From the IMG/VR virus record IMGVR_UViG_3300010401_000039, positions 1 to 59,731 of that record: 59,731 nt of DNA. One strand, written 5' to 3'. How positions within the stretch are numbered: position 1 is the first letter of the stretch; the number at the start of each line of letters is the position of its first letter. The notes under the pieces are model-generated. The model saw nothing but the letters and a program-made list of their open reading frames with translations, did not search any database and was not told where the DNA came from. The position numbers and the translations under genes are program-made. This document shows, piece after piece, positions 1 through 59,731 of the stretch. The DNA comes from a virus.

Positions 1-593
1 CCAACGTGGCCATCGGCCAGAGCGTCAACATCACGGCGCTGATACAAAACACGGGCGACGCGGATTTCGTTGCGATGGACGGGGCACTGACGCTGTTGCC
101 GCCCGGTGCAACGCGCGACAATGGGCCTTACATTCACGTCGTCGTGGTGACACCGCCGCTGGTCGTTGCGGCCAAGAGTAGCGCCGCGATAAGCGGGACA
201 TGGACGGCCTCGACGGGCGTGGCGACGGGCATCTACACGGCGTACATGGTCGTCAAGTCTTCGGCGGGCGTGTGGACGGCAAGTCCATACAGCTACTTCA
301 CTGTCACCGCTGCGCCTGCGCCGAGCGTGCCGCCTGCGCCAACCGACCTGCGCATTACGCCCGCGACTCAGACGCGGCTCGACCTGCGCTGGGTGGGCAC
401 GATGACGGCCGCGACTGAGGTGGAGCGCAACGAGGAAAACACCAGCTTCAAGCGCGTGGCCACGGTTGCGCCGGGGATACAGAACGTGAGCGACAGCATC
501 CGACGCCGCAGGAACTACGCTTACCGCGTCCGGCAGCGCAACAGCTTGGGCACAGGGCCTTATAGCAACGTCGCCGAGTATGCCGCACCATGA
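1..593 (+). CDS. C-terminal part of FN3/CARDB-like surface protein (5' end outside window)
   Basis: The frame is open from the first base, so the start lies outside the window. The first ~95 residues are a beta-rich adhesion-type domain (motif IGQSVNITALIQNTGDADF). After it comes a fibronectin type III-like domain beginning PPAPTDLRI and ending near GTGPYSNV. Such domains usually sit in extracellular or virion surface proteins, so host binding is the likely role by inference. The first 268 bases are about 82% identical to the last 268 bases of the window, where a paralogue with a signal peptide begins, so this protein probably had one too. The stop overlaps the next start (ATGA). Confidence 0.75.
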   Translation, partial: NVAIGQSVNITALIQNTGDADFVAMDGALTLLPPGATRDNGPYIHVVVVTPPLVVAAKSSAAISGTWTASTGVATGIYTAYMVVKSSAGVWTASPYSYFTVTAAPAPSVPPAPTDLRITPATQTRLDLRWVGTMTAATEVERNEENTSFKRVATVAPGIQNVSDSIRRRRNYAYRVRQRNSLGTGPYSNVAEYAAP

Positions 594-865
594 TTTCAAT
601 GACCGGCACGCAACAGTTTGTGCTCGCGCTGATTCTTGGGCTTGTGGCCGGGATACCGCCTGCCATGACCGCTCTTGTCCTCTATCGGAAGGCGCAAATT
701 CAGGCGCGACGCGACGCCGAACGAACACGGGCGCAGCTGGTCGAGGTGCATCAGATCGTGAACAGCCGCTTGGACCGTGCGCTCAACAGCATGAAGGTGC
801 TGGAGGAGGCGCTGCGGTCGGCGGGCATCAAGATACCGCCGACGCCAACTACGCCGGACCCATGA
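590..865 (+). CDS. small membrane protein with one TM helix and a coiled coil (lysis/spanin-like candidate)
   Basis: 91 residues. Residues ~8-30 form a single hydrophobic helix (VLALILGLVAGIPPAMTALV), followed by a charged heptad-like helix to about residue 78 and a Pro/Thr-rich tail. One N-terminal membrane anchor plus a periplasmic coiled coil is the layout of inner-membrane spanins or Rz-like proteins, and a lipoprotein follows shortly after. Sequence identity to a known spanin is not visible, so this is inference from topology and neighbours. Start chosen because ATG overlaps the upstream stop as ATGA. Confidence 0.55.
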   Translation: MISMTGTQQFVLALILGLVAGIPPAMTALVLYRKAQIQARRDAERTRAQLVEVHQIVNSRLDRALNSMKVLEEALRSAGIKIPPTPTTPDP

Positions 866-1062
866 GCGCGCCCAGCGTCAGGCGGTGGATCGTCAAGTTT
901 CCGCACCTAGCCGCGCGTCCGTTGATGGACCCGGCATTCCCGAAGCAGTACGTCAACCGCATACCGATCATGCGCCTGGAGGAGATGGAACCGCCGAGCG
1001 GCTATGCGACGTGGCTGTTGGCGGTCAAACCGGGCGTTGACAGCGCAGCGCGAGGCGCGTAA
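862..1062 (+). CDS. small hypothetical protein (66 aa)
   Basis: 66 residues, no recognised domain, no signal peptide or membrane segment. It begins at an ATG overlapping the upstream stop as ATGA, which argues for real translation. Basic N-terminus (MSAPSVRRWIVKF) and several Pro residues. The promoter of the following lipoprotein gene lies inside its last 26 bases. Function unknown. Confidence 0.5.
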   Translation: MSAPSVRRWIVKFPHLAARPLMDPAFPKQYVNRIPIMRLEEMEPPSGYATWLLAVKPGVDSAARGA

Positions 1063-1065
1063 ACC
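1037..1065 (+). promoter_or_regulatory. promoter for the lipoprotein gene; leaderless start
   Basis: TTGACA at 1037-1042, 17-nt spacer, TAAACC at 1060-1065, then six bases to the ATG at 1072. The predicted transcription start coincides with the start codon, so the message would have no leader. The same geometry recurs at many other genes in the window. Confidence 0.6.
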
Positions 1066-1071
1066 TGCCGC

Positions 1072-1407
1072 ATGAACCGCCAACCCGACCCGTTCGCCAA
1101 AGTCCCGCCGCTGGCCATGTTCGCGCTGGTGGCACTGTTCTGCATCGTGCCTGTGGCGATACATACGGGTTGCGCCAGCTTCTCGTCGCAGCAAACCGAG
1201 ACGCAGTTGGACGGCACGAAGCGCGAGACGCACATTCACGTATCCACGCTGTTTGACGCGAAAAGCGACCTGACCAAGCTGCGCGCCACGACCACGGACA
1301 AGACGCAGGGCATGAGTCTCGCTGGCCTATCGGAAAGCTCCTCCTCGACGAACCTCGTCCATATTCTGCAACTCATCGCGGCCATTGCGGCGGCGAGCGC
1401 CAAGTGA
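1072..1407 (+). CDS. predicted lipoprotein (possible outer-membrane spanin subunit)
   Basis: 111 residues. An N-terminal hydrophobic stretch (LAMFALVALFCIVPVAI) ends at a lipobox-like HTGC with Cys ~34, the layout of a signal peptidase II substrate. The mature part is Ser/Thr-rich and ends in a second hydrophobic segment (LLHILQLIAAIAAAS-like). In Gram-negative phages, a small lipoprotein after a coiled-coil membrane protein is often the outer spanin; here that is inference, and the second hydrophobic segment is atypical. It has its own leaderless-type promoter. GTGA overlap with the next gene. Confidence 0.55.
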   Translation: MNRQPDPFAKVPPLAMFALVALFCIVPVAIHTGCASFSSQQTETQLDGTKRETHIHVSTLFDAKSDLTKLRATTTDKTQGMSLAGLSESSSSTNLVHILQLIAAIAAASAK

Positions 1408-1799
1408 GCAAGAGCATCGCCATCGTCTGCTTGGTTCTGTTTGCATGGGCGATGACGCTGTTCATACCGCGTGCAGACTCCACGCGATTAACGATCAATG
1501 CGACGAACGGAGCATTTTTCAAGACGAACTACTTCGACCGCCCCATCATTACCAACATCGCCATTGAAGGTTCGACGCTGTTCGCCAATATCAACGGTCT
1601 CAAGGTGCCGTTCACCGACGAAGCGAAGTCAAACCTCGTCGTTGCACTTGTCGCGAGCCGTTTGTTGTGCGACTTACGAGGGCACGCATGGGAGGTCGGC
1701 TGCGGCGTGTCGGGGTGCCTCGTGATCCATTACGAGCCAATGCGTCACTGCATTATCTGCGGCAAAGTTGAGTCGCAGCAGATTGGTCCTTGGCGATGA
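1404..1799 (+). CDS. small exported Cys-rich protein
   Basis: 131 residues from a GTG that overlaps the upstream stop (GTGA). Residues 1-26 look like a Sec signal peptide (IAIVCLVLFAWAMTLFIPRADS). The C-terminal third has five cysteines and two histidines (C-x-LRGH ... C-GVSGC ... HC-IIC), consistent with a metal site or disulfides. No family recognised. It is the last rightward gene here and converges with the long leftward operon. Confidence 0.55.
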   Translation: MSKSIAIVCLVLFAWAMTLFIPRADSTRLTINATNGAFFKTNYFDRPIITNIAIEGSTLFANINGLKVPFTDEAKSNLVVALVASRLLCDLRGHAWEVGCGVSGCLVIHYEPMRHCIICGKVESQQIGPWR

Positions 1800-1841
1800 T
1801 TGACGGCGTAACCCGCCTGCCCGCAACGTGCCAACCGGCTA

Positions 1842-1855
1842 GGGGGCTTCACCCC
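1842..1855. terminator. weak hairpin between convergent operons
   Basis: GGGG-GCTTCA-CCCC hairpin inside the 72-bp gap between convergent genes. There is no U-tract on either side, so it is only a weak candidate terminator. Nothing else is visible in this gap. Confidence 0.2.
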
Positions 1856-1871
1856 ATAGCGTCTGCGGTAT

Positions 1872-1964
1872 TTACCTGATGATGCCCCACTCAAAGACGA
1901 TGGTCTTGGCAAACGTGCCGTCATCGCGACGCGTGTAACCAAGGAGGCTGTGCCAAGATTTCAT
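1872..1964 (-). CDS. 30-residue micro-protein at the end of the replication operon
   Basis: A 30-codon frame starting at an ATG that overlaps the upstream stop as ATGA and ending in TAA. Starts MKSWHSLLGYTRRDDGTF and has a balanced composition, unlike an antisense shadow. Its position at the distal end of a fully coupled operon and the precise overlap are the main evidence. Function unknown. Confidence 0.45.
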   Translation of the reverse strand: MKSWHSLLGYTRRDDGTFAKTIVFEWGIIR

Positions 1965-2233
1965 GCGCCCTCGTCCCTTCGCCGGTCGGCCAGTTCGTCG
2001 GCGCGCCCCGCGAGCGCGTCGGCCTCCTGCTCCTGCGCCATGTCAAGGACGGTGCCCGCGTCAATGGGCGCGTCGCAGTGCGAGCACTGGGCGGGTTCGA
2101 TGGTGCCGCCTTCGGAAAGGTTGCAACGCTCTGGCGGGCCGCTGACGCGAGCAGGCACGTAGGCGTAGGCGGTGACGGAGGTGGAGCGGTCGCAGCGCGG
2201 GCAGCACCAGATGACGGTGGTGGATTTGTTCAT
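1961..2233 (-). CDS. small zinc-ribbon-like protein
   Basis: 90 residues with two Cys pairs, CCPRC near residue 10 and CSHCD near residue 52, spaced as in a zinc ribbon, followed by an acidic/Ala-rich helix. Start overlaps the HNH gene's stop (ATGA). Probably a small nucleic-acid- or protein-binding phage protein; exact role unknown. Confidence 0.6.
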   Translation of the reverse strand: MNKSTTVIWCCPRCDRSTSVTAYAYVPARVSGPPERCNLSEGGTIEPAQCSHCDAPIDAGTVLDMAQEQEADALAGRADELADRRRDEGA

Positions 2234-2724
2234 AGCAGGCCAAGCATCGCGTTGGTGCGGGCGAACTCACCGAATCCCGCCACCGCAGTTCGGTCGTAAG
2301 CGGCAGCGGCTTCTTCGGGCGTCAAAAAGCAACCAATGTGCTGCGTCTTGCCGTGCACTCGTATCATCGCGAGCCAATGCCCATTTCGCTTGTCGAGATG
2401 GACGCCTTTGAAGCCTGACGTGTTCCGCGAATTCTTGCGACTGTTACCGCGGTTCAGCCAGTGCGGGCATAGCCGAAGGTTATCGCGCCAATTGTGTAAG
2501 CCGTCGCCGTCTTTGTGATCCACCGTCAGGCCCTCAGGCGCGTTCATTATCAAGCGGTGCATCCACACGTTTCGGCGCAAATCACGTTCGCCCACTTTAT
2601 AGACGGCGTACCAGGTATCGGTGTGCGGCGATTTGTGCGCCACCCATCGGAATTCTCGCAGCCATTCGTAGTCGGCGGAGTCAACGATGGCGACTTGCCC
2701 ACGCGTCAGCGGTATTTCTTTCAT
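2230..2724 (-). CDS. HNH homing endonuclease with AP2 DNA-binding domain
   Basis: 164 residues. N-terminal MKEIPLTRGQVAIVDSADYE is the module typical of free-standing phage HNH_3 enzymes. The HNH core lies near residues 60-95 (WMHRLI ... VDHKDGDGLHN ... NLRLC). An AP2 domain follows (SGFKGV ... W-A-I-R ... AAAAYDRTA). Start set at the ATG overlapping the polymerase stop (ATGA) rather than an upstream in-frame codon, because a second copy at 28320-28826 begins with the same MKEIPLT. It sits directly downstream of the polymerase gene, so the polymerase locus is a likely homing target. Both flanks keep 4-bp overlaps. Confidence 0.9.
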   Translation of the reverse strand: MKEIPLTRGQVAIVDSADYEWLREFRWVAHKSPHTDTWYAVYKVGERDLRRNVWMHRLIMNAPEGLTVDHKDGDGLHNWRDNLRLCPHWLNRGNSRKNSRNTSGFKGVHLDKRNGHWLAMIRVHGKTQHIGCFLTPEEAAAAYDRTAVAGFGEFARTNAMLGLL

Positions 2725-4118
2725 AGCGGTGAGAGTTCGCCCCATGATGGCCCTGTCATAGCCTCAAAGGGAATCGTAAACGTAGTCCCCGCCACAGTAA
2801 TCGGGTTGGCAAACCATACCGGAATGCGCTCACGCACCCAATCGCGTCGGTCATGCGGTGCTTGAAACAGGACGCTATCATGGACGGTCAAGAGCGGTCG
2901 GGCAACGCGCTTGCCATCAGGGCACAGGTTTTGCGGGTCATTCCACAGCTTCAACAGGGCGAGGTTACAGCAATATGCTGTGTTGGCGGCGGGACAGAAC
3001 GGCAGTGCATCCTTGATTGTTTTGTGGTCCTGCTTATTACCAAAAAAATCTCGCTTGAGTCCGCTGGCCGCGATGAGGAAGCCGTCGCGTTGGAGCAGCA
3101 TCTTGGTTCGCTCCTGCCAACGTCGCACCCCCGGATAGCGCAGGAAATAAAGGTTCTGGAGACGCTTACACTGCGCGGCTGTGACGGTAGCGAGGGTGCC
3201 TTCGCCAGCCTCCCAAGAATCGCGCAAGACGGTCTCGGCCATCTTCACGTCGCCCTCGCCATAGTTGCTGCCGTGGCAGGCTTTCTTCGAGGTATCATAT
3301 AACCAATCTTTGGGCAGCGTCTTGCAACGGGCGAGCAGGGCTTCGCGCGGCAAGCGGTTGGCTGACTCGCCGTCGAGGTACAGAGCAGACAGCGCCTTGG
3401 CGGGCTTGAGACCAGCCAGCAGATCGTCCCACATGGTCGGATCGCCGAGCGCAAGACACTCTGCGGCGACGGTCCAAGTGTCAGCGCCGGCAAGGTCAAC
3501 TTGGTAGAAGTCGTGCCCTGGATCGGCGAGGAACAAGTGACGATGGCGCTCAGGGGTACTATGCAGAGCGTACCCGCTGCCGGTATTGCTCGCACCGCAC
3601 GAGACGCGGCCAACCTCGGTGCCCGCGATGTTGATGGACATGCGCAGGCGACCATCTTTGTCGAGCTTGCACCGGAGCGTTTTGAGTTGCGTCAGGCGGT
3701 CGCTCAGGCGCAGGCACAATTCGAGGCGCTTGTCCCGCGTCTGCCGGAAGGTAGCGAGCAGGGCATCGGCACTACGCGACAGTCGGTCAGTGTTTTTAGC
3801 GCCTTCTTTGATAAATCTACGCGGGAAGCCCCAGCCGTCCGGTGGCGGGTCGTAGAGTTTGGCAAGCAGGGCGGGCGAGTTGGTCTTGAGGTGGCGGTCG
3901 AGGAGCGTGTTCAATTCGCCCTTCTCCGCGTCCGTCAGCACGCCCTGTTGCGCCAACGCGACGATCCGCGCGGCGACGCTCCGTGGGCCAGCGGCCTCAG
4001 CGCCGTGCTGAGGCGGAGCCGACGCCGCCACCAAGCCCGCATTGGATTGCCGTACGACTACGGACGACGAACAAGGCGGCTGCCGCGTCGGCTCCTCAAA
4101 GAGTGTGGGCTGGGTCAT
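2721..4118 (-). CDS. family A DNA polymerase, palm/fingers half of a split enzyme
   Basis: 465 residues, about half the usual length, carrying only the polymerase domain. It shows a thumb-palm NSP-like motif (residues 80-82), a TGR-like EVGRVSC near 168-174, motif A with catalytic Asp 208 (YQVDLAGADTW), motif B KKACHGSNYG with Lys 278/279 and Tyr 286, and motif C with His 413-Asp 414 (TVHDSV). The 3'-5' exonuclease and the start of the thumb are in a separate gene (5402-6871), with a methyltransferase between. Residues 1-60 are Pro/Ala-rich and look like an added linker. Presumably replicates phage DNA together with the upstream half. Overlaps its neighbours by ATGA at both ends. Confidence 0.9.
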   Translation of the reverse strand: MTQPTLFEEPTRQPPCSSSVVVRQSNAGLVAASAPPQHGAEAAGPRSVAARIVALAQQGVLTDAEKGELNTLLDRHLKTNSPALLAKLYDPPPDGWGFPRRFIKEGAKNTDRLSRSADALLATFRQTRDKRLELCLRLSDRLTQLKTLRCKLDKDGRLRMSINIAGTEVGRVSCGASNTGSGYALHSTPERHRHLFLADPGHDFYQVDLAGADTWTVAAECLALGDPTMWDDLLAGLKPAKALSALYLDGESANRLPREALLARCKTLPKDWLYDTSKKACHGSNYGEGDVKMAETVLRDSWEAGEGTLATVTAAQCKRLQNLYFLRYPGVRRWQERTKMLLQRDGFLIAASGLKRDFFGNKQDHKTIKDALPFCPAANTAYCCNLALLKLWNDPQNLCPDGKRVARPLLTVHDSVLFQAPHDRRDWVRERIPVWFANPITVAGTTFTIPFEAMTGPSWGELSPL

Positions 4119-5290
4119 GCAAGAGTGCTCACCAGTTCAATGCGTCGGCCAATCCAGCGCATGACAGGCACAGCCATTGAGTTCCCAAGCGCCCGGGAGC
4201 GCGGCCCGTCGCAGGCGGGTTTTCCGCGATAGGGAATGAGCGTGTAATCGTCGGGGAAACCGAATAGGCGCTCGACTTCGCGGGGGGTCAGGCGTCGGAC
4301 TGACATGCCGCTTCTCACTCGCGTTCCAACCGGATCGTGTCCTGGGCCATTCGCCCTCAAAGCCCCAGCGGTCTCGTACTCTCGAACCCCAGTTTGAGCT
4401 TCCTGAAAGGCCACAGCTATCAATGGCACGCTGCGCCCGGTTCCGTCCTCGCTGGCGTCATGTCCTTCGGCGGTCAGACTGTGCGCGACGATGGTTCCGC
4501 CTTGTTGGGCCCGTAACCAGGAGGCATCCTGACAACGCGCTATTTCGGCCTTGTTCGCCGCTTTTGAATCACCGTCACCGAGCATCGCGCATGAGTTGAA
4601 GCTCTGCAAATTGTAGGCTTGGCTTCCAGATACTTCGATCAACGCCCCGTCGCATTCGGCGTCTGTGCCGAGTCCGCCACCGCCTTGAGTGCGCGCGCTA
4701 ATGCTTGGGGCAGTTCCTTGCCCCGTTTCTCGGCTCGGCGGAGGATTCCAGCGCAGGCGCGGGGCGTCAAAAAGAACCGCTGCGGCACACTGCCAGCGTC
4801 CTCCAGCACATCCGACAACGAACACACGCTCGCGTCGTTGGGCCAGACCGAAGTATTGAGCGTCCAGAACGCGGTAGGCGAACCCATACCCCCGCTTTGC
4901 CAACCCGCCAAGAAAGGAGCCGAAAGCTCGTCCGCCATCAATGGACAGCACGCCGGGGACATTCTCCCAAACAACCCAGGCGGGAGCATAGCGGCCAACG
5001 ATGTCCAGAAATCGCATGGTAAGCCCGCCACGGTCGCCAGCCATTCCTGCTCGCTGGCCGGCGACGGAGAAGTCTTGGCAGGGAGTCCCGCCCACGAGAA
5101 CGTCGATTGGTTGCTGTGGCCATTGTGCATAAGCGTTCAAGTCGCCGTAGTTTGGCACGGCAGAATAGTAATGCTTCAGAAGCGCACAAGGAAACTTATC
5201 AATCTCGGCGATGAAGGCGCATCGCCAGCCAAGCGGCTCCCAAGCCACGCTCGCCGCTTCTATACCGCTGCACACGCTTCCAAAGGTCAT
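4115..5290 (-). CDS. dcm: DNA cytosine-5 methyltransferase (Dcm type)
   Basis: 391 residues with the motifs in order: I FGSVCSGIEA (3-12), IV GGTPCQDFS with catalytic Cys 71, VI WENV (~108-111), VIII QRRERVF, a variable target-recognition region, IX RRLTPREVERLFGFPDDY and X GNSMAVPVM near the C-terminus. It transfers a methyl group from S-adenosylmethionine to C5 of cytosine, likely protecting phage DNA from host restriction. No cognate restriction enzyme is nearby. An in-frame TAA two codons upstream fixes the ATG. It lies between the two halves of the split polymerase, with a 111-bp gap upstream holding only tiny frames. Confidence 0.95.
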   Translation of the reverse strand: MTFGSVCSGIEAASVAWEPLGWRCAFIAEIDKFPCALLKHYYSAVPNYGDLNAYAQWPQQPIDVLVGGTPCQDFSVAGQRAGMAGDRGGLTMRFLDIVGRYAPAWVVWENVPGVLSIDGGRAFGSFLGGLAKRGYGFAYRVLDAQYFGLAQRRERVFVVGCAGGRWQCAAAVLFDAPRLRWNPPPSRETGQGTAPSISARTQGGGGLGTDAECDGALIEVSGSQAYNLQSFNSCAMLGDGDSKAANKAEIARCQDASWLRAQQGGTIVAHSLTAEGHDASEDGTGRSVPLIAVAFQEAQTGVREYETAGALRANGPGHDPVGTRVRSGMSVRRLTPREVERLFGFPDDYTLIPYRGKPACDGPRSRALGNSMAVPVMRWIGRRIELVSTLA

Positions 5291-5401
5291 ACGTTAAAGG
5301 AGGGTCGCCACGGTCACCGCTTTGTCTGTCGGTTTTGTAGCCCGTAATGGCTCACTGCGCAACGGTGCTGTCTGTGGCGCACCCTCCAAAGGTGGGATGG
5401 G

Positions 5402-6871
5402 TCATAACGCTGCCCGCATGGTAGGCTTGGCATGCTCTAAAATCGACTCCCACGTTGAGCACTTGTCCCACGCTTTTTTGAACGCGACGGCCTCGACCAC
5501 TTCGCGGAAGCTGGGCGGCGCGATGCCCGCAAGCTGATCGAGCGACCCCTGCGCCTCGTACACCTCAGCCTGGATTTGCGCCACCATCGCGTCTCTCGCG
5601 GCGACGTCATACGACATGCCCTCGTGCATCATCTCAAGGCACGGCTCAAGCAGGGCGATTTGATGCTGATAATAGCCGCGCTGCGCATCGCTGAACAAGG
5701 GCTGCATGGCCTGCCAGCACTCCAATGTCCGCATGCTGTCTTGGGCATTGTAGAAGTCGCGATCAGCCTGCACCGGCTCACGGCCATAGACGCCCCAGTC
5801 GGTGCTACTGCCCCAGTAAGCGCCGCGCGTGAGCAGCGACGCGACGACGCTCAAGTCCTTGAGCAGTTCGGGGTAGAGCGTGTGCCAAGCGAACATGGTG
5901 TCTTCGAGATTGCGCAGGCGATGCCCGTGCAGCCAGCGATGGACGAACGCCTCGTAAGCGCCGCTGTGAGCAACTTTGCACACAACCTCGTCTTCAAGCA
6001 CGTCGCCCACGGCACGAAGCAGGCGGGCTTCGTCGCTGTCGGACCACAGGTGCGACCAATCGAGGCCGCGTAATGGCACGCTGAGCGCAGCGGTGGACGT
6101 TGTGGCAAAGGATAAGACGGTGATTCCGCTGGTGGCATAGCCTTCAATGTCGAAGCCGACGGGCTGGCGGGCGTCGCGAATGGCTTGTAGCAGGGCGCAG
6201 GCTTCGTCCGCGTTTTGTGGCTGGTACATTGTACGTACCGGCAGCGCCAGCGCGGGCGAGGCGGCTTCGGCGACGGCACGCTTTACGTCTTCGCGAAGCA
6301 AGGCGAGTTGGGACGGTTCTCGCAGGATGGCGGCTGGATGCAGTGCTGCGACCACCTTGACGCGCATGCTGTCAAGTTCGCCTTCAAAGATTGAGCCTCG
6401 CCAATTGCTTACGAGATGGCCGTCGCCCAAGAAGGAACGCAGCGCCAAGTTGCCAAGGACGAGGACGCAATTTGGAGCGAACGCTTCGAGGTCAATGGCG
6501 AGGCGCGGCAGCAGCGGGCGCACGTAGTCGATGGTCTTTTCGTGCTCGGCGAGCGGCCTGCGGGAAACGTTGGCGACGAGTACGCGTTCGCGAGGCAGGC
6601 CCGCAGCTTTGAGCAGGTCATTGAGCAGCCTGCCCGACTCGCCGACCATAGGTGTCGGGCATGGCTCGAAGCGCTGACTGCCGCACCAAACGCAGCGATC
6701 ACGGCGGGCGAGTTGCTTGTTACTCCAGTGGTCAAGCGCGAAGCCGTGGCCGTTGTGGCAGATGCACCAGCTTACCTCCTCCACGGCCGGCGATTCTGCA
6801 CAGACGGCGAGCCGCACCGCGCCGGGGTCAACGGCGGGCGGTTGATTTGGCACCAGCACGTCGAAATTCAT
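5402..6871 (-). CDS. uracil-DNA glycosylase-like domain fused to 3'-5' exonuclease (N-terminal half of split family A polymerase)
   Basis: 489 residues from ATG 6871 (an in-frame TTG lies ten codons upstream). Residues ~20-200 are a family 4-like uracil glycosylase fold: AESPAVEE, then after a Cys-rich insert PMVGESGRLL, LVLGNLALRSFLG and LHPAAILRE with His 178. The insert (residues ~36-71, CICH ... CVWCGSQRFEPC) looks like a zinc ribbon or an iron-sulphur ligand set. Residues ~235-390 are a DEDD exonuclease: Asp 241/Glu 243 in GFDIEG, Asp 324 in LEDTMF, Asp 378 in YNAQDS. Residues 395-450 match the start of the polymerase thumb. It ends where the 2721-4118 protein would continue. UDG-polymerase fusions are known from some phages; the split is the odd part. 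Confidence 0.85.
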   Translation of the reverse strand: MNFDVLVPNQPPAVDPGAVRLAVCAESPAVEEVSWCICHNGHGFALDHWSNKQLARRDRCVWCGSQRFEPCPTPMVGESGRLLNDLLKAAGLPRERVLVANVSRRPLAEHEKTIDYVRPLLPRLAIDLEAFAPNCVLVLGNLALRSFLGDGHLVSNWRGSIFEGELDSMRVKVVAALHPAAILREPSQLALLREDVKRAVAEAASPALALPVRTMYQPQNADEACALLQAIRDARQPVGFDIEGYATSGITVLSFATTSTAALSVPLRGLDWSHLWSDSDEARLLRAVGDVLEDEVVCKVAHSGAYEAFVHRWLHGHRLRNLEDTMFAWHTLYPELLKDLSVVASLLTRGAYWGSSTDWGVYGREPVQADRDFYNAQDSMRTLECWQAMQPLFSDAQRGYYQHQIALLEPCLEMMHEGMSYDVAARDAMVAQIQAEVYEAQGSLDQLAGIAPPSFREVVEAVAFKKAWDKCSTWESILEHAKPTMRAAL

Positions 6872-6932
6872 AGAATGCAATGGCAGCTTCGCACAGGGCA
6901 ATCTCGCTCAAAACTTGAGCGCGGTTCTCGGG

Positions 6933-7043
6933 TCAAAGCGCAGCCTCCCACGCCCACAGGTAACTAAGCTGCTCAGTGAGCGCATCGACCGCCGCGCCGG
7001 GGTCGCAAGACGGCGGGCTGTTCGGGACGAGCACGTCGTTCAT
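6933..7043 (-). CDS. 36-residue micro-protein resembling the N-terminus of the next gene
   Basis: 36 codons from an ATG 8 nt after the upstream stop. Its first 19 residues (MNDVLVPNSPPSCDPGAAV) closely resemble the first 18 residues of the glycosylase-exonuclease starting at 6871. The DNA is also similar, so it is either a partial tandem duplication or a vestige of an earlier start. Function unknown; a decaying copy is the simplest reading. Confidence 0.4.
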   Translation of the reverse strand: MNDVLVPNSPPSCDPGAAVDALTEQLSYLWAWEAAL

Positions 7044-7051
7044 GGCGCGGG

Positions 7052-7354
7052 CTATCGAACAGGCGCGGTCATGTCGAGCTTGCTGCGGTCGTATAAGCCG
7101 AGACGCTCGCTTATCCGCATCATTTGGTGCGGCGAGTCGCGCTTCTCAAGAAAGATAAGGGCACCCGCGCAGTGTAACGAATCGCGAGTCGCGACAAAGT
7201 TCTCGCCGCCGTCGCCATCGTCCCCGGTCGTGCCTGTTTTGTGGCAATGAAACTCGCCGCTCGCGAACTCCACCAAGCGGCGCATCGTATAGGTGTGCTT
7301 GTGCTTTTTGAGGAACGGGCAAGCGGCACACGGCGTTGTCATCGTATAGTGCAT
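7052..7354 (-). CDS. small Cys/His metal-binding phage protein (DUF6283-like)
   Basis: 100 residues. Starts MHYTMTTPCAACPFLKK, then EFHCHKTGT near residue 37 and LHCAGALIF near residue 65. The CxxCPF ... CHKT ... CAGAL pattern matches a widespread small phage family of unknown function, recalled as DUF6283. Start set at the ATG five bases after the upstream TAG; an internal ATG four codons in is an alternative. Probably a zinc-stabilised accessory protein of the replication operon. Confidence 0.65.
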   Translation of the reverse strand: MHYTMTTPCAACPFLKKHKHTYTMRRLVEFASGEFHCHKTGTTGDDGDGGENFVATRDSLHCAGALIFLEKRDSPHQMMRISERLGLYDRSKLDMTAPVR

Positions 7355-7359
7355 GTGAG

Positions 7360-7551
7360 CTAGTCGTCGTCGGCATCGCCGCCCGTAGGATCGTAAGGCA
7401 CCTCGTCCACGCAGCGCAACGGCTCGTCGTGCAGCCCGAGCGAAGCGGCGTGCATCGCGGCACGATCGAAGGCTTCGTCCATGCTGGAGGCGACGACCTC
7501 GAATTGCTGGTCCCCTGCCTCCCATGTAAAGGTGCGCAAGTGGCGGCTCAT
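7360..7551 (-). CDS. small acidic-tailed protein of unknown function
   Basis: 63 residues, beginning MSRHLRTFTWEAGDQQFEVV and ending in an Asp-rich tail (GGDADDD). Compact alpha/beta composition, no recognised domain. It follows the two-TM protein gene by three bases and precedes the DUF6283-like gene by five, as expected of an operon member. Confidence 0.6.
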   Translation of the reverse strand: MSRHLRTFTWEAGDQQFEVVASSMDEAFDRAAMHAASLGLHDEPLRCVDEVPYDPTGGDADDD

Positions 7552-7554
7552 AAA

Positions 7555-7752
7555 TCACTCGCCAATGAGCAGCGACAGTGCGCCCGCCTTCCAGTAGAGC
7601 AGGAAGATGAGCGTCGTCGCGATGACGCTGACGACAGCGCCCCTGAAGCCTTCGGGATCGCGTGCTTTAGTGCCTTCAATGTCCTGCTTCAGCATACGCA
7701 GAAGACCTAGCACCATGACCAAGCACAGCGCGATTTGACAGGCGAGTTTCAT
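7555..7752 (-). CDS. small two-TM membrane protein
   Basis: 65 residues. Hydrophobic helices at residues ~3-20 (LACQIALCLVMVLGLL) and ~38-55 (VVSVIATTLIFLLYW) are separated by a charged loop. Size and two helices are holin-like, but it sits in the leftward replication operon rather than with the rightward lysis-type genes, so another membrane role is equally likely. Start ATG overlaps the upstream stop (ATGA). Confidence 0.55.
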   Translation of the reverse strand: MKLACQIALCLVMVLGLLRMLKQDIEGTKARDPEGFRGAVVSVIATTLIFLLYWKAGALSLLIGE

Positions 7753-8183
7753 GCCGCGGTGGCCGTCGCGGGTTGGCTGTTGGCGGGCGCGGGCGTCCAC
7801 TCAAGCACGACATCATCGGCTTCGAGCGGCTGCGTTACGCGCCACGAGTTTGTGTTGGTGGCGATGCGGTACCATTTATTGGCGCGCATGTTGAAGCGCA
7901 GAATTTCCTCTTTCGGATCGTTTCGCGCCTCGACTTCCGCCAGCGTCTCCACTTTGCCCCCAAGGAAGTAACGCCCGCTTTGCTTCACGACGCGGCTGTC
8001 CAAGTCGGCATCGCCACGCGCTCGCGTTGAGAAGAAGAAGGCAAAGGGCGTGGTGCCATGGCGCTCCTTCACTTTACGCGCCAGCTGTTTGGCCAATTCA
8101 ACGTCCCACGATGCGATTGGCTTCGTCGTCTCCGCATGGACGAAGGTGCCCGGACTCAAGAACGTGACGAAGTGCTGTTTCAT
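7749..8183 (-). CDS. conserved phage protein of unknown function
   Basis: 144 residues starting MKQHFVTFLSPGTFVHAETT. Motifs SWDVELAKQLARKVKERHG, YFLGGKVETLAEV and NDPKEEILRFNMR resemble a conserved tailed-phage family I remember from replication regions; no function has been assigned to it that I know of. ATG overlaps the upstream stop, excluding a longer in-frame extension. Ends in an Ala/Pro-rich tail. Confidence 0.65.
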   Translation of the reverse strand: MKQHFVTFLSPGTFVHAETTKPIASWDVELAKQLARKVKERHGTTPFAFFFSTRARGDADLDSRVVKQSGRYFLGGKVETLAEVEARNDPKEEILRFNMRANKWYRIATNTNSWRVTQPLEADDVVLEWTPAPANSQPATATAA

Positions 8184-8413
8184 GCGGCGGTCGCTTTCGT
8201 ATCGCTGTTGACGGCAGTGGGCGCGGGCGCGGTGCCCCAAGCCTTGGCGCGGCTCGCCCGCTTGGGCAGCGCCGTCATATCGCGGCGCATGGCTTCGACG
8301 CGTTCAATGGCGGCTTCGATGCCCGCGAGTTGCGCGATGAGCCGCTGATGGTCTGCTTTAAGGGCCGCCTCGTGTCGGTCGAGGACGACCATTGCTTTGG
8401 AGGTGCGGGGCAT
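8180..8413 (-). CDS. small coiled-coil protein
   Basis: 77 residues. Residues ~5-50 are a charged, Leu/Ala-rich amphipathic helix (DRHEAALKADHQRLIAQLAG), then a basic Ala/Pro tail. Start shares one base with the upstream stop (TAATG); stop overlaps the next ATG. Unknown function. Confidence 0.6.
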   Translation of the reverse strand: MPRTSKAMVVLDRHEAALKADHQRLIAQLAGIEAAIERVEAMRRDMTALPKRASRAKAWGTAPAPTAVNSDTKATAA

Positions 8414-8604
8414 TAGAGCCTCCCTACGGTTTTGCTCACGAGCGTCAACACGCGAGCGATTTCTGGGTTGGCATTTAGCGCGTCCAAGGCGCTGTTCACA
8501 TCGGCAAGCTCTGATTCGAGGCGCAGCTTCTTACTCTGGAGCCTGTCGTTGATGGTGGTGACGACTTCGCAATCGCCGCTTGGCTTCTGCAGTGCTTCGG
8601 TCAT
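8413..8604 (-). CDS. small helical protein
   Basis: 63 residues, mostly predicted helix (INDRLQSKKLRLESELADVN). Its resemblance in length and helical pattern to the following 77-residue protein may mean they pair. The start is joined to the upstream gene as TAG-CCT-ATG, a junction seen six times in the window. Unknown function. Confidence 0.6.
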   Translation of the reverse strand: MTEALQKPSGDCEVVTTINDRLQSKKLRLESELADVNSALDALNANPEIARVLTLVSKTVGRL

Positions 8605-8607
8605 AGG

Positions 8608-8838
8608 CTAGTTTCCTTTCGCTACCTGCGGGTCTTGGAGTTCGTTGTGTGGATTTATCGCGGGATTGGGCACGGCACCGTTGTTGCGGATTATGGCCCA
8701 CGACCACGGCTCCGCGCCACTAACGCGAAGCTCGAATTGAATCTCCTGCGGATGGGCAGGCAATTCAGGATGATCGGTGGCGCGAAGAATCCGGTGAACG
8801 GCGTCGGCTATCTCACGCTTCTGGAGAACGCTGAACAT
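8608..8838 (-). CDS. small hypothetical protein
   Basis: 76 residues beginning MFSVLQKREIADAVHRIL, with alternating helix and strand and no recognised motif. Joined to the upstream gene as TAG-CCT-ATG, and to the downstream gene by the same motif. Unknown function. Confidence 0.6.
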   Translation of the reverse strand: MFSVLQKREIADAVHRILRATDHPELPAHPQEIQFELRVSGAEPWSWAIIRNNGAVPNPAINPHNELQDPQVAKGN

Positions 8839-8841
8839 AGG

Positions 8842-9291
8842 CTAGGCGGGCTGCACGCGGTTGAAGGCTTTAGCGTCACTGAAGCCCTTTTTGACGGCGA
8901 ACTCGACGAGCAACGGCTTGCCCTTGAGCGCCGTCCAGCCACCACGAGCGTCGATGGCGGTTTTGGCGTTCTCTTTGCTGGTGCGTTCGAGGCCAAGGAC
9001 GGCCAGCGCCAACTCACGCACGCTCGCCTTCCACTCGTCCTCGCGCCCTTCCCACTTGTTAAGGCTAATCATGGTGGGGAAGCCCGCCTGGACTTCGTCG
9101 CCATCCGTAGTGCGTGCCGGTTCTTCGAGCACAAGATTCACGATGGTCTTGAGCAGCGGCCCTTTGCCCGCTTCGCCGTTGTCGTCCTTGCGTGGGATGT
9201 CGCGCACGTCGCCGAGCTGGCAGCGTTTGATGCCTGCGGCGAGGGTGCGTTGCAGGGGCGTTGTGCCCCAGTCGTCATTCTGTAGTGACAT
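8842..9291 (-). CDS. conserved phage replication-operon protein of unknown function
   Basis: 149 residues. An N-terminal MSLQNDDWGTTPLQRTL is followed by a beta-rich core (IVNLVLEEP ... FPTMISLNKW) and helical parts. Position downstream of the Sak4-like ATPase and a size typical of single-strand DNA-binding or annealing partners make a recombination accessory role conceivable, but no motif proves it. A 56-bp gap separates it from the upstream gene. Confidence 0.5.
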   Translation of the reverse strand: MSLQNDDWGTTPLQRTLAAGIKRCQLGDVRDIPRKDDNGEAGKGPLLKTIVNLVLEEPARTTDGDEVQAGFPTMISLNKWEGREDEWKASVRELALAVLGLERTSKENAKTAIDARGGWTALKGKPLLVEFAVKKGFSDAKAFNRVQPA

Positions 9292-9347
9292 GTGATGTGT
9301 CCTGTGGTTGTGCGCCGGTCAGGGCGCGGTTGTTGTTGTTACTAAAA

Positions 9348-9893
9348 TCAGCAGGCGCAGCGAAAGCTGGTCGGGCGATTCGCCACGCACTTGCCAATGA
9401 AGGTTTCATAGTGCGTCCAGAATTCATCGTTGGGCTGCACATCATCGCCGTATTTAATGTCCGTGCCAAACACACCCTGCTCAGCGCAGGCAATCAAATT
9501 GGAAAAGCGCGTGCCTTCTTCCGGCTCATACCTAAACAGACGATGAGCGAAGGCGTCCAGCCACTTGCGCGATGCTTCTCGTACGTCGTTCGGCGTTTGT
9601 ACAAACGCCGGATGCGTCCAATCATGGCGCAGGCTGGTGATGGTCTGCGGATATAAGCACAACCAGAACGCATCGCCCGCTTGTGCCGGTTGCCTTAAGA
9701 ACGGGTCAACGATGCCGATGCAAGCCTCGTCAGCTTCAGCACCGCGCACAGAGCGCACTACGCCGGGCTTTACGAGGACGACGTGCTGGCCAGGATAAAG
9801 GCGCTCGTCGGAGGTAACAGGCGCGATGGCAATGTGGATGGCGTCACGCTGAGCCGAAGCGGGCGCAAGTGTGCCGAGTTTGATGTCGCTCAT
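9348..9893 (-). CDS. conserved phage protein of unknown function
   Basis: 181 residues. The stretches QRDAIHIAIAPVTSDERLYP, IGIVDPFLRQPAQAGDAFW and LYPQTITSLRHDWTHPAF match a family I recognise as common in phages, without a known function. The C-terminal half is Trp/Phe/Cys-containing and less conserved-looking. Joined to the upstream gene as TGA-CCT-ATG. Confidence 0.65.
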   Translation of the reverse strand: MSDIKLGTLAPASAQRDAIHIAIAPVTSDERLYPGQHVVLVKPGVVRSVRGAEADEACIGIVDPFLRQPAQAGDAFWLCLYPQTITSLRHDWTHPAFVQTPNDVREASRKWLDAFAHRLFRYEPEEGTRFSNLIACAEQGVFGTDIKYGDDVQPNDEFWTHYETFIGKCVANRPTSFRCAC

Positions 9894-9896
9894 AGG

Positions 9897-10112
9897 TCAG
9901 GGCGCGGTTTGAGCGGGCGCGGGTGCGTCCGCCATTTCTACCCAGCAACAACCCTCCGCTTCATCGCAGAGGTGCTGGTAAATCTTGCCGCATGAGCAGG
10001 TCCAGCGGTCGCCGGTGACGCGGTAGCCGGACATGGCCCAGCGGCTCTGCCGAATCAGTATGTCGCAGTTATGTCGCTTTTCGCCAATACGCTTGGGTTC
10101 TTGTGCGTTCAT
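9897..10112 (-). CDS. small putative zinc-binding protein
   Basis: 71 residues. CSCGKIYQHLCDEAEGCCW in the C-terminal half supplies Cys/His ligands for a metal site. Start ATG overlaps the ATPase stop (ATGA). Probably an accessory to the recombination genes around it; function unknown. Confidence 0.55.
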   Translation of the reverse strand: MNAQEPKRIGEKRHNCDILIRQSRWAMSGYRVTGDRWTCSCGKIYQHLCDEAEGCCWVEMADAPAPAQTAP

Positions 10113-10900
10113 GCGCTCGGTGCGGTTTGCGCCGTGGACGGCGCGGGCGCGTCCGGCAAAAAGTATTTGTCCCAATAAGCCCGCACAACGCCGTCAACGC
10201 GCTCGCTAATGAGAATTTCCTGCCCGGTAAGATGCTGGCAGCGCGAGCCGCAGTTGACGGTGTCGCTGGTTTTGAAGTTGATGTACACCTGGTTCGCGAA
10301 GTTGCGCCACACATAGCCGATGCTGGAGCAACGGCTGGCGACGATGGCGCGAACCTTGCCCGTAAGTGCGACATCCTGGGCGGCGACCTCTTGCTGCCCT
10401 TTGCGCTCGATATACTTCTCGCGTACGTGTCCAAGCAAAACGCACTCGTCCGCGGCCTTGCAGAACAGCCAGAGCGTTTCGCCCATTGCTTCGCGCAAGC
10501 GACCGTAGCCCGCGCCCTGCGGCAGTTCCACAATGGACGTGCCTTGGAAGTCCTTGCCGAGCACGCTTTTCTTGTACTGGGCGAGCGCGTAGGGATCGCA
10601 GAGCGCTTCGACCTCGTCGATGGTGTCGATGACGAGGCGGCGGCAGGCGGGAGTGCCCGCTTCACGCAACGCGATGAGCTTCGCCAGAACCGCCTGAAGA
10701 TGCGCCATGTCGCGTATGTCGATCTTGCGCGCGGTGACGAAATCGGCGCCGGCAGGCTCCAGTTCGAGAATGAGCGAGTCGGGCAACAAGGCGGCGATGG
10801 TGGTTTTGCCGCCCTTGGGCGGGCCGTAGAGGAGAGAGAGTTTCGGGTTGCGGCGCGACGGCGGAACGGGCGCGGTCGGAATGTTGATGGGGTCGCTCAT
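10109..10900 (-). CDS. Sak4-like RecA-fold ATPase (AAA_24 type)
   Basis: 263 residues. Walker A GPPKGGKTT near residues 26-34, Walker B RLVIDTIDEVE near 92-102, and a RecA-like core to about residue 230 with a Pro/Ala tail. Sak4-type phage ATPases act in single-strand annealing or recombination-coupled replication, usually beside an SSB-like protein and a nuclease. Here a Cas4/RecB-type nuclease lies one gene upstream. Start ATG overlaps the upstream stop. Confidence 0.85.
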   Translation of the reverse strand: MSDPINIPTAPVPPSRRNPKLSLLYGPPKGGKTTIAALLPDSLILELEPAGADFVTARKIDIRDMAHLQAVLAKLIALREAGTPACRRLVIDTIDEVEALCDPYALAQYKKSVLGKDFQGTSIVELPQGAGYGRLREAMGETLWLFCKAADECVLLGHVREKYIERKGQQEVAAQDVALTGKVRAIVASRCSSIGYVWRNFANQVYINFKTSDTVNCGSRCQHLTGQEILISERVDGVVRAYWDKYFLPDAPAPSTAQTAPSA

Positions 10901-11115
10901 GGTGCCGCCTCCCTACGCCCTGCCGCTGCGAGGCGGTCGGCGAGCCGTGCTTTGACCAAGTCGCGCAGTTGACGCTCGCGGTTCTCGGCTTCGACACGCA
11001 GCAATTGATTCATCCACTCGCGACACACGTCGCACAGTTTGTTTTCAGCGGCGATGCGCTCCATGTGGAGTTCGTTGAGCACGCCTTCGGCTTCAAGCAG
11101 TTCGGCGTCAGTCAT
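10897..11115 (-). CDS. small coiled-coil protein
   Basis: 72 residues, almost entirely charged helix (ELLEAEGVLNELHMERIAAE). Two Cys (CDVC) sit mid-protein. It lies between the RecB-type nuclease and the Sak4-like ATPase with ATGA overlaps on both sides, so it may bridge or regulate them. No family recognised. Confidence 0.6.
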   Translation of the reverse strand: MTDAELLEAEGVLNELHMERIAAENKLCDVCREWMNQLLRVEAENRERQLRDLVKARLADRLAAAGRREAAP

Positions 11116-12068
11116 GGTGTCCCCTCGGGTTGTGCGCCGTCGCGGGCGCGTTCGCGTTGCTTGGCGGCTTCGGCATCTTCAAATTCGTCAGTGGCGAGCT
11201 TCAGCGGGCGGTCGCTGGGCGGCAGTACACAAACACCAATGTACTCGCAGCACCCGAAAGTATGGCGGCAACAACCAAGTTCAGCGCACGCCATCGGCCA
11301 CGAGTCATGGTCCTGCGGGTCGCGTTCAAGAATCTCGCGGGCCTTGCGAAGCGTATGACGACGCCACTCGTCAACACGGTCCTGCGGGAAGAACAGTCCG
11401 CCGTCCTTGGGAAAGGCGTAGGCGACGCCGGTCTTGCTCGGCTTGCGCATGATAATGCGAACAGGTTGAACGCCAGCGACGGACTTGTTGGGATGCTGCA
11501 CCTGCCACGAATAGATATAGCCCATGAACTGGCCGCTATTCTGCATCGCTTTGATTTGGGCGTCCTCGTCGCGGCTGCTACTTTTCCAATCGACTATCCA
11601 GCGACGGCCGTCTTGGTCAACGCCAACGAGGTCGCGGCGAAACTCCCACATAATACGGGCGGGCACTAAATCAGCGCAACCCATGTCCTGCGGTTTTCGG
11701 GCTACGTGGACAATGCCAAGCTCGACGACGCCCTGTTGCTCCACTTCCTCAATGGTCCAGCCAGTGAACGTGCTCGCATGCTCCGCGCGGAAAGCCGCGA
11801 GCGCATCCTTCAAATATGGCGCGGTCCTATACTCTTTCTCGCTCGCCGCAATGGGCGTCTCAGCCAGCACCGCGTCAATCGCCGCTTCCTGCGCCGCCAC
11901 GTCCTTGCCGGTTTGGAGCGCATGCAACGCTCCGTGGATGGCGGTGCCAGCGATGAGGCCGCTGGAGGTGCGCACCGGACGGCGGTCGAGTACCTTGTAC
12001 ATTCTGTACGCGGCAGGGCAGCGCGAGTACATGCCTAGCGACGAGGAGGAGAGCGTCAGCGTTGTCAT
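11112..12068 (-). CDS. PD-(D/E)XK nuclease, RecB/Cas4-like, with C-terminal Cys cluster
   Basis: 318 residues. N-terminal LSSSSLGMYSRCPAAYRM and GTAIHGALHAL are characteristic of the PDDEXK_1 family. The catalytic core includes WIVDWKSSS (Asp and Lys). The first Cys (SRCPAAY) plus the C-terminal cluster (CAELGCCRHTFGCCEY ... C) fit the four-Cys iron-sulphur site of Cas4/AddB-type enzymes. It likely resects DNA ends for the Sak4-like ATPase. ATGA overlaps at both ends. Confidence 0.85.
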   Translation of the reverse strand: MTTLTLSSSSLGMYSRCPAAYRMYKVLDRRPVRTSSGLIAGTAIHGALHALQTGKDVAAQEAAIDAVLAETPIAASEKEYRTAPYLKDALAAFRAEHASTFTGWTIEEVEQQGVVELGIVHVARKPQDMGCADLVPARIMWEFRRDLVGVDQDGRRWIVDWKSSSRDEDAQIKAMQNSGQFMGYIYSWQVQHPNKSVAGVQPVRIIMRKPSKTGVAYAFPKDGGLFFPQDRVDEWRRHTLRKAREILERDPQDHDSWPMACAELGCCRHTFGCCEYIGVCVLPPSDRPLKLATDEFEDAEAAKQRERARDGAQPEGTP

Positions 12069-12322
12069 GCGACCACCGACCTTTCGCCTGCCGCATGGGC
12101 GCGGCGTTCTTCGACCAGGGCGGCGATGGCGGCTGCGGCGATGCCCGTGCTGCCCAGCAAAGCATTGCGCTTGTTCGCTGGCGCACTCGCTTCAAGCAAG
12201 CAACAGATCGCGTGGACAAGCTGCGGGCCGCTGAGGCTCGTGGGTACGGCCTCCTCAATGAGTTGAATTGCGCCTTGGGCAAGAGCGATGCCGTCGAGGT
12301 CTTTTTGGGTGAGGAGGGTCAC
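12065..12322 (-). CDS. small hypothetical protein
   Basis: 85 residues, Ala/Leu-rich helices with the start MTLLTQKDLDGIALAQGAIQ. No TM helix is convincing and no motif is recognised. Operon member with ATGA overlaps on both sides. Confidence 0.55.
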   Translation of the reverse strand: MTLLTQKDLDGIALAQGAIQLIEEAVPTSLSGPQLVHAICCLLEASAPANKRNALLGSTGIAAAAIAALVEERRAHAAGERSVVA

Positions 12323-12639
12323 GCTTTGCCTTTGATGATGCGGTTCAGGGCGCGAAGGATGTTGCGCTTGGGCGTTTGCACAAAGGCGCGTCCGACTGCT
12401 CTAAGACGGTCATTGATGCGATGGGTCGGCATACCGAACAAATTGGCCAAGTCTGTTTCAAGCGCGTTGAAGTGAGGCGTGTATCGCGGAATCTTTTGCA
12501 ACGCTGCAATGTGCCCAACCGCACAATGACGCCCGCGCAAGTCGTCGTAATCGCCAACGCACCATTGACTGGACGGGATGCGTTTGAGCCGTTCAGCGTA
12601 TTGCTTCGCCGCGTGTACTTTTAGTGGGTCGGTTTTCAT
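12319..12639 (-). CDS. small hypothetical protein
   Basis: 106 residues, basic, with HAAKQYAERLKRIPSSQWCV at the N-terminus and a Cys/His pair (RGRHCAVGH). A C-terminal basic helix follows. No known family identified. Operon member with ATGA overlaps on both sides. Confidence 0.6.
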   Translation of the reverse strand: MKTDPLKVHAAKQYAERLKRIPSSQWCVGDYDDLRGRHCAVGHIAALQKIPRYTPHFNALETDLANLFGMPTHRINDRLRAVGRAFVQTPKRNILRALNRIIKGKA

Positions 12640-12824
12640 GGCGTCATCTTCGCCGACCGCGCCAGCGTCCGTTCAATCTCCTCGTGCGTCACGACGAGGC
12701 CGTAGTGGACGGCGAGCCGGTGCGCGGCCAACTCGAACAGCGTCGCCGTCGTGATGCCGGGAAAGCCCTGCTCGTGGTTGCGCACCACGGTTTCGATCAA
12801 CTCGCTGCGGTCGGTAGCGGTCAT
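12636..12824 (-). CDS. small hypothetical protein
   Basis: 62 residues, helical (SELIETVVRNHEQGFPGITT), possibly a small DNA- or protein-binding helix bundle. No recognised family. ATGA overlaps at both ends. Confidence 0.55.
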   Translation of the reverse strand: MTATDRSELIETVVRNHEQGFPGITTATLFELAAHRLAVHYGLVVTHEEIERTLARSAKMTP

Positions 12825-13279
12825 ATTCGGGGTTCGTCGTCGCCCACGTCAGGCTGTGCCGGTGCCTGCGCGGGTTGCGGCATGGCCTTCGCGCCAGCCA
12901 GCGCCATCTCGATTTGCGCCCGCAGCCACGGCTTGGGCGGCGGGTCGCTGCGGTCAAGGAGAAAGCGCAGGTACTGTGCGTCCTCACGTGCAATGCGCGA
13001 CAACGGCCACGCGCTCTTGGGCGATGATGGCCCGTACTTTGAGCCGTACGGCATCGTCGGGTCTTTGAAGCGCGGCTCTGTCGGCGTCGAAGCCGACACG
13101 GGCGCAGCGGTCACTTGCTTGATGCTGCTGGGGTTCGCCGCGAGTGCGTCGTCAATCTCACGCCGCGTGCAGCCGAGCGAGCGGAACTCGCGCAGCGCGG
13201 CCTGGGCGTCGTCGTCGCTCACGTCAGGCGAGGTGACGCGGCGAAACAAGGCAGCGAGCTTGGAGCGGAGGTCGGTCAT
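12821..13279 (-). CDS. DUF3820-like protein
   Basis: 152 residues. The central part (MPYGSKYGPSSPKSAW, then REDAQYLRFLLDRSD ... PWLRAQIEMAL) follows the pattern of the DUF3820/exonuclease-X-tail module (MPFGKxKG ... YLxWLL ... LRxxI), which often accompanies phage nucleases. An N-terminal helical part and a Pro/Ala-rich C-terminus flank it. Function unknown; a DNA-metabolism accessory by context. Confidence 0.6.
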   Translation of the reverse strand: MTDLRSKLAALFRRVTSPDVSDDDAQAALREFRSLGCTRREIDDALAANPSSIKQVTAAPVSASTPTEPRFKDPTMPYGSKYGPSSPKSAWPLSRIAREDAQYLRFLLDRSDPPPKPWLRAQIEMALAGAKAMPQPAQAPAQPDVGDDEPRI

Positions 13280-13566
13280 GGCGCGGGTGTTGCGGGGGCT
13301 TTGTGCAATCGCACAGCATCAGCTTCCGCTTTCGCTTCTGCTTCCTTTTTCGCTCGGGCATCCCTTCGCGCACGATGCTCCTCAGCCTGTTTCATCGCGT
13401 AGTCAAAAGCAGTTTCAGTGCGCTTTTCTTCATCGCCGTCAATCTCCTCTAGGATGTCATAGGCGTTTTGTACCGCAGTTTCAACTTCGATGGGATTTTC
13501 GGGATGTGCCCATTGCCCGCCTACAATCGAAGCAGCCATTAACGCTAACAATTCTCGGTCTCTCAT
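13276..13566 (-). CDS. small charged coiled-coil protein
   Basis: 96 residues. N-terminal MRDRELLALMAASIVGGQWA, acidic middle (DILEEIDGDEEKR), then a Lys/Glu/Ala-rich helix. No family recognised. Second gene of the leftward operon, coupled to the regulator gene by ATGA. Confidence 0.6.
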   Translation of the reverse strand: MRDRELLALMAASIVGGQWAHPENPIEVETAVQNAYDILEEIDGDEEKRTETAFDYAMKQAEEHRARRDARAKKEAEAKAEADAVRLHKAPATPAP

Positions 13567-13799
13567 CGTTTGCTCGCTTTCTCTGGTTCAGGTTCAATCA
13601 CGAACAGTTCGTCCAGCGACACACCGCTCTTATGCGAAATCTGCGCAGCGGTATCCAATGTCATGCCGCCTGCGTCCTTCTTCGACATGAAGCGGTAAAG
13701 TATCGTCGGATGAATCCCCCATTTGTCGGCAGCCGCGTTTACCGAACCGTGAACTCGCTCGACAAGCAGGGTGAACTTTTCAGAAGGGCGAACGTTCAT
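13563..13799 (-). CDS. helix-turn-helix transcriptional regulator, first gene of leftward operon
   Basis: 78 residues with a Cro/XRE-like helix-turn-helix: VNAAADKWGIHPTILYRFMS and TLDTAAQISHKSGVSLDEL. It is the first gene after a strong leftward promoter and probably controls the divergent promoters at 13.80-13.88 kb. The -10 lies only nine bases upstream of the ATG, so its mRNA is nearly or fully leaderless. Confidence 0.75.
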   Translation of the reverse strand: MNVRPSEKFTLLVERVHGSVNAAADKWGIHPTILYRFMSKKDAGGMTLDTAAQISHKSGVSLDELFVIEPEPEKASKR

Positions 13800-13808
13800 G
13801 TTTCGCGC

Positions 13809-13837
13809 AAATTACACACGACGCGAAAATGTGTCAA
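13809..13837 (-). promoter_or_regulatory. leftward promoter of the replication operon
   Basis: On the minus strand, TTGACA (13837-13832), 17-nt spacer, TAATTT (13814-13809), ATG at 13799. Near-consensus sigma-70-like promoter with a 0-3 nt leader. It is back-to-back with the promoter of the RepA-like gene; their -35 boxes are 11 bp apart, so occupancy may be mutually exclusive. Confidence 0.75.
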
Positions 13838-13848
13838 CACTTTTTTAA

Positions 13849-13876
13849 TTGACGCTATACACAGCCCATTTAAGCT
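13849..13876 (+). promoter_or_regulatory. rightward promoter of the RepA-like gene
   Basis: TTGACG at 13849-13854, 16-nt spacer, TAAGCT at 13871-13876, six bases, then GTG at 13883. The -10 is weak but the spacing to the start codon matches the other leaderless promoters here. Confidence 0.5.
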
Positions 13877-13882
13877 GTCGTT

Positions 13883-14878
13883 GTGCCTGCCGCTATTTTC
13901 AAACCGGGCCTCTCTGGCGCAACGCTGGACGAGGCGTTGGAAACGTGCGGCGAGAGTCCACCAGTCCTTATTGACCAACTCATCAGCGACAATTCCACGG
14001 TGATGCTTTCAGGCGATGGCGACACCGGGAAAAGCATCATCAGCCTTTGTGTCGCGGCGGCCGCCAGCAGCGGGCTTCCAGTTTGGGGCCAGTTCGATTG
14101 CCGAACGCCACTGAAGATTTATTACCTTGTCGGCGAGCGCAACGCCCGAGAGTCCTTAATTCGCCTGCGCCAGATGCGAGCCAAGTTGCCGTTGAACAAA
14201 GAGAACTTTTCCATCAACGGCAGCTTGGTAGGAACCATCGACTTGAGCAGCGACATCTACGTCGCCAGCTTCATCGACTTTCTGAAGAAGGATTGGCCCG
14301 GCCTGCAACTGCTATTTCTTGAGCCGATCTACGCGATGGTCCCCGTTTGGGACGAGCGGCATGTTCTCGCTTTGGTTCGTAACCTTACGCTCATCAAGGC
14401 CCAACTGAATTGCGCCGTTTGGCTCACCCACCACAACACCAAATCCATTGTCAGCACTTGGGGGAGCGAGAAGCAACGCGCAAACGCTTACTATGGACCT
14501 GTTTGGCTGTACAACCACGTCGAGGGGCAATACAGCGTCACCAAAACCGGGGACAACACCCGCAAGTTGACGATGCAGAAGGACACAAATCGAATCATGC
14601 TCTCCGAAATCCCGCTCGTTTACGACTCCTCGACATGCACGGTCGAGATGGACCCCAACGACCTGCTGGCGCCGCTCAAGGTACGGGATCGCATGTATGT
14701 CTTCCTGCGACGGTGCGAGAACGAGAACCGCGGCTTTACCTTGAATGAAATCATGCTCCAAACTTGTGTGTCCCGCGCTACCTTCTTTCGCATCTGCGAT
14801 CGGCCTCCGTGGAACGGCAGAATCAGCAACACAAACGCGCCCGGAAAAGAGGCTTTTTACACCATCGCGCCACGGTGA
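13883..14878 (+). CDS. RepA-like AAA ATPase / replicative helicase
   Basis: 331 residues from GTG. Walker A SGDGDTGKSIIS near residues 43-54, Walker B LQLLFLEPIYAM near 143-154, and WLTHHNTK near 186 as the sensor motif, as in the AAA_25/RepA hexameric helicase family. The last ~60 residues resemble a winged helix (FTLNEIMLQTCVSRATFFRI). Such proteins unwind plasmid or phage origins, and four iteron-like repeats lie immediately downstream. Transcribed divergently from the long replication operon. The absence of a DnaB-type helicase elsewhere supports this as the replicative helicase. Confidence 0.8.
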   Translation: MPAAIFKPGLSGATLDEALETCGESPPVLIDQLISDNSTVMLSGDGDTGKSIISLCVAAAASSGLPVWGQFDCRTPLKIYYLVGERNARESLIRLRQMRAKLPLNKENFSINGSLVGTIDLSSDIYVASFIDFLKKDWPGLQLLFLEPIYAMVPVWDERHVLALVRNLTLIKAQLNCAVWLTHHNTKSIVSTWGSEKQRANAYYGPVWLYNHVEGQYSVTKTGDNTRKLTMQKDTNRIMLSEIPLVYDSSTCTVEMDPNDLLAPLKVRDRMYVFLRRCENENRGFTLNEIMLQTCVSRATFFRICDRPPWNGRISNTNAPGKEAFYTIAPR

Positions 14879-14919
14879 ATTTTCCCATTTTCGGGACGCT
14901 GTAAGTCATTGATGCCGTA

Positions 14920-15084
14920 GTGAGACACCCCCCCTTTTTTCAATTTTGCTCAGCAAAACGCGAAATTCGCGTCGTTTTTGGGGTGTCTCAGCCTCTTGTG
15001 CATTGCATCGGTGAGACACCCCTGCGATTGTTCGCAACTTGCGTTGGTTATAGGCGCTTGCAAAGTGCCTCTAGGGTGTCTCAC
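14920..15084. repeat. iteron cluster, probable replication origin
   Basis: Four copies of (G)TGAGACACCC in alternating orientation: 14920-14931 (+), 14980-14990 (-), 15011-15022 (+), 15074-15084 (-). The pairs span 71 and 74 bp, nearly equal. Between the first pair are A/T-rich tracts and the inverted repeat ACGCGAA-A-TTCGCGT at 14958-14972. Position between the RepA-like helicase gene and a convergent small gene is typical of iteron-type origins. The RepA-like protein or a partner would bind the repeats; this is inference. Confidence 0.65.
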
Positions 15085-15089
15085 GTTTT

Positions 15090-15320
15090 TTACTCTGTAT
15101 TACCACCATACGGTGATACAGGTAGAGAAAGATACTGGTCGCCGCTTGCGCGCCGCCTCTCAAATCGCGCTTGCCGCAACTGCGAATTCTCCTGCCTCAA
15201 CCGCTCGCATTCCCAGCGCCACCGTTCGCACTCAGCCGCCAGCCAAAGCAGCGTGCTCCGGTGCGCCTCCAGGACCACTTGCAGGCGAAACGCGGGCTGT
15301 TGTAGCTGGCGCTCGGTCAT
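15090..15320 (-). CDS. small coiled-coil protein beside the putative origin
   Basis: 76 residues starting MTERQLQQPAFRLQVVLEAH, then a Trp/Glu/Arg-rich heptad helix (AAECERWRWECERLRQENSQ) and a basic tail. Start at the ATG just after a promoter, not at the in-frame TTG inside the -35. It converges on the RepA-like gene with the iterons between. Possibly an origin or copy-control accessory; no family recognised. Confidence 0.6.
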   Translation of the reverse strand: MTERQLQQPAFRLQVVLEAHRSTLLWLAAECERWRWECERLRQENSQLRQARFERRRASGDQYLSLPVSPYGGNTE

Positions 15321-15328
15321 TGGGCGCA

Positions 15329-15356
15329 AGGCTACCACGTCGCGTGCCCTCGTCAA
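15329..15356 (-). promoter_or_regulatory. leftward promoter of the 15090-15320 gene
   Basis: Minus strand TTGACG (15356-15351), 16-nt spacer, TAGCCT (15334-15329), eight bases, ATG at 15320. Leaderless or nearly so. Confidence 0.55.
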
Positions 15357-15529
15357 CGGGTGTAAGTCCCCAATTCGCTCCAGAATGCCCCAGGACGCTT
15401 TGGACCACTATACCGGTGCGCCCCCCCCCCTTGCGGCGCGCCCTGGACGGCAAAGCGGCGCTCCTACGGGGACTGGCGCAATTTATCGGCTCGCCGCAAG
15501 TCAATCCGGGACTCCCTTGCCAGTATATC
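15357..15529. other. non-coding stretch with a C-tract
   Basis: No protein-like frame on either strand. It contains a run of ten C at about 15420-15430 and several short GC-rich inverted repeats. I see no promoter or known element before the operator-promoter at 15530. Confidence 0.4.
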
Positions 15530-15573
15530 TGTCAACTAAACCGCTTGACACGCCTGCGGGCATCGTTTATGGT
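15530..15573 (+). promoter_or_regulatory. promoter with operator-like palindrome, RNA leader a
   Basis: TGTCAA (15530-15535) - nine bases - TTGACA (15545-15550), the right half being the -35; 17-nt spacer; TATGGT -10 at 15568-15573. The palindrome recurs with identical nine-base spacing at leaders b and c and degenerately at d. A dimeric regulator overlapping the -35 would explain it. Confidence 0.6.
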
Positions 15574-15579
15574 CCAGTC

Positions 15580-15672
15580 ATGCGTCCTAGCGCAGAAACA
15601 CACAAAACCCTTTGCCGCCGTGCCCCGGCAGCGCCCTGCTGCAATCTAGGCGGGGTGCGGCGGTGCTAACGT
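15580..15672 (+). promoter_or_regulatory. structured leader RNA a (pseudoknot-type, family of four)
   Basis: Helix A: CCTAG 15586-15590 with CTAGG 15646-15650. Helix B: GCCGCCG 15614-15620 with CGGCGGT 15658-15664, extended by CCCCG 15623-15627 with CGGGG 15651-15655. Inner hairpin: GCAGC 15628-15632 with GCTGC 15638-15642. A 23-nt A/C-rich linker joins A to B. A and B cross (order A, B, A', B'), an H-type pseudoknot. A' abuts the 3' strand of B, as in the other three copies. Eight bases separate the fold from the ATG at 15673. A 29-codon ATG frame also spans the leader but its product looks random. Confidence 0.7.
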
Positions 15673-15975
15673 ATGCAAGGACTTATGAATGCGAAGTATC
15701 CGATAAAAGCACCGCAAGATTTCACTATAGAATGCGGGTGCCAGGTGCGATTCGATAACGACGGTTATGTGCGGCTCGCACAGTGCCCAATGCACACAAT
15801 GGCCGCTGATTTGCACGATGTTCTTAAAACGATTGTGGATAAGTCGTACCTACGTCCCGGTAAACACGAGGATTGTCACGTCCACCCTGAATTGATTGAG
15901 GCGGGGCGAAGGGTGTTGGACGCAATCAAGCTCACATCTCCGCTCGCCGTCCCTGCCGAAAAGGGGGCACAATGA
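15673..15975 (+). CDS. small hypothetical protein behind RNA leader a
   Basis: 100 residues starting MQGLMNAKYPIKAPQDFTIE. Cys and His residues (CGCQVRF, CPMHTM, HEDCHVH) suggest metal binding. First gene of a three-gene operon ending in a ribbon-helix-helix protein. A second ATG lies four codons in. Function unknown. Confidence 0.6.
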   Translation: MQGLMNAKYPIKAPQDFTIECGCQVRFDNDGYVRLAQCPMHTMAADLHDVLKTIVDKSYLRPGKHEDCHVHPELIEAGRRVLDAIKLTSPLAVPAEKGAQ

Positions 15976-16193
15976 CCTTGCAAGCCTTCATTCGCGACAA
16001 TCCCGCCGAACTGGACGCCGCAATTGGCCGCGTCCTTGGCCACGTACCACGCACCGCAAGCTGCGATTGCCCGCGCTCAGGCACAGACCACTACCACGAG
16101 CCGCCGCGCCTCAGCGACGCAGACAGGCGCGATTGGATACTCAATGACGCTGGCCTTTATCGCTGGGCACGCTCAGAGGGGGTGCGAATATGA
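15972..16193 (+). CDS. small His/Cys-containing protein
   Basis: 73 residues. CDCPRSGTDHYHEPPRLSDA in the middle could bind a metal; flanking helices. AAGGGGG a few bases before the ATG may serve as ribosome-binding site, and the start also overlaps the upstream stop. Unknown function. Confidence 0.6.
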   Translation: MTLQAFIRDNPAELDAAIGRVLGHVPRTASCDCPRSGTDHYHEPPRLSDADRRDWILNDAGLYRWARSEGVRI

Positions 16194-16336
16194 AAACAGC
16201 CATTGCGTCAACGCGACTCAAACCGTCCGAGGTAAAGGCGCTGGATCGCTTCGCCAAGCGCCAAGGGCAAAACCGAGCCGCGCTTATCGCCGAAGTGCTG
16301 CGAATCGCGCTAAAAACCATGCGCCAGCGCACTTGA
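16190..16336 (+). CDS. ribbon-helix-helix (CopG/Arc-like) regulator
   Basis: 48 residues: a short beta strand (IASTRLKPSEVKALDRFA) then two helices (RAALIAEVLRIALKTMRQ), the standard ribbon-helix-helix layout of small dimeric DNA-binding proteins. ATGA overlap with the upstream gene. As a dimer it is a candidate binder of the TGTCAA-N9-TTGACA palindromes near the early promoters, including its own. Confidence 0.75.
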   Translation: MKTAIASTRLKPSEVKALDRFAKRQGQNRAALIAEVLRIALKTMRQRT

Positions 16337-16349
16337 CGCCCGCCCGCCT

Positions 16350-16459
16350 CGGTGCGCTTTACGCACCGGGGTAGCATCCGCCCCGTAAGCCACGCAAGCC
16401 GCGTTTACTGCTCAGACCACCATACGACAGCGGAAACCCGCTCCCGATGGCTTACGGGG
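16350..16459. terminator. inverted repeats between convergent genes
   Basis: The gap holds a 7-bp hairpin CGGTGCG-CTTTA-CGCACCG (16350-16368) and a perfect 12-bp inverted repeat CCCCGTAAGCCA (16381-16392) / TGGCTTACGGGG (16448-16459) around a 55-nt loop that has its own AGCGG/CCGCT hairpin. The 12-bp repeat reaches into the last codons of the leftward gene. No U-tract, so factor-dependent termination or RNA processing is more likely than simple intrinsic termination. Confidence 0.4.
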
Positions 16460-16730
16460 TTGTCACGGGCACCAAAATCTCATGGTAACGGCGTTCTGAC
16501 CTGTCTGCTGAGACACACGCCCAGCCATAAGAGCCGAAATCCTCGTTTCCGGCCAATACTTCGCGCTCTGGATAGTCCCAACCCATGATCCGCTCTGGCG
16601 GACGCGCTCGCACTTGATGGACCTCCCAATAATCGCTGTGCGCCGCCTTGTACATCACCGCGGCACCGTCTCGTTTGACCAGCATCATCGGATGACCCGC
16701 CTGCTTGTAACTGTCAGGGATTGTTTGCAT
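16452..16730 (-). CDS. hypothetical protein
   Basis: 92 residues starting MQTIPDSYKQAGHPMMLVKR, Trp/Tyr-rich (YKAAHSDYWEVHQVRARPPE, GSYGWACVSADRSERRYHEI). Looks like a compact beta-rich domain; no family recognised. Monocistronic, transcribed divergently from the sliding-clamp-like gene. Confidence 0.65.
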   Translation of the reverse strand: MQTIPDSYKQAGHPMMLVKRDGAAVMYKAAHSDYWEVHQVRARPPERIMGWDYPEREVLAGNEDFGSYGWACVSADRSERRYHEILVPVTTP

Positions 16731-16736
16731 GGCGCA

Positions 16737-16764
16737 ACGATACCAGAACCACGCAAGCCGTCAA
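16737..16764 (-). promoter_or_regulatory. leftward promoter of the 16452-16730 gene
   Basis: Minus strand TTGACG (16764-16759), 16-nt spacer, TATCGT (16742-16737), six bases, ATG. Its -35 is the left half of the palindrome whose right half is the -35 of leader b, so one regulator could act on both promoters. Confidence 0.65.
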
Positions 16765-16801
16765 CCAACGCACTTGACACGCTCGACGCTTCGTGTATCT
16801 T
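16759..16801 (+). promoter_or_regulatory. promoter with operator-like palindrome, RNA leader b
   Basis: CGTCAA (16759-16764) - nine bases - TTGACA (16774-16779), 16-nt spacer, TATCTT (16796-16801). Divergent with the 16730 promoter. Confidence 0.65.
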
Positions 16802-16807
16802 ACCCGC

Positions 16808-16925
16808 GTGCAACGTCAACCTGCACCAACCAACAACGCCCGCTTTGCCGTGCGGCGCCTGCGTCTGGGCGTGGCCTCCACGCTCAGGTTGACCGCGGGC
16901 TGTCGCGCGGCTCTCACTAAACCGT
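16808..16925 (+). promoter_or_regulatory. structured leader RNA b (pseudoknot-type)
   Basis: Helix A: GTCAACCT 16815-16822 with AGGTTGAC 16886-16893, 8/8. Linker 24 nt. Helix B: GCCGTGCG 16847-16854 with CGCGCGGC 16904-16911, extended by GCCTGCG 16857-16863 with CGCGGGC 16894-16900. Inner hairpin TGGGCGTGG 16866-16874 with CCACGCTCA 16878-16886, loop CCT. A' ends exactly where B' begins, allowing coaxial stacking. Fourteen bases separate the fold from the ATG at 16926. A GTG frame opens at the predicted transcription start but runs into the next gene in another frame, so a leader peptide is unlikely. Confidence 0.75.
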
Positions 16926-17579
16926 ATGCAAACCAACGAAACCCAAGCCCCGTCAACATCCACGCCAGCAACCGCTCAAACCGTTGTGCTCCTCAGCAAA
17001 GAGCATGACATTACCGCGTTTGCGTCAGATGATCCCAGTCGCTTTGTCATTCAAGGTATCCACTACAACGCGACGGCTGGCTGTGTCGAAGCAACCAACG
17101 GCAGGCAGCTTATTCGCGTGCCTGTCGAGCGGTCTGAGGACTTCCCGCCAGTGCCAGGTGCGTTTACGCCTGCTTCTGACGTGATTATCCCATCAGCGCC
17201 GTATAAAAAGGCGCTGGCTGGCATTCCCCGGTCAAAGACATTGCCGATCATTGAGAACGTCGCCTTGTCCGCCGTCAACGGCTCGAAGGTGCGACTGACA
17301 ACCAATGACTTAGACAACGAGAACAGCGTAGTTGCCAAGGCCATCGAAGGCAATTACCCCCGGCTGGACCTTGTTATTCCCACAAAACCGCCCGTGTTCA
17401 CAATCGCCTTGTCAGCTTACGAACTGCGAATCATCGCCGACTACTTCGCCCGGCACAGCGACGCCACAGCCGCCGTTACCTTCCAATTCACTGCCGACAC
17501 CGAACCCGTTCGCTTCGCTGGCACCTTGGCCAGCGGCAAACGCGCTACTGGCGTGCTCATGCCGTGCCCCCTAACCTAA
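16926..17579 (+). CDS. sliding-clamp-like protein (shortened DNA polymerase III beta type)
   Basis: 217 residues, versus about 370 for bacterial beta clamps. N-terminal ITAFASDDPSRFVIQGIHYN with a TNGRQLIRV motif, then LPIIENVALSAVNGSKVRLT, AIEGNYPRLDLVIP (cf. GKFPDYxRVIP) and C-terminal GKRATGVLMPCPL, which recalls the VMPMRL end of DnaN. About two of the usual three clamp folds appear present, so it may act as a higher multimer. It would tether the split family A polymerase. Controlled by RNA leader b. Recognition is by motif pattern only. Confidence 0.65.
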   Translation: MQTNETQAPSTSTPATAQTVVLLSKEHDITAFASDDPSRFVIQGIHYNATAGCVEATNGRQLIRVPVERSEDFPPVPGAFTPASDVIIPSAPYKKALAGIPRSKTLPIIENVALSAVNGSKVRLTTNDLDNENSVVAKAIEGNYPRLDLVIPTKPPVFTIALSAYELRIIADYFARHSDATAAVTFQFTADTEPVRFAGTLASGKRATGVLMPCPLT

Positions 17580-17580
17580 T

Positions 17581-17623
17581 TGTCAACGCCAATAGTTGAC
17601 AGGCGTAATGGGCCGTGTATATT
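17581..17623 (+). promoter_or_regulatory. promoter with operator-like palindrome, RNA leader c
   Basis: TGTCAA (17581-17586) - nine bases - TTGACA (17596-17601), 16-nt spacer, TATATT (17618-17623), the best -10 of the set. It begins two bases after the clamp gene's stop. Confidence 0.7.
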
Positions 17624-17629
17624 CGCCTT

Positions 17630-17742
17630 GTGAACGTCGAACCTCACAGCAACTCAAAACCACCTTGCCGCGCGCTCTCGCGTCCAATGCCCGCACCGGG
17701 CAACGGGTTCGACCGCCAGAGTTGCGCGGCTTTAAGGACAGT
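17630..17742 (+). promoter_or_regulatory. structured leader RNA c (pseudoknot-type)
   Basis: Helix A: GTCGAACC 17636-17643 with GGTTCGAC 17706-17713, 8/8. Linker 23 nt, A/C-rich. Helix B: GCCGCGC 17667-17673 with GCGCGGC 17724-17730, plus CTCT 17675-17678 with AGAG 17718-17721 and GCG 17680-17682 with CGC 17714-17716. Inner hairpin TGCCCG 17688-17693 with CGGGCA 17697-17702. A' abuts B' as in copies a, b and d. Twelve bases to the ATG at 17743. A 38-codon GTG frame from the predicted transcript start ends as ATGA on that ATG; it could be a leader peptide but its composition is unconvincing. Confidence 0.75.
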
Positions 17743-18102
17743 ATGAACATGAACCAAGCGGAAATTGAGTGGGCGGCTAGCGTCCATCACGAGTGCCCGA
17801 ATGTAAGGCGCGGGCTTCGATTGCTCTTAGCCTTAGTCGAATCAGTGAACGAACAGTCTGACGGATGGGCTTACTGGTCTGCCCCGTCCCATGCCAGCGA
17901 CAAGTTGCAGCGGCTTCTCCAATCCACCGGGAACCTCTACCACGGCACGCACGGCAGCATCACGGATGACCAGCTCAGGAAGGCGATAAGCCCAATCCGC
18001 GCAATGGTGACACGGCAGCGGGTGATTCAGGCCCGACACGGGAACAAGTTCGACTTCGATGTTGACGCTGCACTCGCCCAATCTCAATCCATCCCCCTAT
18101 GA
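17743..18102 (+). CDS. small hypothetical protein behind RNA leader c
   Basis: 119 residues, MNMNQAEIEWAASVHHECPN at the N-terminus, Trp/His-containing helices, and a basic RQRVIQARHGNKFDFDVD near the end. A second ATG two codons in is an alternative start. First gene of an operon of small proteins. No family recognised. Confidence 0.6.
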   Translation: MNMNQAEIEWAASVHHECPNVRRGLRLLLALVESVNEQSDGWAYWSAPSHASDKLQRLLQSTGNLYHGTHGSITDDQLRKAISPIRAMVTRQRVIQARHGNKFDFDVDAALAQSQSIPL

Positions 18103-18359
18103 ACAATCAAACTCAAACGCCTTTCCCGACAACCTTGGATTGGATGAAAGAACAGGCTAAATGGCGGCTCATCACTCTTGACGATGGCTCGCTCTGGCTT
18201 ACAAACGGCACTGACGGTTACAATCCAGCCGTCATGCTTGAGCAATACAAACAAGCCCTTGACCGACTCGCGCAAATCATTGCATTCGGCGCAACGGTGC
18301 TAAAACCCGCTTCTCGCCAGTGGAGGAAGGCACCATGCGTGACCTTGAATTGGCAATAA
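18099..18359 (+). CDS. small hypothetical protein
   Basis: 86 residues. MNNQTQTPFPTTLDWMKEQA, then WRLITLDDGSLWLTNGTDGY. A compact alpha/beta look, unknown family. ATGA overlap with the upstream gene. Confidence 0.55.
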   Translation: MNNQTQTPFPTTLDWMKEQAKWRLITLDDGSLWLTNGTDGYNPAVMLEQYKQALDRLAQIIAFGATVLKPASRQWRKAPCVTLNWQ

Positions 18360-18380
18360 CCAAAGCCACGGGAGGTTCCA

Positions 18381-18581
18381 ATGACTCTTGACTCGCTCAA
18401 GGACCGCTACAACGGCGCAACCTACCACGAACGGCATCAAATGATCAAAAACGCCAGCCAAGTCGCAATGAAAGCAATGGGCGATTGGCGCGATGGTCTC
18501 ATCACCGTTGCCCAACGCGAGTCTCGCCGTGCCGCGTACTTCGCCTTGCTCGAACTCCGCAATAACATCGAAAAGGAATAA
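18381..18581 (+). CDS. small helical protein
   Basis: 66 residues, largely helix (RYNGATYHERHQMIKNASQV). It has one of the few clear Shine-Dalgarno sites in the window, GGAGG six bases before the ATG. Unknown function. Confidence 0.6.
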   Translation: MTLDSLKDRYNGATYHERHQMIKNASQVAMKAMGDWRDGLITVAQRESRRAAYFALLELRNNIEKE

Positions 18582-18584
18582 TCC

Positions 18585-18941
18585 ATGAATGCTCAACACA
18601 CATCAGGCCCGTGGCGAGTGCATGACAAACATGTTCGGTACACGCTGATTCTGGCTGGCCCGGATGAATCCGCTAAAAGTATTGTGCTGGCCGAAGTGCG
18701 GGATAATGACTCGCGTCTTGCAACTGGCGAAGCTAAAGCCAACGCCAAGCTCATAGCGACTGCGCCCGATCTTCTAATCGCTTGCCAAATGATTCGTGCG
18801 TCGAGTTCGGCTGACTTCAAATCGTCGTTGCTTTGGGGGCAATGGTGCCGTGATATTGCCATTGCTGCCTTGAACGGTGACACCGAACTCTTGGCCCGTT
18901 GCAAGTCTTGGGCCAGGTTGATGGCTAAGGTCAAAGGATGA
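18585..18941 (+). CDS. conserved phage protein, GPWxV / NAxLIAxAPDLL family
   Basis: 118 residues. HTSGPWRVHD at the N-terminus and ANAKLIATAPDLLIACQ in the middle are hallmarks of a small protein family very common in phages; function unknown. AAGGA upstream of the ATG is a plausible ribosome-binding site. Confidence 0.75.
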   Translation: MNAQHTSGPWRVHDKHVRYTLILAGPDESAKSIVLAEVRDNDSRLATGEAKANAKLIATAPDLLIACQMIRASSSADFKSSLLWGQWCRDIAIAALNGDTELLARCKSWARLMAKVKG

Positions 18942-19168
18942 AATCGTTCAGGCTATCCTCTCGCACCCAAGCCAAGCACGAAGCCCAGCTCGCTAACATG
19001 CTGTTCGGCTTTTACATGGACAAAGCCGTCAATCGCATTGGCACAACTGGCTGGGAAGCCATTAAAGGCGATTTGACCGCAGGTCTCGCTCGCACCATTG
19101 CCAGCGGCTCAACCGAGGGCAATATCCTCGCCAAAATGCACGGTGTTCCGCCTGCCGCTGCCAGCTAA
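18938..19168 (+). CDS. small hypothetical protein
   Basis: 76 residues, basic N-terminal helix (SFRLSSRTQAKHEAQLANML) then an Ala/Gly-rich part. ATGA overlap with the upstream gene. Unknown. Confidence 0.55.
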   Translation: MKSFRLSSRTQAKHEAQLANMLFGFYMDKAVNRIGTTGWEAIKGDLTAGLARTIASGSTEGNILAKMHGVPPAAAS

Positions 19169-19194
19169 CGCCCGTCACGCTGGGCCTTTATACC

Positions 19195-19380
19195 ATGAAC
19201 GCTACTGCAAAAAACGGCGACACTTGGACGGGCGAAAAGCAAGACGGCTTTTGGCTTTACCGAGACGCGAACGGCAACCTTTACGAGTCGAATGAGGTTC
19301 CCGCTTATCGCATTACAATGGACAATGCCACGCAAACGACGGTGCGCGGCAAACGAACCATAACCCAATTGCTGCCATGA
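19195..19380 (+). CDS. small hypothetical protein
   Basis: 61 residues, beta-rich (TWTGEKQDGFWLYRDANGNL). No family recognised; probably a small single-sheet domain. Overlaps the next gene by ATGA. Confidence 0.55.
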   Translation: MNATAKNGDTWTGEKQDGFWLYRDANGNLYESNEVPAYRITMDNATQTTVRGKRTITQLLP

Positions 19381-19649
19381 GAATCGGCGATAAGGTCTGG
19401 CTAATCACAAGCAGTCTTGCCGAGGGCACTGTCACGGAGGTCCATGCCGACTTTGTAAAAGTTGCCCTCAACGACGGCAACGAAATCGCACTCCCGCCAG
19501 CCTCTGTATTTGACAACCCGCACATGGCGTTTGCGGCATGCGTTCAATGCCAACATTATTATTGGCGACGACAGGCGGAAAAGCCGGTGGACGTAATCTG
19601 CGCCAGTGATCCCGATCATCCCCAGCATCCCAGCTATCCTCGCCATTGA
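19377..19649 (+). CDS. small protein with SH3-like N-terminus and Cys pair
   Basis: 90 residues. MRIGDKVWLITSSLAEGTVT and the following strands resemble a small beta-barrel. CVQCQHYYW and a later Cys may bind metal. The next promoter's -35 lies over its last codons. Unknown function. Confidence 0.55.
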   Translation: MRIGDKVWLITSSLAEGTVTEVHADFVKVALNDGNEIALPPASVFDNPHMAFAACVQCQHYYWRRQAEKPVDVICASDPDHPQHPSYPRH

Positions 19650-19675
19650 CGCCCCTCCCTCCCTTGGCGTATCGT
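19646..19675 (+). promoter_or_regulatory. promoter of the 19683 gene; leaderless
   Basis: TTGACG (19646-19651), 18-nt spacer, TATCGT (19670-19675), seven bases, ATG at 19683. Same -10 as the 16730 promoter. Confidence 0.6.
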
Positions 19676-19682
19676 CCGCCCA

Positions 19683-20024
19683 ATGAGCGCCGTTGCCGAA
19701 TGCGTAGCTGATCCGCCCGCCTTGCGTCCATCCAGACCGCCCGGCCCGCGCTCTGGCGTCCATCGCCTCTCCGCACTCACTCAAGCCATGGACCTGAAAG
19801 ACGTTGCCTACCGCGATGGCACGGCCGACTCAACCCCCGTTCATATCAAAGCCGCCCTAATGCGTGCTTGGGTTGACCTGCAAGAAATGGCGATGGCATT
19901 GCGCGGCCAGGGTAAGCCGAAACCAGTCGAGGCGCGCAACGCGACACCCAAGCGCAAGCGTGAAAGTGTCGCGCCAATCGCGCCAGCAAGCGCGTCCACG
20001 AACGCAGTTGACAAGAGCGCGTGA
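19683..20024 (+). CDS. hypothetical basic protein
   Basis: 113 residues, Pro/Arg-rich N-terminus, central helix (STPVHIKAALMRAWVDLQEM), and a Lys/Arg/Ser-rich low-complexity tail (NATPKRKRESVAPIAPASAS). Possibly nucleic-acid binding. The promoter of leader d lies within its last codons. Confidence 0.55.
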   Translation: MSAVAECVADPPALRPSRPPGPRSGVHRLSALTQAMDLKDVAYRDGTADSTPVHIKAALMRAWVDLQEMAMALRGQGKPKPVEARNATPKRKRESVAPIAPASASTNAVDKSA

Positions 20025-20035
20025 TAGTGTAGGCT
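19993..20035 (+). promoter_or_regulatory. promoter with degenerate operator-like palindrome, RNA leader d
   Basis: CGTCCA (19993-19998) - nine bases - TTGACA (20008-20013), 16-nt spacer, TAGGCT (20030-20035). The left half-site differs by one base from CGTCAA in leader b. Confidence 0.55.
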
Positions 20036-20041
20036 ACGGGC

Positions 20042-20156
20042 GTCGAAGGTCAAAGTTCGATGAACCGTCACGCAAAATTTGCCGCTGATCTGTGCGCCTC
20101 ACTGAGCGCCCGCTCCGTGAACTTTGACCGCGCGGGTCGGCGGCTTCCTTCATTAT
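20042..20156 (+). promoter_or_regulatory. structured leader RNA d (pseudoknot-type)
   Basis: Helix A: GGTCAAAGTTC 20048-20058 with GAACTTTGACC 20119-20129, 11/11. Linker 22 nt. Helix B: GCCGCTGA 20081-20088 with TCGGCGGC 20137-20144, possibly extended by TGCGC 20093-20097 with GCGCG 20130-20134. Inner hairpin TCAC-T-GAGC 20099-20107 with GCTC-C-GTGA 20112-20120. A' again ends exactly where the 3' strand of B begins. Twelve bases to the ATG at 20157. Confidence 0.75.
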
Positions 20157-20492
20157 ATGAACCCACACAATACGGACGTTCACTCGATTCGCTACAGCGA
20201 CGAAGTGAAACGTGAAGCCGTGGCGCGATTGCGAAACGGCGAGAGTTACAAAGCGGTCGCAGCGTCCATCGGTTGCCACACCAGCAACCTCTCAATATGG
20301 AAGCGCAACGTCGAAGGCACAACGCCAGTGAAACGCGCTCACGGTTGCCCACATTGCGCGGACCTTATCGCGGCGTTGCGCCTGGTGCTCGCAAGCGCCG
20401 ATGGCTCGCACGCGCTCCGGGCCAGCGTTAATCAAATCGCGGAGCAGGCCATTGCTCGCGCCACACACAGCGACAAGGAGGCTGCGTTATGA
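20157..20492 (+). CDS. helix-turn-helix protein (transposase-type HTH), probable regulator
   Basis: 111 residues. SDEVKREAVARLRNGESYKA and VAASIGCHTSNLSIWKRNVE form the HTH of IS3-type transposase N-termini and related phage regulators. A Cys/His group (HGCPHCADL) and a helical C-terminus follow. No catalytic transposase domain is present, so it is a DNA-binding protein rather than a mobile element. Behind RNA leader d. Confidence 0.7.
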   Translation: MNPHNTDVHSIRYSDEVKREAVARLRNGESYKAVAASIGCHTSNLSIWKRNVEGTTPVKRAHGCPHCADLIAALRLVLASADGSHALRASVNQIAEQAIARATHSDKEAAL

Positions 20493-20788
20493 ACGCCGCG
20501 TTAATAGAGATTGGCCCGAACCTGGTCGCTGCGCTCAATGAGCTGTATCCTGAATCGTCGCCGGTTGAGCAAATAGAGTTGCTGCTGTGTGAACACGATT
20601 TGCAGGCGCAAGCCGAAGTCACGGCCCTGCGCGCCGAACTATCCGCGCTCGCCGCAAAACTAGACGCGACGCGCGCCGCTTGTGAAGCGGTGTTAGCGTT
20701 CTCGCGCACCTACGACAATCTGCTAGGCCACATACCCAACGCCGACCAGACTCGCCTTGTGCGGCAACTGCGCGCCGCCCTCGCCTAA
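20489..20788 (+). CDS. small coiled-coil protein
   Basis: 99 residues, long Ala/Leu/Glu helix (VTALRAELSALAAKLDATRA). ATGA overlap with the HTH gene, so the two may work together. Last gene before a strong terminator. Confidence 0.6.
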   Translation: MNAALIEIGPNLVAALNELYPESSPVEQIELLLCEHDLQAQAEVTALRAELSALAAKLDATRAACEAVLAFSRTYDNLLGHIPNADQTRLVRQLRAALA

Positions 20789-20808
20789 CCCTCACCGCTA
20801 CCATCACG

Positions 20809-20838
20809 CCCGGCCCGTTCACGCGCGCCGGGTTTTTT
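20809..20838 (+). terminator. intrinsic terminator of the early rightward operons
   Basis: CCCGGC (20809-20814) / GCCGGG (20827-20832) with a 12-nt loop, followed by six T. Clear rho-independent form, 20 bp after the last stop codon. Confidence 0.85.
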
Positions 20839-21048
20839 ATGCCCGTGTACTTGTACCGCTTCGCCCGCCGATTGCGGCTCGCGCCGCATCGACGTTCTCC
20901 GCTATGGCAGGCGCACGCTGCGACCCGCCCAGCGCCGGGCAGGCGGCAAAAAAGAGAGCCTAGGTTGCTTTGTCCGCACGACCGTCCCCGCACCGTCCGG
21001 GTGGCATGGGCGCAGGTGGGCGAGATGCGTCGCGTTGGGACTCCGGCT
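20839..21048. other. non-coding gap between convergent operons
   Basis: GC-rich; frames on both strands have Arg/Pro/Ala-rich shadow-like composition. It contains an A6 tract near 20950, which on the minus strand is a T-run but without a good preceding hairpin. I see no supported gene. Confidence 0.4.
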
Positions 21049-21186
21049 TTAGCTGGGGCGGCGTCTGGGGAAGCGGGTGCGGCGGACGAGTTTTAGCCAC
21101 GGGTCGGTGCGCTGGGCGATGAGGGCAACGTCGAGCGGTGCGGTGTACGTACTATAGGCTGGCTTGCGGCGGGGCTTGCGTTTCAT
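21049..21186 (-). CDS. small basic protein (45 aa)
   Basis: 45 residues, start MKRKPRRKPAYSTYTAPLDV, very Arg/Lys-rich at both ends. ATG overlaps the upstream stop (ATGA). Possibly nucleic-acid binding. Last gene of its operon. Confidence 0.55.
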   Translation of the reverse strand: MKRKPRRKPAYSTYTAPLDVALIAQRTDPWLKLVRRTRFPRRRPS

Positions 21187-21599
21187 GGGGCGGGCGGAGC
21201 GGCGACGTTCTGGGCCGCGATACGGTCAATAGCGGCTTGGACGACGGAGACGCGGAGGTTGGTGCGGACGGCGATGGAGGCAGGGGAGCGGCCTTTGGCG
21301 AGGTGATGGGCGATTTCGCGGTCGAAGCCCAAGCGGGCGGTACGGCTAAAGGTGCGGGCAGCAGCGCGGCCGCGAAGCCGTTTATTGGTTTGGCGTTTGT
21401 GATAGCTGTTGCGGTTGGAGTCAAGAACGCGTTGGTAATTGTCGCCGGTGGCCCGCCAGTGGGCGTTAGCGGCGACCTTTTTAAGGCGGGCCTCGGGATG
21501 GGTGGCGTAATGTTGGCGTTGGTAACACGCGCCGCACAGTCCCTTGGCCCTCACAGGGCGACCGCATTGCGGCGTGGCGCACAGCTTCGCGGCAGGCAT
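21183..21599 (-). CDS. zinc-binding HTH-like protein
   Basis: 138 residues from ATG 21599. N-terminal CATPQCGRPVRAKGLCGACY is a four-Cys motif of phage zinc knuckles; a basic region follows, then a possible helix-turn-helix (IAHHLAKGRSPASIAVRTNL). Probably a DNA-binding accessory or regulator. Stop overlaps the next ATG. Confidence 0.6.
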   Translation of the reverse strand: MPAAKLCATPQCGRPVRAKGLCGACYQRQHYATHPEARLKKVAANAHWRATGDNYQRVLDSNRNSYHKRQTNKRLRGRAAARTFSRTARLGFDREIAHHLAKGRSPASIAVRTNLRVSVVQAAIDRIAAQNVAAPPAP

Positions 21600-21613
21600 G
21601 TCAGAGGGAGGCG

Positions 21614-21904
21614 TCAAGGGACGGGCGCATCGGAACGCAGGCGCGTTCCAGACGGGGCGTGGGGGTGGGGTAAATCTTTCATGCAAATGGCACAGCGATA
21701 AAAGGTCACCAACTTAATCCTTAATGGGTGGACGCGGTTCACGCTGCCAACTTCTTCTGGTACGCACTTGTGCGTCTTGTCTTTAGCGTAAATTCGGCGC
21801 AACGTCGCTTCGTGTCGTCGCATCTCGCGCCAGTATGCTTTGAATGTCTTTCCGCATGTGCGGTTGATGAGCGCTTCAACGTTCTTGTAATGGGTGCGGT
21901 TCAT
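21614..21904 (-). CDS. small basic protein with Cys pair
   Basis: 96 residues, MNRTHYKNVEALINRTCGKT, basic helices, then YRCAICMKDLPHPH (CxxC). Possible small zinc domain. ATGA overlap upstream, 14-bp gap downstream. Confidence 0.55.
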   Translation of the reverse strand: MNRTHYKNVEALINRTCGKTFKAYWREMRRHEATLRRIYAKDKTHKCVPEEVGSVNRVHPLRIKLVTFYRCAICMKDLPHPHAPSGTRLRSDAPVP

Positions 21905-22269
21905 GGGTCGGGCGGCACGGGACGGGAGGGCGTTGCGGGCGGTGGGGGCACGCTGACACAGGCGTGCTCAATGGGGAACAGCGGGCCGCCGCACTTACCG
22001 CATCGGCCTCGGTTGAAATGGCGGAGGTCGGCTTCGAGTGTCGTTGTGCGCTTGCCGCATGACGCGCATTCTACGGTTTCGTCGGACGACGTGGCGGACT
22101 CATCGGAGCACGGCGGTGCTCCGGCTAGGGCGGCGTCAATGAGTGCGAGCGCGTCGGTAGTCGCGTTGCGATGGCGGGTGTAGGCTGGACTGCTGGTGCC
22201 TGTGCGGAACGTTTCGAGGAGCGGGTTGGAGCGCCCGCGCTCCGAGGCGGTCGTGTGTGGCGTGCTCAT
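21901..22269 (-). CDS. zinc-ribbon protein
   Basis: 122 residues from the ATG overlapping the upstream stop (ATGA at 22266-22269). A low-complexity Thr/Ser/Ala N-terminal half, then VECASCGKRTTTLEADLRHF and GRCGKCGGPLFPIEHACV, a CxxC-x(n)-CxxC zinc ribbon. Function unknown. Confidence 0.6.
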   Translation of the reverse strand: MSTPHTTASERGRSNPLLETFRTGTSSPAYTRHRNATTDALALIDAALAGAPPCSDESATSSDETVECASCGKRTTTLEADLRHFNRGRCGKCGGPLFPIEHACVSVPPPPATPSRPVPPDP

Positions 22270-22445
22270 GGGCATGGCTTGGCGGGTGTCGGCGAAGGCG
22301 CTTTTGGCGAAGGGATTCTCATGGCTTGCGACCATTCAAATTCACTGGCGCATTCGGCGCAGGTCACTCTGTTGTCCGGCGATTGGTCGGCGGGAGCGAA
22401 GTTATGCGCTCCGCACTTGCACCACCAGTAAAGCTGTTTGCTCAT
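22266..22445 (-). CDS. small zinc-ribbon protein (59 aa)
   Basis: 59 residues: MSKQLYWWCKCGAHNFAPAD, then TCAECASEFEW, a four-Cys ribbon, and a Pro-rich tail. Both ends overlap neighbours by ATGA, which supports translation despite its length. Confidence 0.6.
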   Translation of the reverse strand: MSKQLYWWCKCGAHNFAPADQSPDNRVTCAECASEFEWSQAMRIPSPKAPSPTPAKPCP

Positions 22446-22636
22446 GCCGTCTCCTTCAGTTCATCGCGCCAATTGCCCGCCAGCCCTTCGCCGTGCTCGC
22501 GACACACAGGCATCGCCTCGGGCTTGTGCCAAGGCAACGGGCGTGGCGTCCAAGTATGTGTAGCAGGTCGCCCGCAGCGCGGCCAGCCGCCGTCGCGCTT
22601 CGCCGCGTCGAACAGGATGAATTGGCAGGTGGTCAT
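22442..22636 (-). CDS. small Cys-containing protein
   Basis: 64 residues: MTTCQFILFDAAKRDGGWPR, CGRPATHTWTPR, PVCREHGEGLAG. Three Cys and three His could bind one metal. ATGA overlaps at both ends. Resembles small phage zinc proteins with C-x(n)-CGxPA ... C-x-EH; role unknown. Confidence 0.6.
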   Translation of the reverse strand: MTTCQFILFDAAKRDGGWPRCGRPATHTWTPRPLPWHKPEAMPVCREHGEGLAGNWRDELKETA

Positions 22637-22842
22637 GGCGATCCTTCCTTGCCCGCGGCGCTGCGACCCGCCTGGGCCTCGCAGAATCGGTGCGCTTCGC
22701 ACCAGAGCGCGTGGGCAACCCCAACGGCGCGCTTGCAGGATTTCTCCGTCCACTCCGTTTCGCTGGACAGCAACGGCGCTGCAATCAACGCAAGCTCGGT
22801 TGGCGTGGGTTGTGGTGCGTGGATGATGGCTTCGTCGCTCAC
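22633..22842 (-). CDS. small hypothetical protein
   Basis: 69 residues from GTG overlapping the upstream stop (GTGA): MSDEAIIHAPQPTPTELALI, then a helix with Cys/Trp (VGVAHALWCEAHRFCEAQAG). Unknown. Confidence 0.5.
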   Translation of the reverse strand: MSDEAIIHAPQPTPTELALIAAPLLSSETEWTEKSCKRAVGVAHALWCEAHRFCEAQAGRSAAGKEGSP

Positions 22843-23192
22843 GCGGCCTCCTTCAACCCCGCAGCGCGAAGCAGGATGCGGCGTAATCGACGGTGCTTCC
22901 ACGGGTAAATGGAGTCTGAAAAGCTTTCTTGCGAATCGGCTGCACACATTATAGGCGTTGCCCAATACCCCAGGCCCATCTGCGTTGCTGCCGCTATAGC
23001 TCTATTGCCCGACGACCCCAAATATCCTCCCACAAATGTCAGTGGGCACTGATCGCCATGCCGAATTTCCTCGCAGCCCAGTCGCCACCCCGTCCCCTTA
23101 CGCATCGCCCGCGTCAACGCTCGCATTTTGCGAAAGAGGCTCGCCTGCCGCAGCACAGCAGCGTCGTCGCCTTTCAACATCATGTCGTTCAT
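22839..23192 (-). CDS. hypothetical protein
   Basis: 117 residues. Basic N-terminal helix (FRKMRALTRAMRKGTGWRLG), Gly-rich middle with two Cys (CEEIRHGDQCPLTFVGG), basic C-terminus. A methionine-rich start (MNDMML) leaves the exact initiator uncertain; the first ATG overlaps the upstream stop. Confidence 0.5.
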   Translation of the reverse strand: MNDMMLKGDDAAVLRQASLFRKMRALTRAMRKGTGWRLGCEEIRHGDQCPLTFVGGYLGSSGNRAIAAATQMGLGYWATPIMCAADSQESFSDSIYPWKHRRLRRILLRAAGLKEAA

Positions 23193-23458
23193 TGCTCGCT
23201 CTCCTTTCGCGACGCGCCTCGCGACGCCGCCGCCTCGTTAACCGCCGCCTTGTAAGCTTCCACCACCACCTCGGTCCACCGTTGCCTGCCCCGCTCCAGG
23301 TTGCTCACATGGGTCGCCGACTTTCCCAGTGCCCGCGCCACTGCCCGCAGCGACACGCCCATCTCCTCACGATACGCCCTCAACCCCATGCCCACCTCGC
23401 GCGGATCAGCCAGCTTGCCCGTCCCACCGCACCGCTTGCAGGGTATCGTTTGGTTCAT
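23189..23458 (-). CDS. XRE-family regulator with N-terminal zinc motif
   Basis: 89 residues. CKRCGGTGKL at residues 7-16, then a canonical HTH: GLRAYREEMGVSLRAVARAL and GKSATHVSNLERGRQRW. Likely dimeric DNA-binding regulator of the divergent promoters at 23.66-23.74 kb or the early operators. Eight bp after the previous gene. Confidence 0.75.
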   Translation of the reverse strand: MNQTIPCKRCGGTGKLADPREVGMGLRAYREEMGVSLRAVARALGKSATHVSNLERGRQRWTEVVVEAYKAAVNEAAASRGASRKESEQ

Positions 23459-23466
23459 AGCGTCGC

Positions 23467-23652
23467 TTATTTAGGCCGCAGTTGCTTTACCGGAATCACA
23501 AACGGATAGCACCCTTTTCGCCGCACCATCGCATATCCCTCTGCCACCGACATCACACGCGCCGTCTCCTCATAGTGCGCCCTCACGGCAAGCATCACGG
23601 ACCCGACTCTAATGCCACCCGTCACTGTGCTTGCTCGTTTACCTTTGCCCAT
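23467..23652 (-). CDS. small protein, first gene of the leftward accessory operon
   Basis: 61 residues starting MGKGKRASTVTGGIRVGSVM, beta-rich with a basic N-terminus and CYPFVIPVKQLRP near the end. Start at the ATG that coincides with the predicted transcription start; an in-frame GTG three codons upstream would precede it. Unknown function. Confidence 0.6.
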   Translation of the reverse strand: MGKGKRASTVTGGIRVGSVMLAVRAHYEETARVMSVAEGYAMVRRKGCYPFVIPVKQLRPK

Positions 23653-23659
23653 GCCGCCC

Positions 23660-23689
23660 ACTCTACGCCTCGCCCCGTCTGTGTGTCAA
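23660..23689 (-). promoter_or_regulatory. leftward promoter of the accessory operon; leaderless
   Basis: Minus strand TTGACA (23689-23684), 18-nt spacer, TAGAGT (23665-23660), seven bases, ATG at 23652. Confidence 0.65.
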
Positions 23690-23706
23690 GTGCCGCGCTT
23701 TACACC

Positions 23707-23736
23707 TTGACACCCGCCCAGTTCGCGCCCCACAGT
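23707..23736 (+). promoter_or_regulatory. candidate rightward promoter of the GIY-YIG gene
   Basis: Perfect TTGACA (23707-23712), 18-nt spacer, weak CACAGT -10 (23731-23736), five bases, GTG at 23742. Back-to-back with the leftward promoter. Confidence 0.4.
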
Positions 23737-23741
23737 GCCGC

Positions 23742-24083
23742 GTGTTCACCGTTTACGTCCTGTCGCTGCTCTACATTGACGGTTATTACGTCGGCTTCAG
23801 TTCCAACTTTCCGCGCCGACTCACCCAGCACATCCTTGGCGAAGGCGCGAACGTCACCAAGGAATTTGGCGTGTGCTCCATTATGCACACCGAACCCGCG
23901 CCTGACGCTCCCTCAGCCATTGCTCGGGAAGGCCAACTTACCCGCCTCCTACGCCAACAGGGTGCCATTGCTTGGGGCGGCTCGCTCGCCACCACGAAGC
24001 CAAGACTGAAGAACTTCTTGCACCGCGCATCGCGTATCATCGACCCGAACGCGCCGGAGCGAAGCAGGCCAAGAATATCGTAG
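23742..24083 (+). CDS. GIY-YIG domain protein
   Basis: 113 residues from GTG. YVLSLLYIDGYYVGFSSNFP is the GIY-YIG signature, followed by the conserved RRLTQH Arg region. The domain is nearly the whole protein, with no NUMOD repeats, so it resembles short UvrC/homing-type nucleases. It is alone between two leftward operons. Likely a free-standing mobile endonuclease; a repair nuclease is possible. Confidence 0.75.
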   Translation: MFTVYVLSLLYIDGYYVGFSSNFPRRLTQHILGEGANVTKEFGVCSIMHTEPAPDAPSAIAREGQLTRLLRQQGAIAWGGSLATTKPRLKNFLHRASRIIDPNAPERSRPRIS

Positions 24084-24248
24084 CAATTCCGGCCGTAGCG
24101 TGCGGTGCGCGAAGCGCATGGCGAAGCCAAGCACGCGGAGGCTTGTCCAGCGAAGCACGCGGACCCCTCCCAGCGAACCATATCGTCGCCTGCGCGTATA
24201 TACAGTACGTACAATAGGCGACTTAAAAACGCCGCACCTGCCGTGGGA
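24084..24248. other. intergenic gap with short imperfect repeats
   Basis: Contains imperfect repeats of GCGAAGC...CACGCGGA (about 24105-24170) and GTACGTACAATAGGC (24205-24219), which resembles GTACGTACTATAGGC at 21145-21159. No gene, no clear terminator for the portal operon. Confidence 0.35.
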
Positions 24249-26567
24249 TTACTCCTTGTTCTTGGTCGCGCTGGCCTTCTTCGCCGCTGCCTTGGCTTCC
24301 GCTTCCGCCTTGCGCTCGATGGCGCGCACTTCGGCTGCCGTCTTGGCGTGCTGCGCTGCCGTCTCCGCCACGCCCTCCATGCCCGCAACGAACACGTCGG
24401 CACGCGTCTTTTCCATCTCGTGCGCCTGCTTCTGGCGGAACGCAGCTTCCTTTTGTGCGAGCTTCTGCTGGTCGCTGACCTGTTTGGCCTGCACCTTTGC
24501 TTGCGTGGTCGCCGCAATCGACGCCACCTTGGCCATCGTCTCCGGGTCTTGGTGCCCGTTCTGTTGCGCTGCCATTTCTTGTTGCCGTTGCGCGAACGCC
24601 TTAACCTGATTACCCAGCTTGCCCAAGAAATCGCGATACTGTTTCACGCGCTGCGCCTCGCTCTCGTCCTGCTCCAGCAAATCAATGTGCTGCGTCACGT
24701 AAGCTGCGGCATTCGTTATCCCGACCACGTCCTGCGGCATGCCCACGCCGCCGCTCTGCTCAATCTGCTGCACCTTCATGTCCATCATTCGTAGCAGCGT
24801 TTCGATAACTTCGCGGTGCGAGTCGCCTTCCTTGACTGGCATCGGCACGCCGGTCATCAGCGTCCCCCACGCAAGCGCCGCATCGAACACCGTGTCTGTG
24901 ATCTTGTTCGGCTTGATTGGCGCAAGCTCATCCGCTTCCGCCGCGCTGTCCGTCACCGCCAGCACCAACTTATGCAGCGTCCGTTGTTGCGCCGACGGCT
25001 CCATAAACTGCCGCACGCTCATCAGTTTGTCCGCGCCGGCCAACTCAAGTTGCTTGCTGCCGCCGCCCATGACGGTCTCGGCGCGTATCTCCCAGCGGTC
25101 CGAGTCCAACCACTTCTCAAGCACGCCCGCCTCGCGGCACCGCTTCTGGAACGCCTTCGCGTCCGCGTTGTGCGTGTCCTTCAGGCACAGGCGCCGACAA
25201 ATCTCGCGATACTCAAACTCCGCCTGTATGTACGCATTATTGAGCAGCGAACTGAGCAACGCGCTGGTCTGCGCCAAGAGCGCTTGCACCTCGAACTTGG
25301 TGCGCTCCTTCTCCGTCCCGCTGTCGATGTCCTGTGTGTAGCTGCTCGCGCTCTCGCCCATGTATTGCTTCAGGTTGCTGAACAGCATTTGGCTTAGCTG
25401 CGGGTCAAACTGATAACGGTCCTCGCGCTTCACAAATCCAATGCCATCGGGCAGCAGGCCGTAACGAAGGCCGAAGTGGATTTTATCGACGGCTGCGCGA
25501 TCCGCCGGGTCTTGCACTCTGAGCAGTAACAGAAAGTCTTCGTGAACCTTCGACACGAAGCGGTTCATCGTCATGTCCTGTATCTGGCATAGGTCAAATA
25601 GCAGGAATCCAAGCGACCGAATGCTGTAGAACATGAACGGCGCTTTGTGATTCGAGTCGCCGACTTGCATGTGCAAAATCTTGTCGAGCGAGTCTGTCAC
25701 CGGGCGCTTGCTCTCGTACAAAAACTCGTCGAGTTCGTTTACGGTGCCGTAGCTGTTGGTGAATTCGCGGTCCAACACGATTTGCAGGTTCCACTCGCCG
25801 GTCTCGTCATCTTGCGAGTAGAAGTCGAAGCACCATATCTTGGGCACGGCATCGGACTGCCAGTAAACGCAGTTTTGCTTGTAAAGCTCTGCGGCCTTTT
25901 CGGGATAGTTTACCCAATCGTACGCTTGGTCCGATGTGTCGTCCTTCTTTATGGCTTGCAGAACGCGCCTCACCATCTTGACGTTCCATCCCGGATCAAT
26001 GTTTTCGTCCTTGGCAATCGTCTTGCGGTAAAGTTCATACGGCGTCATTCCGCGACGCACCGAGAAGTGGGAAATCCCGTTCAAGCTAACGGGCGTATCC
26101 GTGGGGCACAGCCAATCTTCAATCGCGATGAAGTCAGGAATCAGTTGGTCCTTGTCGAACCACATCTTGATGGCTACGCCGTTGAGCATCACTGACGCGC
26201 CCGTCTCACGAATCAAGCTCCAGTACTCTCGCGAGCGCTTCAATGGTCGATTCGCCTCCTTGGTAATGATTTGCCCCCATTCTAGCGCTTTATCCACCGG
26301 GGCATCCTCAAGGGAAACGTTAAAGTAGTGCGCCGTCTTGCCAAAGGCGTTCTCGTATTGCCTTCGGGCCGTCGCGAGCAGATTTGAGCAGGTCTTGGTC
26401 GAAAAGTTGACATCCAGTTTGTTCTCCGCCATCTGCGCGTCAGTAAAAGGCGGCAACCCGTTCGCTTGATTTTGGATGAGCACGCGGTTACGCGCCCGAA
26501 TCTCGTCCGCGAGCCGCATGCTTTGAATCACCTCGCCAACTTTGGTGGCTGTTGATGTGTCGCTCAT
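24249..26567 (-). CDS. portal protein
   Basis: 772 residues, in the size range of podovirus-type portals. The N-terminal ~530 residues have the alternating beta/alpha pattern and the long central helix region expected of portals (e.g. DSGTEKERTKFEVQALLAQT near the stem). The C-terminal ~130 residues are a Gln/Ala/Lys/Glu coiled coil (EKTRADVFVAGMEGVAETAA). Assigned from size, pattern and the terminase three genes upstream. Start ATG overlaps the HNH stop. The dodecameric portal sits at one capsid vertex and is the DNA channel. Confidence 0.75.
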   Translation of the reverse strand: MSDTSTATKVGEVIQSMRLADEIRARNRVLIQNQANGLPPFTDAQMAENKLDVNFSTKTCSNLLATARRQYENAFGKTAHYFNVSLEDAPVDKALEWGQIITKEANRPLKRSREYWSLIRETGASVMLNGVAIKMWFDKDQLIPDFIAIEDWLCPTDTPVSLNGISHFSVRRGMTPYELYRKTIAKDENIDPGWNVKMVRRVLQAIKKDDTSDQAYDWVNYPEKAAELYKQNCVYWQSDAVPKIWCFDFYSQDDETGEWNLQIVLDREFTNSYGTVNELDEFLYESKRPVTDSLDKILHMQVGDSNHKAPFMFYSIRSLGFLLFDLCQIQDMTMNRFVSKVHEDFLLLLRVQDPADRAAVDKIHFGLRYGLLPDGIGFVKREDRYQFDPQLSQMLFSNLKQYMGESASSYTQDIDSGTEKERTKFEVQALLAQTSALLSSLLNNAYIQAEFEYREICRRLCLKDTHNADAKAFQKRCREAGVLEKWLDSDRWEIRAETVMGGGSKQLELAGADKLMSVRQFMEPSAQQRTLHKLVLAVTDSAAEADELAPIKPNKITDTVFDAALAWGTLMTGVPMPVKEGDSHREVIETLLRMMDMKVQQIEQSGGVGMPQDVVGITNAAAYVTQHIDLLEQDESEAQRVKQYRDFLGKLGNQVKAFAQRQQEMAAQQNGHQDPETMAKVASIAATTQAKVQAKQVSDQQKLAQKEAAFRQKQAHEMEKTRADVFVAGMEGVAETAAQHAKTAAEVRAIERKAEAEAKAAAKKASATKNKE

Positions 26568-27214
26568 AGATTCAAGAGTTGTTGTGCTCCACGGTAAGCC
26601 GCCCACTCAATTAGCGATTTGGCACCTTTGCTAAGATTGCAAGGTCCGCAGGAAACGCACAGATTTTCGACTGCGTGCAGTCCGCCCTTAGAAAGCGCGA
26701 TGATGTGGTCGAAGTGAATGGTGCGTGTAGAAACTCTCTCTTGGCAGTAGTAGCAGGTTGCAAGGGGCTTTGCCTTTATGCTCCGCACGAAGGCTATAAT
26801 GCCTTGCATGTTGATTGTGGCCGCTTTCTTTAACGCGTTTCGCTTTTGCACGCGGGCGAAACTCTCTGCTTTGTGCCCTTTGTAATAGGCAACGCCCTGC
26901 TCACGCAGCTTTTCTCGGTTGGCTTCTCTGTAAACGATGCCTCGCGATTGCCTCTTTTGTTTGTGCTGCTCTAGTTTGTGAGGGTCGGCTTTTATTACGT
27001 CACGCGCCAAAGCTGCCTGCTGTTTTGCATGCTCCTGGTTTGCCTTGTAATATGCCGCGCCTCGTCGAAGTCTGCGCTCCCTGTTTTTTGTGTGGTATTC
27101 GGCTTGGTAACGGCGTTGCTTCTCGATGACTTCGGCTTTCTGCGCCTCGGTCATGGATTGCCAGCGACGGCGACGATACTCCATCTTTCTTTGGCTCTGC
27201 TGCGTGGCGCTCAT
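26564..27214 (-). CDS. HNH endonuclease
   Basis: 216 residues. C-terminal HNH: CYYCQERVSTRTIHFDHIIA ... NLCVSCGPCNLSKG, with two CxxC zinc pairs. The N-terminal ~140 residues are basic, Tyr/Gln-rich repeats (AAYYKAN, VAYYKGHKA) likely gripping DNA. Inserted between the glycosyltransferase-like and portal genes with ATGA overlaps on both sides; a free-standing homing enzyme by context. Confidence 0.85.
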   Translation of the reverse strand: MSATQQSQRKMEYRRRRWQSMTEAQKAEVIEKQRRYQAEYHTKNRERRLRRGAAYYKANQEHAKQQAALARDVIKADPHKLEQHKQKRQSRGIVYREANREKLREQGVAYYKGHKAESFARVQKRNALKKAATINMQGIIAFVRSIKAKPLATCYYCQERVSTRTIHFDHIIALSKGGLHAVENLCVSCGPCNLSKGAKSLIEWAAYRGAQQLLNL

Positions 27215-28323
27215 ATCACAGCCATCGGCTCACGCTGTTTGGTCGCCTGTTGCTGCGCCTTGCGCTTCGCCTCCTCCTGGTATTCCTTGCTGCGTTGTGC
27301 GGCGGATTTGCGGCGTTCGGCGAGTGTTGCGTCGCCGCCTTTGAAGTTCGGGTTCGCCTCGCCGGGCTTGCCCACGACCGCTTCGCCTTCCTGCGTCGGT
27401 GCAGGCTCCGTTGCCGTCGGCAACGCCTTAGGTGCTTCGATCAGCCCCGCTTCCAGCGCCTTGTCCAGCACGTATGCGCTCGCTCCGGTTGGCTTCAGCG
27501 CCTCTACCGCCAGCGCCTTCCTGTGCTCCAAGCCGACGCGCCACATCGTCAGAAAGTCCTCCGTCTCTTTCACCCGGTGGAAGATTGCCGCCTCGCGCTT
27601 GATGAAGTCCAACGTCACCACGTTCGCCGGGTCCGCCTCCGTCCGCAGCGTCTTGAACACAGGCGGCGTGCTGTAAGCCGTCCCCCAATGGCTCTGTATC
27701 AGCGGCGTGTGATGCGCCCGCGGCGTCAGCGTGTCCGCGAAGGTCATATCCCACGCGCCCACTGCGGGTGCCTCGCGCTGTCCCGGCCGGCGCACCGGAC
27801 TCGTCGGCCCGGTGAACTTCGCTTCCTGCCATCGCTTGCTGAGCAGTCCGAACAAATCCTGCGGATAAACCGCGATGCCGCTCACGTATCGCTTTGGCAA
27901 ACCTTCCGGCGCGTCTGGGTTGTCAATCACATGCCCCATCAGCGGCCGCGGGCATAGGCGATACGCGCCCGCCAAATCATCCAGCCAGCCCGCTCGCAGC
28001 GGCACGCAATCCGGCTCCACCCACAGCCACGGCAACTTGTAGCCCTCGTAAATCTGCCGCGCCACCGCCCGAAACATCAGGTTCGCTGCCAGTGGCCAGC
28101 CCTTCGCGCCTGTCTGTATAATCATTGCCCGCACGCTATGGAATGCCGGTCGCGCCACATCCAGAAGCGCCTTCACGCGCTCCTGCGGGATGCCCGCGTC
28201 CGCGCCCACCAACAGGCTGTGCTCGCGCATTGGGCCAAGTTCTACCATCCACTTCATCAGCGTCTCGGCCTGTTCGATGTCGCCTGCGTGCGTGGGCAGC
28301 GCGACTATTAGGGGTATGCTCAT
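27211..28323 (-). CDS. glycosyltransferase-like protein (GT-A fold)
   Basis: 370 residues. N-terminal IPLIVALPTHAGDIEQAETL and LPWLWVEPDCVPLRAGWLDD (a DxD-like acidic motif) suggest a GT-A domain to about residue 250. The C-terminal ~100 residues are Glu/Lys/Ala-rich with EANPNFKGGDATLAERR. Related in style to the four glycosyltransferase-like genes at 48-51 kb. Start at the ATG overlapping the HNH stop. Substrate unknown; modification of virion or cell surface is inference. Confidence 0.6.
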   Translation of the reverse strand: MSIPLIVALPTHAGDIEQAETLMKWMVELGPMREHSLLVGADAGIPQERVKALLDVARPAFHSVRAMIIQTGAKGWPLAANLMFRAVARQIYEGYKLPWLWVEPDCVPLRAGWLDDLAGAYRLCPRPLMGHVIDNPDAPEGLPKRYVSGIAVYPQDLFGLLSKRWQEAKFTGPTSPVRRPGQREAPAVGAWDMTFADTLTPRAHHTPLIQSHWGTAYSTPPVFKTLRTEADPANVVTLDFIKREAAIFHRVKETEDFLTMWRVGLEHRKALAVEALKPTGASAYVLDKALEAGLIEAPKALPTATEPAPTQEGEAVVGKPGEANPNFKGGDATLAERRKSAAQRSKEYQEEAKRKAQQQATKQREPMAVI

Positions 28324-28826
28324 GGAGTTTGTTGGGGTTTGTACAGACACAAGGATGCGTTGGTAAGAGCGAACTCTCCGAAATGTTTGACAACTTCAGC
28401 ATCGTAACGCTTCGCGGCTTCTTCTGCTGTGTCGAAGTAACCGAAAACTATTTCTTGGCGACTAATTTGAATTCGAGCGCGCCATTTCTTCATACCTTTG
28501 TGCCAAGAAACTCCTTTGAAGCCAGATGTGCTTTTTGACGATAGTTTCTGATGTCGCACGTTTTCGGCGTTAGTCGCCAAGCTGAGATTGGATTTTTGGT
28601 TGTTTAATCCGTTGTGATCCGCGTGATGAACTTGCAATCCTTTTGGCGCGCCCATTATCAAACGGTGCATCAATACAAATCGCCGTTGCCCGGCTCTTCC
28701 GGGGTTAGTTGAAGCGTAAAGCCCCCCATTAGATTTATGGGTGTGCCATTTGTATTCTGAGATCAACGGCAAATCTTCGTCGTCAACCAAAGCAACTTGA
28801 TTTTTTGTCAGCGGGATTTCTTTCAT
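28320..28826 (-). CDS. HNH homing endonuclease with AP2 domain (second copy)
   Basis: 168 residues. MKEIPLTKNQVALVDDEDLP, HNH core LMHRLIMGAPKGLQVHHADH ... NLSLAT, AP2 domain SGFKGVSWHKGMKKWRARIQ ... AAKRYDAEVVKHFGEFA. Paralogue of the 2230-2724 gene but clearly diverged, so separate acquisitions or an old duplication. ATGA overlaps on both flanks. Confidence 0.9.
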   Translation of the reverse strand: MKEIPLTKNQVALVDDEDLPLISEYKWHTHKSNGGLYASTNPGRAGQRRFVLMHRLIMGAPKGLQVHHADHNGLNNQKSNLSLATNAENVRHQKLSSKSTSGFKGVSWHKGMKKWRARIQISRQEIVFGYFDTAEEAAKRYDAEVVKHFGEFALTNASLCLYKPQQTP

Positions 28827-29494
28827 TGTTGGATGTTAACTTGTCCTTCTTTAGCTATCCAACAAAAAGGCGGGAACGCGTTCAGCGTCGCCTCGTCGGT
28901 GTGCTGTAAAATGTTGTTCAGCGGCACATGCACCTTGAGCGGCAGCGGGCAGCGACAGATAGCGCACGCGTGCAACCGATCCTCGCCCTCAACGCGCAGT
29001 TTCAAGTGCTCCTTGGCGTTCATTTGCTCGGCGATGGCGCGCACGGCGTCCGCTGTCAGCCGCAAAAGGCTGTGCCCATCGCGGTTCTCTGGGCATTCCA
29101 GGCACACGTTGGCCCGTCGCTGTGCCACTTCAATGGGAACTGGCACTGCGCCCTCCCCTAGCCACTCAATCAACACGCGACCGCCGACCGCCGCATGTCC
29201 GACACTTCTTGACAGGCGGTCTATCGCTGCTCGAACGCCTTTTTTTTTATCCGCGTCGATGCAGTGCGCCGGATCATTATGCAGCCGCTCGCATTGCGCG
29301 TCGTCGATGTCCTTCAGCGCTTCCTTGGGCGTTGCCCGCTCCAGCCCGTTGCCCGCCCGGAAGTTCGCCACCTGCACCGCCAAGCTCCACGCGTCATTCA
29401 TCGTGTGGAAGTTCTTCGCGGGCGTGCGGTCCGTCGCCGCTTGCGTGTAGCGAAAGCCGCCAGGGGGCACGACCAGAATGTTGCGTAATGGCAC
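28823..29494 (-). CDS. conserved phage protein with Cys pairs
   Basis: 223 residues from GTG. NVCLECPENRDGHSL and CAICRCPLPLKVHVPLNNI, then a C-terminal FPPFCWIAKEG. This CxxCP ... CxxCxCPLxxK pattern is a phage family I recognise near terminase/portal genes; function unknown, probably zinc-binding. It has an apparent leaderless promoter of its own. Confidence 0.65.
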   Translation of the reverse strand: MPLRNILVVPPGGFRYTQAATDRTPAKNFHTMNDAWSLAVQVANFRAGNGLERATPKEALKDIDDAQCERLHNDPAHCIDADKKKGVRAAIDRLSRSVGHAAVGGRVLIEWLGEGAVPVPIEVAQRRANVCLECPENRDGHSLLRLTADAVRAIAEQMNAKEHLKLRVEGEDRLHACAICRCPLPLKVHVPLNNILQHTDEATLNAFPPFCWIAKEGQVNIQQ

Positions 29495-29501
29495 TGTGCC
29501 C

Positions 29502-29530
29502 CTTATCTACCCCCCGGTGCACTCCGTCAA
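29502..29530 (-). promoter_or_regulatory. internal leftward promoter before the 29494 gene
   Basis: Minus strand TTGACG (29530-29525, containing the terminase stop codon), 17-nt spacer, GATAAG (29507-29502), seven bases, GTG at 29494. Confidence 0.5.
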
Positions 29531-32364
29531 GCCGCAGTCTTGAGGCGCATGCTGGCGATGAGCTTCCTGTGCCGGTCGTTGAGTTCTTCCAGCCAGCTTT
29601 TGCCGCCCCCCTCGATGAACTTGTCAGCGCCCAGTTTGGCTATCTGCAAACCGCGTTGCCGCGCCCCTTCCACGGCCGTCGCCAGCCAGTCCGCCTCGTC
29701 CGGCGACCTGCCGATGCGCTGCTTGGTTTTGTCCTTCGGCTCCACGTCGCGCTTGTTGCCGCCGACAAAGATGAACTCCCGCATGAAGAACTCCTGGGCG
29801 ACCGACTCCGGCAACTCCCGCAACTGTTCGCTCTCCACTAGCCAGCGCACCGCGAACCAGAACTCGCTCACCCGCTTCTGGTATTCCTCGTCGGCGCGCT
29901 TCAACCTGCGCTGCTGCGTATGCTGATCCACAACGAACAGGTCCAGACGCACCGGCCTAGCGCTTGGCCTGCCTCCGAACTCCACCGGCACTGGAATTAC
30001 ATGCCCGAACACCCGCGCAAACGCTGCGCCCAGCGTCCCGCGCCCCGTCGAGTCATAGAACACGTTCTCGACCGGAATGCCCTCACGCAGGCACTCGTCG
30101 CGCACATGCTCGGCAATTTCGTCCTCCGGCTCCGCACCCCGCTTCATGCCAATCTTGATAACGTGCGGCTTCTCGACGCGCACAATCTGCTTGCCGTCCA
30201 CGTCGTCGCCGAACTCAATCCAGCCCCCGACGCACCTATCGCCTCCGTACGCCGCGTCCACGGCATAAATCTTCGTCCGGTTCACGCCCTTCCATGTCGC
30301 CTTCTCAAACGCCTTGTGAATTGTGCAAAGCTGCTTCGTCAAGACTCGCTGCGAGTCTTCGCCCGGCCGCATGATGCCCAAGCACATCGCGTTGAACTCC
30401 TCGCTATGCGGCCCGTAGAACCGCAGCGTGCTGTCAATGCGCTCTTGGTCGATCAGGAACGGGTAGTGCCGCCCGTCGCCCTCGAAGTTCGGTGAGTCTG
30501 TCCCGACGAAGTTGATGCACTTGCCCTTCGCGTACTTCGTCGCCCAAATCGTCGTCTTGGTGATGTCGCGCACGCTGCCCCAGCCCAGTTCCGGTTCGCA
30601 CGACTGGCCCATCGGCGAGTGCTCCCCGTTCACCGGGTTCGCGATTGGGATGAAGAAGAAGCGCTCGTTTTTGTCCAAGTTCGACGTTGCCCGCAAATAC
30701 GAAATATGCATGAGGCTGCATTCATCCGCCACGAGGAATACCCACTTGTTCTTGATGCCGACGAACGGTCCGATGCCCACCCAGTGCTCTCCCTTGTAGC
30801 AGTTGTGGACGATTACACCGTTGACTGAGTAGCTTGGATGTCCTGCAACTTCGAGATTGTGGACTCGATAGCCTCCTTGACCCGCGTCGTATCGTTCATC
30901 GCCTTCTTGTTTGAGAATCTCAACACGGTCCACCCAAGCTCCCTGAGTCGGCCGTCGCGGAATTTGTCCTTCGTTGCCACACTCGGAATCCGATGAATGC
31001 CGCCGTCGATTTCCACGCCTAACTTCAACGTTGGAAAAGCCACGTCCACCTTGTACCCGTGTCGTCTGCCGTCGGCCTTCAACAAGCCGCTCCTGACGTA
31101 AAGGTTCCACGTTGCGTCGGGAAACAGCTTCCAGATGATTAGTTCCTCTGGCGTCGGCATCCTGCCCTTGCGATGGTGCCGCTTGGAAATCCACTTCAGC
31201 CTGCAAGATAGACCGCAGAACCGCGTCCTGTCCTTCGCGGGCGATTCGCGCAGCGAAACAAAAGCCTTCCCACACCGCTGACAAGGCATCGTCTCCGGGC
31301 GATTGCGGCATTGCACTGAGCAGAAGTCGCGGTTGTGATGCACAGCTTTCATTGGTTGCCCGCAATTCTTGCACGCCTTCGACACTTTCTTGATGCAATC
31401 TTTGTGTGCGGCTGCCCATCGTCCCGCGCAATCCGTACCGCAGAAACGACCGGATCGGGCGTTGCTCTTGCGCCACGGGCGAAACGGCTTCTGGCAATGA
31501 GCGCAATTTTTGGGTGGTAGGAAAATGCGGCACTCGCTTGAGCAGTACTTTCGGTTGGGATAGCCCGGTCCCAAGTTCCCCTTGCAAGAGGCGCAGCGTT
31601 TCATGCGCCGAGAATACCCTGTCATAAGTCTCCAAGTCACGTACTTTCACCCATCCTCGTTGCGTAAAAAACGGATGTTCCTCTGTGCAATCTATCATTC
31701 GGCCATCCGACAAGTGAACTCGGAATGCTCGGTCAACTATTCTTGTGTGCGTCTCGGTAATGGTTCCGATGCCAGAGGCATTGAAAACCTTGTCTCCAAC
31801 GCGCAATGTTTCGATGGGCTTTGGACCGCTCGGAGTGTCAACCAAAGTGCCCGGTAAAAAACATGCAATCCCAATCACGCCGTTTCTGAAATCACGCGTG
31901 TCGCCGTCCTCGCTTCGGTCCGTGATGATGCACCGCTTATAGTCCAGCGCCACGCCCGGCAAATCGTCCCACCGCGCCTTGGCCTGTTTGTGCAGCTTCT
32001 TCACTTCGCCCAATATGCCGAGGTCCAATTTCTGCACCGTCGTCGTCGTCAGCAGTATCGTCGTCTCCTCCGGGTAAACGTAGTAATGCGACAGGACGAA
32101 CTTGCTCGCGTAATACGTCTTGCCGCAGCTGCCCGGTCCGAGCAGCCCTACCATGCCGCGCTTGCGAAACTCGACGCAATCCGTGAACTCGCGCAGCGCC
32201 AAGTCGCTCCACTTATTGTGCTCGTCCTCCCACAACAGCGAGTGCAACGCCCGATAATGCGTAAACAGGTCTTTGCCCTGCCGGATGCACCATTTCTCGA
32301 TGTCAATGGCGCGCGTGCCCGCTTTCCAATGATGCGAGTACCGCTCGAAGGTCGCCGTTGCCAT
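29527..32364 (-). CDS. terL: large terminase subunit interrupted by an intein
   Basis: 945 codons. Extein residues 1-167 and 522-945 make a 591-residue terminase. Walker A GPGSCGKT lies at 76-83, Walker B VFLVADE after the intein, and the RNase H-like nuclease acids in YAVDAAYGGDR, VFYDSTGRG and SPDEADW. The intein occupies residues 168-521: Cys 168 in IACFLPGTLV, block B CTEEHPF, and C-terminal GVIVHN followed by Cys 522. It lies between Walker A and B, so splicing is needed for packaging activity. The terminase motor drives DNA into the capsid through the portal. A nuclease gene is nested out of frame inside the intein DNA. Confidence 0.92.
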   Translation of the reverse strand: MATATFERYSHHWKAGTRAIDIEKWCIRQGKDLFTHYRALHSLLWEDEHNKWSDLALREFTDCVEFRKRGMVGLLGPGSCGKTYYASKFVLSHYYVYPEETTILLTTTTVQKLDLGILGEVKKLHKQAKARWDDLPGVALDYKRCIITDRSEDGDTRDFRNGVIGIACFLPGTLVDTPSGPKPIETLRVGDKVFNASGIGTITETHTRIVDRAFRVHLSDGRMIDCTEEHPFFTQRGWVKVRDLETYDRVFSAHETLRLLQGELGTGLSQPKVLLKRVPHFPTTQKLRSLPEAVSPVAQEQRPIRSFLRYGLRGTMGSRTQRLHQESVEGVQELRATNESCASQPRLLLSAMPQSPGDDALSAVWEGFCFAARIAREGQDAVLRSILQAEVDFQAAPSQGQDADARGTNHLEAVSRRNVEPLRQERLVEGRRQTTRVQGGRGFSNVEVRRGNRRRHSSDSECGNEGQIPRRPTQGAWVDRVEILKQEGDERYDAGQGGYRVHNLEVAGHPSYSVNGVIVHNCYKGEHWVGIGPFVGIKNKWVFLVADECSLMHISYLRATSNLDKNERFFFIPIANPVNGEHSPMGQSCEPELGWGSVRDITKTTIWATKYAKGKCINFVGTDSPNFEGDGRHYPFLIDQERIDSTLRFYGPHSEEFNAMCLGIMRPGEDSQRVLTKQLCTIHKAFEKATWKGVNRTKIYAVDAAYGGDRCVGGWIEFGDDVDGKQIVRVEKPHVIKIGMKRGAEPEDEIAEHVRDECLREGIPVENVFYDSTGRGTLGAAFARVFGHVIPVPVEFGGRPSARPVRLDLFVVDQHTQQRRLKRADEEYQKRVSEFWFAVRWLVESEQLRELPESVAQEFFMREFIFVGGNKRDVEPKDKTKQRIGRSPDEADWLATAVEGARQRGLQIAKLGADKFIEGGGKSWLEELNDRHRKLIASMRLKTAA
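30802..31863 (-). other. intein coding segment in terL (354 residues)
   Basis: Starts with CFLPGTLVDTPSGPKPIETL (block A) and DKVF; block B is DCTEEHPFFTQRGWVKVRDL; block F/G is YRVHNLEVAGHPSYSVNGVI then VHN|C. The middle, roughly residues 250-497 of the precursor, has shadow-like composition and no in-frame LAGLIDADG or HNH domain, because the DNA there encodes another protein in a different frame. Confidence 0.88.
30813..31604 (-). CDS. zinc-finger, Vsr/EDxHD-like homing endonuclease nested out of frame in the terL intein
   Basis: 263 residues from ATG 31604 (an in-frame GTG at 31640 is possible). Four CxxC zinc fingers in the first ~130 residues (CASCKGNLG, CAHCQKPF, CKNCGQPM, CQRCGKAF), then a restriction-type fold: VDVAFPTLKLGVEIDGGIHR and GWTVLRFSNKKA, as in Vsr/DUF559/EDxHD nucleases known from split inteins. 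It runs in another minus-strand frame than terL, and its last ~20 codons overlap the intein's C-terminal splicing block. This would be the homing enzyme of the intein. Confidence 0.85.
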   Translation of the reverse strand: MKRCASCKGNLGPGYPNRKYCSSECRIFLPPKNCAHCQKPFRPWRKSNARSGRFCGTDCAGRWAAAHKDCIKKVSKACKNCGQPMKAVHHNRDFCSVQCRNRPETMPCQRCGKAFVSLRESPAKDRTRFCGLSCRLKWISKRHHRKGRMPTPEELIIWKLFPDATWNLYVRSGLLKADGRRHGYKVDVAFPTLKLGVEIDGGIHRIPSVATKDKFRDGRLRELGWTVLRFSNKKAMNDTTRVKEAIESTISKLQDIQATQSTV

Positions 32365-32394
32365 TGACGGAACCTACGCGAGGGCGCATAAGGT
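32364..32394 (+). promoter_or_regulatory. rightward promoter of the virion operon
   Basis: TTGACG at 32364-32369 (overlapping the terminase start codon) and TAAGGT at 32389-32394, 19-nt spacer (CATAAG at 32387 gives 17). It occupies the same DNA as the leftward terminase promoter. The leader is about 32 nt, with AAAGG seven bases before the ATG at 32433. Confidence 0.5.
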
Positions 32395-32400
32395 AGGCAA
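32371..32400 (-). promoter_or_regulatory. leftward promoter of the terminase operon; leaderless
   Basis: Minus strand TTGCCT (32400-32395), 18-nt spacer, TAGGTT (32376-32371), six bases, ATG at 32364. Confidence 0.55.
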
Positions 32401-32432
32401 TACCCGAACGGCGGGCCAACGAAAGGCACTTT

Positions 32433-33260
32433 ATGAGCTTCGGATTACAGGACTGCTGCCAAGTATGTCCAACTCCAGAGACGGTCTCGATACCGGGTTT
32501 GGAAGGGCCGCCGGGCACCGACGGCACCAACGGTACCAACGGCGTCAGCGCCTTCACCTTCACCACTGCCGACTTCGTTGTGCCACCTGCGGACGGTGCG
32601 ACACCCGTAACTGTCGAAGTGGAAAACACAAGTTGGATGGCTGACGGGGAGCCAATCTTCATTCCAGGCGGTCTGTTCTTTCTCGTTGACGCGATTATCG
32701 ACAGCACCCATTTCAGCGTGGTCAGTCCTGATTGGGAAAGCAACACGCACGCTGGCGATACGATTTCTGCTGGTGAAAAGGTTTCCCCATCTGGTTGGCA
32801 GCCCGCCGTCACTCCACTGCCCGCTATCAACGCCGTCGTTAAGTACGCCAGCGGCACCGGACACGTCATTACTGGTGCGGCGTTTGCCGAAGTCACGTTT
32901 GGAACCAGTGGCGCTGAGGAAATAACGCTGACAACCGCAGGTGCGTGGATGCTCTATGCGCGAGCACGCGTCGATTACACGGGTAGCACATTTGCTGCAT
33001 CGCGCACCGTCAGCCTAAAGTTGCACAGGCAGAACAACACGCCAGGCGACGTGGCTAACGCTGCCACTGCGTTCAAGACTCGCGTCGTCACCGCTGAAAC
33101 ATCTACGGCCATCGACTTGGTTGTGCCGCCTGTGATGTATTCCACGGCTGGCGTGACCGACATCATTGAAATGATGGTGGCGATTGACACGGACCCATCT
33201 GGCGGCACGACGATTACCATTGTCGAGTGCGAGATTGTGGCCGTGTTCCTTCACGCTTGA
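32433..33260 (+). CDS. virion surface protein with short collagen-like segment
   Basis: 275 residues. Cys-rich start (MSFGLQDCCQVCPTPETV), a short Gly-x-y run (GLEGPPGTDGTNGTNG) and then beta-rich domains. Collagen-like trimerising stretches are typical of phage fibre or decoration proteins. First gene of the rightward structural operon. No precise family. Confidence 0.6.
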   Translation: MSFGLQDCCQVCPTPETVSIPGLEGPPGTDGTNGTNGVSAFTFTTADFVVPPADGATPVTVEVENTSWMADGEPIFIPGGLFFLVDAIIDSTHFSVVSPDWESNTHAGDTISAGEKVSPSGWQPAVTPLPAINAVVKYASGTGHVITGAAFAEVTFGTSGAEEITLTTAGAWMLYARARVDYTGSTFAASRTVSLKLHRQNNTPGDVANAATAFKTRVVTAETSTAIDLVVPPVMYSTAGVTDIIEMMVAIDTDPSGGTTITIVECEIVAVFLHA

Positions 33261-33384
33261 CGGGGACGCCCGCTCCTTCACATAGCCGCCCACTTCCACC
33301 TCAACGTAAAAGTCGTTGAGAAACGCCTGCGCCTTGGGTGGCCACCGGAAGCAGCCTTTACAGCGCCGTTGAAACAGCGGATAA
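33261..33384. other. intergenic gap, possible gene remnant on minus strand
   Basis: No start-bearing frame on the plus strand. On the minus strand one frame without a start reads LFQRRCKGCFRWPPKAQAFL followed by a protein-like NDFYVEVEVGGY before running antisense through the upstream gene. It may be a chance frame or a remnant. Confidence 0.25.
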
Positions 33385-35400
33385 GTGAGTGGATTGGCTG
33401 ATAAAGTAAATTACCTGTTTGATTCGGTTGCCGCGTTCCCAGACGGGATGAACTCTGGGATGCTCCCTTCCCAGCTTCCTCGCACGCAGTTGGCCTATGC
33501 CACGAATGTTAGCGTGCGCGGGGGATATGCTACTCCTCGCGCACCGAATCGCAAGTTGGCATTGGATTGGGGAGGCGACGCGGTTTTGCAGTCGCGTCAA
33601 CAGAACGCAAGATTTCAAGGCAGCGCCTACTACCGCGCCGACTCCGGCCAAGGCTCGATCATCGCGTCCATCGGCGGGCGCCTGTTCCAGTTCACGCCCG
33701 CGGCTAAGAGCGCGTCGGTCCGCGAAATCACCATCGCCCACAACACCATCGTTGACGTGGGCTTCGCCGTGCCGGCCATCGGCGCGACCGTCACCATCAC
33801 TGTCCTGTCCACGGCGAACCTCGCCGCCAATTACGAAATCCGCATCGGCAACCACAATTACCTCATCGTGTCGGTGGACAGCGCGACCGTGCTCACGGTC
33901 GAGAACATCGACGATCCTGGCCCGCTCGTCGCTGCTGGCGCCGTCCTCACCTTCTGGGACGTGAACCCCGCCTCGCGCACTCAAGCGTGGCTTTGGCAGG
34001 CCGAGAAGTGGATGATTATTAACGACGGCCAAAGCGTGCCCATCTTCTTCGACGGCGCGACCAGCCGACGCTCCGTGCTCGTCGGCGCAAACCCCGAGCT
34101 TCCCATCGCTCGCATGGGCACCTACTGGCTTGGGCGCGTGTGGCAGGCCGGTCCCGATGGGCGCACCTTCATCGCTGGCGATGCCGTTGGCGGTGCGAGC
34201 GGTACAGCAGCATACCAGTTTCGCGACGCCGTCCTGCACGTCACCGAAAATACCTACCTCGCCTCGAACAAGGTCTTTTACGTCCCCGGTAACGTGGGCG
34301 AAATCACCGCCATTCGCGGCGTGCCCACCCTCGACGCGTCCCTTGGTCAAGGCCCAGTGCAAATCCTCACGCCTGAAATCGTCTTCTCCTGCAACGCGCC
34401 CACCGTGACCGCCGACTGGGCGACCGTCACCAACCCCATCCTGACCGTGTCGCAGGTCGAAAGCGGTGGCCTATCCCAATACAGCACCGTGGTCGCGAAG
34501 GGCGACCTCTGGTATCGCGGCACCGTCGGCATCTGGTCGCTCATCCTTGGCCGACGCGACTTCGCCACCTGGGGCAACGTGCCCATGAGCCGCGAAGTAT
34601 CCAACGTGCTCGACAAGGACGACCCGGCATTGCTCCAGTACTCCAGTGCCGTCGTGTTCGACAACCGCTTGCTAATGACCGTCTCGCCTGTGTTCACTCA
34701 GCACGGCGTCCTGCATCGCGGCTGGGTCGCGCTCAATTTCGACCTCATTAGCAGCCTGCGCGGCAAAGCGCCAACCGTGTGGGAGAGTGTTGACACCGGC
34801 ATCAGCGTCCTCCAGTTCGTCAAAGGCATGTTCAACGGCGTCGAGCGCTGCTTCGCCTTCGTCTTAAATGCCGCACAGGAAATCGAACTGTGGGAAGTGC
34901 TCAAGAGCGAAACCGATATCATCGAGGACAACGACCAGACGCCACTCATTTGGTCGCTGGAGACCGCAGCGCTTGACTTCCACAACACTGACCCGCGCCA
35001 CTTCATCAACCGCCTCGAAGACGGTGAAGGCTACTTCTACGACGTGCGCGGACGCGTTGACGTGACGGTGTATTGGCGTGCCGACGAATACCCGTGCTGG
35101 AACCAATGGACACGCTTTTCGCTCTGCGCCGAACGCGCCTCTTGCGAAGCCGACCCGCTCACCGGCTGCGCCCGCATCACCAACGTCCCGCCGCAAATCC
35201 GCGACCCCATCGGCTTTGGCAAGCCCGAGAGCTTGTGCGACGAAATCAACGACCGCCCGCTTACCGATGGCAGGCGTATCCAGTTCCGCCTCCTGATTCA
35301 AGGCCACGCGAGGTTCTTCGGCGCGTCGTTCATGTCGTCGCTTGTGCCCATGCCCAAATTCGCTCGACCTTTGTGTACTTTGCAGGAAGACTCACGATAG
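33385..35400 (+). CDS. large virion protein (head-tail or tail component)
   Basis: 671 residues from GTG. Begins MSGLADKVNYLFDSVAAFPD and is beta-rich throughout, with Trp/Tyr-rich blades (QAWLWQAEKWMIINDGQSVP, KGDLWYRGTVGIWSLILG) suggesting a propeller or tail-hub fold. A Cys-containing C-terminal part follows. Podoviruses carry large beta-rich tail-tube or stabilisation proteins of similar size; the exact role is not clear. Confidence 0.6.
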   Translation: MSGLADKVNYLFDSVAAFPDGMNSGMLPSQLPRTQLAYATNVSVRGGYATPRAPNRKLALDWGGDAVLQSRQQNARFQGSAYYRADSGQGSIIASIGGRLFQFTPAAKSASVREITIAHNTIVDVGFAVPAIGATVTITVLSTANLAANYEIRIGNHNYLIVSVDSATVLTVENIDDPGPLVAAGAVLTFWDVNPASRTQAWLWQAEKWMIINDGQSVPIFFDGATSRRSVLVGANPELPIARMGTYWLGRVWQAGPDGRTFIAGDAVGGASGTAAYQFRDAVLHVTENTYLASNKVFYVPGNVGEITAIRGVPTLDASLGQGPVQILTPEIVFSCNAPTVTADWATVTNPILTVSQVESGGLSQYSTVVAKGDLWYRGTVGIWSLILGRRDFATWGNVPMSREVSNVLDKDDPALLQYSSAVVFDNRLLMTVSPVFTQHGVLHRGWVALNFDLISSLRGKAPTVWESVDTGISVLQFVKGMFNGVERCFAFVLNAAQEIELWEVLKSETDIIEDNDQTPLIWSLETAALDFHNTDPRHFINRLEDGEGYFYDVRGRVDVTVYWRADEYPCWNQWTRFSLCAERASCEADPLTGCARITNVPPQIRDPIGFGKPESLCDEINDRPLTDGRRIQFRLLIQGHARFFGASFMSSLVPMPKFARPLCTLQEDSR

Positions 35401-35402
35401 TT

Positions 35403-35969
35403 ATGGCACGCACACCACGCCCCTATATTTGTCAGCTTTGCGGCAAATCCTTCATGGCTGACTGGAAAAATCCGAAGTGTTGCTCTCATGCGTGCGCGGC
35501 AAAAATGACCATAGGCAAAGTTGGAGCAGAAAGCCGATGGTGGAAAGGCGGTCGAAGGCTCACGAATTGGGGTTACATAGACGCTTGGACTGGGCCGAAC
35601 ACAGCAAAACGCGAGCATCGCATATTGGCTGAACGTGCGCTAGGCCATCCTTTGCCCAAAGGTGCGGTTATTCATCATTGGGATGAGAACAAATCGAACA
35701 ACTCTCCCGGCAATCTGGTAATTTGCCAAGACAACGCCTACCACAAATTGCTGCACGCTCGAAAGCGTCGATTGGACGATACCGGATCGTTCGATTTGAA
35801 GCGGTGTCGTGTGTGCAAAGTCGTGAAGGCTGTGTCGGCTTTCTCTGTCGCTAAATTGGAATGGGACGGCAAACGTAGCGCCTGTAAGGAATGTGATAAC
35901 GCTAGAAACCTTGAGTACTATTATCAGGCGCGAGCGAAAGGCAAAGCGTGGGCACTCCGACACACGTAG
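35403..35969 (+). CDS. HNH endonuclease
   Basis: 188 residues: N-terminal CQLCGKSFMA ... CCSHACA zinc finger, HNH_3 core EHRILAERALGHPLPKGAVI, HHWDENKSNNSPGNLVICQD, and a C-terminal CRVCK ... CKECDN finger. Lies between two virion genes; its 3' end overlaps the next gene by 22 bp, a longer overlap than usual here, as if insertion replaced the old junction. Confidence 0.88.
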   Translation: MARTPRPYICQLCGKSFMADWKNPKCCSHACAAKMTIGKVGAESRWWKGGRRLTNWGYIDAWTGPNTAKREHRILAERALGHPLPKGAVIHHWDENKSNNSPGNLVICQDNAYHKLLHARKRRLDDTGSFDLKRCRVCKVVKAVSAFSVAKLEWDGKRSACKECDNARNLEYYYQARAKGKAWALRHT

Positions 35970-37906
35970 AATGCTTTGAGGGTCCAGAGTGTTGTCCTGT
36001 TCCGGCACCGCCATTTTACACACAGGGCAGAGTTTACGCGTCCGATCAAACTGGGTTCCTGTTGCAGTGCCAAAGTGGATTCTCCTGCGATCCGGGGGCA
36101 TACCCGCATCCCATAGTTATTCCAAAGGGTGCGATTCCTTTCACACCGCCGACGGGCATGAATCCTTTGCGATTTACATGTTGTGACGGCGCAATCGCGA
36201 TTAGGTATCTGGCAGACGGATTTACACAACAAGAGTTTGACCAAGCGGCGCAGTCGATTGCTAATGAAGCCGCCCAGCACCTCGCGCTCTGCGAAGCCGC
36301 CGCTTACAACGCGCAGCACGCCCGCCAGAACCCGAACTGCGTCATCTCCACGCCCGGCACGTTGCCCGAAGCCTTCTCCGGCACCGACTACTTGGCGACC
36401 TTGGAACAGTCCGGCGCACTCGCGCCCGTCGTGTGGACGGTGGTTGGCGGCACTTTGCCTGGTGGCTTGAGCCTGTCCGCTGATGGTGTCATTTCCGGTA
36501 TGCCGATGGTGTCGGGGCTGTTCACGTTCGTTGCGCAAGCCACAGGCGCAGCCGAACCCGTCACAGGCAGGCGTCTTGTGTGCAAGCGCGTGTTCCGGCT
36601 CACCGTCTCGACTGACGTGCCCTGCGACCTCGGCGTCAGCGACAACACCAGCTTCGGCGACCGCGCCCTGAACACATTCGACTCCACCGCCACCGTTCAG
36701 TGGACGAGCCTGAAGATCGGCACCTACACCGTGCAATACGTCAGCGGCGGTGTCGCCTCCAACTTTCCGGTGCTCGGCTCCGGCCCTTCGTCGCCGTGGT
36801 TGGTCAACCCGCAGTTCTTCGCCGGGCCGCCCGACAGCAACGCCCAGCTTGTCCATGACGGCACCACGCGCCTTGAACTGCCTTGGGGCAAGTGCGCCGA
36901 AGCCTCCTTGGCCGATCTCGAAGCCAACTTCGACGGCAACGCCGTGGGCTGTGGCACCGCAGGCGGGTTCTTGCCGCCACAGGGGCGCACCATCCAGTTC
37001 CAGAGCCTCGGCGCGACCATCTTCATCGACGTGCAGACCACCTGGGCACCCAACTCCGGCGCATCCAACTGGCGTCTCACGCGCATCCGCAAGCCCGCGC
37101 TCGACTACCAAGCGATGCAGCTTCGCATCGTCAATCTCGCGTCGGTGCTCACCAGCCTGACGCCATTCTCCGGCTGCGCCGCTGGTGCTGGCACCCTTTG
37201 GGATGGCACCTTTCCGGCGTTCGAGCCGAACCTTAACTACGTCAATTACGAGTGGCGCGTCACCAGCGGCTTTGCGCCGTTCCAGCTCAATAGCGCGCTC
37301 CTCGACACGCCCGCCGCCGTTAAGGTCTATCACGACACCGCTGGCCAAGCGACGCCCACCGGATGTGCGTGGATTCTCGCCGTCACCTACCTCCACCCCG
37401 TCCAGGGCAACGTCGTCTCGTGGGTTGGCCTTGGCGGCGCTGGCTACGCGCCCGCTGGCACCTTCGTCTTATCCTCCGACGTGGTCGGCTGGACGATGTT
37501 CGGCAAGAAAACCGCGTGGCGAGTTGCCACGACCGTTGCGCTGCCAGCCAATACCCGCGTCCTAAATGTCCTCACCGCGAATGCCAACGGCGCGTTGCCT
37601 GCCATCGACGGCATCGCCTTGTCCGTCGCCGACCGCGTCTTGGTCAAGGACGAGGCGACGGGCGCAAACAACGGCAGCTACGTCGTCACCTCCCTTGGCA
37701 GTGGCGGTACGCCTTGGGTGCTTACGCGTTCCGCCGACCTCGATACCAGCGCCGAAATGTTGCGCGGCATCTTCGCCCCCGTCACCGACGGCCTCACGCT
37801 CGCCGGCTCCCACTTCCGCCTCGTCACCAACGGCGTCATCACGCTCAACGCGACCGCTCTGTCCTTTACCGCCATCGCGCCCACCATCGCCGTCGAGGAG
37901 TATTGA
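35948..37906 (+). CDS. tail spike/fibre-like protein with Ig-like domain
   Basis: 652 residues from GTG inside the HNH gene's end. A Cys/Pro-rich start (VECFEGPECCPVPAPPF), a putative Ig domain near residue 130-210 (GALAPVVWTVVGGTLPGGLS, SADGVISGMP), and a C-terminal module near 530-620 (ALPAIDGIALSVADRVLVKD, NNGSYVV) that is recurrent in phage tail fibres. Likely part of the tail or host-recognition apparatus. Confidence 0.65.
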   Translation: MGTPTHVECFEGPECCPVPAPPFYTQGRVYASDQTGFLLQCQSGFSCDPGAYPHPIVIPKGAIPFTPPTGMNPLRFTCCDGAIAIRYLADGFTQQEFDQAAQSIANEAAQHLALCEAAAYNAQHARQNPNCVISTPGTLPEAFSGTDYLATLEQSGALAPVVWTVVGGTLPGGLSLSADGVISGMPMVSGLFTFVAQATGAAEPVTGRRLVCKRVFRLTVSTDVPCDLGVSDNTSFGDRALNTFDSTATVQWTSLKIGTYTVQYVSGGVASNFPVLGSGPSSPWLVNPQFFAGPPDSNAQLVHDGTTRLELPWGKCAEASLADLEANFDGNAVGCGTAGGFLPPQGRTIQFQSLGATIFIDVQTTWAPNSGASNWRLTRIRKPALDYQAMQLRIVNLASVLTSLTPFSGCAAGAGTLWDGTFPAFEPNLNYVNYEWRVTSGFAPFQLNSALLDTPAAVKVYHDTAGQATPTGCAWILAVTYLHPVQGNVVSWVGLGGAGYAPAGTFVLSSDVVGWTMFGKKTAWRVATTVALPANTRVLNVLTANANGALPAIDGIALSVADRVLVKDEATGANNGSYVVTSLGSGGTPWVLTRSADLDTSAEMLRGIFAPVTDGLTLAGSHFRLVTNGVITLNATALSFTAIAPTIAVEEY

Positions 37907-37989
37907 CAGCGCCCGCCGTCCGCCTCATGCTGCCCGCGCTGGTCTCCCCGGCCAGCCGTCCTAAACTCGGGAACCTTGGTGAAAAGTGG

Positions 37990-38022
37990 GCGCTCGCGAT
38001 TGCATACCGCGGGCGCTCTTTT
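37990..38022 (+). terminator. intrinsic terminator after the fibre gene
   Basis: GCGCTCGCG (37990-37998) / CGCGGGCGC (38008-38016) with one G-U pair and a 9-nt loop, then CTTTT. About 85 bp after the stop codon and before the GIY-YIG gene. Confidence 0.7.
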
Positions 38023-38075
38023 GCTTTCGTTCGCGTTGCGGTTCTGTTGAAATCAGCGCATCGGATTCAGAGCCG

Positions 38076-38933
38076 ATGGAAGCCACAAATCAATTTGCAC
38101 CTGCTCGCTCTTGTGAGACGGTACCCTGCCAGTCTTCTCTGAAACCTGAGCGGGCGGGTGTAACTTTCATTTATGCTTTGCGTGATCCGCGCACGTCGGC
38201 CGTTAGGTACATTGGGAAAGCTGACGACGTAGAGAAGCGCTTAATGGGCCACATTTACGACTCCCGCCACGAAACGAACCGTAAAGCAAATTGGATTAAG
38301 CTGCTGCTGCGGCAAGGGCTAAAGCCAATTATCGAAGTCATTGACCAAGTAGCGCAATCTGAGTGGATGCCAGCTGAGTCGGCCTACATAATTTTTTACA
38401 AGGAAGAAGGCGCAGACTTGCTAAACACAACGCTTGGTGGCGATGGTTGGGGCGCGGGCGAAGATCATCCTAAGTTTGGAAAGCGCCAATCGCCTGAGGC
38501 CATTGAGAAAATGCGTCAGACAAAGCTGGGCAAGAAGCTCTCTGTAGAAGCCCGCGCCAATATGCGTGCGGCTGGTAAACGAAGGAAGCCGCCGTCTGAC
38601 GAAACACGGGCAAAGTTGAGTGCGGCGAGCGCTGGAAGAAAGTATTCCGTTGCGGCTCGTGCAAATATGAGTGCCGCACAGAGAAAGAGAAAGCATTCTC
38701 CCGCAACTCGCGCTAAAATCGGCGCGGCACAAAGAGGTAAGAAGCGTTCTCCCGAAGCCATCGCTAAAATTGTTGCAGCAAACACAGGCAAAAAGCGGTC
38801 TGACGCGATTCGCGCTAAAATGCGGGCAGCTTGGGTAATTCGGCGCGAACAAAATCGGTCGCTCGTTTTCCATTGTAAACCCACCGGAAAAGGGCCATTG
38901 GTAGTGACGTGGCAGCAGATGACATTATTTTAA
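38076..38933 (+). CDS. GIY-YIG homing endonuclease with NUMOD3-type repeats
   Basis: 285 residues from ATG 38076. GIY-YIG domain near residues 28-125 (TFIYALRDPRTSAVRYIGKA), then six to seven DNA-binding repeats of the NUMOD3 type (SPEAIEKMRQTKLGKKLSVE, SPATRAKIGAAQRGKKRSPE). It sits in a fibre/virion gene junction; its end overlaps the next gene by 25 bp. The N-terminal ~25 residues are unremarkable and the true start is uncertain. Confidence 0.88.
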   Translation: MEATNQFAPARSCETVPCQSSLKPERAGVTFIYALRDPRTSAVRYIGKADDVEKRLMGHIYDSRHETNRKANWIKLLLRQGLKPIIEVIDQVAQSEWMPAESAYIIFYKEEGADLLNTTLGGDGWGAGEDHPKFGKRQSPEAIEKMRQTKLGKKLSVEARANMRAAGKRRKPPSDETRAKLSAASAGRKYSVAARANMSAAQRKRKHSPATRAKIGAAQRGKKRSPEAIAKIVAANTGKKRSDAIRAKMRAAWVIRREQNRSLVFHCKPTGKGPLVVTWQQMTLF

Positions 38934-39463
38934 GAACTGCGGTTTCGCCGTTTCCTCCAGGGTATTGCCCGAGCAGCCAACAGCAATTTGCAAACGACAT
39001 AGCGGCGGCGCTTGAGGTTTTCCTGCCAAATGACTTCGGCTTCATTGTTATTTCGTCGTCGCAGCCTACGGTTGAACAACGGTCGCGCATTTGGGCAAAA
39101 GTGGATGCCTCAACTGGCGTTATCGTTGGCTTCTATACTTGGAATTTGATTGTGGGGGCTTGGGTGAAAAATCACTGGGGCGCTGGTGTTGCTCCCACGA
39201 ATCTGCGCCAGATTTATGTTGGTTCTGCGCTGTCGCTGGAGACGTTTGACGGCGGTCAGTCAGGCACAGTCAGTCAAAGCACAGGTCCATTTTGGCAGAT
39301 TGATAGCGCCTTTTCCGACAAGTGGCCCTTGGGCGTGGGCGCACTCATCGCCGCACCCCTCGCCACTTTGAGCGTGTTCGACGATGCTACGCCGGGCGTG
39401 CCGGATGCAATCGGCTGCTATTTTATTCGACCAACCACACGCATTTGGGACGTTGCAACATGA
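38909..39463 (+). CDS. virion protein of unknown function
   Basis: 184 residues from GTG within the end of the endonuclease gene. Beta-rich (PNDFGFIVISSSQPTVEQRS, IVGFYTWNLIVGAWVKNHWG), resembles the small tail-tip or fibre-associated proteins that phages carry in this place. No family recognised. ATGA overlap downstream. Confidence 0.5.
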   Translation: MAADDIILRTAVSPFPPGYCPSSQQQFANDIAAALEVFLPNDFGFIVISSSQPTVEQRSRIWAKVDASTGVIVGFYTWNLIVGAWVKNHWGAGVAPTNLRQIYVGSALSLETFDGGQSGTVSQSTGPFWQIDSAFSDKWPLGVGALIAAPLATLSVFDDATPGVPDAIGCYFIRPTTRIWDVAT

Positions 39464-40503
39464 CCTTCGGCGAACTTCGACAAACGCGGGCGTCAGACGT
39501 AGTGGGCGTCTGCTCGAACAAGGAGACGTTTCGCGCCCTGACCAATGAGGCCACCTCTCGGCTGATGACGAGGGGGAACTTTTGGGCGACCGTCACGAAG
39601 CTGCGCACCTGCGTCCGGTGCCGCGCCATCGTATGGCCTCGCGCCGTTGACACCGTGCTCGCGACCAACATTTGCGGCACGCCTGTCGCAAACAGCGGTT
39701 ACTGGTATCAATTCCTTCCGATGAACGGTGCGGACTTCGGCAGCTTGCGCGGCTGGGGCACATTCGGCGCAGGTGGCATCGGGCGCGGTAGCTGCGGCAA
39801 CGTTGTCATCCTGCACGACGGACCTGTGCCGGTGCAGGCGCAGTTGACGTGCGGCAACCCGCGTTACATTCGCGCCTTCGCCTCCTATCAAGCTGACCTC
39901 GGCAAGCATATCATCATCTTTGGCATCGACGATAACGGGCAAGTCATAATGACGAAGCGGGATGACGGCACATGGCAGCCCGGCGTCCAGCTCACGCTCG
40001 CGTCGCCCTTCGTCGGCACGCCCTTCCTTGTGCGCGAAGTGACCCGCGTGCTTAAGGACGCGACGATGGGTCCGGTGCGTCTCTATGCCTATGACGCCGT
40101 CCACGACGTAATGGAGGACATGGCTTACTACGCGCCTAGCGAACGGTCGCCCGCCTTCTTGCACAGCACCATTCGCGGTCTGCGACGCGTCACGCTCGCA
40201 GGCGTCTCCAATTGCAACGGCCTCACCAGTATCGAGGCGCTCGTCAAGCTGCGCTTCATCGCCGTCGAGACCGACGACGACGAGGTGCTCATTCCGAATT
40301 GGACCGCGCTCAAGCTGATGATGTTGTCCATTCGCGCCGAGGACGCAGGCAGCACCAGCGAAGCGCTCGCGCTACAGGCGCGCTCTGTCCACGAACTGAA
40401 CCTTGAGCTTCGGTTGCATGTGCCCGAGGACCAAATTCCCATTGCCATCGAGCCGTTCGGCAGCGCGACGCCCCGCAGCGTCGGGGTCGGTTGCCTCGTT
40501 TAG
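39460..40503 (+). CDS. virion protein of unknown function
   Basis: 347 residues from the ATG overlapping the upstream stop. Alpha/beta N-terminus (MTFGELRQTRASDVVGVCSN) then a beta-rich body (GPVPVQAQLTCGNPRYIRAF, HIIIFGIDDNGQVIMTKRDD). Probably a structural protein by context. It ends with stop-CCT-ATG to the next gene. Confidence 0.55.
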   Translation: MTFGELRQTRASDVVGVCSNKETFRALTNEATSRLMTRGNFWATVTKLRTCVRCRAIVWPRAVDTVLATNICGTPVANSGYWYQFLPMNGADFGSLRGWGTFGAGGIGRGSCGNVVILHDGPVPVQAQLTCGNPRYIRAFASYQADLGKHIIIFGIDDNGQVIMTKRDDGTWQPGVQLTLASPFVGTPFLVREVTRVLKDATMGPVRLYAYDAVHDVMEDMAYYAPSERSPAFLHSTIRGLRRVTLAGVSNCNGLTSIEALVKLRFIAVETDDDEVLIPNWTALKLMMLSIRAEDAGSTSEALALQARSVHELNLELRLHVPEDQIPIAIEPFGSATPRSVGVGCLV

Positions 40504-40506
40504 CCT

Positions 40507-41451
40507 ATGCCACGTTCATCCAGCACACGCACCGGAGACTTCAACTTCACGCCGTTGCCATTCACAGGCGGGACGTCGCCCTTCAACCTCAACGCCGCGC
40601 CACGCACCGGCCAAGGCCCGTTTGGGCTTGTGCCAGGAGCCATTGGCCTGCCGAACGTTTACAATGACGTGGCGGGCGCTTTCCCCGGCTTGAGCGGCAA
40701 CCTCGGCAAGCTGTCGGCGACCATCGGCAGCGAGTTGTCAGGCGAACTCGACCCGGAGACAATCGCCATGCTCCAGAACACGGCCGCGCAGTTCGGCATT
40801 GGCGCAGGCGTTCCGCTCAGCCCGTTCGTGGGTGCCAAGGGGCTGCGCCAGCTCGGGCTAACAGCCGAGGCGCAGAAATCCAAGGGCGCGGCTGACCTTC
40901 TCGCAGCGCTGCCGACCGTGGCGAAGACGCTGACGGTGTCGCCCGAGACGCAGCTTGACGTGGCCAATCGCAACGCGACCTTCAACGCCGCACCCGATCC
41001 GCAGGCCGCAGCACGCGAAGCCGAGCGCCTGTTCAACGCGTACTTGGCCAAGACGCAGCGCGGCGGCGGTGGTGGCATTTCTTATGGCGGTGGTGGCGGT
41101 GGCGCGCCGCGCAACCTGAATGCGCCCGCCAACTTCAACGCCGGTCCGTGGGCACCGTTCTCCGGCGACAGCGTGTGGGGCAGCATACCCACGACGCCTT
41201 ACTATGCGGGCACTGGCATCAATTGGGGTGCTCAAGGCGGTGCGCCACAAGACTTGTGGAGCGGCACGCGTGGTGGCTTCCCCGGACCCGAAGGCGGCTC
41301 CTACGCGACACCGGGCGGCGGTGGCTTTATGGACTGGTTTAACGACCCGTTCATCGGCGGCGGTGCGGGCGCAGGCTTCGCTGGTGGCAACTGGGGCGAT
41401 GACATGGCGTTGCAGCCCATCTATCCTGACTTCCCTGAGTGGGACTTCTGA
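40507..41451 (+). CDS. virion protein with Gly-rich C-terminal half
   Basis: 314 residues. Residues 1-175 are Ala/Leu/Pro-rich helical, 175-200 carry Gly runs (GGGGISYGGGGGG), and the rest is Gly/Trp/Asn-rich. Such low-complexity proteins next to a giant internal protein are often ejection or internal head proteins in podoviruses; inference only. Confidence 0.5.
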   Translation: MPRSSSTRTGDFNFTPLPFTGGTSPFNLNAAPRTGQGPFGLVPGAIGLPNVYNDVAGAFPGLSGNLGKLSATIGSELSGELDPETIAMLQNTAAQFGIGAGVPLSPFVGAKGLRQLGLTAEAQKSKGAADLLAALPTVAKTLTVSPETQLDVANRNATFNAAPDPQAAAREAERLFNAYLAKTQRGGGGGISYGGGGGGAPRNLNAPANFNAGPWAPFSGDSVWGSIPTTPYYAGTGINWGAQGGAPQDLWSGTRGGFPGPEGGSYATPGGGGFMDWFNDPFIGGGAGAGFAGGNWGDDMALQPIYPDFPEWDF

Positions 41452-41454
41452 CGC

Positions 41455-42183
41455 ATGGCATTGTCAACGTCATTACCGTGGCTCGACATCACGCCGAACC
41501 TGTTCTCGCAGGCGCTTCAAGCTGGGGCGCATGTCGGCCTCGCGCTGAGCGACCAGAGCCTTCGAGCGCAGGCGATGGCGCAGGCGCAGCTAGAGCGACA
41601 AGCGCAGGCTCAGGAACGCGCTGACGTGCAAGCCGAGCGCCAGCGCGAGTTCGAGGAGACGCGCCTGCTCAACGTGCAGAAGATTGCCCAGGACGCCCAA
41701 GCCTTGGCACAAAAGCAGGCTTACGAGAACGCCCGAGAATCGCGCCTGTTCAAGTCTGCCCAAGCCAGGCTCGCCGTTGATTGGGCCAGAGCCGACACGG
41801 CGGAAAAGCGGCAGGAAGCGCTCGACAAGTTGGCTACGTCTCGGCTCGACCAGCAGAAAACCGCTCTGGCCCTGCGCACCAAGCATTACAACGAACTTGA
41901 GCAGCACAACCGCGACATGCTGGACTTTCAGCGGGAAAAGGCGGCGAAGGAGAAAGCGCCCACCGTCGTCAAGAACGTCTATGATCCAGCTAATCCATTC
42001 GTTGCCATCGGCAGTGTGCGCGGCACGCTCGACCAAGTCGGAATGCCCGGCGAAGTTGATAACAGTGCGGTGCTGCCCATACCCGCCACGAAAGAAGAAC
42101 TCGTCAAAGGTAAGCGATACCGCGACCGGCAGAATCGCGTGTTGGAGTGGGACGGCGAGAACTTCTTGGACTATTCACAGTGA
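41455..42183 (+). CDS. coiled-coil virion protein
   Basis: 242 residues. Residues ~30-170 form a long Gln/Ala/Arg/Glu coiled coil (QAMAQAQLERQAQAQERADV), and the C-terminal 60 residues are a small globular part ending in RYRDRQNRVLEWDGENFLDY. Likely an internal or ejection protein partner of the downstream 1305-residue protein. Confidence 0.55.
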   Translation: MALSTSLPWLDITPNLFSQALQAGAHVGLALSDQSLRAQAMAQAQLERQAQAQERADVQAERQREFEETRLLNVQKIAQDAQALAQKQAYENARESRLFKSAQARLAVDWARADTAEKRQEALDKLATSRLDQQKTALALRTKHYNELEQHNRDMLDFQREKAAKEKAPTVVKNVYDPANPFVAIGSVRGTLDQVGMPGEVDNSAVLPIPATKEELVKGKRYRDRQNRVLEWDGENFLDYSQ

Positions 42184-42189
42184 TCCGCA

Positions 42190-45100
42190 ATGCCCAAGAC
42201 GCTCAGTTTCGAGGAAGTAACGCGGCCCCGTAAGATTAGCTTCGAGGACGCGCAGAACCCGTTGCTACCGTTGCCGCCCATTTCGCAATACTACGCGACG
42301 CATCCCGACGACGGTGGCGTCTCCTTTCAGCAGCCTGCGCTGGAACTGTTGGCACCAGACCATTTTCCCGGCCCCGCAGGCATCCCGCGCATCCCGTCAC
42401 TTGGGCGCGAAGGCTCGGTACTACGGGGCGCGTCGGAATTCGCGGGCGGTGCGCAAGAATCGGTTCTTGGCGGGCTGTCGAGCATGACGAGCCGCGAAGG
42501 CCAGTTAACTTATCCCTTGTTCAGCCTGCCCTACATTGGCCCAGCGCTGGGCCTTGTGCTCGGTTCCAAGCTGCTTGGTGAAGGCGGCGGCGAGTTTGTG
42601 CATGGCATCGAACAAGGCGAGCCGCGTATCGCTGGCGCTGGCGCTGGCAGGAGTGTGCTGAGCTTGCCCCTGCTGTTTGGCGGTGGCAAAGGCGCAAAGG
42701 AACACGTCATTGGACCTGACCCACGCGAAGTCGCTTTGACGGAGTTGGCACGCGAGAAGGCGTTGCAAGCGTCGCTGCCGCAAGTGGGCGAAGGTCGCAT
42801 ACGGCATCAAGCGCCTGAGAACATTTACCAAGTCGGTGGCTTGAATCGACCGCAGGCGATGCCGATAACGCCAATGGAAGGTGCTGAAGCTCTCGCCGCC
42901 AACGTCGAACGAGACTTGGTCCAAGGCGAATCGCCAGCCAGTCAGCGTGTCGCTGCATCACCTTCAGCCAGCGAAGTAGCCGAAAATCTGCGCAAACTCG
43001 CTGAGGTTGACGAAGCAGCGCGTGTTGCTGAAGCAGAAGGTAAACCCGTCGAGCAAGTTAGTGCGCCTTTGCCTACACCAGAAGAACAAGCAGTAAATGC
43101 CGGATTACGCATGGCTATCGAACAATCCGTTGACGAAGCCAAAGGCGGATTGGCCACTGCTGAGCCGACGCTTGATCTGTTGCCCGCCGCCAAAGTTGAA
43201 GAACTAGCAATCAACGAGCTTTTGCGTCAAGGCATCGAACGTGGTGCCGCCACGAAATTCGTCGAGTCGTTGGGCGATGCCATTCAGCGCGTGAAGGATT
43301 ACCCGCGTGCTGCCGCTGAGAAGATCGCGCAACAGATTGCCGATGGCGTGAAGGCGATGGTCCATCCAGACAAGCCACTCACGGCGAATCAGGTCAAAAT
43401 CACTTACGACGCACTAACGAAGGCCATCACGGAGAATCGCCTTAGCGAAGAACGTCCCGGCATCATTTCAGGCACAGGCTTGGAGAAATGGGCTGATGCC
43501 ACGATTAAAGAAGGTCGTGGGCGCGTGAGCGTCGGTCTTGACCCTGTGCAACTCGCCGCTTACATCGTCAAAGGAGCAGCATTGCTGGAACGTGGTATCA
43601 CTGACATCGCGAAGTGGACGGCGGAAATGGTGAAAGAATACGGTCCACAAATACGCCCGTATCTTAAAACCATACGCGAGCACGCGGAACAAACCCGTGC
43701 GGCGACGTTTACCGCATCGCAAAAGACCGAAACGAAAGCAGAATTACCTGCCGCACCCGCCACTGCAACTGAGACCGTTACACCCACAATTTCCAGAGCC
43801 GCACGCCCGTTGCCGAGCATAAGCGCTGCTGAACAGTCTGCATTCACCCGCAGCATGAACAATCTCGCGCAGGACATTAAGGCGATCTTTCAGCGGCGCG
43901 GCGTGAAGCGGGACATGGCGCAGTTGGCTGATGCCATGATCGACACCATCCCCGCGAACAAAGGGAGGCAGGCTGGCAATGAACTGCGCGTGCTGAGTCG
44001 CAGCGTGGTCAAAGGCAAGGTCGTTGACAACAAGCTCGCTCGAAAGGCGGCGGTGTTCGTCGTCCAAGCGGGCGGCGACCGAGGCAAACTCGCCACTGAC
44101 CTCGTGAAGGTCAAAGGCAATAAGGACGCTGAAGGCGCCGTTCGCTACGCCCAAGCCAACTGGGACGCGCTCCAGCCTTTGGCGGCTCGCACCAAGCTCT
44201 TGTTCGACGAGCAAATCGCTTACGAGCAGGGCAACGGCATCGACACTAATTACGAGAACCATTACGTGCCGCAGCGTCACGAGAACATCCTGACGGATCG
44301 TGGCGTGCTGTTTGGTGAGACGGGCAGCGGCATCGCAGGCACCTCCTTCAAGAAGGCGAAGGTGTTCCCTGATTACGCCAGCGCCATTCAAGCGGGCTAC
44401 AAACCGCGCAACTTGGACATCGCCGACCTCGTCGAGCACCGCGTCCGAAGCGGCCAGCGCTTGGTCAACAAAAAGCTGTGGGCGGAAGGTTTCAAAGGCG
44501 TCGCCGACCCCTATTCGAGCGACCCGGTAATGACGGACCTCATTACCCGCAAGATTCAGCGCCCGGACGGCACGACTGACACGCAATTCAGCGCTCCGCA
44601 AGGCTACGCTGTGAAGGAGATCATCCCCGGCGTTCGCATCGCCGTGCGCCAAGGCTACGGGCACCTGTTTAACGCGCTCACGGGCACGAGCCAGATACGC
44701 GAGTCTGCTGTTGGCCGTGCTGCCTTAACCAGCGCTGGCTGGCTCAAGCACAAGCTGCTTTTGCTCGACAGCTTCCATGCCGTCCGCACGATGGAGACCA
44801 GCTTGGCGAGTCGCGGCAGCGCTGGCTACAATCGCGGGTTGAGCGTCCTTGAGTATTCTGACCGTGCGTTGCGTGATGCCGTCCAACGAAAACTCGTGAC
44901 GCCGGAAATGGCCAAGTGGGTGCAGACGCCGCAGCCCTTTGAGATAGGCGGCAAGACTCTACAACTTACGCCGCGCACCGTTCTCCAAACAGGAATGCGC
45001 AATGGTCTCAACGTGGGGCGCTTTGCCGACGCCCTTTACAACGACGCGAAGGGCACCGTCGGCACGAATCCTTTTAGTAAGTGGTTGTTTGAGAAGCTGA

Positions 45101-46107
45101 CGCGTGGCGCGATGGCTGAAACGTTCATGTCCGAGTTCGCCCGCGTCGGCAAAGCGAACCCCGAATTATCCTTGAACGCGGTCGCCAAGCAGGTGGCCCG
45201 CGACGTAAATGTCATCTTCGGTAACTTGCAACGCCAATCTATTATCAAGAATCCAGCCATCCGCGACCTCATGCAAATCGCCTTCCTCGCGCCGCAATGG
45301 GTGGAATCGCTGGCGCGTCGCGAGCTTCGTGCAGTGGGCCAAACTGCGGAAGCTGTCGTCAGTGGAGCACGCGGCAAAGGCGTCCAACTTGGCACAGCCG
45401 CGAAGACCGTCGGCACTGGCCTCGCCGCTTATGTAGCTGTTACGCAAGCGCTCAATTACATCACTCGCGGACACAGCACACTTGAGAACAAAGAGGAAGG
45501 GCACAAGCTCGACGCGTTCATTCCTGACCCGCTGGGCGGCAGTGAGGGATTCTGGTTTTCGCCGCTGGCTGTGTTCGCTGAAGTAACCCACGACCTGTTG
45601 CGCTACTCGCACACAGAACCAACCAAGATTGGCGCTGCGGCCCGCATTGTGCAGAACAAGCTCGGGCCAATCGGACGCGCCTTGTCCATCGTCGCATCGC
45701 AGGAAGATACCATTGGCACCAAGTTGCCCAGCAGTTGGGACGTGGCGAGCGAAGCCGGATTCGCCGCCGTACCGCTTCCCATTGGCGCGAAGCCCATCGC
45801 GCAAGAAATTGCCAATCGCGTCTCGGGCGGTAAGGTGCCAGCGCCCAAGCCTGGCACCATCACGCGTCAGATTGCGTCCTCAGTCGGCCAGAAGATTGAG
45901 CCATACAACAAGGACGAGGCGCAAATCAAACGCGCTCGCGAAGTGAACCTTTACATCGACTATTGGAAGAAGCACGCTCGCCAGTTGCCGCTGCCTGAAC
46001 GCGGTAAGTATTTGATGAGCGAGATGAAGAAAAGCGGCTTGAACGGTGCCGAGGGCAAGAAGGCCGTGCGCGAGTTTCACGAAGCCGGTTTGTTTATCCA
46101 CCCATAA
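42190..46107 (+). CDS. giant internal virion protein, LPD38-like C-terminal domain
   Basis: 1305 residues. N-terminal quarter is Pro/Gly-rich and hydrophobic (GGLSSMTSREGQLTYPLFSL), the middle is Ala/Glu-rich helix, and residues ~850-1200 carry long amphipathic helices (HKLLLLDSFHAVRTMETSLA, FAPQWVESLAR-like, DPLGGSEGFWFSPLAVFAEV) that match the large polyvalent protein-associated domain 38 pattern found in phage ejection proteins. It may enter the host with the DNA. No peptidase or lysozyme motif seen. Confidence 0.6.
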   Translation: MPKTLSFEEVTRPRKISFEDAQNPLLPLPPISQYYATHPDDGGVSFQQPALELLAPDHFPGPAGIPRIPSLGREGSVLRGASEFAGGAQESVLGGLSSMTSREGQLTYPLFSLPYIGPALGLVLGSKLLGEGGGEFVHGIEQGEPRIAGAGAGRSVLSLPLLFGGGKGAKEHVIGPDPREVALTELAREKALQASLPQVGEGRIRHQAPENIYQVGGLNRPQAMPITPMEGAEALAANVERDLVQGESPASQRVAASPSASEVAENLRKLAEVDEAARVAEAEGKPVEQVSAPLPTPEEQAVNAGLRMAIEQSVDEAKGGLATAEPTLDLLPAAKVEELAINELLRQGIERGAATKFVESLGDAIQRVKDYPRAAAEKIAQQIADGVKAMVHPDKPLTANQVKITYDALTKAITENRLSEERPGIISGTGLEKWADATIKEGRGRVSVGLDPVQLAAYIVKGAALLERGITDIAKWTAEMVKEYGPQIRPYLKTIREHAEQTRAATFTASQKTETKAELPAAPATATETVTPTISRAARPLPSISAAEQSAFTRSMNNLAQDIKAIFQRRGVKRDMAQLADAMIDTIPANKGRQAGNELRVLSRSVVKGKVVDNKLARKAAVFVVQAGGDRGKLATDLVKVKGNKDAEGAVRYAQANWDALQPLAARTKLLFDEQIAYEQGNGIDTNYENHYVPQRHENILTDRGVLFGETGSGIAGTSFKKAKVFPDYASAIQAGYKPRNLDIADLVEHRVRSGQRLVNKKLWAEGFKGVADPYSSDPVMTDLITRKIQRPDGTTDTQFSAPQGYAVKEIIPGVRIAVRQGYGHLFNALTGTSQIRESAVGRAALTSAGWLKHKLLLLDSFHAVRTMETSLASRGSAGYNRGLSVLEYSDRALRDAVQRKLVTPEMAKWVQTPQPFEIGGKTLQLTPRTVLQTGMRNGLNVGRFADALYNDAKGTVGTNPFSKWLFEKLTRGAMAETFMSEFARVGKANPELSLNAVAKQVARDVNVIFGNLQRQSIIKNPAIRDLMQIAFLAPQWVESLARRELRAVGQTAEAVVSGARGKGVQLGTAAKTVGTGLAAYVAVTQALNYITRGHSTLENKEEGHKLDAFIPDPLGGSEGFWFSPLAVFAEVTHDLLRYSHTEPTKIGAAARIVQNKLGPIGRALSIVASQEDTIGTKLPSSWDVASEAGFAAVPLPIGAKPIAQEIANRVSGGKVPAPKPGTITRQIASSVGQKIEPYNKDEAQIKRAREVNLYIDYWKKHARQLPLPERGKYLMSEMKKSGLNGAEGKKAVREFHEAGLFIHP

Positions 46108-46112
46108 CGCTT

Positions 46113-46274
46113 ATGCCATTCAAATCCAAAGCTCAAAAGGGGTACATGTTCGTCCACCACCCACAAATCGCCAAGCGTTGGGCGCACGAGTACGGCGTGC
46201 CCAAGAACCTGCCTGAGCACGTCGCCCACGAGAAGGCGCAGCGCAAGCGCAACCATCGTTACATGAACAAATGA
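46113..46274 (+). CDS. small conserved phage protein (53 aa)
   Basis: 53 residues: MPFKSKAQKGYMFVHHPQIA then a basic helix. The SKAQ-x-(Y/F)MFxxHPxIAxRW pattern is a very common tiny phage protein, often next to virion assembly genes; function unknown. ATGA overlap with the next gene. Confidence 0.75.
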   Translation: MPFKSKAQKGYMFVHHPQIAKRWAHEYGVPKNLPEHVAHEKAQRKRNHRYMNK

Positions 46275-46555
46275 TCTCCTTCGCCCCCGTTGACCTGTTC
46301 CGCGACAACTCCGACTTGTCCTCGCCGTGGAAGGACGAGGCACGCCAGCGCATGTTTCACGAAGCGGCCACGCACGCGCTCGCCAAGCTGGCTTGGGACG
46401 GCGCTACCGCCGACGAGATGGCCGGTGCCAAGAAGTTCCTCGTCCTCCTGCTCAACTGCGCCGAGACGCCCGAAGCAATTAGCGTTGCGAGTCCGTCGCG
46501 CTTAAACTACAACGTCGAAGCTGAGATCGCCGCTCGCCGCATGAAGAAAGAATAG
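46271..46555 (+). CDS. small hypothetical protein
   Basis: 94 residues, helical (HEAATHALAKLAWDGATADE, AKKFLVLLLNCAETPEAISV). Upstream of the scaffold gene, joined by TAG-CCT-ATG. Possibly a head-assembly accessory. No family. Confidence 0.55.
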   Translation: MISFAPVDLFRDNSDLSSPWKDEARQRMFHEAATHALAKLAWDGATADEMAGAKKFLVLLLNCAETPEAISVASPSRLNYNVEAEIAARRMKKE

Positions 46556-46558
46556 CCT

Positions 46559-47845
46559 ATGCCCGCTGCACCTGTCGCTGCCGCACCCGTCGCCGCCCCT
46601 GTCACCGCGCCCGTTGTTGCTTCGCCGCCCAAACCCGCCGCCGCTGCTCCTTCGCCTGCACCGAAGCCAGCGGCGGTGCCTCCTGCGCCGGGTCGCGCTG
46701 GCGAACGCAGCAACTTCTTCGAGGACGAGGACGCGTTGCCTGCGGCAGTGGACGCTGACCCGACGCCTGCGCCAGCCAAGAAGGAGGACGACGACGACGC
46801 GCTACCCGACGACGCGCCACCCGCGAAGGCCGACGACAAAGCTCCTGTCACCGCGCCCAAGCCCGCCGACGAACCGCCCGAGCCGGTATTCCGCACCAAC
46901 CGCGAACTCAAGAAGGCTTATGAAACGACCAAGAAAGCGAACAAACAGCTCACAGCGCGCGCACAAGAACTTGAAGCGCGCATCGCTGAACTCGATAGTG
47001 TCGCCTCGCATGCAAAAGCAGATAGTGGCCCTTTGGCTGAGCAGTTGGCTGCTGCCCAAAAGCGAATAGACGATTACGAAGGCCGCCTGCGACTGAAGGC
47101 GTACGAGGAAAGCGACGATTTCAAGACGAAGCACCTCGCGCCGTTCAAGCGCACCGAAGCCCGCGCGTTCAATGACGTGCGCCAGTTGGAATACATCGAG
47201 GGCGTGGACGAGGAGACGCAGACGCCGCGTACTCGCGCTGCCACAGACGCCGACTTCATCGAACTCTACAATTTGCCCACTGGCAAAGCCTACGCCCACG
47301 CCAAGCGCGTCTTTGGCGACTCGGCGCAGCTCGTGATGAACCACTATCATACACTGCACCAGCAGCAGGACGACATGCGCGAGGCCATCGCCGACTATCG
47401 CAACCGCGGTGCCGACGAGGAAAAGCAGACGCAGGCTCGCACCGCACAGGAGCGTGAAGCCGCCGACCGCATGTGGCGCATCGCCAACCAGGAGACTCAG
47501 GCCAAGTATTACAAGGACTTGGGCATCGACCCGGACGACGCCGAAATGAAGGAGACGCTGGCCAAGGGCTATGGGCCGGTGCAAAAGCTATTTGGCGGTA
47601 ACGGCAACCTGACGCTCGCGGAAAAGGTGGGCTTGCAGGCGAGCGTGCTGCACCGGGCTGCGCTGTTTGGTGTCACGCGCAAACAACTGCTCGCGGCGAA
47701 GGCTGAACTTGCTGCCGCGAACAAGACCATCGAGGAATTGCGCGGCAGTGCGCCCGGCAAGCCGAAGCCCAAAGCCGACGCCGTGCCAGTGGGCGACTAC
47801 AAGGACATTGCTGACGAAATGGCCGCTTACCAGATGGAGATCTAG
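46559..47845 (+). CDS. capsid scaffolding protein
   Basis: 428 residues. The first 110 are Ala/Pro/Asp-rich and disordered; residues ~110-200 are coiled coil (NRELKKAYETTKKANKQLTA), followed by acidic helical parts and a basic, Lys/Pro-rich C-terminus. This low-complexity, highly charged, helical layout is typical of phage scaffolds such as those of T7 and related podoviruses. The major capsid gene lies 4 kb downstream with glycosyltransferase genes between, which is unusual. Confidence 0.7.
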   Translation: MPAAPVAAAPVAAPVTAPVVASPPKPAAAAPSPAPKPAAVPPAPGRAGERSNFFEDEDALPAAVDADPTPAPAKKEDDDDALPDDAPPAKADDKAPVTAPKPADEPPEPVFRTNRELKKAYETTKKANKQLTARAQELEARIAELDSVASHAKADSGPLAEQLAAAQKRIDDYEGRLRLKAYEESDDFKTKHLAPFKRTEARAFNDVRQLEYIEGVDEETQTPRTRAATDADFIELYNLPTGKAYAHAKRVFGDSAQLVMNHYHTLHQQQDDMREAIADYRNRGADEEKQTQARTAQEREAADRMWRIANQETQAKYYKDLGIDPDDAEMKETLAKGYGPVQKLFGGNGNLTLAEKVGLQASVLHRAALFGVTRKQLLAAKAELAAANKTIEELRGSAPGKPKPKADAVPVGDYKDIADEMAAYQMEI

Positions 47846-47847
47846 TT

Positions 47848-48129
47848 ATGGACGCTTCTATCGGCTGGAGCAGTTCACAGAATCGCGTGCGGATTGAAGC
47901 GGTCATGCGCGATGCCGTTCCAAGGCGACAAATCGTAGTTGAAATTGAGACGTGCGACATGGACGAGGCGCGTGAAAATCTAGCTATGCACCGCGCCATG
48001 AGAGCCGCAGACCGCGCTATCGGCGAGGTGCAGGGCTTGCCACAGAAACAAGTGGAGCGCGAGTGGCAGGCGCATTTAGATGAGATTGCACGTTGCGGAG
48101 TGCGCTTCATTCCAACGCCCCCCGTTTAA
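47848..48129 (+). CDS. small hypothetical protein
   Basis: 93 residues. VRIEAVMRDAVPRRQIVVEI strand-rich start, then a helix (ENLAMHRAMRAADRAIGEVQ). No family recognised. Stop shares one base with the next start (TAATG). Confidence 0.55.
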   Translation: MDASIGWSSSQNRVRIEAVMRDAVPRRQIVVEIETCDMDEARENLAMHRAMRAADRAIGEVQGLPQKQVEREWQAHLDEIARCGVRFIPTPPV

Positions 48130-49007
48130 TGCGTCTGCACATCTTCACCATCGTCTTGGACGGCCTTCCGTTCTTGCCGATGCAGTTCGCGAACTACAAC
48201 CGACTTCCTGACAGCGTCGATTGGCACTGGTCAATTGCCGAGGGCGCGGCCATGAACGTAAACTGCACGAAATGGTGCCGCACCCAGCGACCGCGCCTCA
48301 GCAACGACGGCACCACCGACTTCCTCAATAGCCTGCGTGCCCACCCGCGAATCACGGTGCATCAGCGCGCGAAATGGATGGGCAAAGTGGACATGGTTTG
48401 CACCTGCCTCGCTGACTTCAAGCAACCCGGCATCGTGCTGGAAGCGGACGCCGACGAGCTTTGGCTGCCGCACCAGCTTGAAACGCTGCTCGCGCTGTTT
48501 GAGCGCCGCCCTTCGCTCGGCTCCGCGCACTTCTTCTGCCGCTACTTCGTCGGCGTCAACATCCTGATTACCTCGACGCACAGCTATGGCAATCGCCCAA
48601 CCGAATGGGCGCGTTGCTGGCGCTGGACGCCGGAGCTTCGCGTCCTGTCGCATGAACCGCCGCTGATGAGCGGCATCGCAGGCGAGTGCGCTTCCCGCGA
48701 AGAAACCCGCGATGTCGGCCTCGTGTTCGACCATTACAGCTACGCGCTCGAATCGCAGGTGCGTTACAAGCAAGACTTCTACGGCTACCGCGATGCCGTC
48801 CTGCACTGGCGACGGCTGCAAACCAATCGCGATTGGCCGGTGCGCGATCTGCGAGCCTTCCTGCCGTGGGTCGATGCAGGCGTCACGGCAGACCGATTAT
48901 GGACGGCAAACTCTACCTTATCCTTGGGCGCACCGGCGACATCCTCGGCGCACTCCCCATCGTTCAGCACGAGGCCGCTGTCGGCCGCAAAGCCTGCGTT
49001 ATGGTGA
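48129..49007 (+). CDS. glycosyltransferase-like protein (GT-A)
   Basis: 292 residues. LHIFTIVLDGLPFLPMQFAN at the N-terminus, DGTTDFLNSL, and GIVLEADADELWLPHQLETL with the acidic DADE metal motif of GT-A enzymes (GT2/GT17-like). The last ~36 residues overlap the next gene by 109 bp and look low-quality, so the functional protein may end near codon 255. First of four clustered glycosyltransferase-like genes. Confidence 0.65.
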   Translation: MRLHIFTIVLDGLPFLPMQFANYNRLPDSVDWHWSIAEGAAMNVNCTKWCRTQRPRLSNDGTTDFLNSLRAHPRITVHQRAKWMGKVDMVCTCLADFKQPGIVLEADADELWLPHQLETLLALFERRPSLGSAHFFCRYFVGVNILITSTHSYGNRPTEWARCWRWTPELRVLSHEPPLMSGIAGECASREETRDVGLVFDHYSYALESQVRYKQDFYGYRDAVLHWRRLQTNRDWPVRDLRAFLPWVDAGVTADRLWTANSTLSLGAPATSSAHSPSFSTRPLSAAKPALW

Positions 49008-49702
49008 GCCGCGAGTACGCTGACGTGCTGGATGGCGCCGGCGTTGCTCGCATCGTGTGGGACGGCGACTGGCGTCATGTCCGCGCCGCTTATGACAGCG
49101 TCGTCCATGACTGGCCTCGCATCGTCGTCCTCCAGCAATACAGCACCGATGGCTGGCCGGTGCAGCACGTCACCGATAGCTTCATTAAGGAGATGTATCG
49201 CGTTGCGAACAAGCTGCCGCTGTTCCCGCTGCCATTGCGATTTGACAGGCGCGATCCGCAGCGCGAGTCGGCGCTGGTCGCCGCATTGCCAGAAGGCGCG
49301 CCCATCATCCTCGTCGCCACCCGCGGCTTCTCCAGTCCGTTTCCGCAGGGCCACGAGTTGCTAGCGCTCGTCGCCGACGCTTTTCCCGATGCCGTACTCG
49401 TCACCATGGACGCGGTGCGAGCCGAACGCATCTATGATCTGCTGGCATTGTTCGAGCGTGCCTCCTGTCTCGTTACCGTTGACAGCGCCTTGTTGCACTT
49501 GGCGCAGGCTACGCCCTCGCTGGCCGTCATCGCTTTGGTTGCCTCGCACCCCACGACATGGCACGGTTCACCCGCTTATGCAGGCCAGCGTCTCCGCATC
49601 CGTTATCGCGAATTCGACAGGAACAAGGGCCGCATCGTCGAGATTCTTGGTGCATGTCTGGAGTCAGCGCCAGCGCTGGGGCCACGACGAGCGACGGCAT
49701 GA
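48899..49702 (+). CDS. glycosyltransferase-like protein (GT-B, heptosyltransferase type)
   Basis: 267 residues. LYLILGRTGDILGALPIVQH and the central VVHDWPRIVVLQQ resemble GT9/ADP-heptose transferases; the C-terminal half has APIILVATRGFSSPF and VDSALLHLAQATPSLAVIAL, the donor-site region. It may modify LPS-like sugars or virion glycans. Overlaps both neighbours (109 bp upstream, 53 bp downstream). Confidence 0.65.
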   Translation: MDGKLYLILGRTGDILGALPIVQHEAAVGRKACVMVSREYADVLDGAGVARIVWDGDWRHVRAAYDSVVHDWPRIVVLQQYSTDGWPVQHVTDSFIKEMYRVANKLPLFPLPLRFDRRDPQRESALVAALPEGAPIILVATRGFSSPFPQGHELLALVADAFPDAVLVTMDAVRAERIYDLLALFERASCLVTVDSALLHLAQATPSLAVIALVASHPTTWHGSPAYAGQRLRIRYREFDRNKGRIVEILGACLESAPALGPRRATA

Positions 49703-50285
49703 GCTTGCTAAGGCAAGCTGGAGGCGCGAGTACACCAGCGGGCACTGGCGCGGGTTGCCCATCAGCGCACCGCAACGCACCGCTAAGAGCGTCCTGCGCG
49801 ACCCGCGTGCGCTGCCCTTCCTGCGCGATCTGCTGGACGCGGCCATGCGCCATGCCTCACCACGCGACCTCATCGTCTTCACCAACGACGACGTTGTATT
49901 CGCGCAAGGTCTCACGGCGACGTTGCTACGTGTGGAGCACGCCGCTTGGGCGAGCCGCATGGAGTTCATTCGCCTGCCGCAATTGCCGTCCTGCATCGAA
50001 ATCATCAGCGGTCGCAAGCATCCCGGCGCTGACCTGTTTGCCATGACGCCGGGATGGTGGGCGCGGCATCGCCCCGAGTGGCCCGACATGGTCGTGGGCT
50101 GCGAAGCCGTTGACCTCGTACTGCGCAAGCTCATGGCAGCGAACGGCGGCATCGAGCTTCATGCCGCCATCGCCCACGAGGAGCATGCAAGCTGGTGGCA
50201 AAGCCATCGCGGCGACCCTGCCGCCAAGCACAACCGCAATCTGGCCGGCCCGTGGCTCGCCAAGCGAGGACTCACATGGGACTGA
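49650..50285 (+). CDS. glycosyltransferase-like protein
   Basis: 211 residues from GTG inside the preceding gene. QRQRWGHDERRHELAKASWR, LIVFTNDDVVFAQGLTATLL with the NDD metal motif, and CIEIISGRKHPGADLFAMTP support a GT-A-like fold. Overlaps the next gene by 10 bp. Substrate unknown. Confidence 0.6.
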   Translation: MHVWSQRQRWGHDERRHELAKASWRREYTSGHWRGLPISAPQRTAKSVLRDPRALPFLRDLLDAAMRHASPRDLIVFTNDDVVFAQGLTATLLRVEHAAWASRMEFIRLPQLPSCIEIISGRKHPGADLFAMTPGWWARHRPEWPDMVVGCEAVDLVLRKLMAANGGIELHAAIAHEEHASWWQSHRGDPAAKHNRNLAGPWLAKRGLTWD

Positions 50286-51028
50286 AATTGTGGGCATTCA
50301 CAATGTCGCACTGGAACGATGCCGCCGACGCGCAGGCCAAGGGCGACGGCCTGTTCGGGCTGCGCTCATGGCACGAGCGCGTCACCCGTTACCTGTCGCC
50401 GACGCACTGCTTCATCGCATGCGGCACTTGGTCCGAGCCGTCCTTGTCGCCGCTACCGCCCAGCCTGCCCACCGTCAATGCGGGCGTCCAATCCGATGCG
50501 CCCTATGACGTTCATTACAACCAACTGTCGCTCTGCGCTATGACCGCCGCGATGGCCTATGCGCTCAACCACGCCAAAGAGTGGGACTTGTTGGCGCTGC
50601 TCGACACCGACGCGCTCATCGGCGCGGTGGACTTCGACGCCCTCATCCGCGAGTTCCAGCAACGCACAGAAATCATGCTCGCCCAGTCGTGGTGGGACGG
50701 CATCGGCGGACCGCTCTACGTCTGGAAGCTCATCGGCGCGATTCGCATGCAGCACCATCGCCTGCGCGCCAACATCATCGCCCGCCCCGACGACGACAAA
50801 GCGCCCAAGCCGCTCTTGCCCGAGGAGGAAATGGCCGCTATCTATCGCGGCTTGTGGTGGAATCCGTGGCCCGACCAGCGCACGCTGCGCCAAGACTACG
50901 GCGGCATTGACCCGTTTCGCGATAACGCCGCCGTCCTCAAGTGGCCCTTTGTGCGCCTGCCCGACCCCGCCATCGTTGAAGAGTACACGCGCACGCAAAC
51001 GCCGCTCGCCAAGCCACTTCAGCCTTGA
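50276..51028 (+). CDS. glycosyltransferase-like protein (GT-A)
   Basis: 250 residues from ATG. KLWAFTMSHWNDAADAQAKG, then ALNHAKEWDLLALLDTDALI with the DTD metal motif and SWWDGIGGPLYVWKLIGAIR. Related in style to the 27211-28323 protein. End overlaps a downstream GIY-YIG frame. Confidence 0.6.
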   Translation: MGLKLWAFTMSHWNDAADAQAKGDGLFGLRSWHERVTRYLSPTHCFIACGTWSEPSLSPLPPSLPTVNAGVQSDAPYDVHYNQLSLCAMTAAMAYALNHAKEWDLLALLDTDALIGAVDFDALIREFQQRTEIMLAQSWWDGIGGPLYVWKLIGAIRMQHHRLRANIIARPDDDKAPKPLLPEEEMAAIYRGLWWNPWPDQRTLRQDYGGIDPFRDNAAVLKWPFVRLPDPAIVEEYTRTQTPLAKPLQP

Positions 51029-51866
51029 TTCTCCACGTGGAACATGCTTCACTTGCCCCATCGCCACGACCTTCATCTACGCTCTGAACGACCCGCGCCC
51101 CGGTGACACGCATTGCTACATAGGCAAGTCGGACAAGCCGCGTCATCGCTACCATCAGCACTTCTGGGAATTGTCCAAGGAGAGCACGCGCAAGACTCAC
51201 TGGCTACGTTGCTTGCTGAAACTTGGACTCAGGCCGTCGCTGGAATTGTTGCGCGAGGTGCCCGTCGAGGAATGGGAGTATTGGGAGCGCACGTTCATCC
51301 ATTGGTATCGCGTCCTTGGCTGGCGCGTCGTCAACGTAACCGATGGGGGCGAAGGCTTGACCAATCCTAGTGACGAGACGCGGGCAAAGTGCGCTCTTGG
51401 ACGAAAAGGCAAAGGGCATACGCCTGAAGCGCGTGCAGCGATTGGAGCAGCCTTTCGCGGCAAACATTTGTCAGACGAGCATCGTGCCAAGATCAGCGCC
51501 TATCGCCAACGCGAAAAGGCCAGTGGCAAGAAGCGCAAGTTGTCCGTTGCGCATCGAACAGCCATTGGCAACGGACTTCGCGGTCGTGTGGTTTCTGCTG
51601 AGGCCCGACGCAACATGGGACAAGCCCATAAAGGGAAGCCCTTGAGTGTGGCACACCGCGAAAAGTTGCGCATCTCCCACTTAGGCAAAGTGTATGGCCC
51701 GATGTCGCCGGAGCACAAAGCCAAGATAGCTGCGACCAAGGTCGGCGAGCGCAATCCAATGTTCGGCAAATACGGCGCACTTAACCACATGTTTGGCAAG
51801 CATCACACCGACGCAACCAAAGCCAGAATTAGATCCTCTAAAAAGAAACGGTTGACTTCACCTTAA
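50976..51866 (+). CDS. GIY-YIG homing endonuclease with NUMOD3-type repeats
   Basis: 296 residues if the only nearby in-frame initiator, TTG 50976, is used; the domain itself starts near 51070 (TTFIYALNDPRPGDTHCYIG). The GIY-YIG fold runs to about residue 125, then NUMOD3-like repeats (TPEARAAIGAAFRGKHLSDE, SVAHREKLRISHLGKVYGPM). Paralogue of 38076-38933. No ATG or GTG precedes the domain in frame, so the start is uncertain: TTG, a non-canonical codon near 51060, or a frameshift. The gene overlaps the glycosyltransferase-like gene by 53 bp on this start. Confidence 0.8.
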   Translation: MKSTRARKRRSPSHFSLDSPRGTCFTCPIATTFIYALNDPRPGDTHCYIGKSDKPRHRYHQHFWELSKESTRKTHWLRCLLKLGLRPSLELLREVPVEEWEYWERTFIHWYRVLGWRVVNVTDGGEGLTNPSDETRAKCALGRKGKGHTPEARAAIGAAFRGKHLSDEHRAKISAYRQREKASGKKRKLSVAHRTAIGNGLRGRVVSAEARRNMGQAHKGKPLSVAHREKLRISHLGKVYGPMSPEHKAKIAATKVGERNPMFGKYGALNHMFGKHHTDATKARIRSSKKKRLTSP

Positions 51867-51929
51867 AGTAGTGTTCCTGTAACTGCGTCGTTGCGGCCCG
51901 CAACTTCAAACTCGGCTTATAGTCCCTCT

Positions 51930-52013
51930 GGCCGGTAGGGCGAACGAAGCGTCGAGATAGCTTCAGGCTCGCGGTTAATTCCGCCAAAGCGACGAACGTC
52001 GTAGGAGACGGCC
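51930..52013. promoter_or_regulatory. nested inverted repeats upstream of the capsid gene
   Basis: GGCCG (51930-51934) / CGGCC (52009-52013) encloses CGTCG (51950-51954) / CGACG (51990-51994), which encloses GCGG (51971-51974) - TTAATT - CCGC (51981-51984). A GTTGCGG-C-CCGCAAC palindrome lies just upstream near 51890-51904. The 201-bp gap between the endonuclease and the capsid gene has no frame. It could be a structured 5' leader, a processing site or an attenuator; no confident promoter found (TATAGT near 51919 lacks a good -35). Confidence 0.4.
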
Positions 52014-52067
52014 TCCCCAAAATCAACGTACGCATGCACTTTGACCGTGCATTAACTAAACTGATTT

Positions 52068-53387
52068 ATGGCGTGGAATTGCTCAGCTTTTTTCGATTAC
52101 TTATTTGACCGTGTCCCACATTGGGACAGTCGCGTTGAAAGAGACTGGTGGCCAAACGACGACGCGTGGGTTGGACAAGTTGAACTAATGGAGTGGGCAC
52201 CGCGCACCGGCACGTCGCACACGTGGGACCGGGTGCATGTGGGCACGCCGGACCTGACGGGGTGCTGGGAGGAAGTAAACTTCGAGGACGAGCAGTGCGT
52301 GGACAACGCGTGCGATCCGGCGAGCAAAACGGTTAGCTGGGGCAGCACGCGCAAGAGTTACACGTACTCTAGGCAGCGCGTGAAGACGTTGCCGCTGTGC
52401 TTCGACCAGATCAACACGCGGGCGCTCGCCGAACAGCAGGTGAGCAGCATCGTGGACGGCCTCAAGGACATCGTGAAGATGTACAAGAGCGACTTCATGC
52501 GGCGCAACTCGCTCCAGAAGGCCGACTTCATTTACATCGCCGACGACCGCAACCTGAGCATCGCGATTGACGGCAGCACATTCAACGTGGACTGCACGGA
52601 GATTGACCTGGGCAGCGCTGATAACGTGCCGCAGAGCCAGTTGACCATTCCCTACCTGCAACGGCAGTGGGCGCCGCTTCAATACAACGGCTACTTCAAA
52701 TACAAGTTCGTGCCCAACGGCATGATGAAGCTTATCACCGACCCGATTGTGGCGTGGCAGCTTGAGCAGGGCAACCCAGCGCTCACGGAGAAGTACCGCT
52801 TCACGGACTTCACCAAGGGCGGCGAGTTGTTCAAGTACGGCATGAGCACGGCGGTCGGCAACTTCGGCATCGCCTATGACGTGTTCCCTATGCGGTTTAA
52901 TCACATCGGCGGCGGCGTGCTGCGACGGGTGTTCCCTTACACGAACACGGCGGCGACCATCGGCATCAAGCGCCAGTTCGATCAGGCGTACGAGGAAGCC
53001 TGCATTCAGTACAGCCCAATCTGGCATCCGAGCGCGATGATTGCGCTGGTGCCGTCGTTGCGGAGCGTGTCGCCGGAAGCGCCGTTCTTCAACCGCGACC
53101 TGTTTGGCAAATGGTACTTCCTTGGCGGCAACCGCGACCGCAGCTTTGTCGCGACCGACCCGTCCACAGGCGACGTTTGCACCATCGACAACACGGCTGG
53201 CAATAAGGGCCTTTGGTGGACCGACATGCAGGCGGGCATCAAGTTTGTGCGGCCCGAGCTGGTGCGCGGCATCCTGCACTTGCGCGAGCCTGGGTGTCTG
53301 AGTAATTCGCCGCGGTGTACTCCTTGTCCAGACACGTACGCTCCTCAAAACTTTGAGCAGAATCCGTTTTGCCAAGAGCTCACATAA
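52068..53387 (+). CDS. major capsid protein
   Basis: 439 residues. The sequence has the mixed alpha/beta character of HK97-fold capsids, with a long helix-rich region after residue ~125 (QQVSSIVDGLKDIVKMYKSD) and a conserved-looking PYLQRQWAPLQYNGYFKYKF segment. The Cys-containing C-terminus (RCTPCPDTYAPQ) is unusual. Assigned by size, position after scaffold and before small head proteins. Monomers would assemble around the scaffold. Confidence 0.65.
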   Translation: MAWNCSAFFDYLFDRVPHWDSRVERDWWPNDDAWVGQVELMEWAPRTGTSHTWDRVHVGTPDLTGCWEEVNFEDEQCVDNACDPASKTVSWGSTRKSYTYSRQRVKTLPLCFDQINTRALAEQQVSSIVDGLKDIVKMYKSDFMRRNSLQKADFIYIADDRNLSIAIDGSTFNVDCTEIDLGSADNVPQSQLTIPYLQRQWAPLQYNGYFKYKFVPNGMMKLITDPIVAWQLEQGNPALTEKYRFTDFTKGGELFKYGMSTAVGNFGIAYDVFPMRFNHIGGGVLRRVFPYTNTAATIGIKRQFDQAYEEACIQYSPIWHPSAMIALVPSLRSVSPEAPFFNRDLFGKWYFLGGNRDRSFVATDPSTGDVCTIDNTAGNKGLWWTDMQAGIKFVRPELVRGILHLREPGCLSNSPRCTPCPDTYAPQNFEQNPFCQELT

Positions 53388-53438
53388 TTCATCGTCGGCG
53401 CGGGGCGCTTCACAACCGTCCCGTGTCGGCTTCATCTT

Positions 53439-53675
53439 ATGGCTATGCCTATGCCCGAGCCTGACGTTGAGACAGGCGCCGACAGCATCACGATTCCCAA
53501 GAGCGTGCTGGGCGACCGCAAGTGCAAGCCCGGCGAGAAGCTGACCTTTACCGTGACGGACGTGGACGAGGACGCGGGCGAAGTTGAAGTCGTGTTCTCG
53601 GGCTACGGCGGCGGCGGCGGGGCTGACCGCGGCGGACGCGACCCGGAGATGGACAACTACGCAATGGAAACCTGA
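53439..53675 (+). CDS. small acidic head protein (decoration candidate)
   Basis: 78 residues: SITIPKSVLGDRKCKPGEKL then FTVTDVDEDAGEVEVVFSGY and a Gly-rich linker. A small beta-barrel-like, acidic protein directly after the capsid gene is typical of head decoration or vertex proteins. Joined to the next gene by TGA-CCT-ATG. Function inferred from place only. Confidence 0.55.
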   Translation: MAMPMPEPDVETGADSITIPKSVLGDRKCKPGEKLTFTVTDVDEDAGEVEVVFSGYGGGGGADRGGRDPEMDNYAMET

Positions 53676-53678
53676 CCT

Positions 53679-54044
53679 ATGCCACTCACCTGCACAGCAA
53701 GCGACATCGCAGAAGCCGCGAAATGCTTCCAAAACTACTGCGTCAACGAGGCGGACCGGCTCGCCATCGCTGTCCTGTTCAAAGCCTACCAGCTAGTGAC
53801 GGCGGGCGGCACAAACTACACGACCAACTTCGACGCGCTCATTGCCGATTCGGTTGGCATCATCAGCATCGGCCACAACGAAATGTCCGCGGAGGAACTG
53901 GCGCTGTTGCAGGACGCGACGGTCGGTGCGCCGGATACCGTGAATGAATTGCTTGCGGCGGTGACCTGCCTGCGATGCCAGCCGCTCAAGGTGCTTCGCA
54001 AGGCGCTCCTGTTCTTGCAGTGCGCCATCACGGCGGAGGGCTAA
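53679..54044 (+). CDS. small virion-associated protein
   Basis: 121 residues, helical with six Cys (CTASDIAEAAKCFQNYC). The motif VNELLAAVTCLRC is shared with the following gene (TNELLAQVACLKC), so the two are paralogous. Possibly head-completion proteins; no family. Confidence 0.5.
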   Translation: MPLTCTASDIAEAAKCFQNYCVNEADRLAIAVLFKAYQLVTAGGTNYTTNFDALIADSVGIISIGHNEMSAEELALLQDATVGAPDTVNELLAAVTCLRCQPLKVLRKALLFLQCAITAEG

Positions 54045-54047
54045 ACC

Positions 54048-54407
54048 GTGGCCGTCATAGACCCACAGGCGGCGATTGACGCAGCGCAGCCGTGGTGCTG
54101 CGTGCCAACCGGAGACCTTTGGTATGCGGTCCTCGCCGCTTTAATCGACGTTGGAGAAGGGAATCCCGTGCCTGCTACAAATGAACTCTTGGCTCAGGTC
54201 GCGTGCTTGAAATGTGCCGTGCAATCGGGCGACCTGCCGTTGCTGCTCCTCGGTGCGGTGAGTGGCATTACAGGTGGGGGCAGCGGCGGAAGTGGCGTTA
54301 CGTGCGGTTCCGGCCCTCCTGTCGCAGCGCCGTCAGGAACGTGCGGCATCTACATCGACACCGACGACGGCACGACGTACAAGTACTATCTCGGAGCTTG
54401 GCATTAA
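54048..54407 (+). CDS. small virion-associated protein, paralogue of previous gene
   Basis: 119 residues from GTG. Helical Cys-containing N-terminal 85 residues (TNELLAQVACLKCAVQSGDL), Gly/Ser linker, then a small beta part ending TCGIYIDTDDGTTYKYYLG that resembles a fibre tip or coat module. Probably interacts with the fibre encoded next. Confidence 0.5.
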   Translation: MAVIDPQAAIDAAQPWCCVPTGDLWYAVLAALIDVGEGNPVPATNELLAQVACLKCAVQSGDLPLLLLGAVSGITGGGSGGSGVTCGSGPPVAAPSGTCGIYIDTDDGTTYKYYLGAWH

Positions 54408-54411
54408 CCCA

Positions 54412-57150
54412 ATGAAACGCCTGTTCGCAGTCATCATCACGGCCCTCGCAGCATTGCCCCTCGTCGCAGCCAACTTCGACAACGCCTTTACGACAAACCG
54501 ATTCACAAATGCGTTTTATGAAGCGACTACCGGGCGATTGACGTTGGGCACGCCCACAACGGCTGGACCTGCGCTTCTGACGCTGGGTGGGTCGCTGGGC
54601 AGAACCAACGGCCTCTACATCGGCACCGGCACAATTGGTAACGGCAACAATCTGCAACTCTGGCAAACCAATGGCGAGAGCTTCCTGTCGTTTGGCAAAT
54701 CGGTCGGCGCTTATAGCTTCAGCCTCTACGATAACTTTACGCAAGTGCCGTTGCTCAAGTTGCGCGGCAGCGGCATCGCCGACCTGACAGGCAACTGGCG
54801 TCCGCTAAATGTCGGGCCGACGAAGCTGGTTACGACCGACGCGAACACCAACTTGGCGGGCGTGGCGATAACGGGCGATTCCAATGTGTTCTTCAACGGC
54901 AACGGCGCATTCAGCGCACCACCCGGCAGCGGCATCACGAACTCGGGCACCGGGACGGCAAACACGCTGGCGAAGTGGACCGGGACGAACTCGCTGGGCA
55001 ATTCGACGATTACGAACACCGCCAGCGCCATTGGCTTGGGCAACGGCTCGCTGGCTGGCACCACGCTTTCGGGTAGCTCCGACGTGGTGGCCATTGGCGA
55101 GACGGCGCTGCAAACCTCAGCTTTCACGAACAGCTCGTCGATTTTCGTTGTGGGATCGCTCGCGGATGTGGGAGCCAGCAATCTTTTTGGATTCTACGGC
55201 TTAGGCATTAGCGGCGGCGGGAACAGCCTGTTTCGAGACTCCAGTCAGCTCGTTTGGCTTGGGGATTCGCTATTCGACAGTACGACCGTGACGAACAGTT
55301 CCGATCTGATAGGCGTAGGCCATTCGGTATTCAACTCGGCGGTGATACAGACCGGCACCGACCTATTCGGGATAGGCCATTTCGCCCTTTCAAGCTCGGT
55401 CATCACCAACTCACAGGACATTTATGGATTCGGCTACGGGCCTCTGTTTGCCGCCAAAGTCACGAACAGTTCGCAGATTTACGGCTATGGCGATTCGGCC
55501 TTGGACCACGCAAAGGTGAGCGGCTCGTCTGAAGTTTACGCTTATGGCGATGGTGCGCTGGAAACATCAACGCTGACGAACGTGTCGGACATCTACGCCT
55601 TTGGGACCAGCGCCGGTAGCGCATTGAGCCTGAGCGGCAAGTCCCACATCTTCATGCTCGGCAGCGGTGCGCTGGCGACCAACAGCAATGATTACGTGTT
55701 CGGAAACAGCGCCTACAACTATTTCTTCCCTGGCGCCTCGGCGAGATTTGCCGCAACCCCAACTGTGAACGGGGTTCCGGTGCTGACCAATGCGAGCGGC
55801 ACAACCGTATCGGTAAACGGCACCAACGTGACGACGCCGAACTTCACCAACACGGCGACGGTCACACTAGCCGTCAGCGGCAGCAATATTCTGGCGACGG
55901 CGATTGTCCCGGCAGGCACTGCCAGCGCCAGCGGCACTGCGAACACAGTCGCCAAGTTCACGAGCAGCACAAACCTTGGCAATTCGTCCATCACGGACAA
56001 CGGCACGACGGTCGCGTTGACCAGCGGCATCACGACGGTCGCTGGCACGCAGACCAACACCGCAACGGCTATCAGCCAAGTGCCATTCGTAGCTGTGGGC
56101 GCTAGCGGGCAGACCAACGATTTGATGCAGTGGATGGCAAGCGCAGGCACGAATTATTCAAAGGTCAACTCGAACGGGCAGTTCCTCCTGCAAAGAGGTA
56201 GCCAGACCAATCCTAGCCTTGGTTTCCTTGAAGATGCGGACGGCGCTGCCACCGGCTTATTTCGTCAGGCTGCCGATACGATAGGCTTCACTCTCAATGG
56301 AACCGAAAGAGTCCGCATCGCGAGTAGCGGCGCGCTGCACACTACGTTCTTCGCTGCGACTTCTGACGGTGCCTACGGGTTCACTTCAAGCACGTCGCTT
56401 GGCGGTGGGTACGATACTCAGCTAAGTCGTGATGCCGCTGCGGTGTTTCAACTGGGCGCGGATGCGGCGACGCCCGTCAACCAAGCGCTCAAGGCGGCGG
56501 ACGGCTCCGGCACCGACAAGGCAGGCGCGAACTTCACGCTCGAAGGCGGGCAAGGCACTGGCACTGGCGTAGGCGGCACATTCTACATCGCCACCGCGAA
56601 GGCCAGAACGACGGCGGCGACGGTTAATCCTTACACGAATTGGTTCAGCGTGGACGCCAATGGCGCGGTGGCAGTCAGCAATATCACCGGCACGGCGACG
56701 AGCTTGGCCGGGTTCACGTCGAGCAACACACTGGCAGGCGTTGGCATCGGCGCCGGGTTGGCGATGAGCGGGACAAACCTGACGGTAACGACGACAGGCG
56801 TGAGCACAGCAGTCACTCCGCTGGCTTATTCCGGCACGAATATCACAGGCTTCGATTGCACGACGAACAACATGAGCTATACGCTTACGTTGACGAATCA
56901 CTGTCTGTTCGGCACTTCGACGTTCACCGGGCTCCCAAACAAGACGACGAACATGTTCTTCACCGTTGGCTTTCAGCAAGACGCCACTGGAGGGTGGACT
57001 CCGAAGTTCACGAATACTGTCGTGGCTTGGGCTGACGGCAATCAACCTGTGATTCGCACAAACGCCAATGCCGTGAGCTTTGTTTATCTGCACACGCATC
57101 TTTTCACCAACAGCATGTTGGTCGGCAGCGCGAATATAGGGCTTCAATGA
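54412..57150 (+). CDS. large fibre/adhesin-like protein with Sec signal peptide and 19-residue repeats
   Basis: 912 residues from ATG. Residues 1-20 are a Sec signal peptide (MKRLFAVIITALAALPLVAA). Residues ~220-425 contain about ten imperfect 19-residue repeats of form SS-hydrophobic-Y-x-(Y/F/I)-G-(D/H)-x-A-L-x(3)-(A/S)-x-(V/L)-T-N, predicted to form a beta-solenoid as in trimeric adhesins. The C-terminal half is Thr/Ser/Gly/Asn-rich with a GFFxQ-like domain near the end. A signal peptide is rare in a phage fibre; it may be exported and surface-bound rather than a virion part. Confidence 0.65.
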   Translation: MKRLFAVIITALAALPLVAANFDNAFTTNRFTNAFYEATTGRLTLGTPTTAGPALLTLGGSLGRTNGLYIGTGTIGNGNNLQLWQTNGESFLSFGKSVGAYSFSLYDNFTQVPLLKLRGSGIADLTGNWRPLNVGPTKLVTTDANTNLAGVAITGDSNVFFNGNGAFSAPPGSGITNSGTGTANTLAKWTGTNSLGNSTITNTASAIGLGNGSLAGTTLSGSSDVVAIGETALQTSAFTNSSSIFVVGSLADVGASNLFGFYGLGISGGGNSLFRDSSQLVWLGDSLFDSTTVTNSSDLIGVGHSVFNSAVIQTGTDLFGIGHFALSSSVITNSQDIYGFGYGPLFAAKVTNSSQIYGYGDSALDHAKVSGSSEVYAYGDGALETSTLTNVSDIYAFGTSAGSALSLSGKSHIFMLGSGALATNSNDYVFGNSAYNYFFPGASARFAATPTVNGVPVLTNASGTTVSVNGTNVTTPNFTNTATVTLAVSGSNILATAIVPAGTASASGTANTVAKFTSSTNLGNSSITDNGTTVALTSGITTVAGTQTNTATAISQVPFVAVGASGQTNDLMQWMASAGTNYSKVNSNGQFLLQRGSQTNPSLGFLEDADGAATGLFRQAADTIGFTLNGTERVRIASSGALHTTFFAATSDGAYGFTSSTSLGGGYDTQLSRDAAAVFQLGADAATPVNQALKAADGSGTDKAGANFTLEGGQGTGTGVGGTFYIATAKARTTAATVNPYTNWFSVDANGAVAVSNITGTATSLAGFTSSNTLAGVGIGAGLAMSGTNLTVTTTGVSTAVTPLAYSGTNITGFDCTTNNMSYTLTLTNHCLFGTSTFTGLPNKTTNMFFTVGFQQDATGGWTPKFTNTVVAWADGNQPVIRTNANAVSFVYLHTHLFTNSMLVGSANIGLQ

Positions 57151-58010
57151 GAGCCTTCCTGTTATCGCTGTTGATCGCGTGGACGGCCAACGCCGCCTGC
57201 ACGCCGCCGCCAAACACGTATGACATCTTCGCGGATACGTGGCGCAACCAGGTGCTGGCGACCGGAACGCCGCTCAGCGCAGCCGCGTATCGCGCTGGCA
57301 CGGTGTTCATGCAACAAACCGGATGGTGGGGCGTGCGGCCTTACCTGAAGCGGGTGAACCTGTATCTGGGCGGCACCACCAACGCGATGCTCATACCGAT
57401 CATTCGCGACTGGTTCAGTTCGTCGGACCAGTCGGACAGCTTAGTCGCATTCGCGAGCACGGACTTTGACGAGACCCTTGGCTTGACGGGCAACACGACC
57501 TCGAAATATCTGCGTTGTAATGGCACGCCGGGACTCAACTTGAACGGTCTGACGGTCTCGACCAACTTGCATCTCTCGGCGTATGTGCGGACGAGCACCA
57601 ACGAGGCGTCATTCACGATGGGAGTGCAGACGGGCACGACCATTCCGCTGTTCTATTTGTTCGTCTCGTCAACCGGCGTGCAGACATCAACGCAGCTTGG
57701 TTCGACGGCGATTGCGGTTTACACCGACACGACGGGTGTCGGCTTCTTCGTTGCCACTCGCAGGTCTCCAACTGATCTTGCGCTTTACAAGAACGGAGTG
57801 GTGCAAGCTACTGATACGACCTCGGATACCGGCGTCATATCGTCGGTGGACATGATAGTTCATGCGCTGAACCAAGGTGGCACTCCGGCACTGTTCACGA
57901 GTCGCACCTTGAGCTTTTACGGCATTGGCCTCACCATTCCGGTGGCGTTGGAGAAGCCTTATTATGACGCGGTGCAGAACGTGCAAATTCGGATGGCACG
58001 CCAGAAGTGA
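57147..58010 (+). CDS. exported protein, concanavalin-like domain candidate
   Basis: 287 residues. Residues 1-16 are a signal peptide (MRAFLLSLLIAWTANA). The mature part is beta-rich with LSAYVRTSTNEASFTMGVQT and STAIAVYTDTTGVGFFVATR, suggesting a lectin/LamG-like sandwich. ATGA overlap with the fibre gene and GTGA with the next. Exported or virion host-interaction protein. Confidence 0.55.
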   Translation: MRAFLLSLLIAWTANAACTPPPNTYDIFADTWRNQVLATGTPLSAAAYRAGTVFMQQTGWWGVRPYLKRVNLYLGGTTNAMLIPIIRDWFSSSDQSDSLVAFASTDFDETLGLTGNTTSKYLRCNGTPGLNLNGLTVSTNLHLSAYVRTSTNEASFTMGVQTGTTIPLFYLFVSSTGVQTSTQLGSTAIAVYTDTTGVGFFVATRRSPTDLALYKNGVVQATDTTSDTGVISSVDMIVHALNQGGTPALFTSRTLSFYGIGLTIPVALEKPYYDAVQNVQIRMARQK

Positions 58011-58432
58011 GCAATAAATCTATGAAACGAATCCTTGTGTCGGTGCTGTTGTTTTCGGCTCTCGCGGCCCATGCGCAGAGTGTCAGCGTCCGCGTCACGA
58101 CCAACGACGGGTCGGTCGGCGCGACCAATACCATCAACGTGCCTGCCATCTATGTTCAAGGACTGCTCGCGCAATGGGGCGACAACTCGCGGACGAGGAC
58201 CAACGCAGGGTTGTCGGCGCTGACGTTCAACGCTTACGTGTCGCAGGAGCTTGGCGACAAGAGCGCGGAATGGAACCGGCGCGGCGGGCTGGACGCAGCA
58301 GCGGCGTTTGCGCTGACTCAGGGGCAGACTAATCTCGCGATCCCGCCCAAGATCGGTGACCTATGGGGCGGCTTCACGCAAGCGCAGCGCACCAACGCCA
58401 TCTTATTCATTGTGACGGCGGGGCCATTTTGA
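58007..58432 (+). CDS. small exported protein
   Basis: 141 residues from GTG overlapping the upstream stop (an ATG five codons in is the alternative start). Signal peptide near residues 6-24 (KRILVSVLLFSALAAHAQS), then beta-rich SVRVTTNDGSVGATNTINVP and a helical part. Unknown function. Confidence 0.55.
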   Translation: MSNKSMKRILVSVLLFSALAAHAQSVSVRVTTNDGSVGATNTINVPAIYVQGLLAQWGDNSRTRTNAGLSALTFNAYVSQELGDKSAEWNRRGGLDAAAAFALTQGQTNLAIPPKIGDLWGGFTQAQRTNAILFIVTAGPF

Positions 58433-58551
58433 CCTTCCTCGATTACCTTCGGTCGATGTGGTGCTGGGTCGCTGGACATCGTTTTGTCGAGCGCCCTGAC
58501 GGGATGCGATTTTGCACCAGATGCCGTCGCCATGTGCTTTTGGTCCGCTAA
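58429..58551 (+). CDS. small Cys-pair protein (40 aa)
   Basis: 40 residues from TTG overlapping the upstream stop (TTGA). MTFLDYLRSMWCWVAGHRFV then FCTRCRRHVLLVR, one CxxC and an upstream Cys/His pair. A zinc-knuckle-like layout. Weak start, so moderate confidence. Confidence 0.45.
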   Translation: MTFLDYLRSMWCWVAGHRFVERPDGMRFCTRCRRHVLLVR

Positions 58552-58560
58552 AAGCATCTG

Positions 58561-58589
58561 TTGACGGCAGCGCAGGCGGGGCGGACACT
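58561..58589 (+). promoter_or_regulatory. candidate promoter of the holin-like gene
   Basis: TTGACG (58561-58566), 17-nt spacer, weak GACACT (58584-58589), six bases, ATG at 58596; leaderless geometry again. Confidence 0.35.
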
Positions 58590-58595
58590 TGCGGC

Positions 58596-58772
58596 ATGAA
58601 CGAACAAGCCACGTCAGCCATCAGAAGCGTCTTAAAGCTGGTCGGCGGTGCCCTGATAACCAAGGGTTATACCGACAACTCGACGCTGGAAATCATCATC
58701 GCCGGGATCATTGCGGCGGTAGGCGTCGGCTGGTCGATTCTTCATCATTCGACGACCAAGCCAACGTCGTAA
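58596..58772 (+). CDS. holin-like small membrane protein
   Basis: 58 residues. Helices at ~10-26 (SVLKLVGGALITKGYTDN region) and ~33-52 (LEIIIAGIIAAVGVGWSILH). The GGALxxKGYxD motif and short charged tail are those of small phage holins of the BhlA/HP1-like size class. A holin makes membrane holes at lysis; no endolysin gene was found in the window. Located two genes before the surface protein. Confidence 0.6.
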   Translation: MNEQATSAIRSVLKLVGGALITKGYTDNSTLEIIIAGIIAAVGVGWSILHHSTTKPTS

Positions 58773-58775
58773 AGC

Positions 58776-59135
58776 GTGCGTCACGCGGTTTATTTCTATT
58801 ACCCGAATGACGAGCTTGTTCTCTACATCGCCATCATCAGCCCGGATAACAAGGTGCGATTCTTCACCGAGGCGGGCACGGAGGCGGTCAGCACGGCCAT
58901 TCCGCTGGAGAAGGCGCTTCGCAACGGGCGCTTCGTGCAGCTTGGAGTCACCAACCGCCGGTCGCAGTGCAGCAAGTTCAACTTGGAACGAGGCAGCGAA
59001 CGGGATCAGTTGCCGCCCGAGTTCATCAACGGACGGCGCACTGTCCAACCGTATTTTGATCCGAACGGCAACAACGGCCTGGGTTGCTGGTGCAGCCATG
59101 CAACGAACGGCAACGGCCACACGAAAGTCAACGGC
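58776..59135 (+). CDS. hypothetical protein reading in frame into the next gene
   Basis: 120 codons from GTG: VRHAVYFYYPNDELVLYIAI, DNKVRFFTEAGTEAVSTAIP, FDPNGNNGLGCWCSHAT. The composition is protein-like, but there is no stop before ATG 59136, so the frame runs into the signal-peptide protein and out of the window. Either one long protein with an internal hydrophobic segment, or two genes whose separating stop is missing. Confidence 0.4.
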
Positions 59136-59731
59136 ATGAAAAAAACAACACTTCTGTTTCTGGCCCTGCTCTGGTCGCTGGGCGTCAACGCCGCGAACAC
59201 GAACCTCGTCTGGAACACGAGCGCAGGCGCACTCAGCTACACCGTTTACTCGTCGGTTGGCACTGCGCCATTTGCGCCCATCCTGAATCTCACCGGGAAC
59301 ACCGCGTCGGTGCCGGTGAACGCTACGCTGGTGACGCGCTTCTACGTGACGGCGGTGAATACGGTCGGCGAGAGCGGCCCCAGCAACACGGTGACGAACC
59401 AGCCGGGGCCGGTGCCGCCGAGCGGTCCGGTCATTACGATGGTCGCGCCGGGCCTCTCGACGACCAACGTGGCGATAGGACAAAGCGTCAACATCACGGC
59501 GCTGATACAGAACACGGGCGATGCAGACTTCGTGGCGGTGGACGGCGCACTGACGCTGTTGCCGCCCGGTGCGACGCGGGATAGCGGGCCCTATATCCAC
59601 GTAGTTATCCTTCAACCACCGCTGGTGGTCGCAGCCAAGAGCAGCGCAGCCATCACGGGCACTTGGACGGCCACGACGGGCGTCGCGACGGGCATCTACA
59701 CGGCGTACATGGTCGTCAAGAGCAGCGCCGG
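59136..59731 (+). CDS. exported FN3/CARDB-like surface protein, 3' end outside window
   Basis: Starts MKKTTLLFLALLWSLGVNAA, a clear signal peptide. A fibronectin-like domain follows (NLVWNTSAGALSYTVYSSVG ... YVTAVNTVGESGPSN), then the IGQSVNITALIQNTGDADF domain also seen at the left edge. The last 268 bases match the first 268 at about 82% identity without gaps. Likely host-interaction protein; paralogue of the left-edge gene. Confidence 0.7.
   Translation, partial: MKKTTLLFLALLWSLGVNAANTNLVWNTSAGALSYTVYSSVGTAPFAPILNLTGNTASVPVNATLVTRFYVTAVNTVGESGPSNTVTNQPGPVPPSGPVITMVAPGLSTTNVAIGQSVNITALIQNTGDADFVAVDGALTLLPPGATRDSGPYIHVVILQPPLVVAAKSSAAITGTWTATTGVATGIYTAYMVVKSSA
59464..59731 (+). repeat. right-edge segment ~82% identical to positions 1-268
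   Basis: Gap-free alignment with a constant offset of 59463. Differences are spread, many at third codon positions, so it is a diverged gene paralogy rather than an exact terminal repeat or assembly overlap. Joining the two window ends directly would not keep the frame. Confidence 0.7.

Follow-up and report, generated by a model that had tools for sequence, protein, structure and literature searches.

The family A DNA polymerase of the virus described here is encoded by two open reading frames (ORFs) separated at the tip of the thumb, and this split very probably predates the cytosine methyltransferase gene that now lies between its halves. The window analyzed was the whole viral record, 59,731 bases. 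The account we propose, in which a split in an ancestor was followed by insertion of Dcm and HNH genes and the two chains assemble and possibly dock on a sliding clamp, seems to us, taken as a whole, fairly probable.

The genes are transcribed from the minus strand in the order UDG-exonuclease ORF, 111-bp gap, Dcm, polymerase ORF and HNH-AP2 endonuclease gene (Table 1), and each of these parts was found where a sequence-only reading of the same DNA had put it. The product of the first ORF, P0003, matched UDG and UDG family 4 profiles (E = 1.3e-12 and 2.9e-21, respectively); its exonuclease part gave a weak Pfam match (0.0037, below the cut-off). No Rfam intron, promoter or terminator signal was detected in the 111-bp gap. 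On the other side of Dcm there is no gap, since the Dcm stop and the polymerase start overlap as ATGA. The polymerase stop and the start of the HNH gene, probably at 2724 (MKEIPLT), likewise share ATGA. Many phages have methyltransferases resembling P0002, with identities of up to 47%. The N-terminus MKEIPLT of the endonuclease that follows the polymerase recurs in a second HNH-AP2 endonuclease, encoded at 28320-28826 (minus strand), and a further HNH gene is found at 26564-27214.

Table 1. Features of the split polymerase locus and of the clamp-like gene in the window
Feature	Position	Strand	Basis
UDG-like, DEDD exonuclease and thumb helix H subunit, P0003 (489 aa)	5402..6871	-	profile matches, HMM of unsplit polymerases
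Upstream ATGA-junction copy, ATGACCCATCCCAC, likely relic of polymerase start	5392..5405	-	exact-site search
Gap upstream of Dcm, 111 bp	5291..5401	-	sequence
Dcm-type cytosine-5 methyltransferase, P0002 (391 aa), complete, probable later insertion	4115..5290	-	PF00145 6e-49
Downstream junction copy, ATGACCCAGCCCAC, current polymerase start	4105..4118	-	exact-site search
Family A polymerase subunit (thumb from H1, palm, fingers), P0001 (465 aa)	2721..4118	-	PF00476 4e-9
QPTLF, candidate sliding-clamp-binding motif, P0001 residues 3-7	4098..4112	-	consensus QxxLF
NSP motif, start of thumb helix H1, P0001 residues 80-82	3873..3881	-	alignment with unsplit relatives
HNH-AP2 free-standing endonuclease, P0004 (start M8), probable later insertion	2230..2724	-	phrog_99 4e-37
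Small beta-sliding-clamp-like protein, P0005 (217 aa), possible partner	16926..17579	+	phrog_3007 1.6e-13, phrog_947 1.6e-4

Profile searches supported the earlier proposal that the two ORFs are parts of one family A polymerase, since P0003 and P0001 match different stretches of phrog_17 (profile positions 501-886 at 1.3e-20 and 917-1232 at 1.6e-20, respectively). The order UDG, exonuclease, polymerase characteristic of phrog_17 is present in the window and in a second virus, L002 (IMGVR_UViG_3300009156_000033), in both cases on two ORFs and not in a single polypeptide. Unsplit homologues, which the sequence-only reading had suggested comparing, do exist and locate the breakpoint. The UDG, exonuclease and polymerase parts form one ORF in 78 of 80 viral loci with relatives, which were the best full-length matches and hence a sample biased toward unsplit forms; one of the remaining two loci has a single in-frame stop, and the other is cut by the contig end. 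No relatives were found in bacterial genomes. Since an HMM of the unsplit proteins covers the first chain as far as model position 434, where helix H ends, and resumes around helix H1 (at position 425 in the second half of L002 or 503 in that of the window), and since only ~5 residues separate helix H from the NSP motif in unsplit proteins, the break is, by this comparison, at the thumb tip, between helices H and H1. The earlier placement in the thumb, before the NSP motif, was thus correct, but the polymerase ORF does not begin just before that motif: ~79 residues, forming a disordered tail and then a helical segment, precede it in P0001.

Both halves recur in L002 as intact neighbouring ORFs with 56-59% identity, and conservation at the three codon positions between the two phages (0.66/0.70/0.45 and 0.63/0.70/0.41 for the two halves) is of the coding type. 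Intact halves with such conservation, together with a P0001 model that has family A palm and fingers, speak against chance. We infer that the two chains most probably form one replicative polymerase by non-covalent association. Among the precedents considered, reassembly was shown for the split family B polymerase 43A/43B of T4-like phages, which co-purifies and is active (PMC2988022).

One can also imagine that the two proteins act separately, P0003 as a UDG-exonuclease repair or proofreading enzyme and P0001 as an exonuclease-less polymerase with a thumb helix of its own. An extra helical stretch of P0001 (residues 44-76) resembles helix H of P0003 in length and in some residues (shuffle p 0.02-0.2), and the HMM match of L002 begins within helix H. 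However, the likeness is slight, the break interrupts a subdomain and does not fall between domains, and the two genes are close together and in the same order in both phages. We therefore consider separate action unlikely. Duplication of helix H in both halves is not claimed, the shuffle values and an hhalign probability of 1.6% being suggestive only.

In the preferred two-chain enzyme, P0001 would provide the palm and fingers. Its AF2 model has the palm, fingers and thumb fold of family A (pLDDT 79, with much of the palm and fingers above 90), and Foldseek matched it to KlenTaq (E 4e-17, TM 0.67). Equivalents of the motif A and motif C aspartates (D705 and D882) and of the motif B lysine (K758) are present, and those of H881, R668 and Y766 are also kept. 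In contrast, the residues expected at the dNTP site are not all found, as H734A, R754Y and Q849A occur in both split phages. The R754 and Q849 equivalents, near residues 274 and 377 of P0001, are Y and A. Position 849 is Q in 40 of 40 unsplit relatives checked; R754Y is seen in 5 of the 40, and E710D also occurs among them. E710D, F762H and N845A were dropped as marks of decay, D, H and A being the rule in unsplit relatives. In the exonuclease part, the ExoII Asp is replaced by Glu in both the window phage and L002. Since the fold, the motifs and the profile match are all in place, the altered dNTP site does not exclude family A membership. Polymerase activity is likely but may be altered and, because the dNTP site is partly changed, reduced activity is possible.

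Could the polymerase be degenerating and no longer serve as the replicative enzyme? The three dNTP-site substitutions shared by both phages would speak for this. Yet both ORFs have stayed intact in two phages under coding-type codon constraint, the catalytic carboxylates and the K758 equivalent are kept, and two of the changes, R754Y and E710D, are also found in unsplit relatives. In the sequence-only reading, a separate complete polymerase elsewhere in the genome would have counted against the split; no second polymerase of family A, B or C was found in the record, which gave a single PF00476 match. Taken together, these observations make degeneration quite improbable, and a functional two-chain polymerase remains our preferred reading.

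Most of the L002 genome is colinear with the window. Its polymerase ORFs have the same break and meet directly (...CTATGA...), and Dcm and HNH are absent there. Because the same split is present without Dcm, the methyltransferase most likely entered an existing gene boundary as a later guest and did not cause the split; "split around a methyltransferase" describes the locus but does not explain it. A search of both strands of the 59.7 kb gave exactly two ATGACCCANCCCAC sites, one where the first polymerase ORF ends and one where the second starts. These sites are the two edges of the Dcm cassette, and the junction copies agree at 13 of 14 nt. Were the insertion of the methyltransferase itself to have split the polymerase gene, as the location of Dcm exactly between the halves might suggest, L002 would have had to lose Dcm and to regain ATGA exactly. 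A start junction duplicated on either side of Dcm is, on the other hand, what one expects if an existing boundary was entered, and we regard a split caused by Dcm as very improbable.

The HNH gene is also flanked by a repeat, the 8-nt GCTATGAA at 2720-2727 and 2229-2236, which is weaker than the Dcm one, as its ATGA is partly imposed. Since copies of the ATGA junction flank both genes, Dcm and HNH both look like later insertions, and insertion at coupled gene boundaries, with the boundary copied, would be the simplest account. The Dcm-polymerase junction was not found in other viral contigs; the thumb-tip breakpoint is seen in two genomes only, and the form with Dcm in one.

Reunion of the halves through an intron, an intein or frameshifting is scarcely credible: introns and inteins are known in phage polymerase genes, and there is an intein elsewhere in this genome, but the window has no Rfam match, a full Dcm ORF stands between the halves, no intein domain was matched in either half, the L002 ORFs meet at ATGA, and neither intron RNA nor an intein is found at the break. 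A 945-aa ORF at 29527-32364 (minus strand) contains an intein-like Hint domain (Pfam Intein_splicing, residues 206-521). Its L002 homologue has 591 aa and is 84% identical over the best segment, and this comparison suggests that only one of the two phages has the intein.

The history suggested by these data would begin in an ancestor common to the window phage and L002, in which a single-chain UDG-exonuclease-polymerase of the phrog_17 type broke between helices H and H1. The two ORFs would first have touched as ATGA, so that their translation was presumably coupled. Later, the Dcm cassette would have been inserted at the ATGA boundary before the polymerase gene and the HNH endonuclease after it, each insertion leaving a junction copy at both ends. 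Read in this way, the pair of genomes orders the events of gene fission: the split would come first and the cargo second. In the present enzyme, the first chain would supply UDG, the proofreading exonuclease and helix H, and the second the remaining thumb, palm and fingers, while a disordered tether bearing the QxxLF motif may attach the enzyme to host DnaN or to the phage's small clamp-like protein.

The polymerase half starts with MTQPTLFEE in the window phage and MKQPTLNFDE in L002, whose six-residue QxxLxF form (QPTLNF) we take to be a variant of the clamp motif. The bacterial clamp-binding consensus is QxxLF, with Q, L and F as anchors (PMC12309361). The motif is found once per polymerase half, at residue 3, and a QxxLF-type motif lies in the first 12 residues of one of the 514 ORFs of the two genomes. 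Residues 1-61 of P0001 are predicted to be disordered (pLDDT <50), and thus the feature expected of a clamp client, a QxxLF-type motif in a flexible region, is present. The linker behind the motif does not align between the window phage and L002; unalignable and disordered, it has the appearance of a tethered peptide.

A possible partner is P0005, which is beta-clamp-like because it shares phrog_3007 with E. coli DnaN (6.5e-24). The label of phrog_3007, RusA-like resolvase, looks wrong given the DnaN match. The P0005 model has a pLDDT of 31 and was derived from an alignment of near-identical (99%) relatives only, none beyond 99% identity having been found. Two further records, L015 and L016, carry P0005 at 99% identity, and the polymerase is absent from both; L016 begins at window position 9212 and so is uninformative on the polymerase region. 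No clamp gene was detectable in L002, from which it follows that a phage clamp is not obligatory, and L002 may use the host clamp.

Docking of the polymerase on a clamp by the candidate QPTLF tail, a five-residue motif in two sequences, is rather doubtful in our estimate. Equally tentative is the fuller proposal that the thumb-tip break became a clamp-docking arm whose new N-terminus binds a clamp, possibly the phage's miniature beta clamp. The enzyme is most likely a two-chain polymerase and is possibly clamp-tethered. If it is tethered, the arm would give a repair-type polymerase replicative processivity, and it is a testable idea that an enzyme broken in two could become more processive by way of a clamp peptide at the newly created terminus. 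A literature search on UDG-polymerase fusions with clamps returned nothing useful.

The single-chain UDG-exonuclease-family A polymerases of phrog_17 (for example, Mel-JY34, MW202489 and vir526) resemble the window enzyme in domain order and in sequence across both halves. The window enzyme differs from them in its two chains, its QxxLF tail, the extra helical stretch where the chain breaks, and a CxxxH...CxxC insertion within UDG. The latter, zinc-knuckle-like and located at about 6680-6770 (minus strand) in P0003, is common to L002 and is found neither in aligned unsplit relatives nor in Caulobacter phage Kuura. In T7 gp5, too, extra sequence is located just before thumb helix H1 and is linked to processivity: H1 spans residues 339-348, with residues of the thioredoxin-binding domain before it (PMC9198812). 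By numbering (T7 NPSS at 335), the window break corresponds to the interval preceding this helix. Unlike the window enzyme, with its chain break and candidate clamp peptide, T7 gp5 is one chain with a domain inserted at this point.

Split polymerases of T4-like phages are found with and without a mobile gene between the halves. In Aeromonas phage 44RR the split has no endonuclease, and in phage 25 the gene may have been split before the endonuclease arrived (PMC2988022). These are, however, family B enzymes with a homing endonuclease as cargo instead of a methyltransferase. Among family A enzymes, a split with a methyltransferase between the halves was considered unusual in the sequence-only reading, which overstated the case. 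A split family A polymerase has been published for the OM43 phages MEP401 and MEP402 (PMC10580990), where, as in the window, two ORFs have a gene, in that case a small one, between them. The MEP401 break lies just before motif A in the palm, and its first ORF begins at the exonuclease, without the UDG part. In Kuura and L022, UDG-exonuclease and polymerase are in separate ORFs with unrelated cargo between them (small ORFs in Kuura; in L022, an RNase HI-like gene at 3157-3678, named from sequence), but the breakpoint precedes ExoIII, within the exonuclease. The window enzyme is thus not the first split family A polymerase, and the thumb-tip position was found only in the window/L002 pair. Phage family A polymerases are thus seen to be interrupted at three distinct positions, and the cargo between the halves varies. 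In L054 (2198-4645), a UDG-exonuclease-polymerase relative is interrupted by a single in-frame stop just before ExoIII, near the Kuura breakpoint; this may reflect either a recent split or an error in sequencing.
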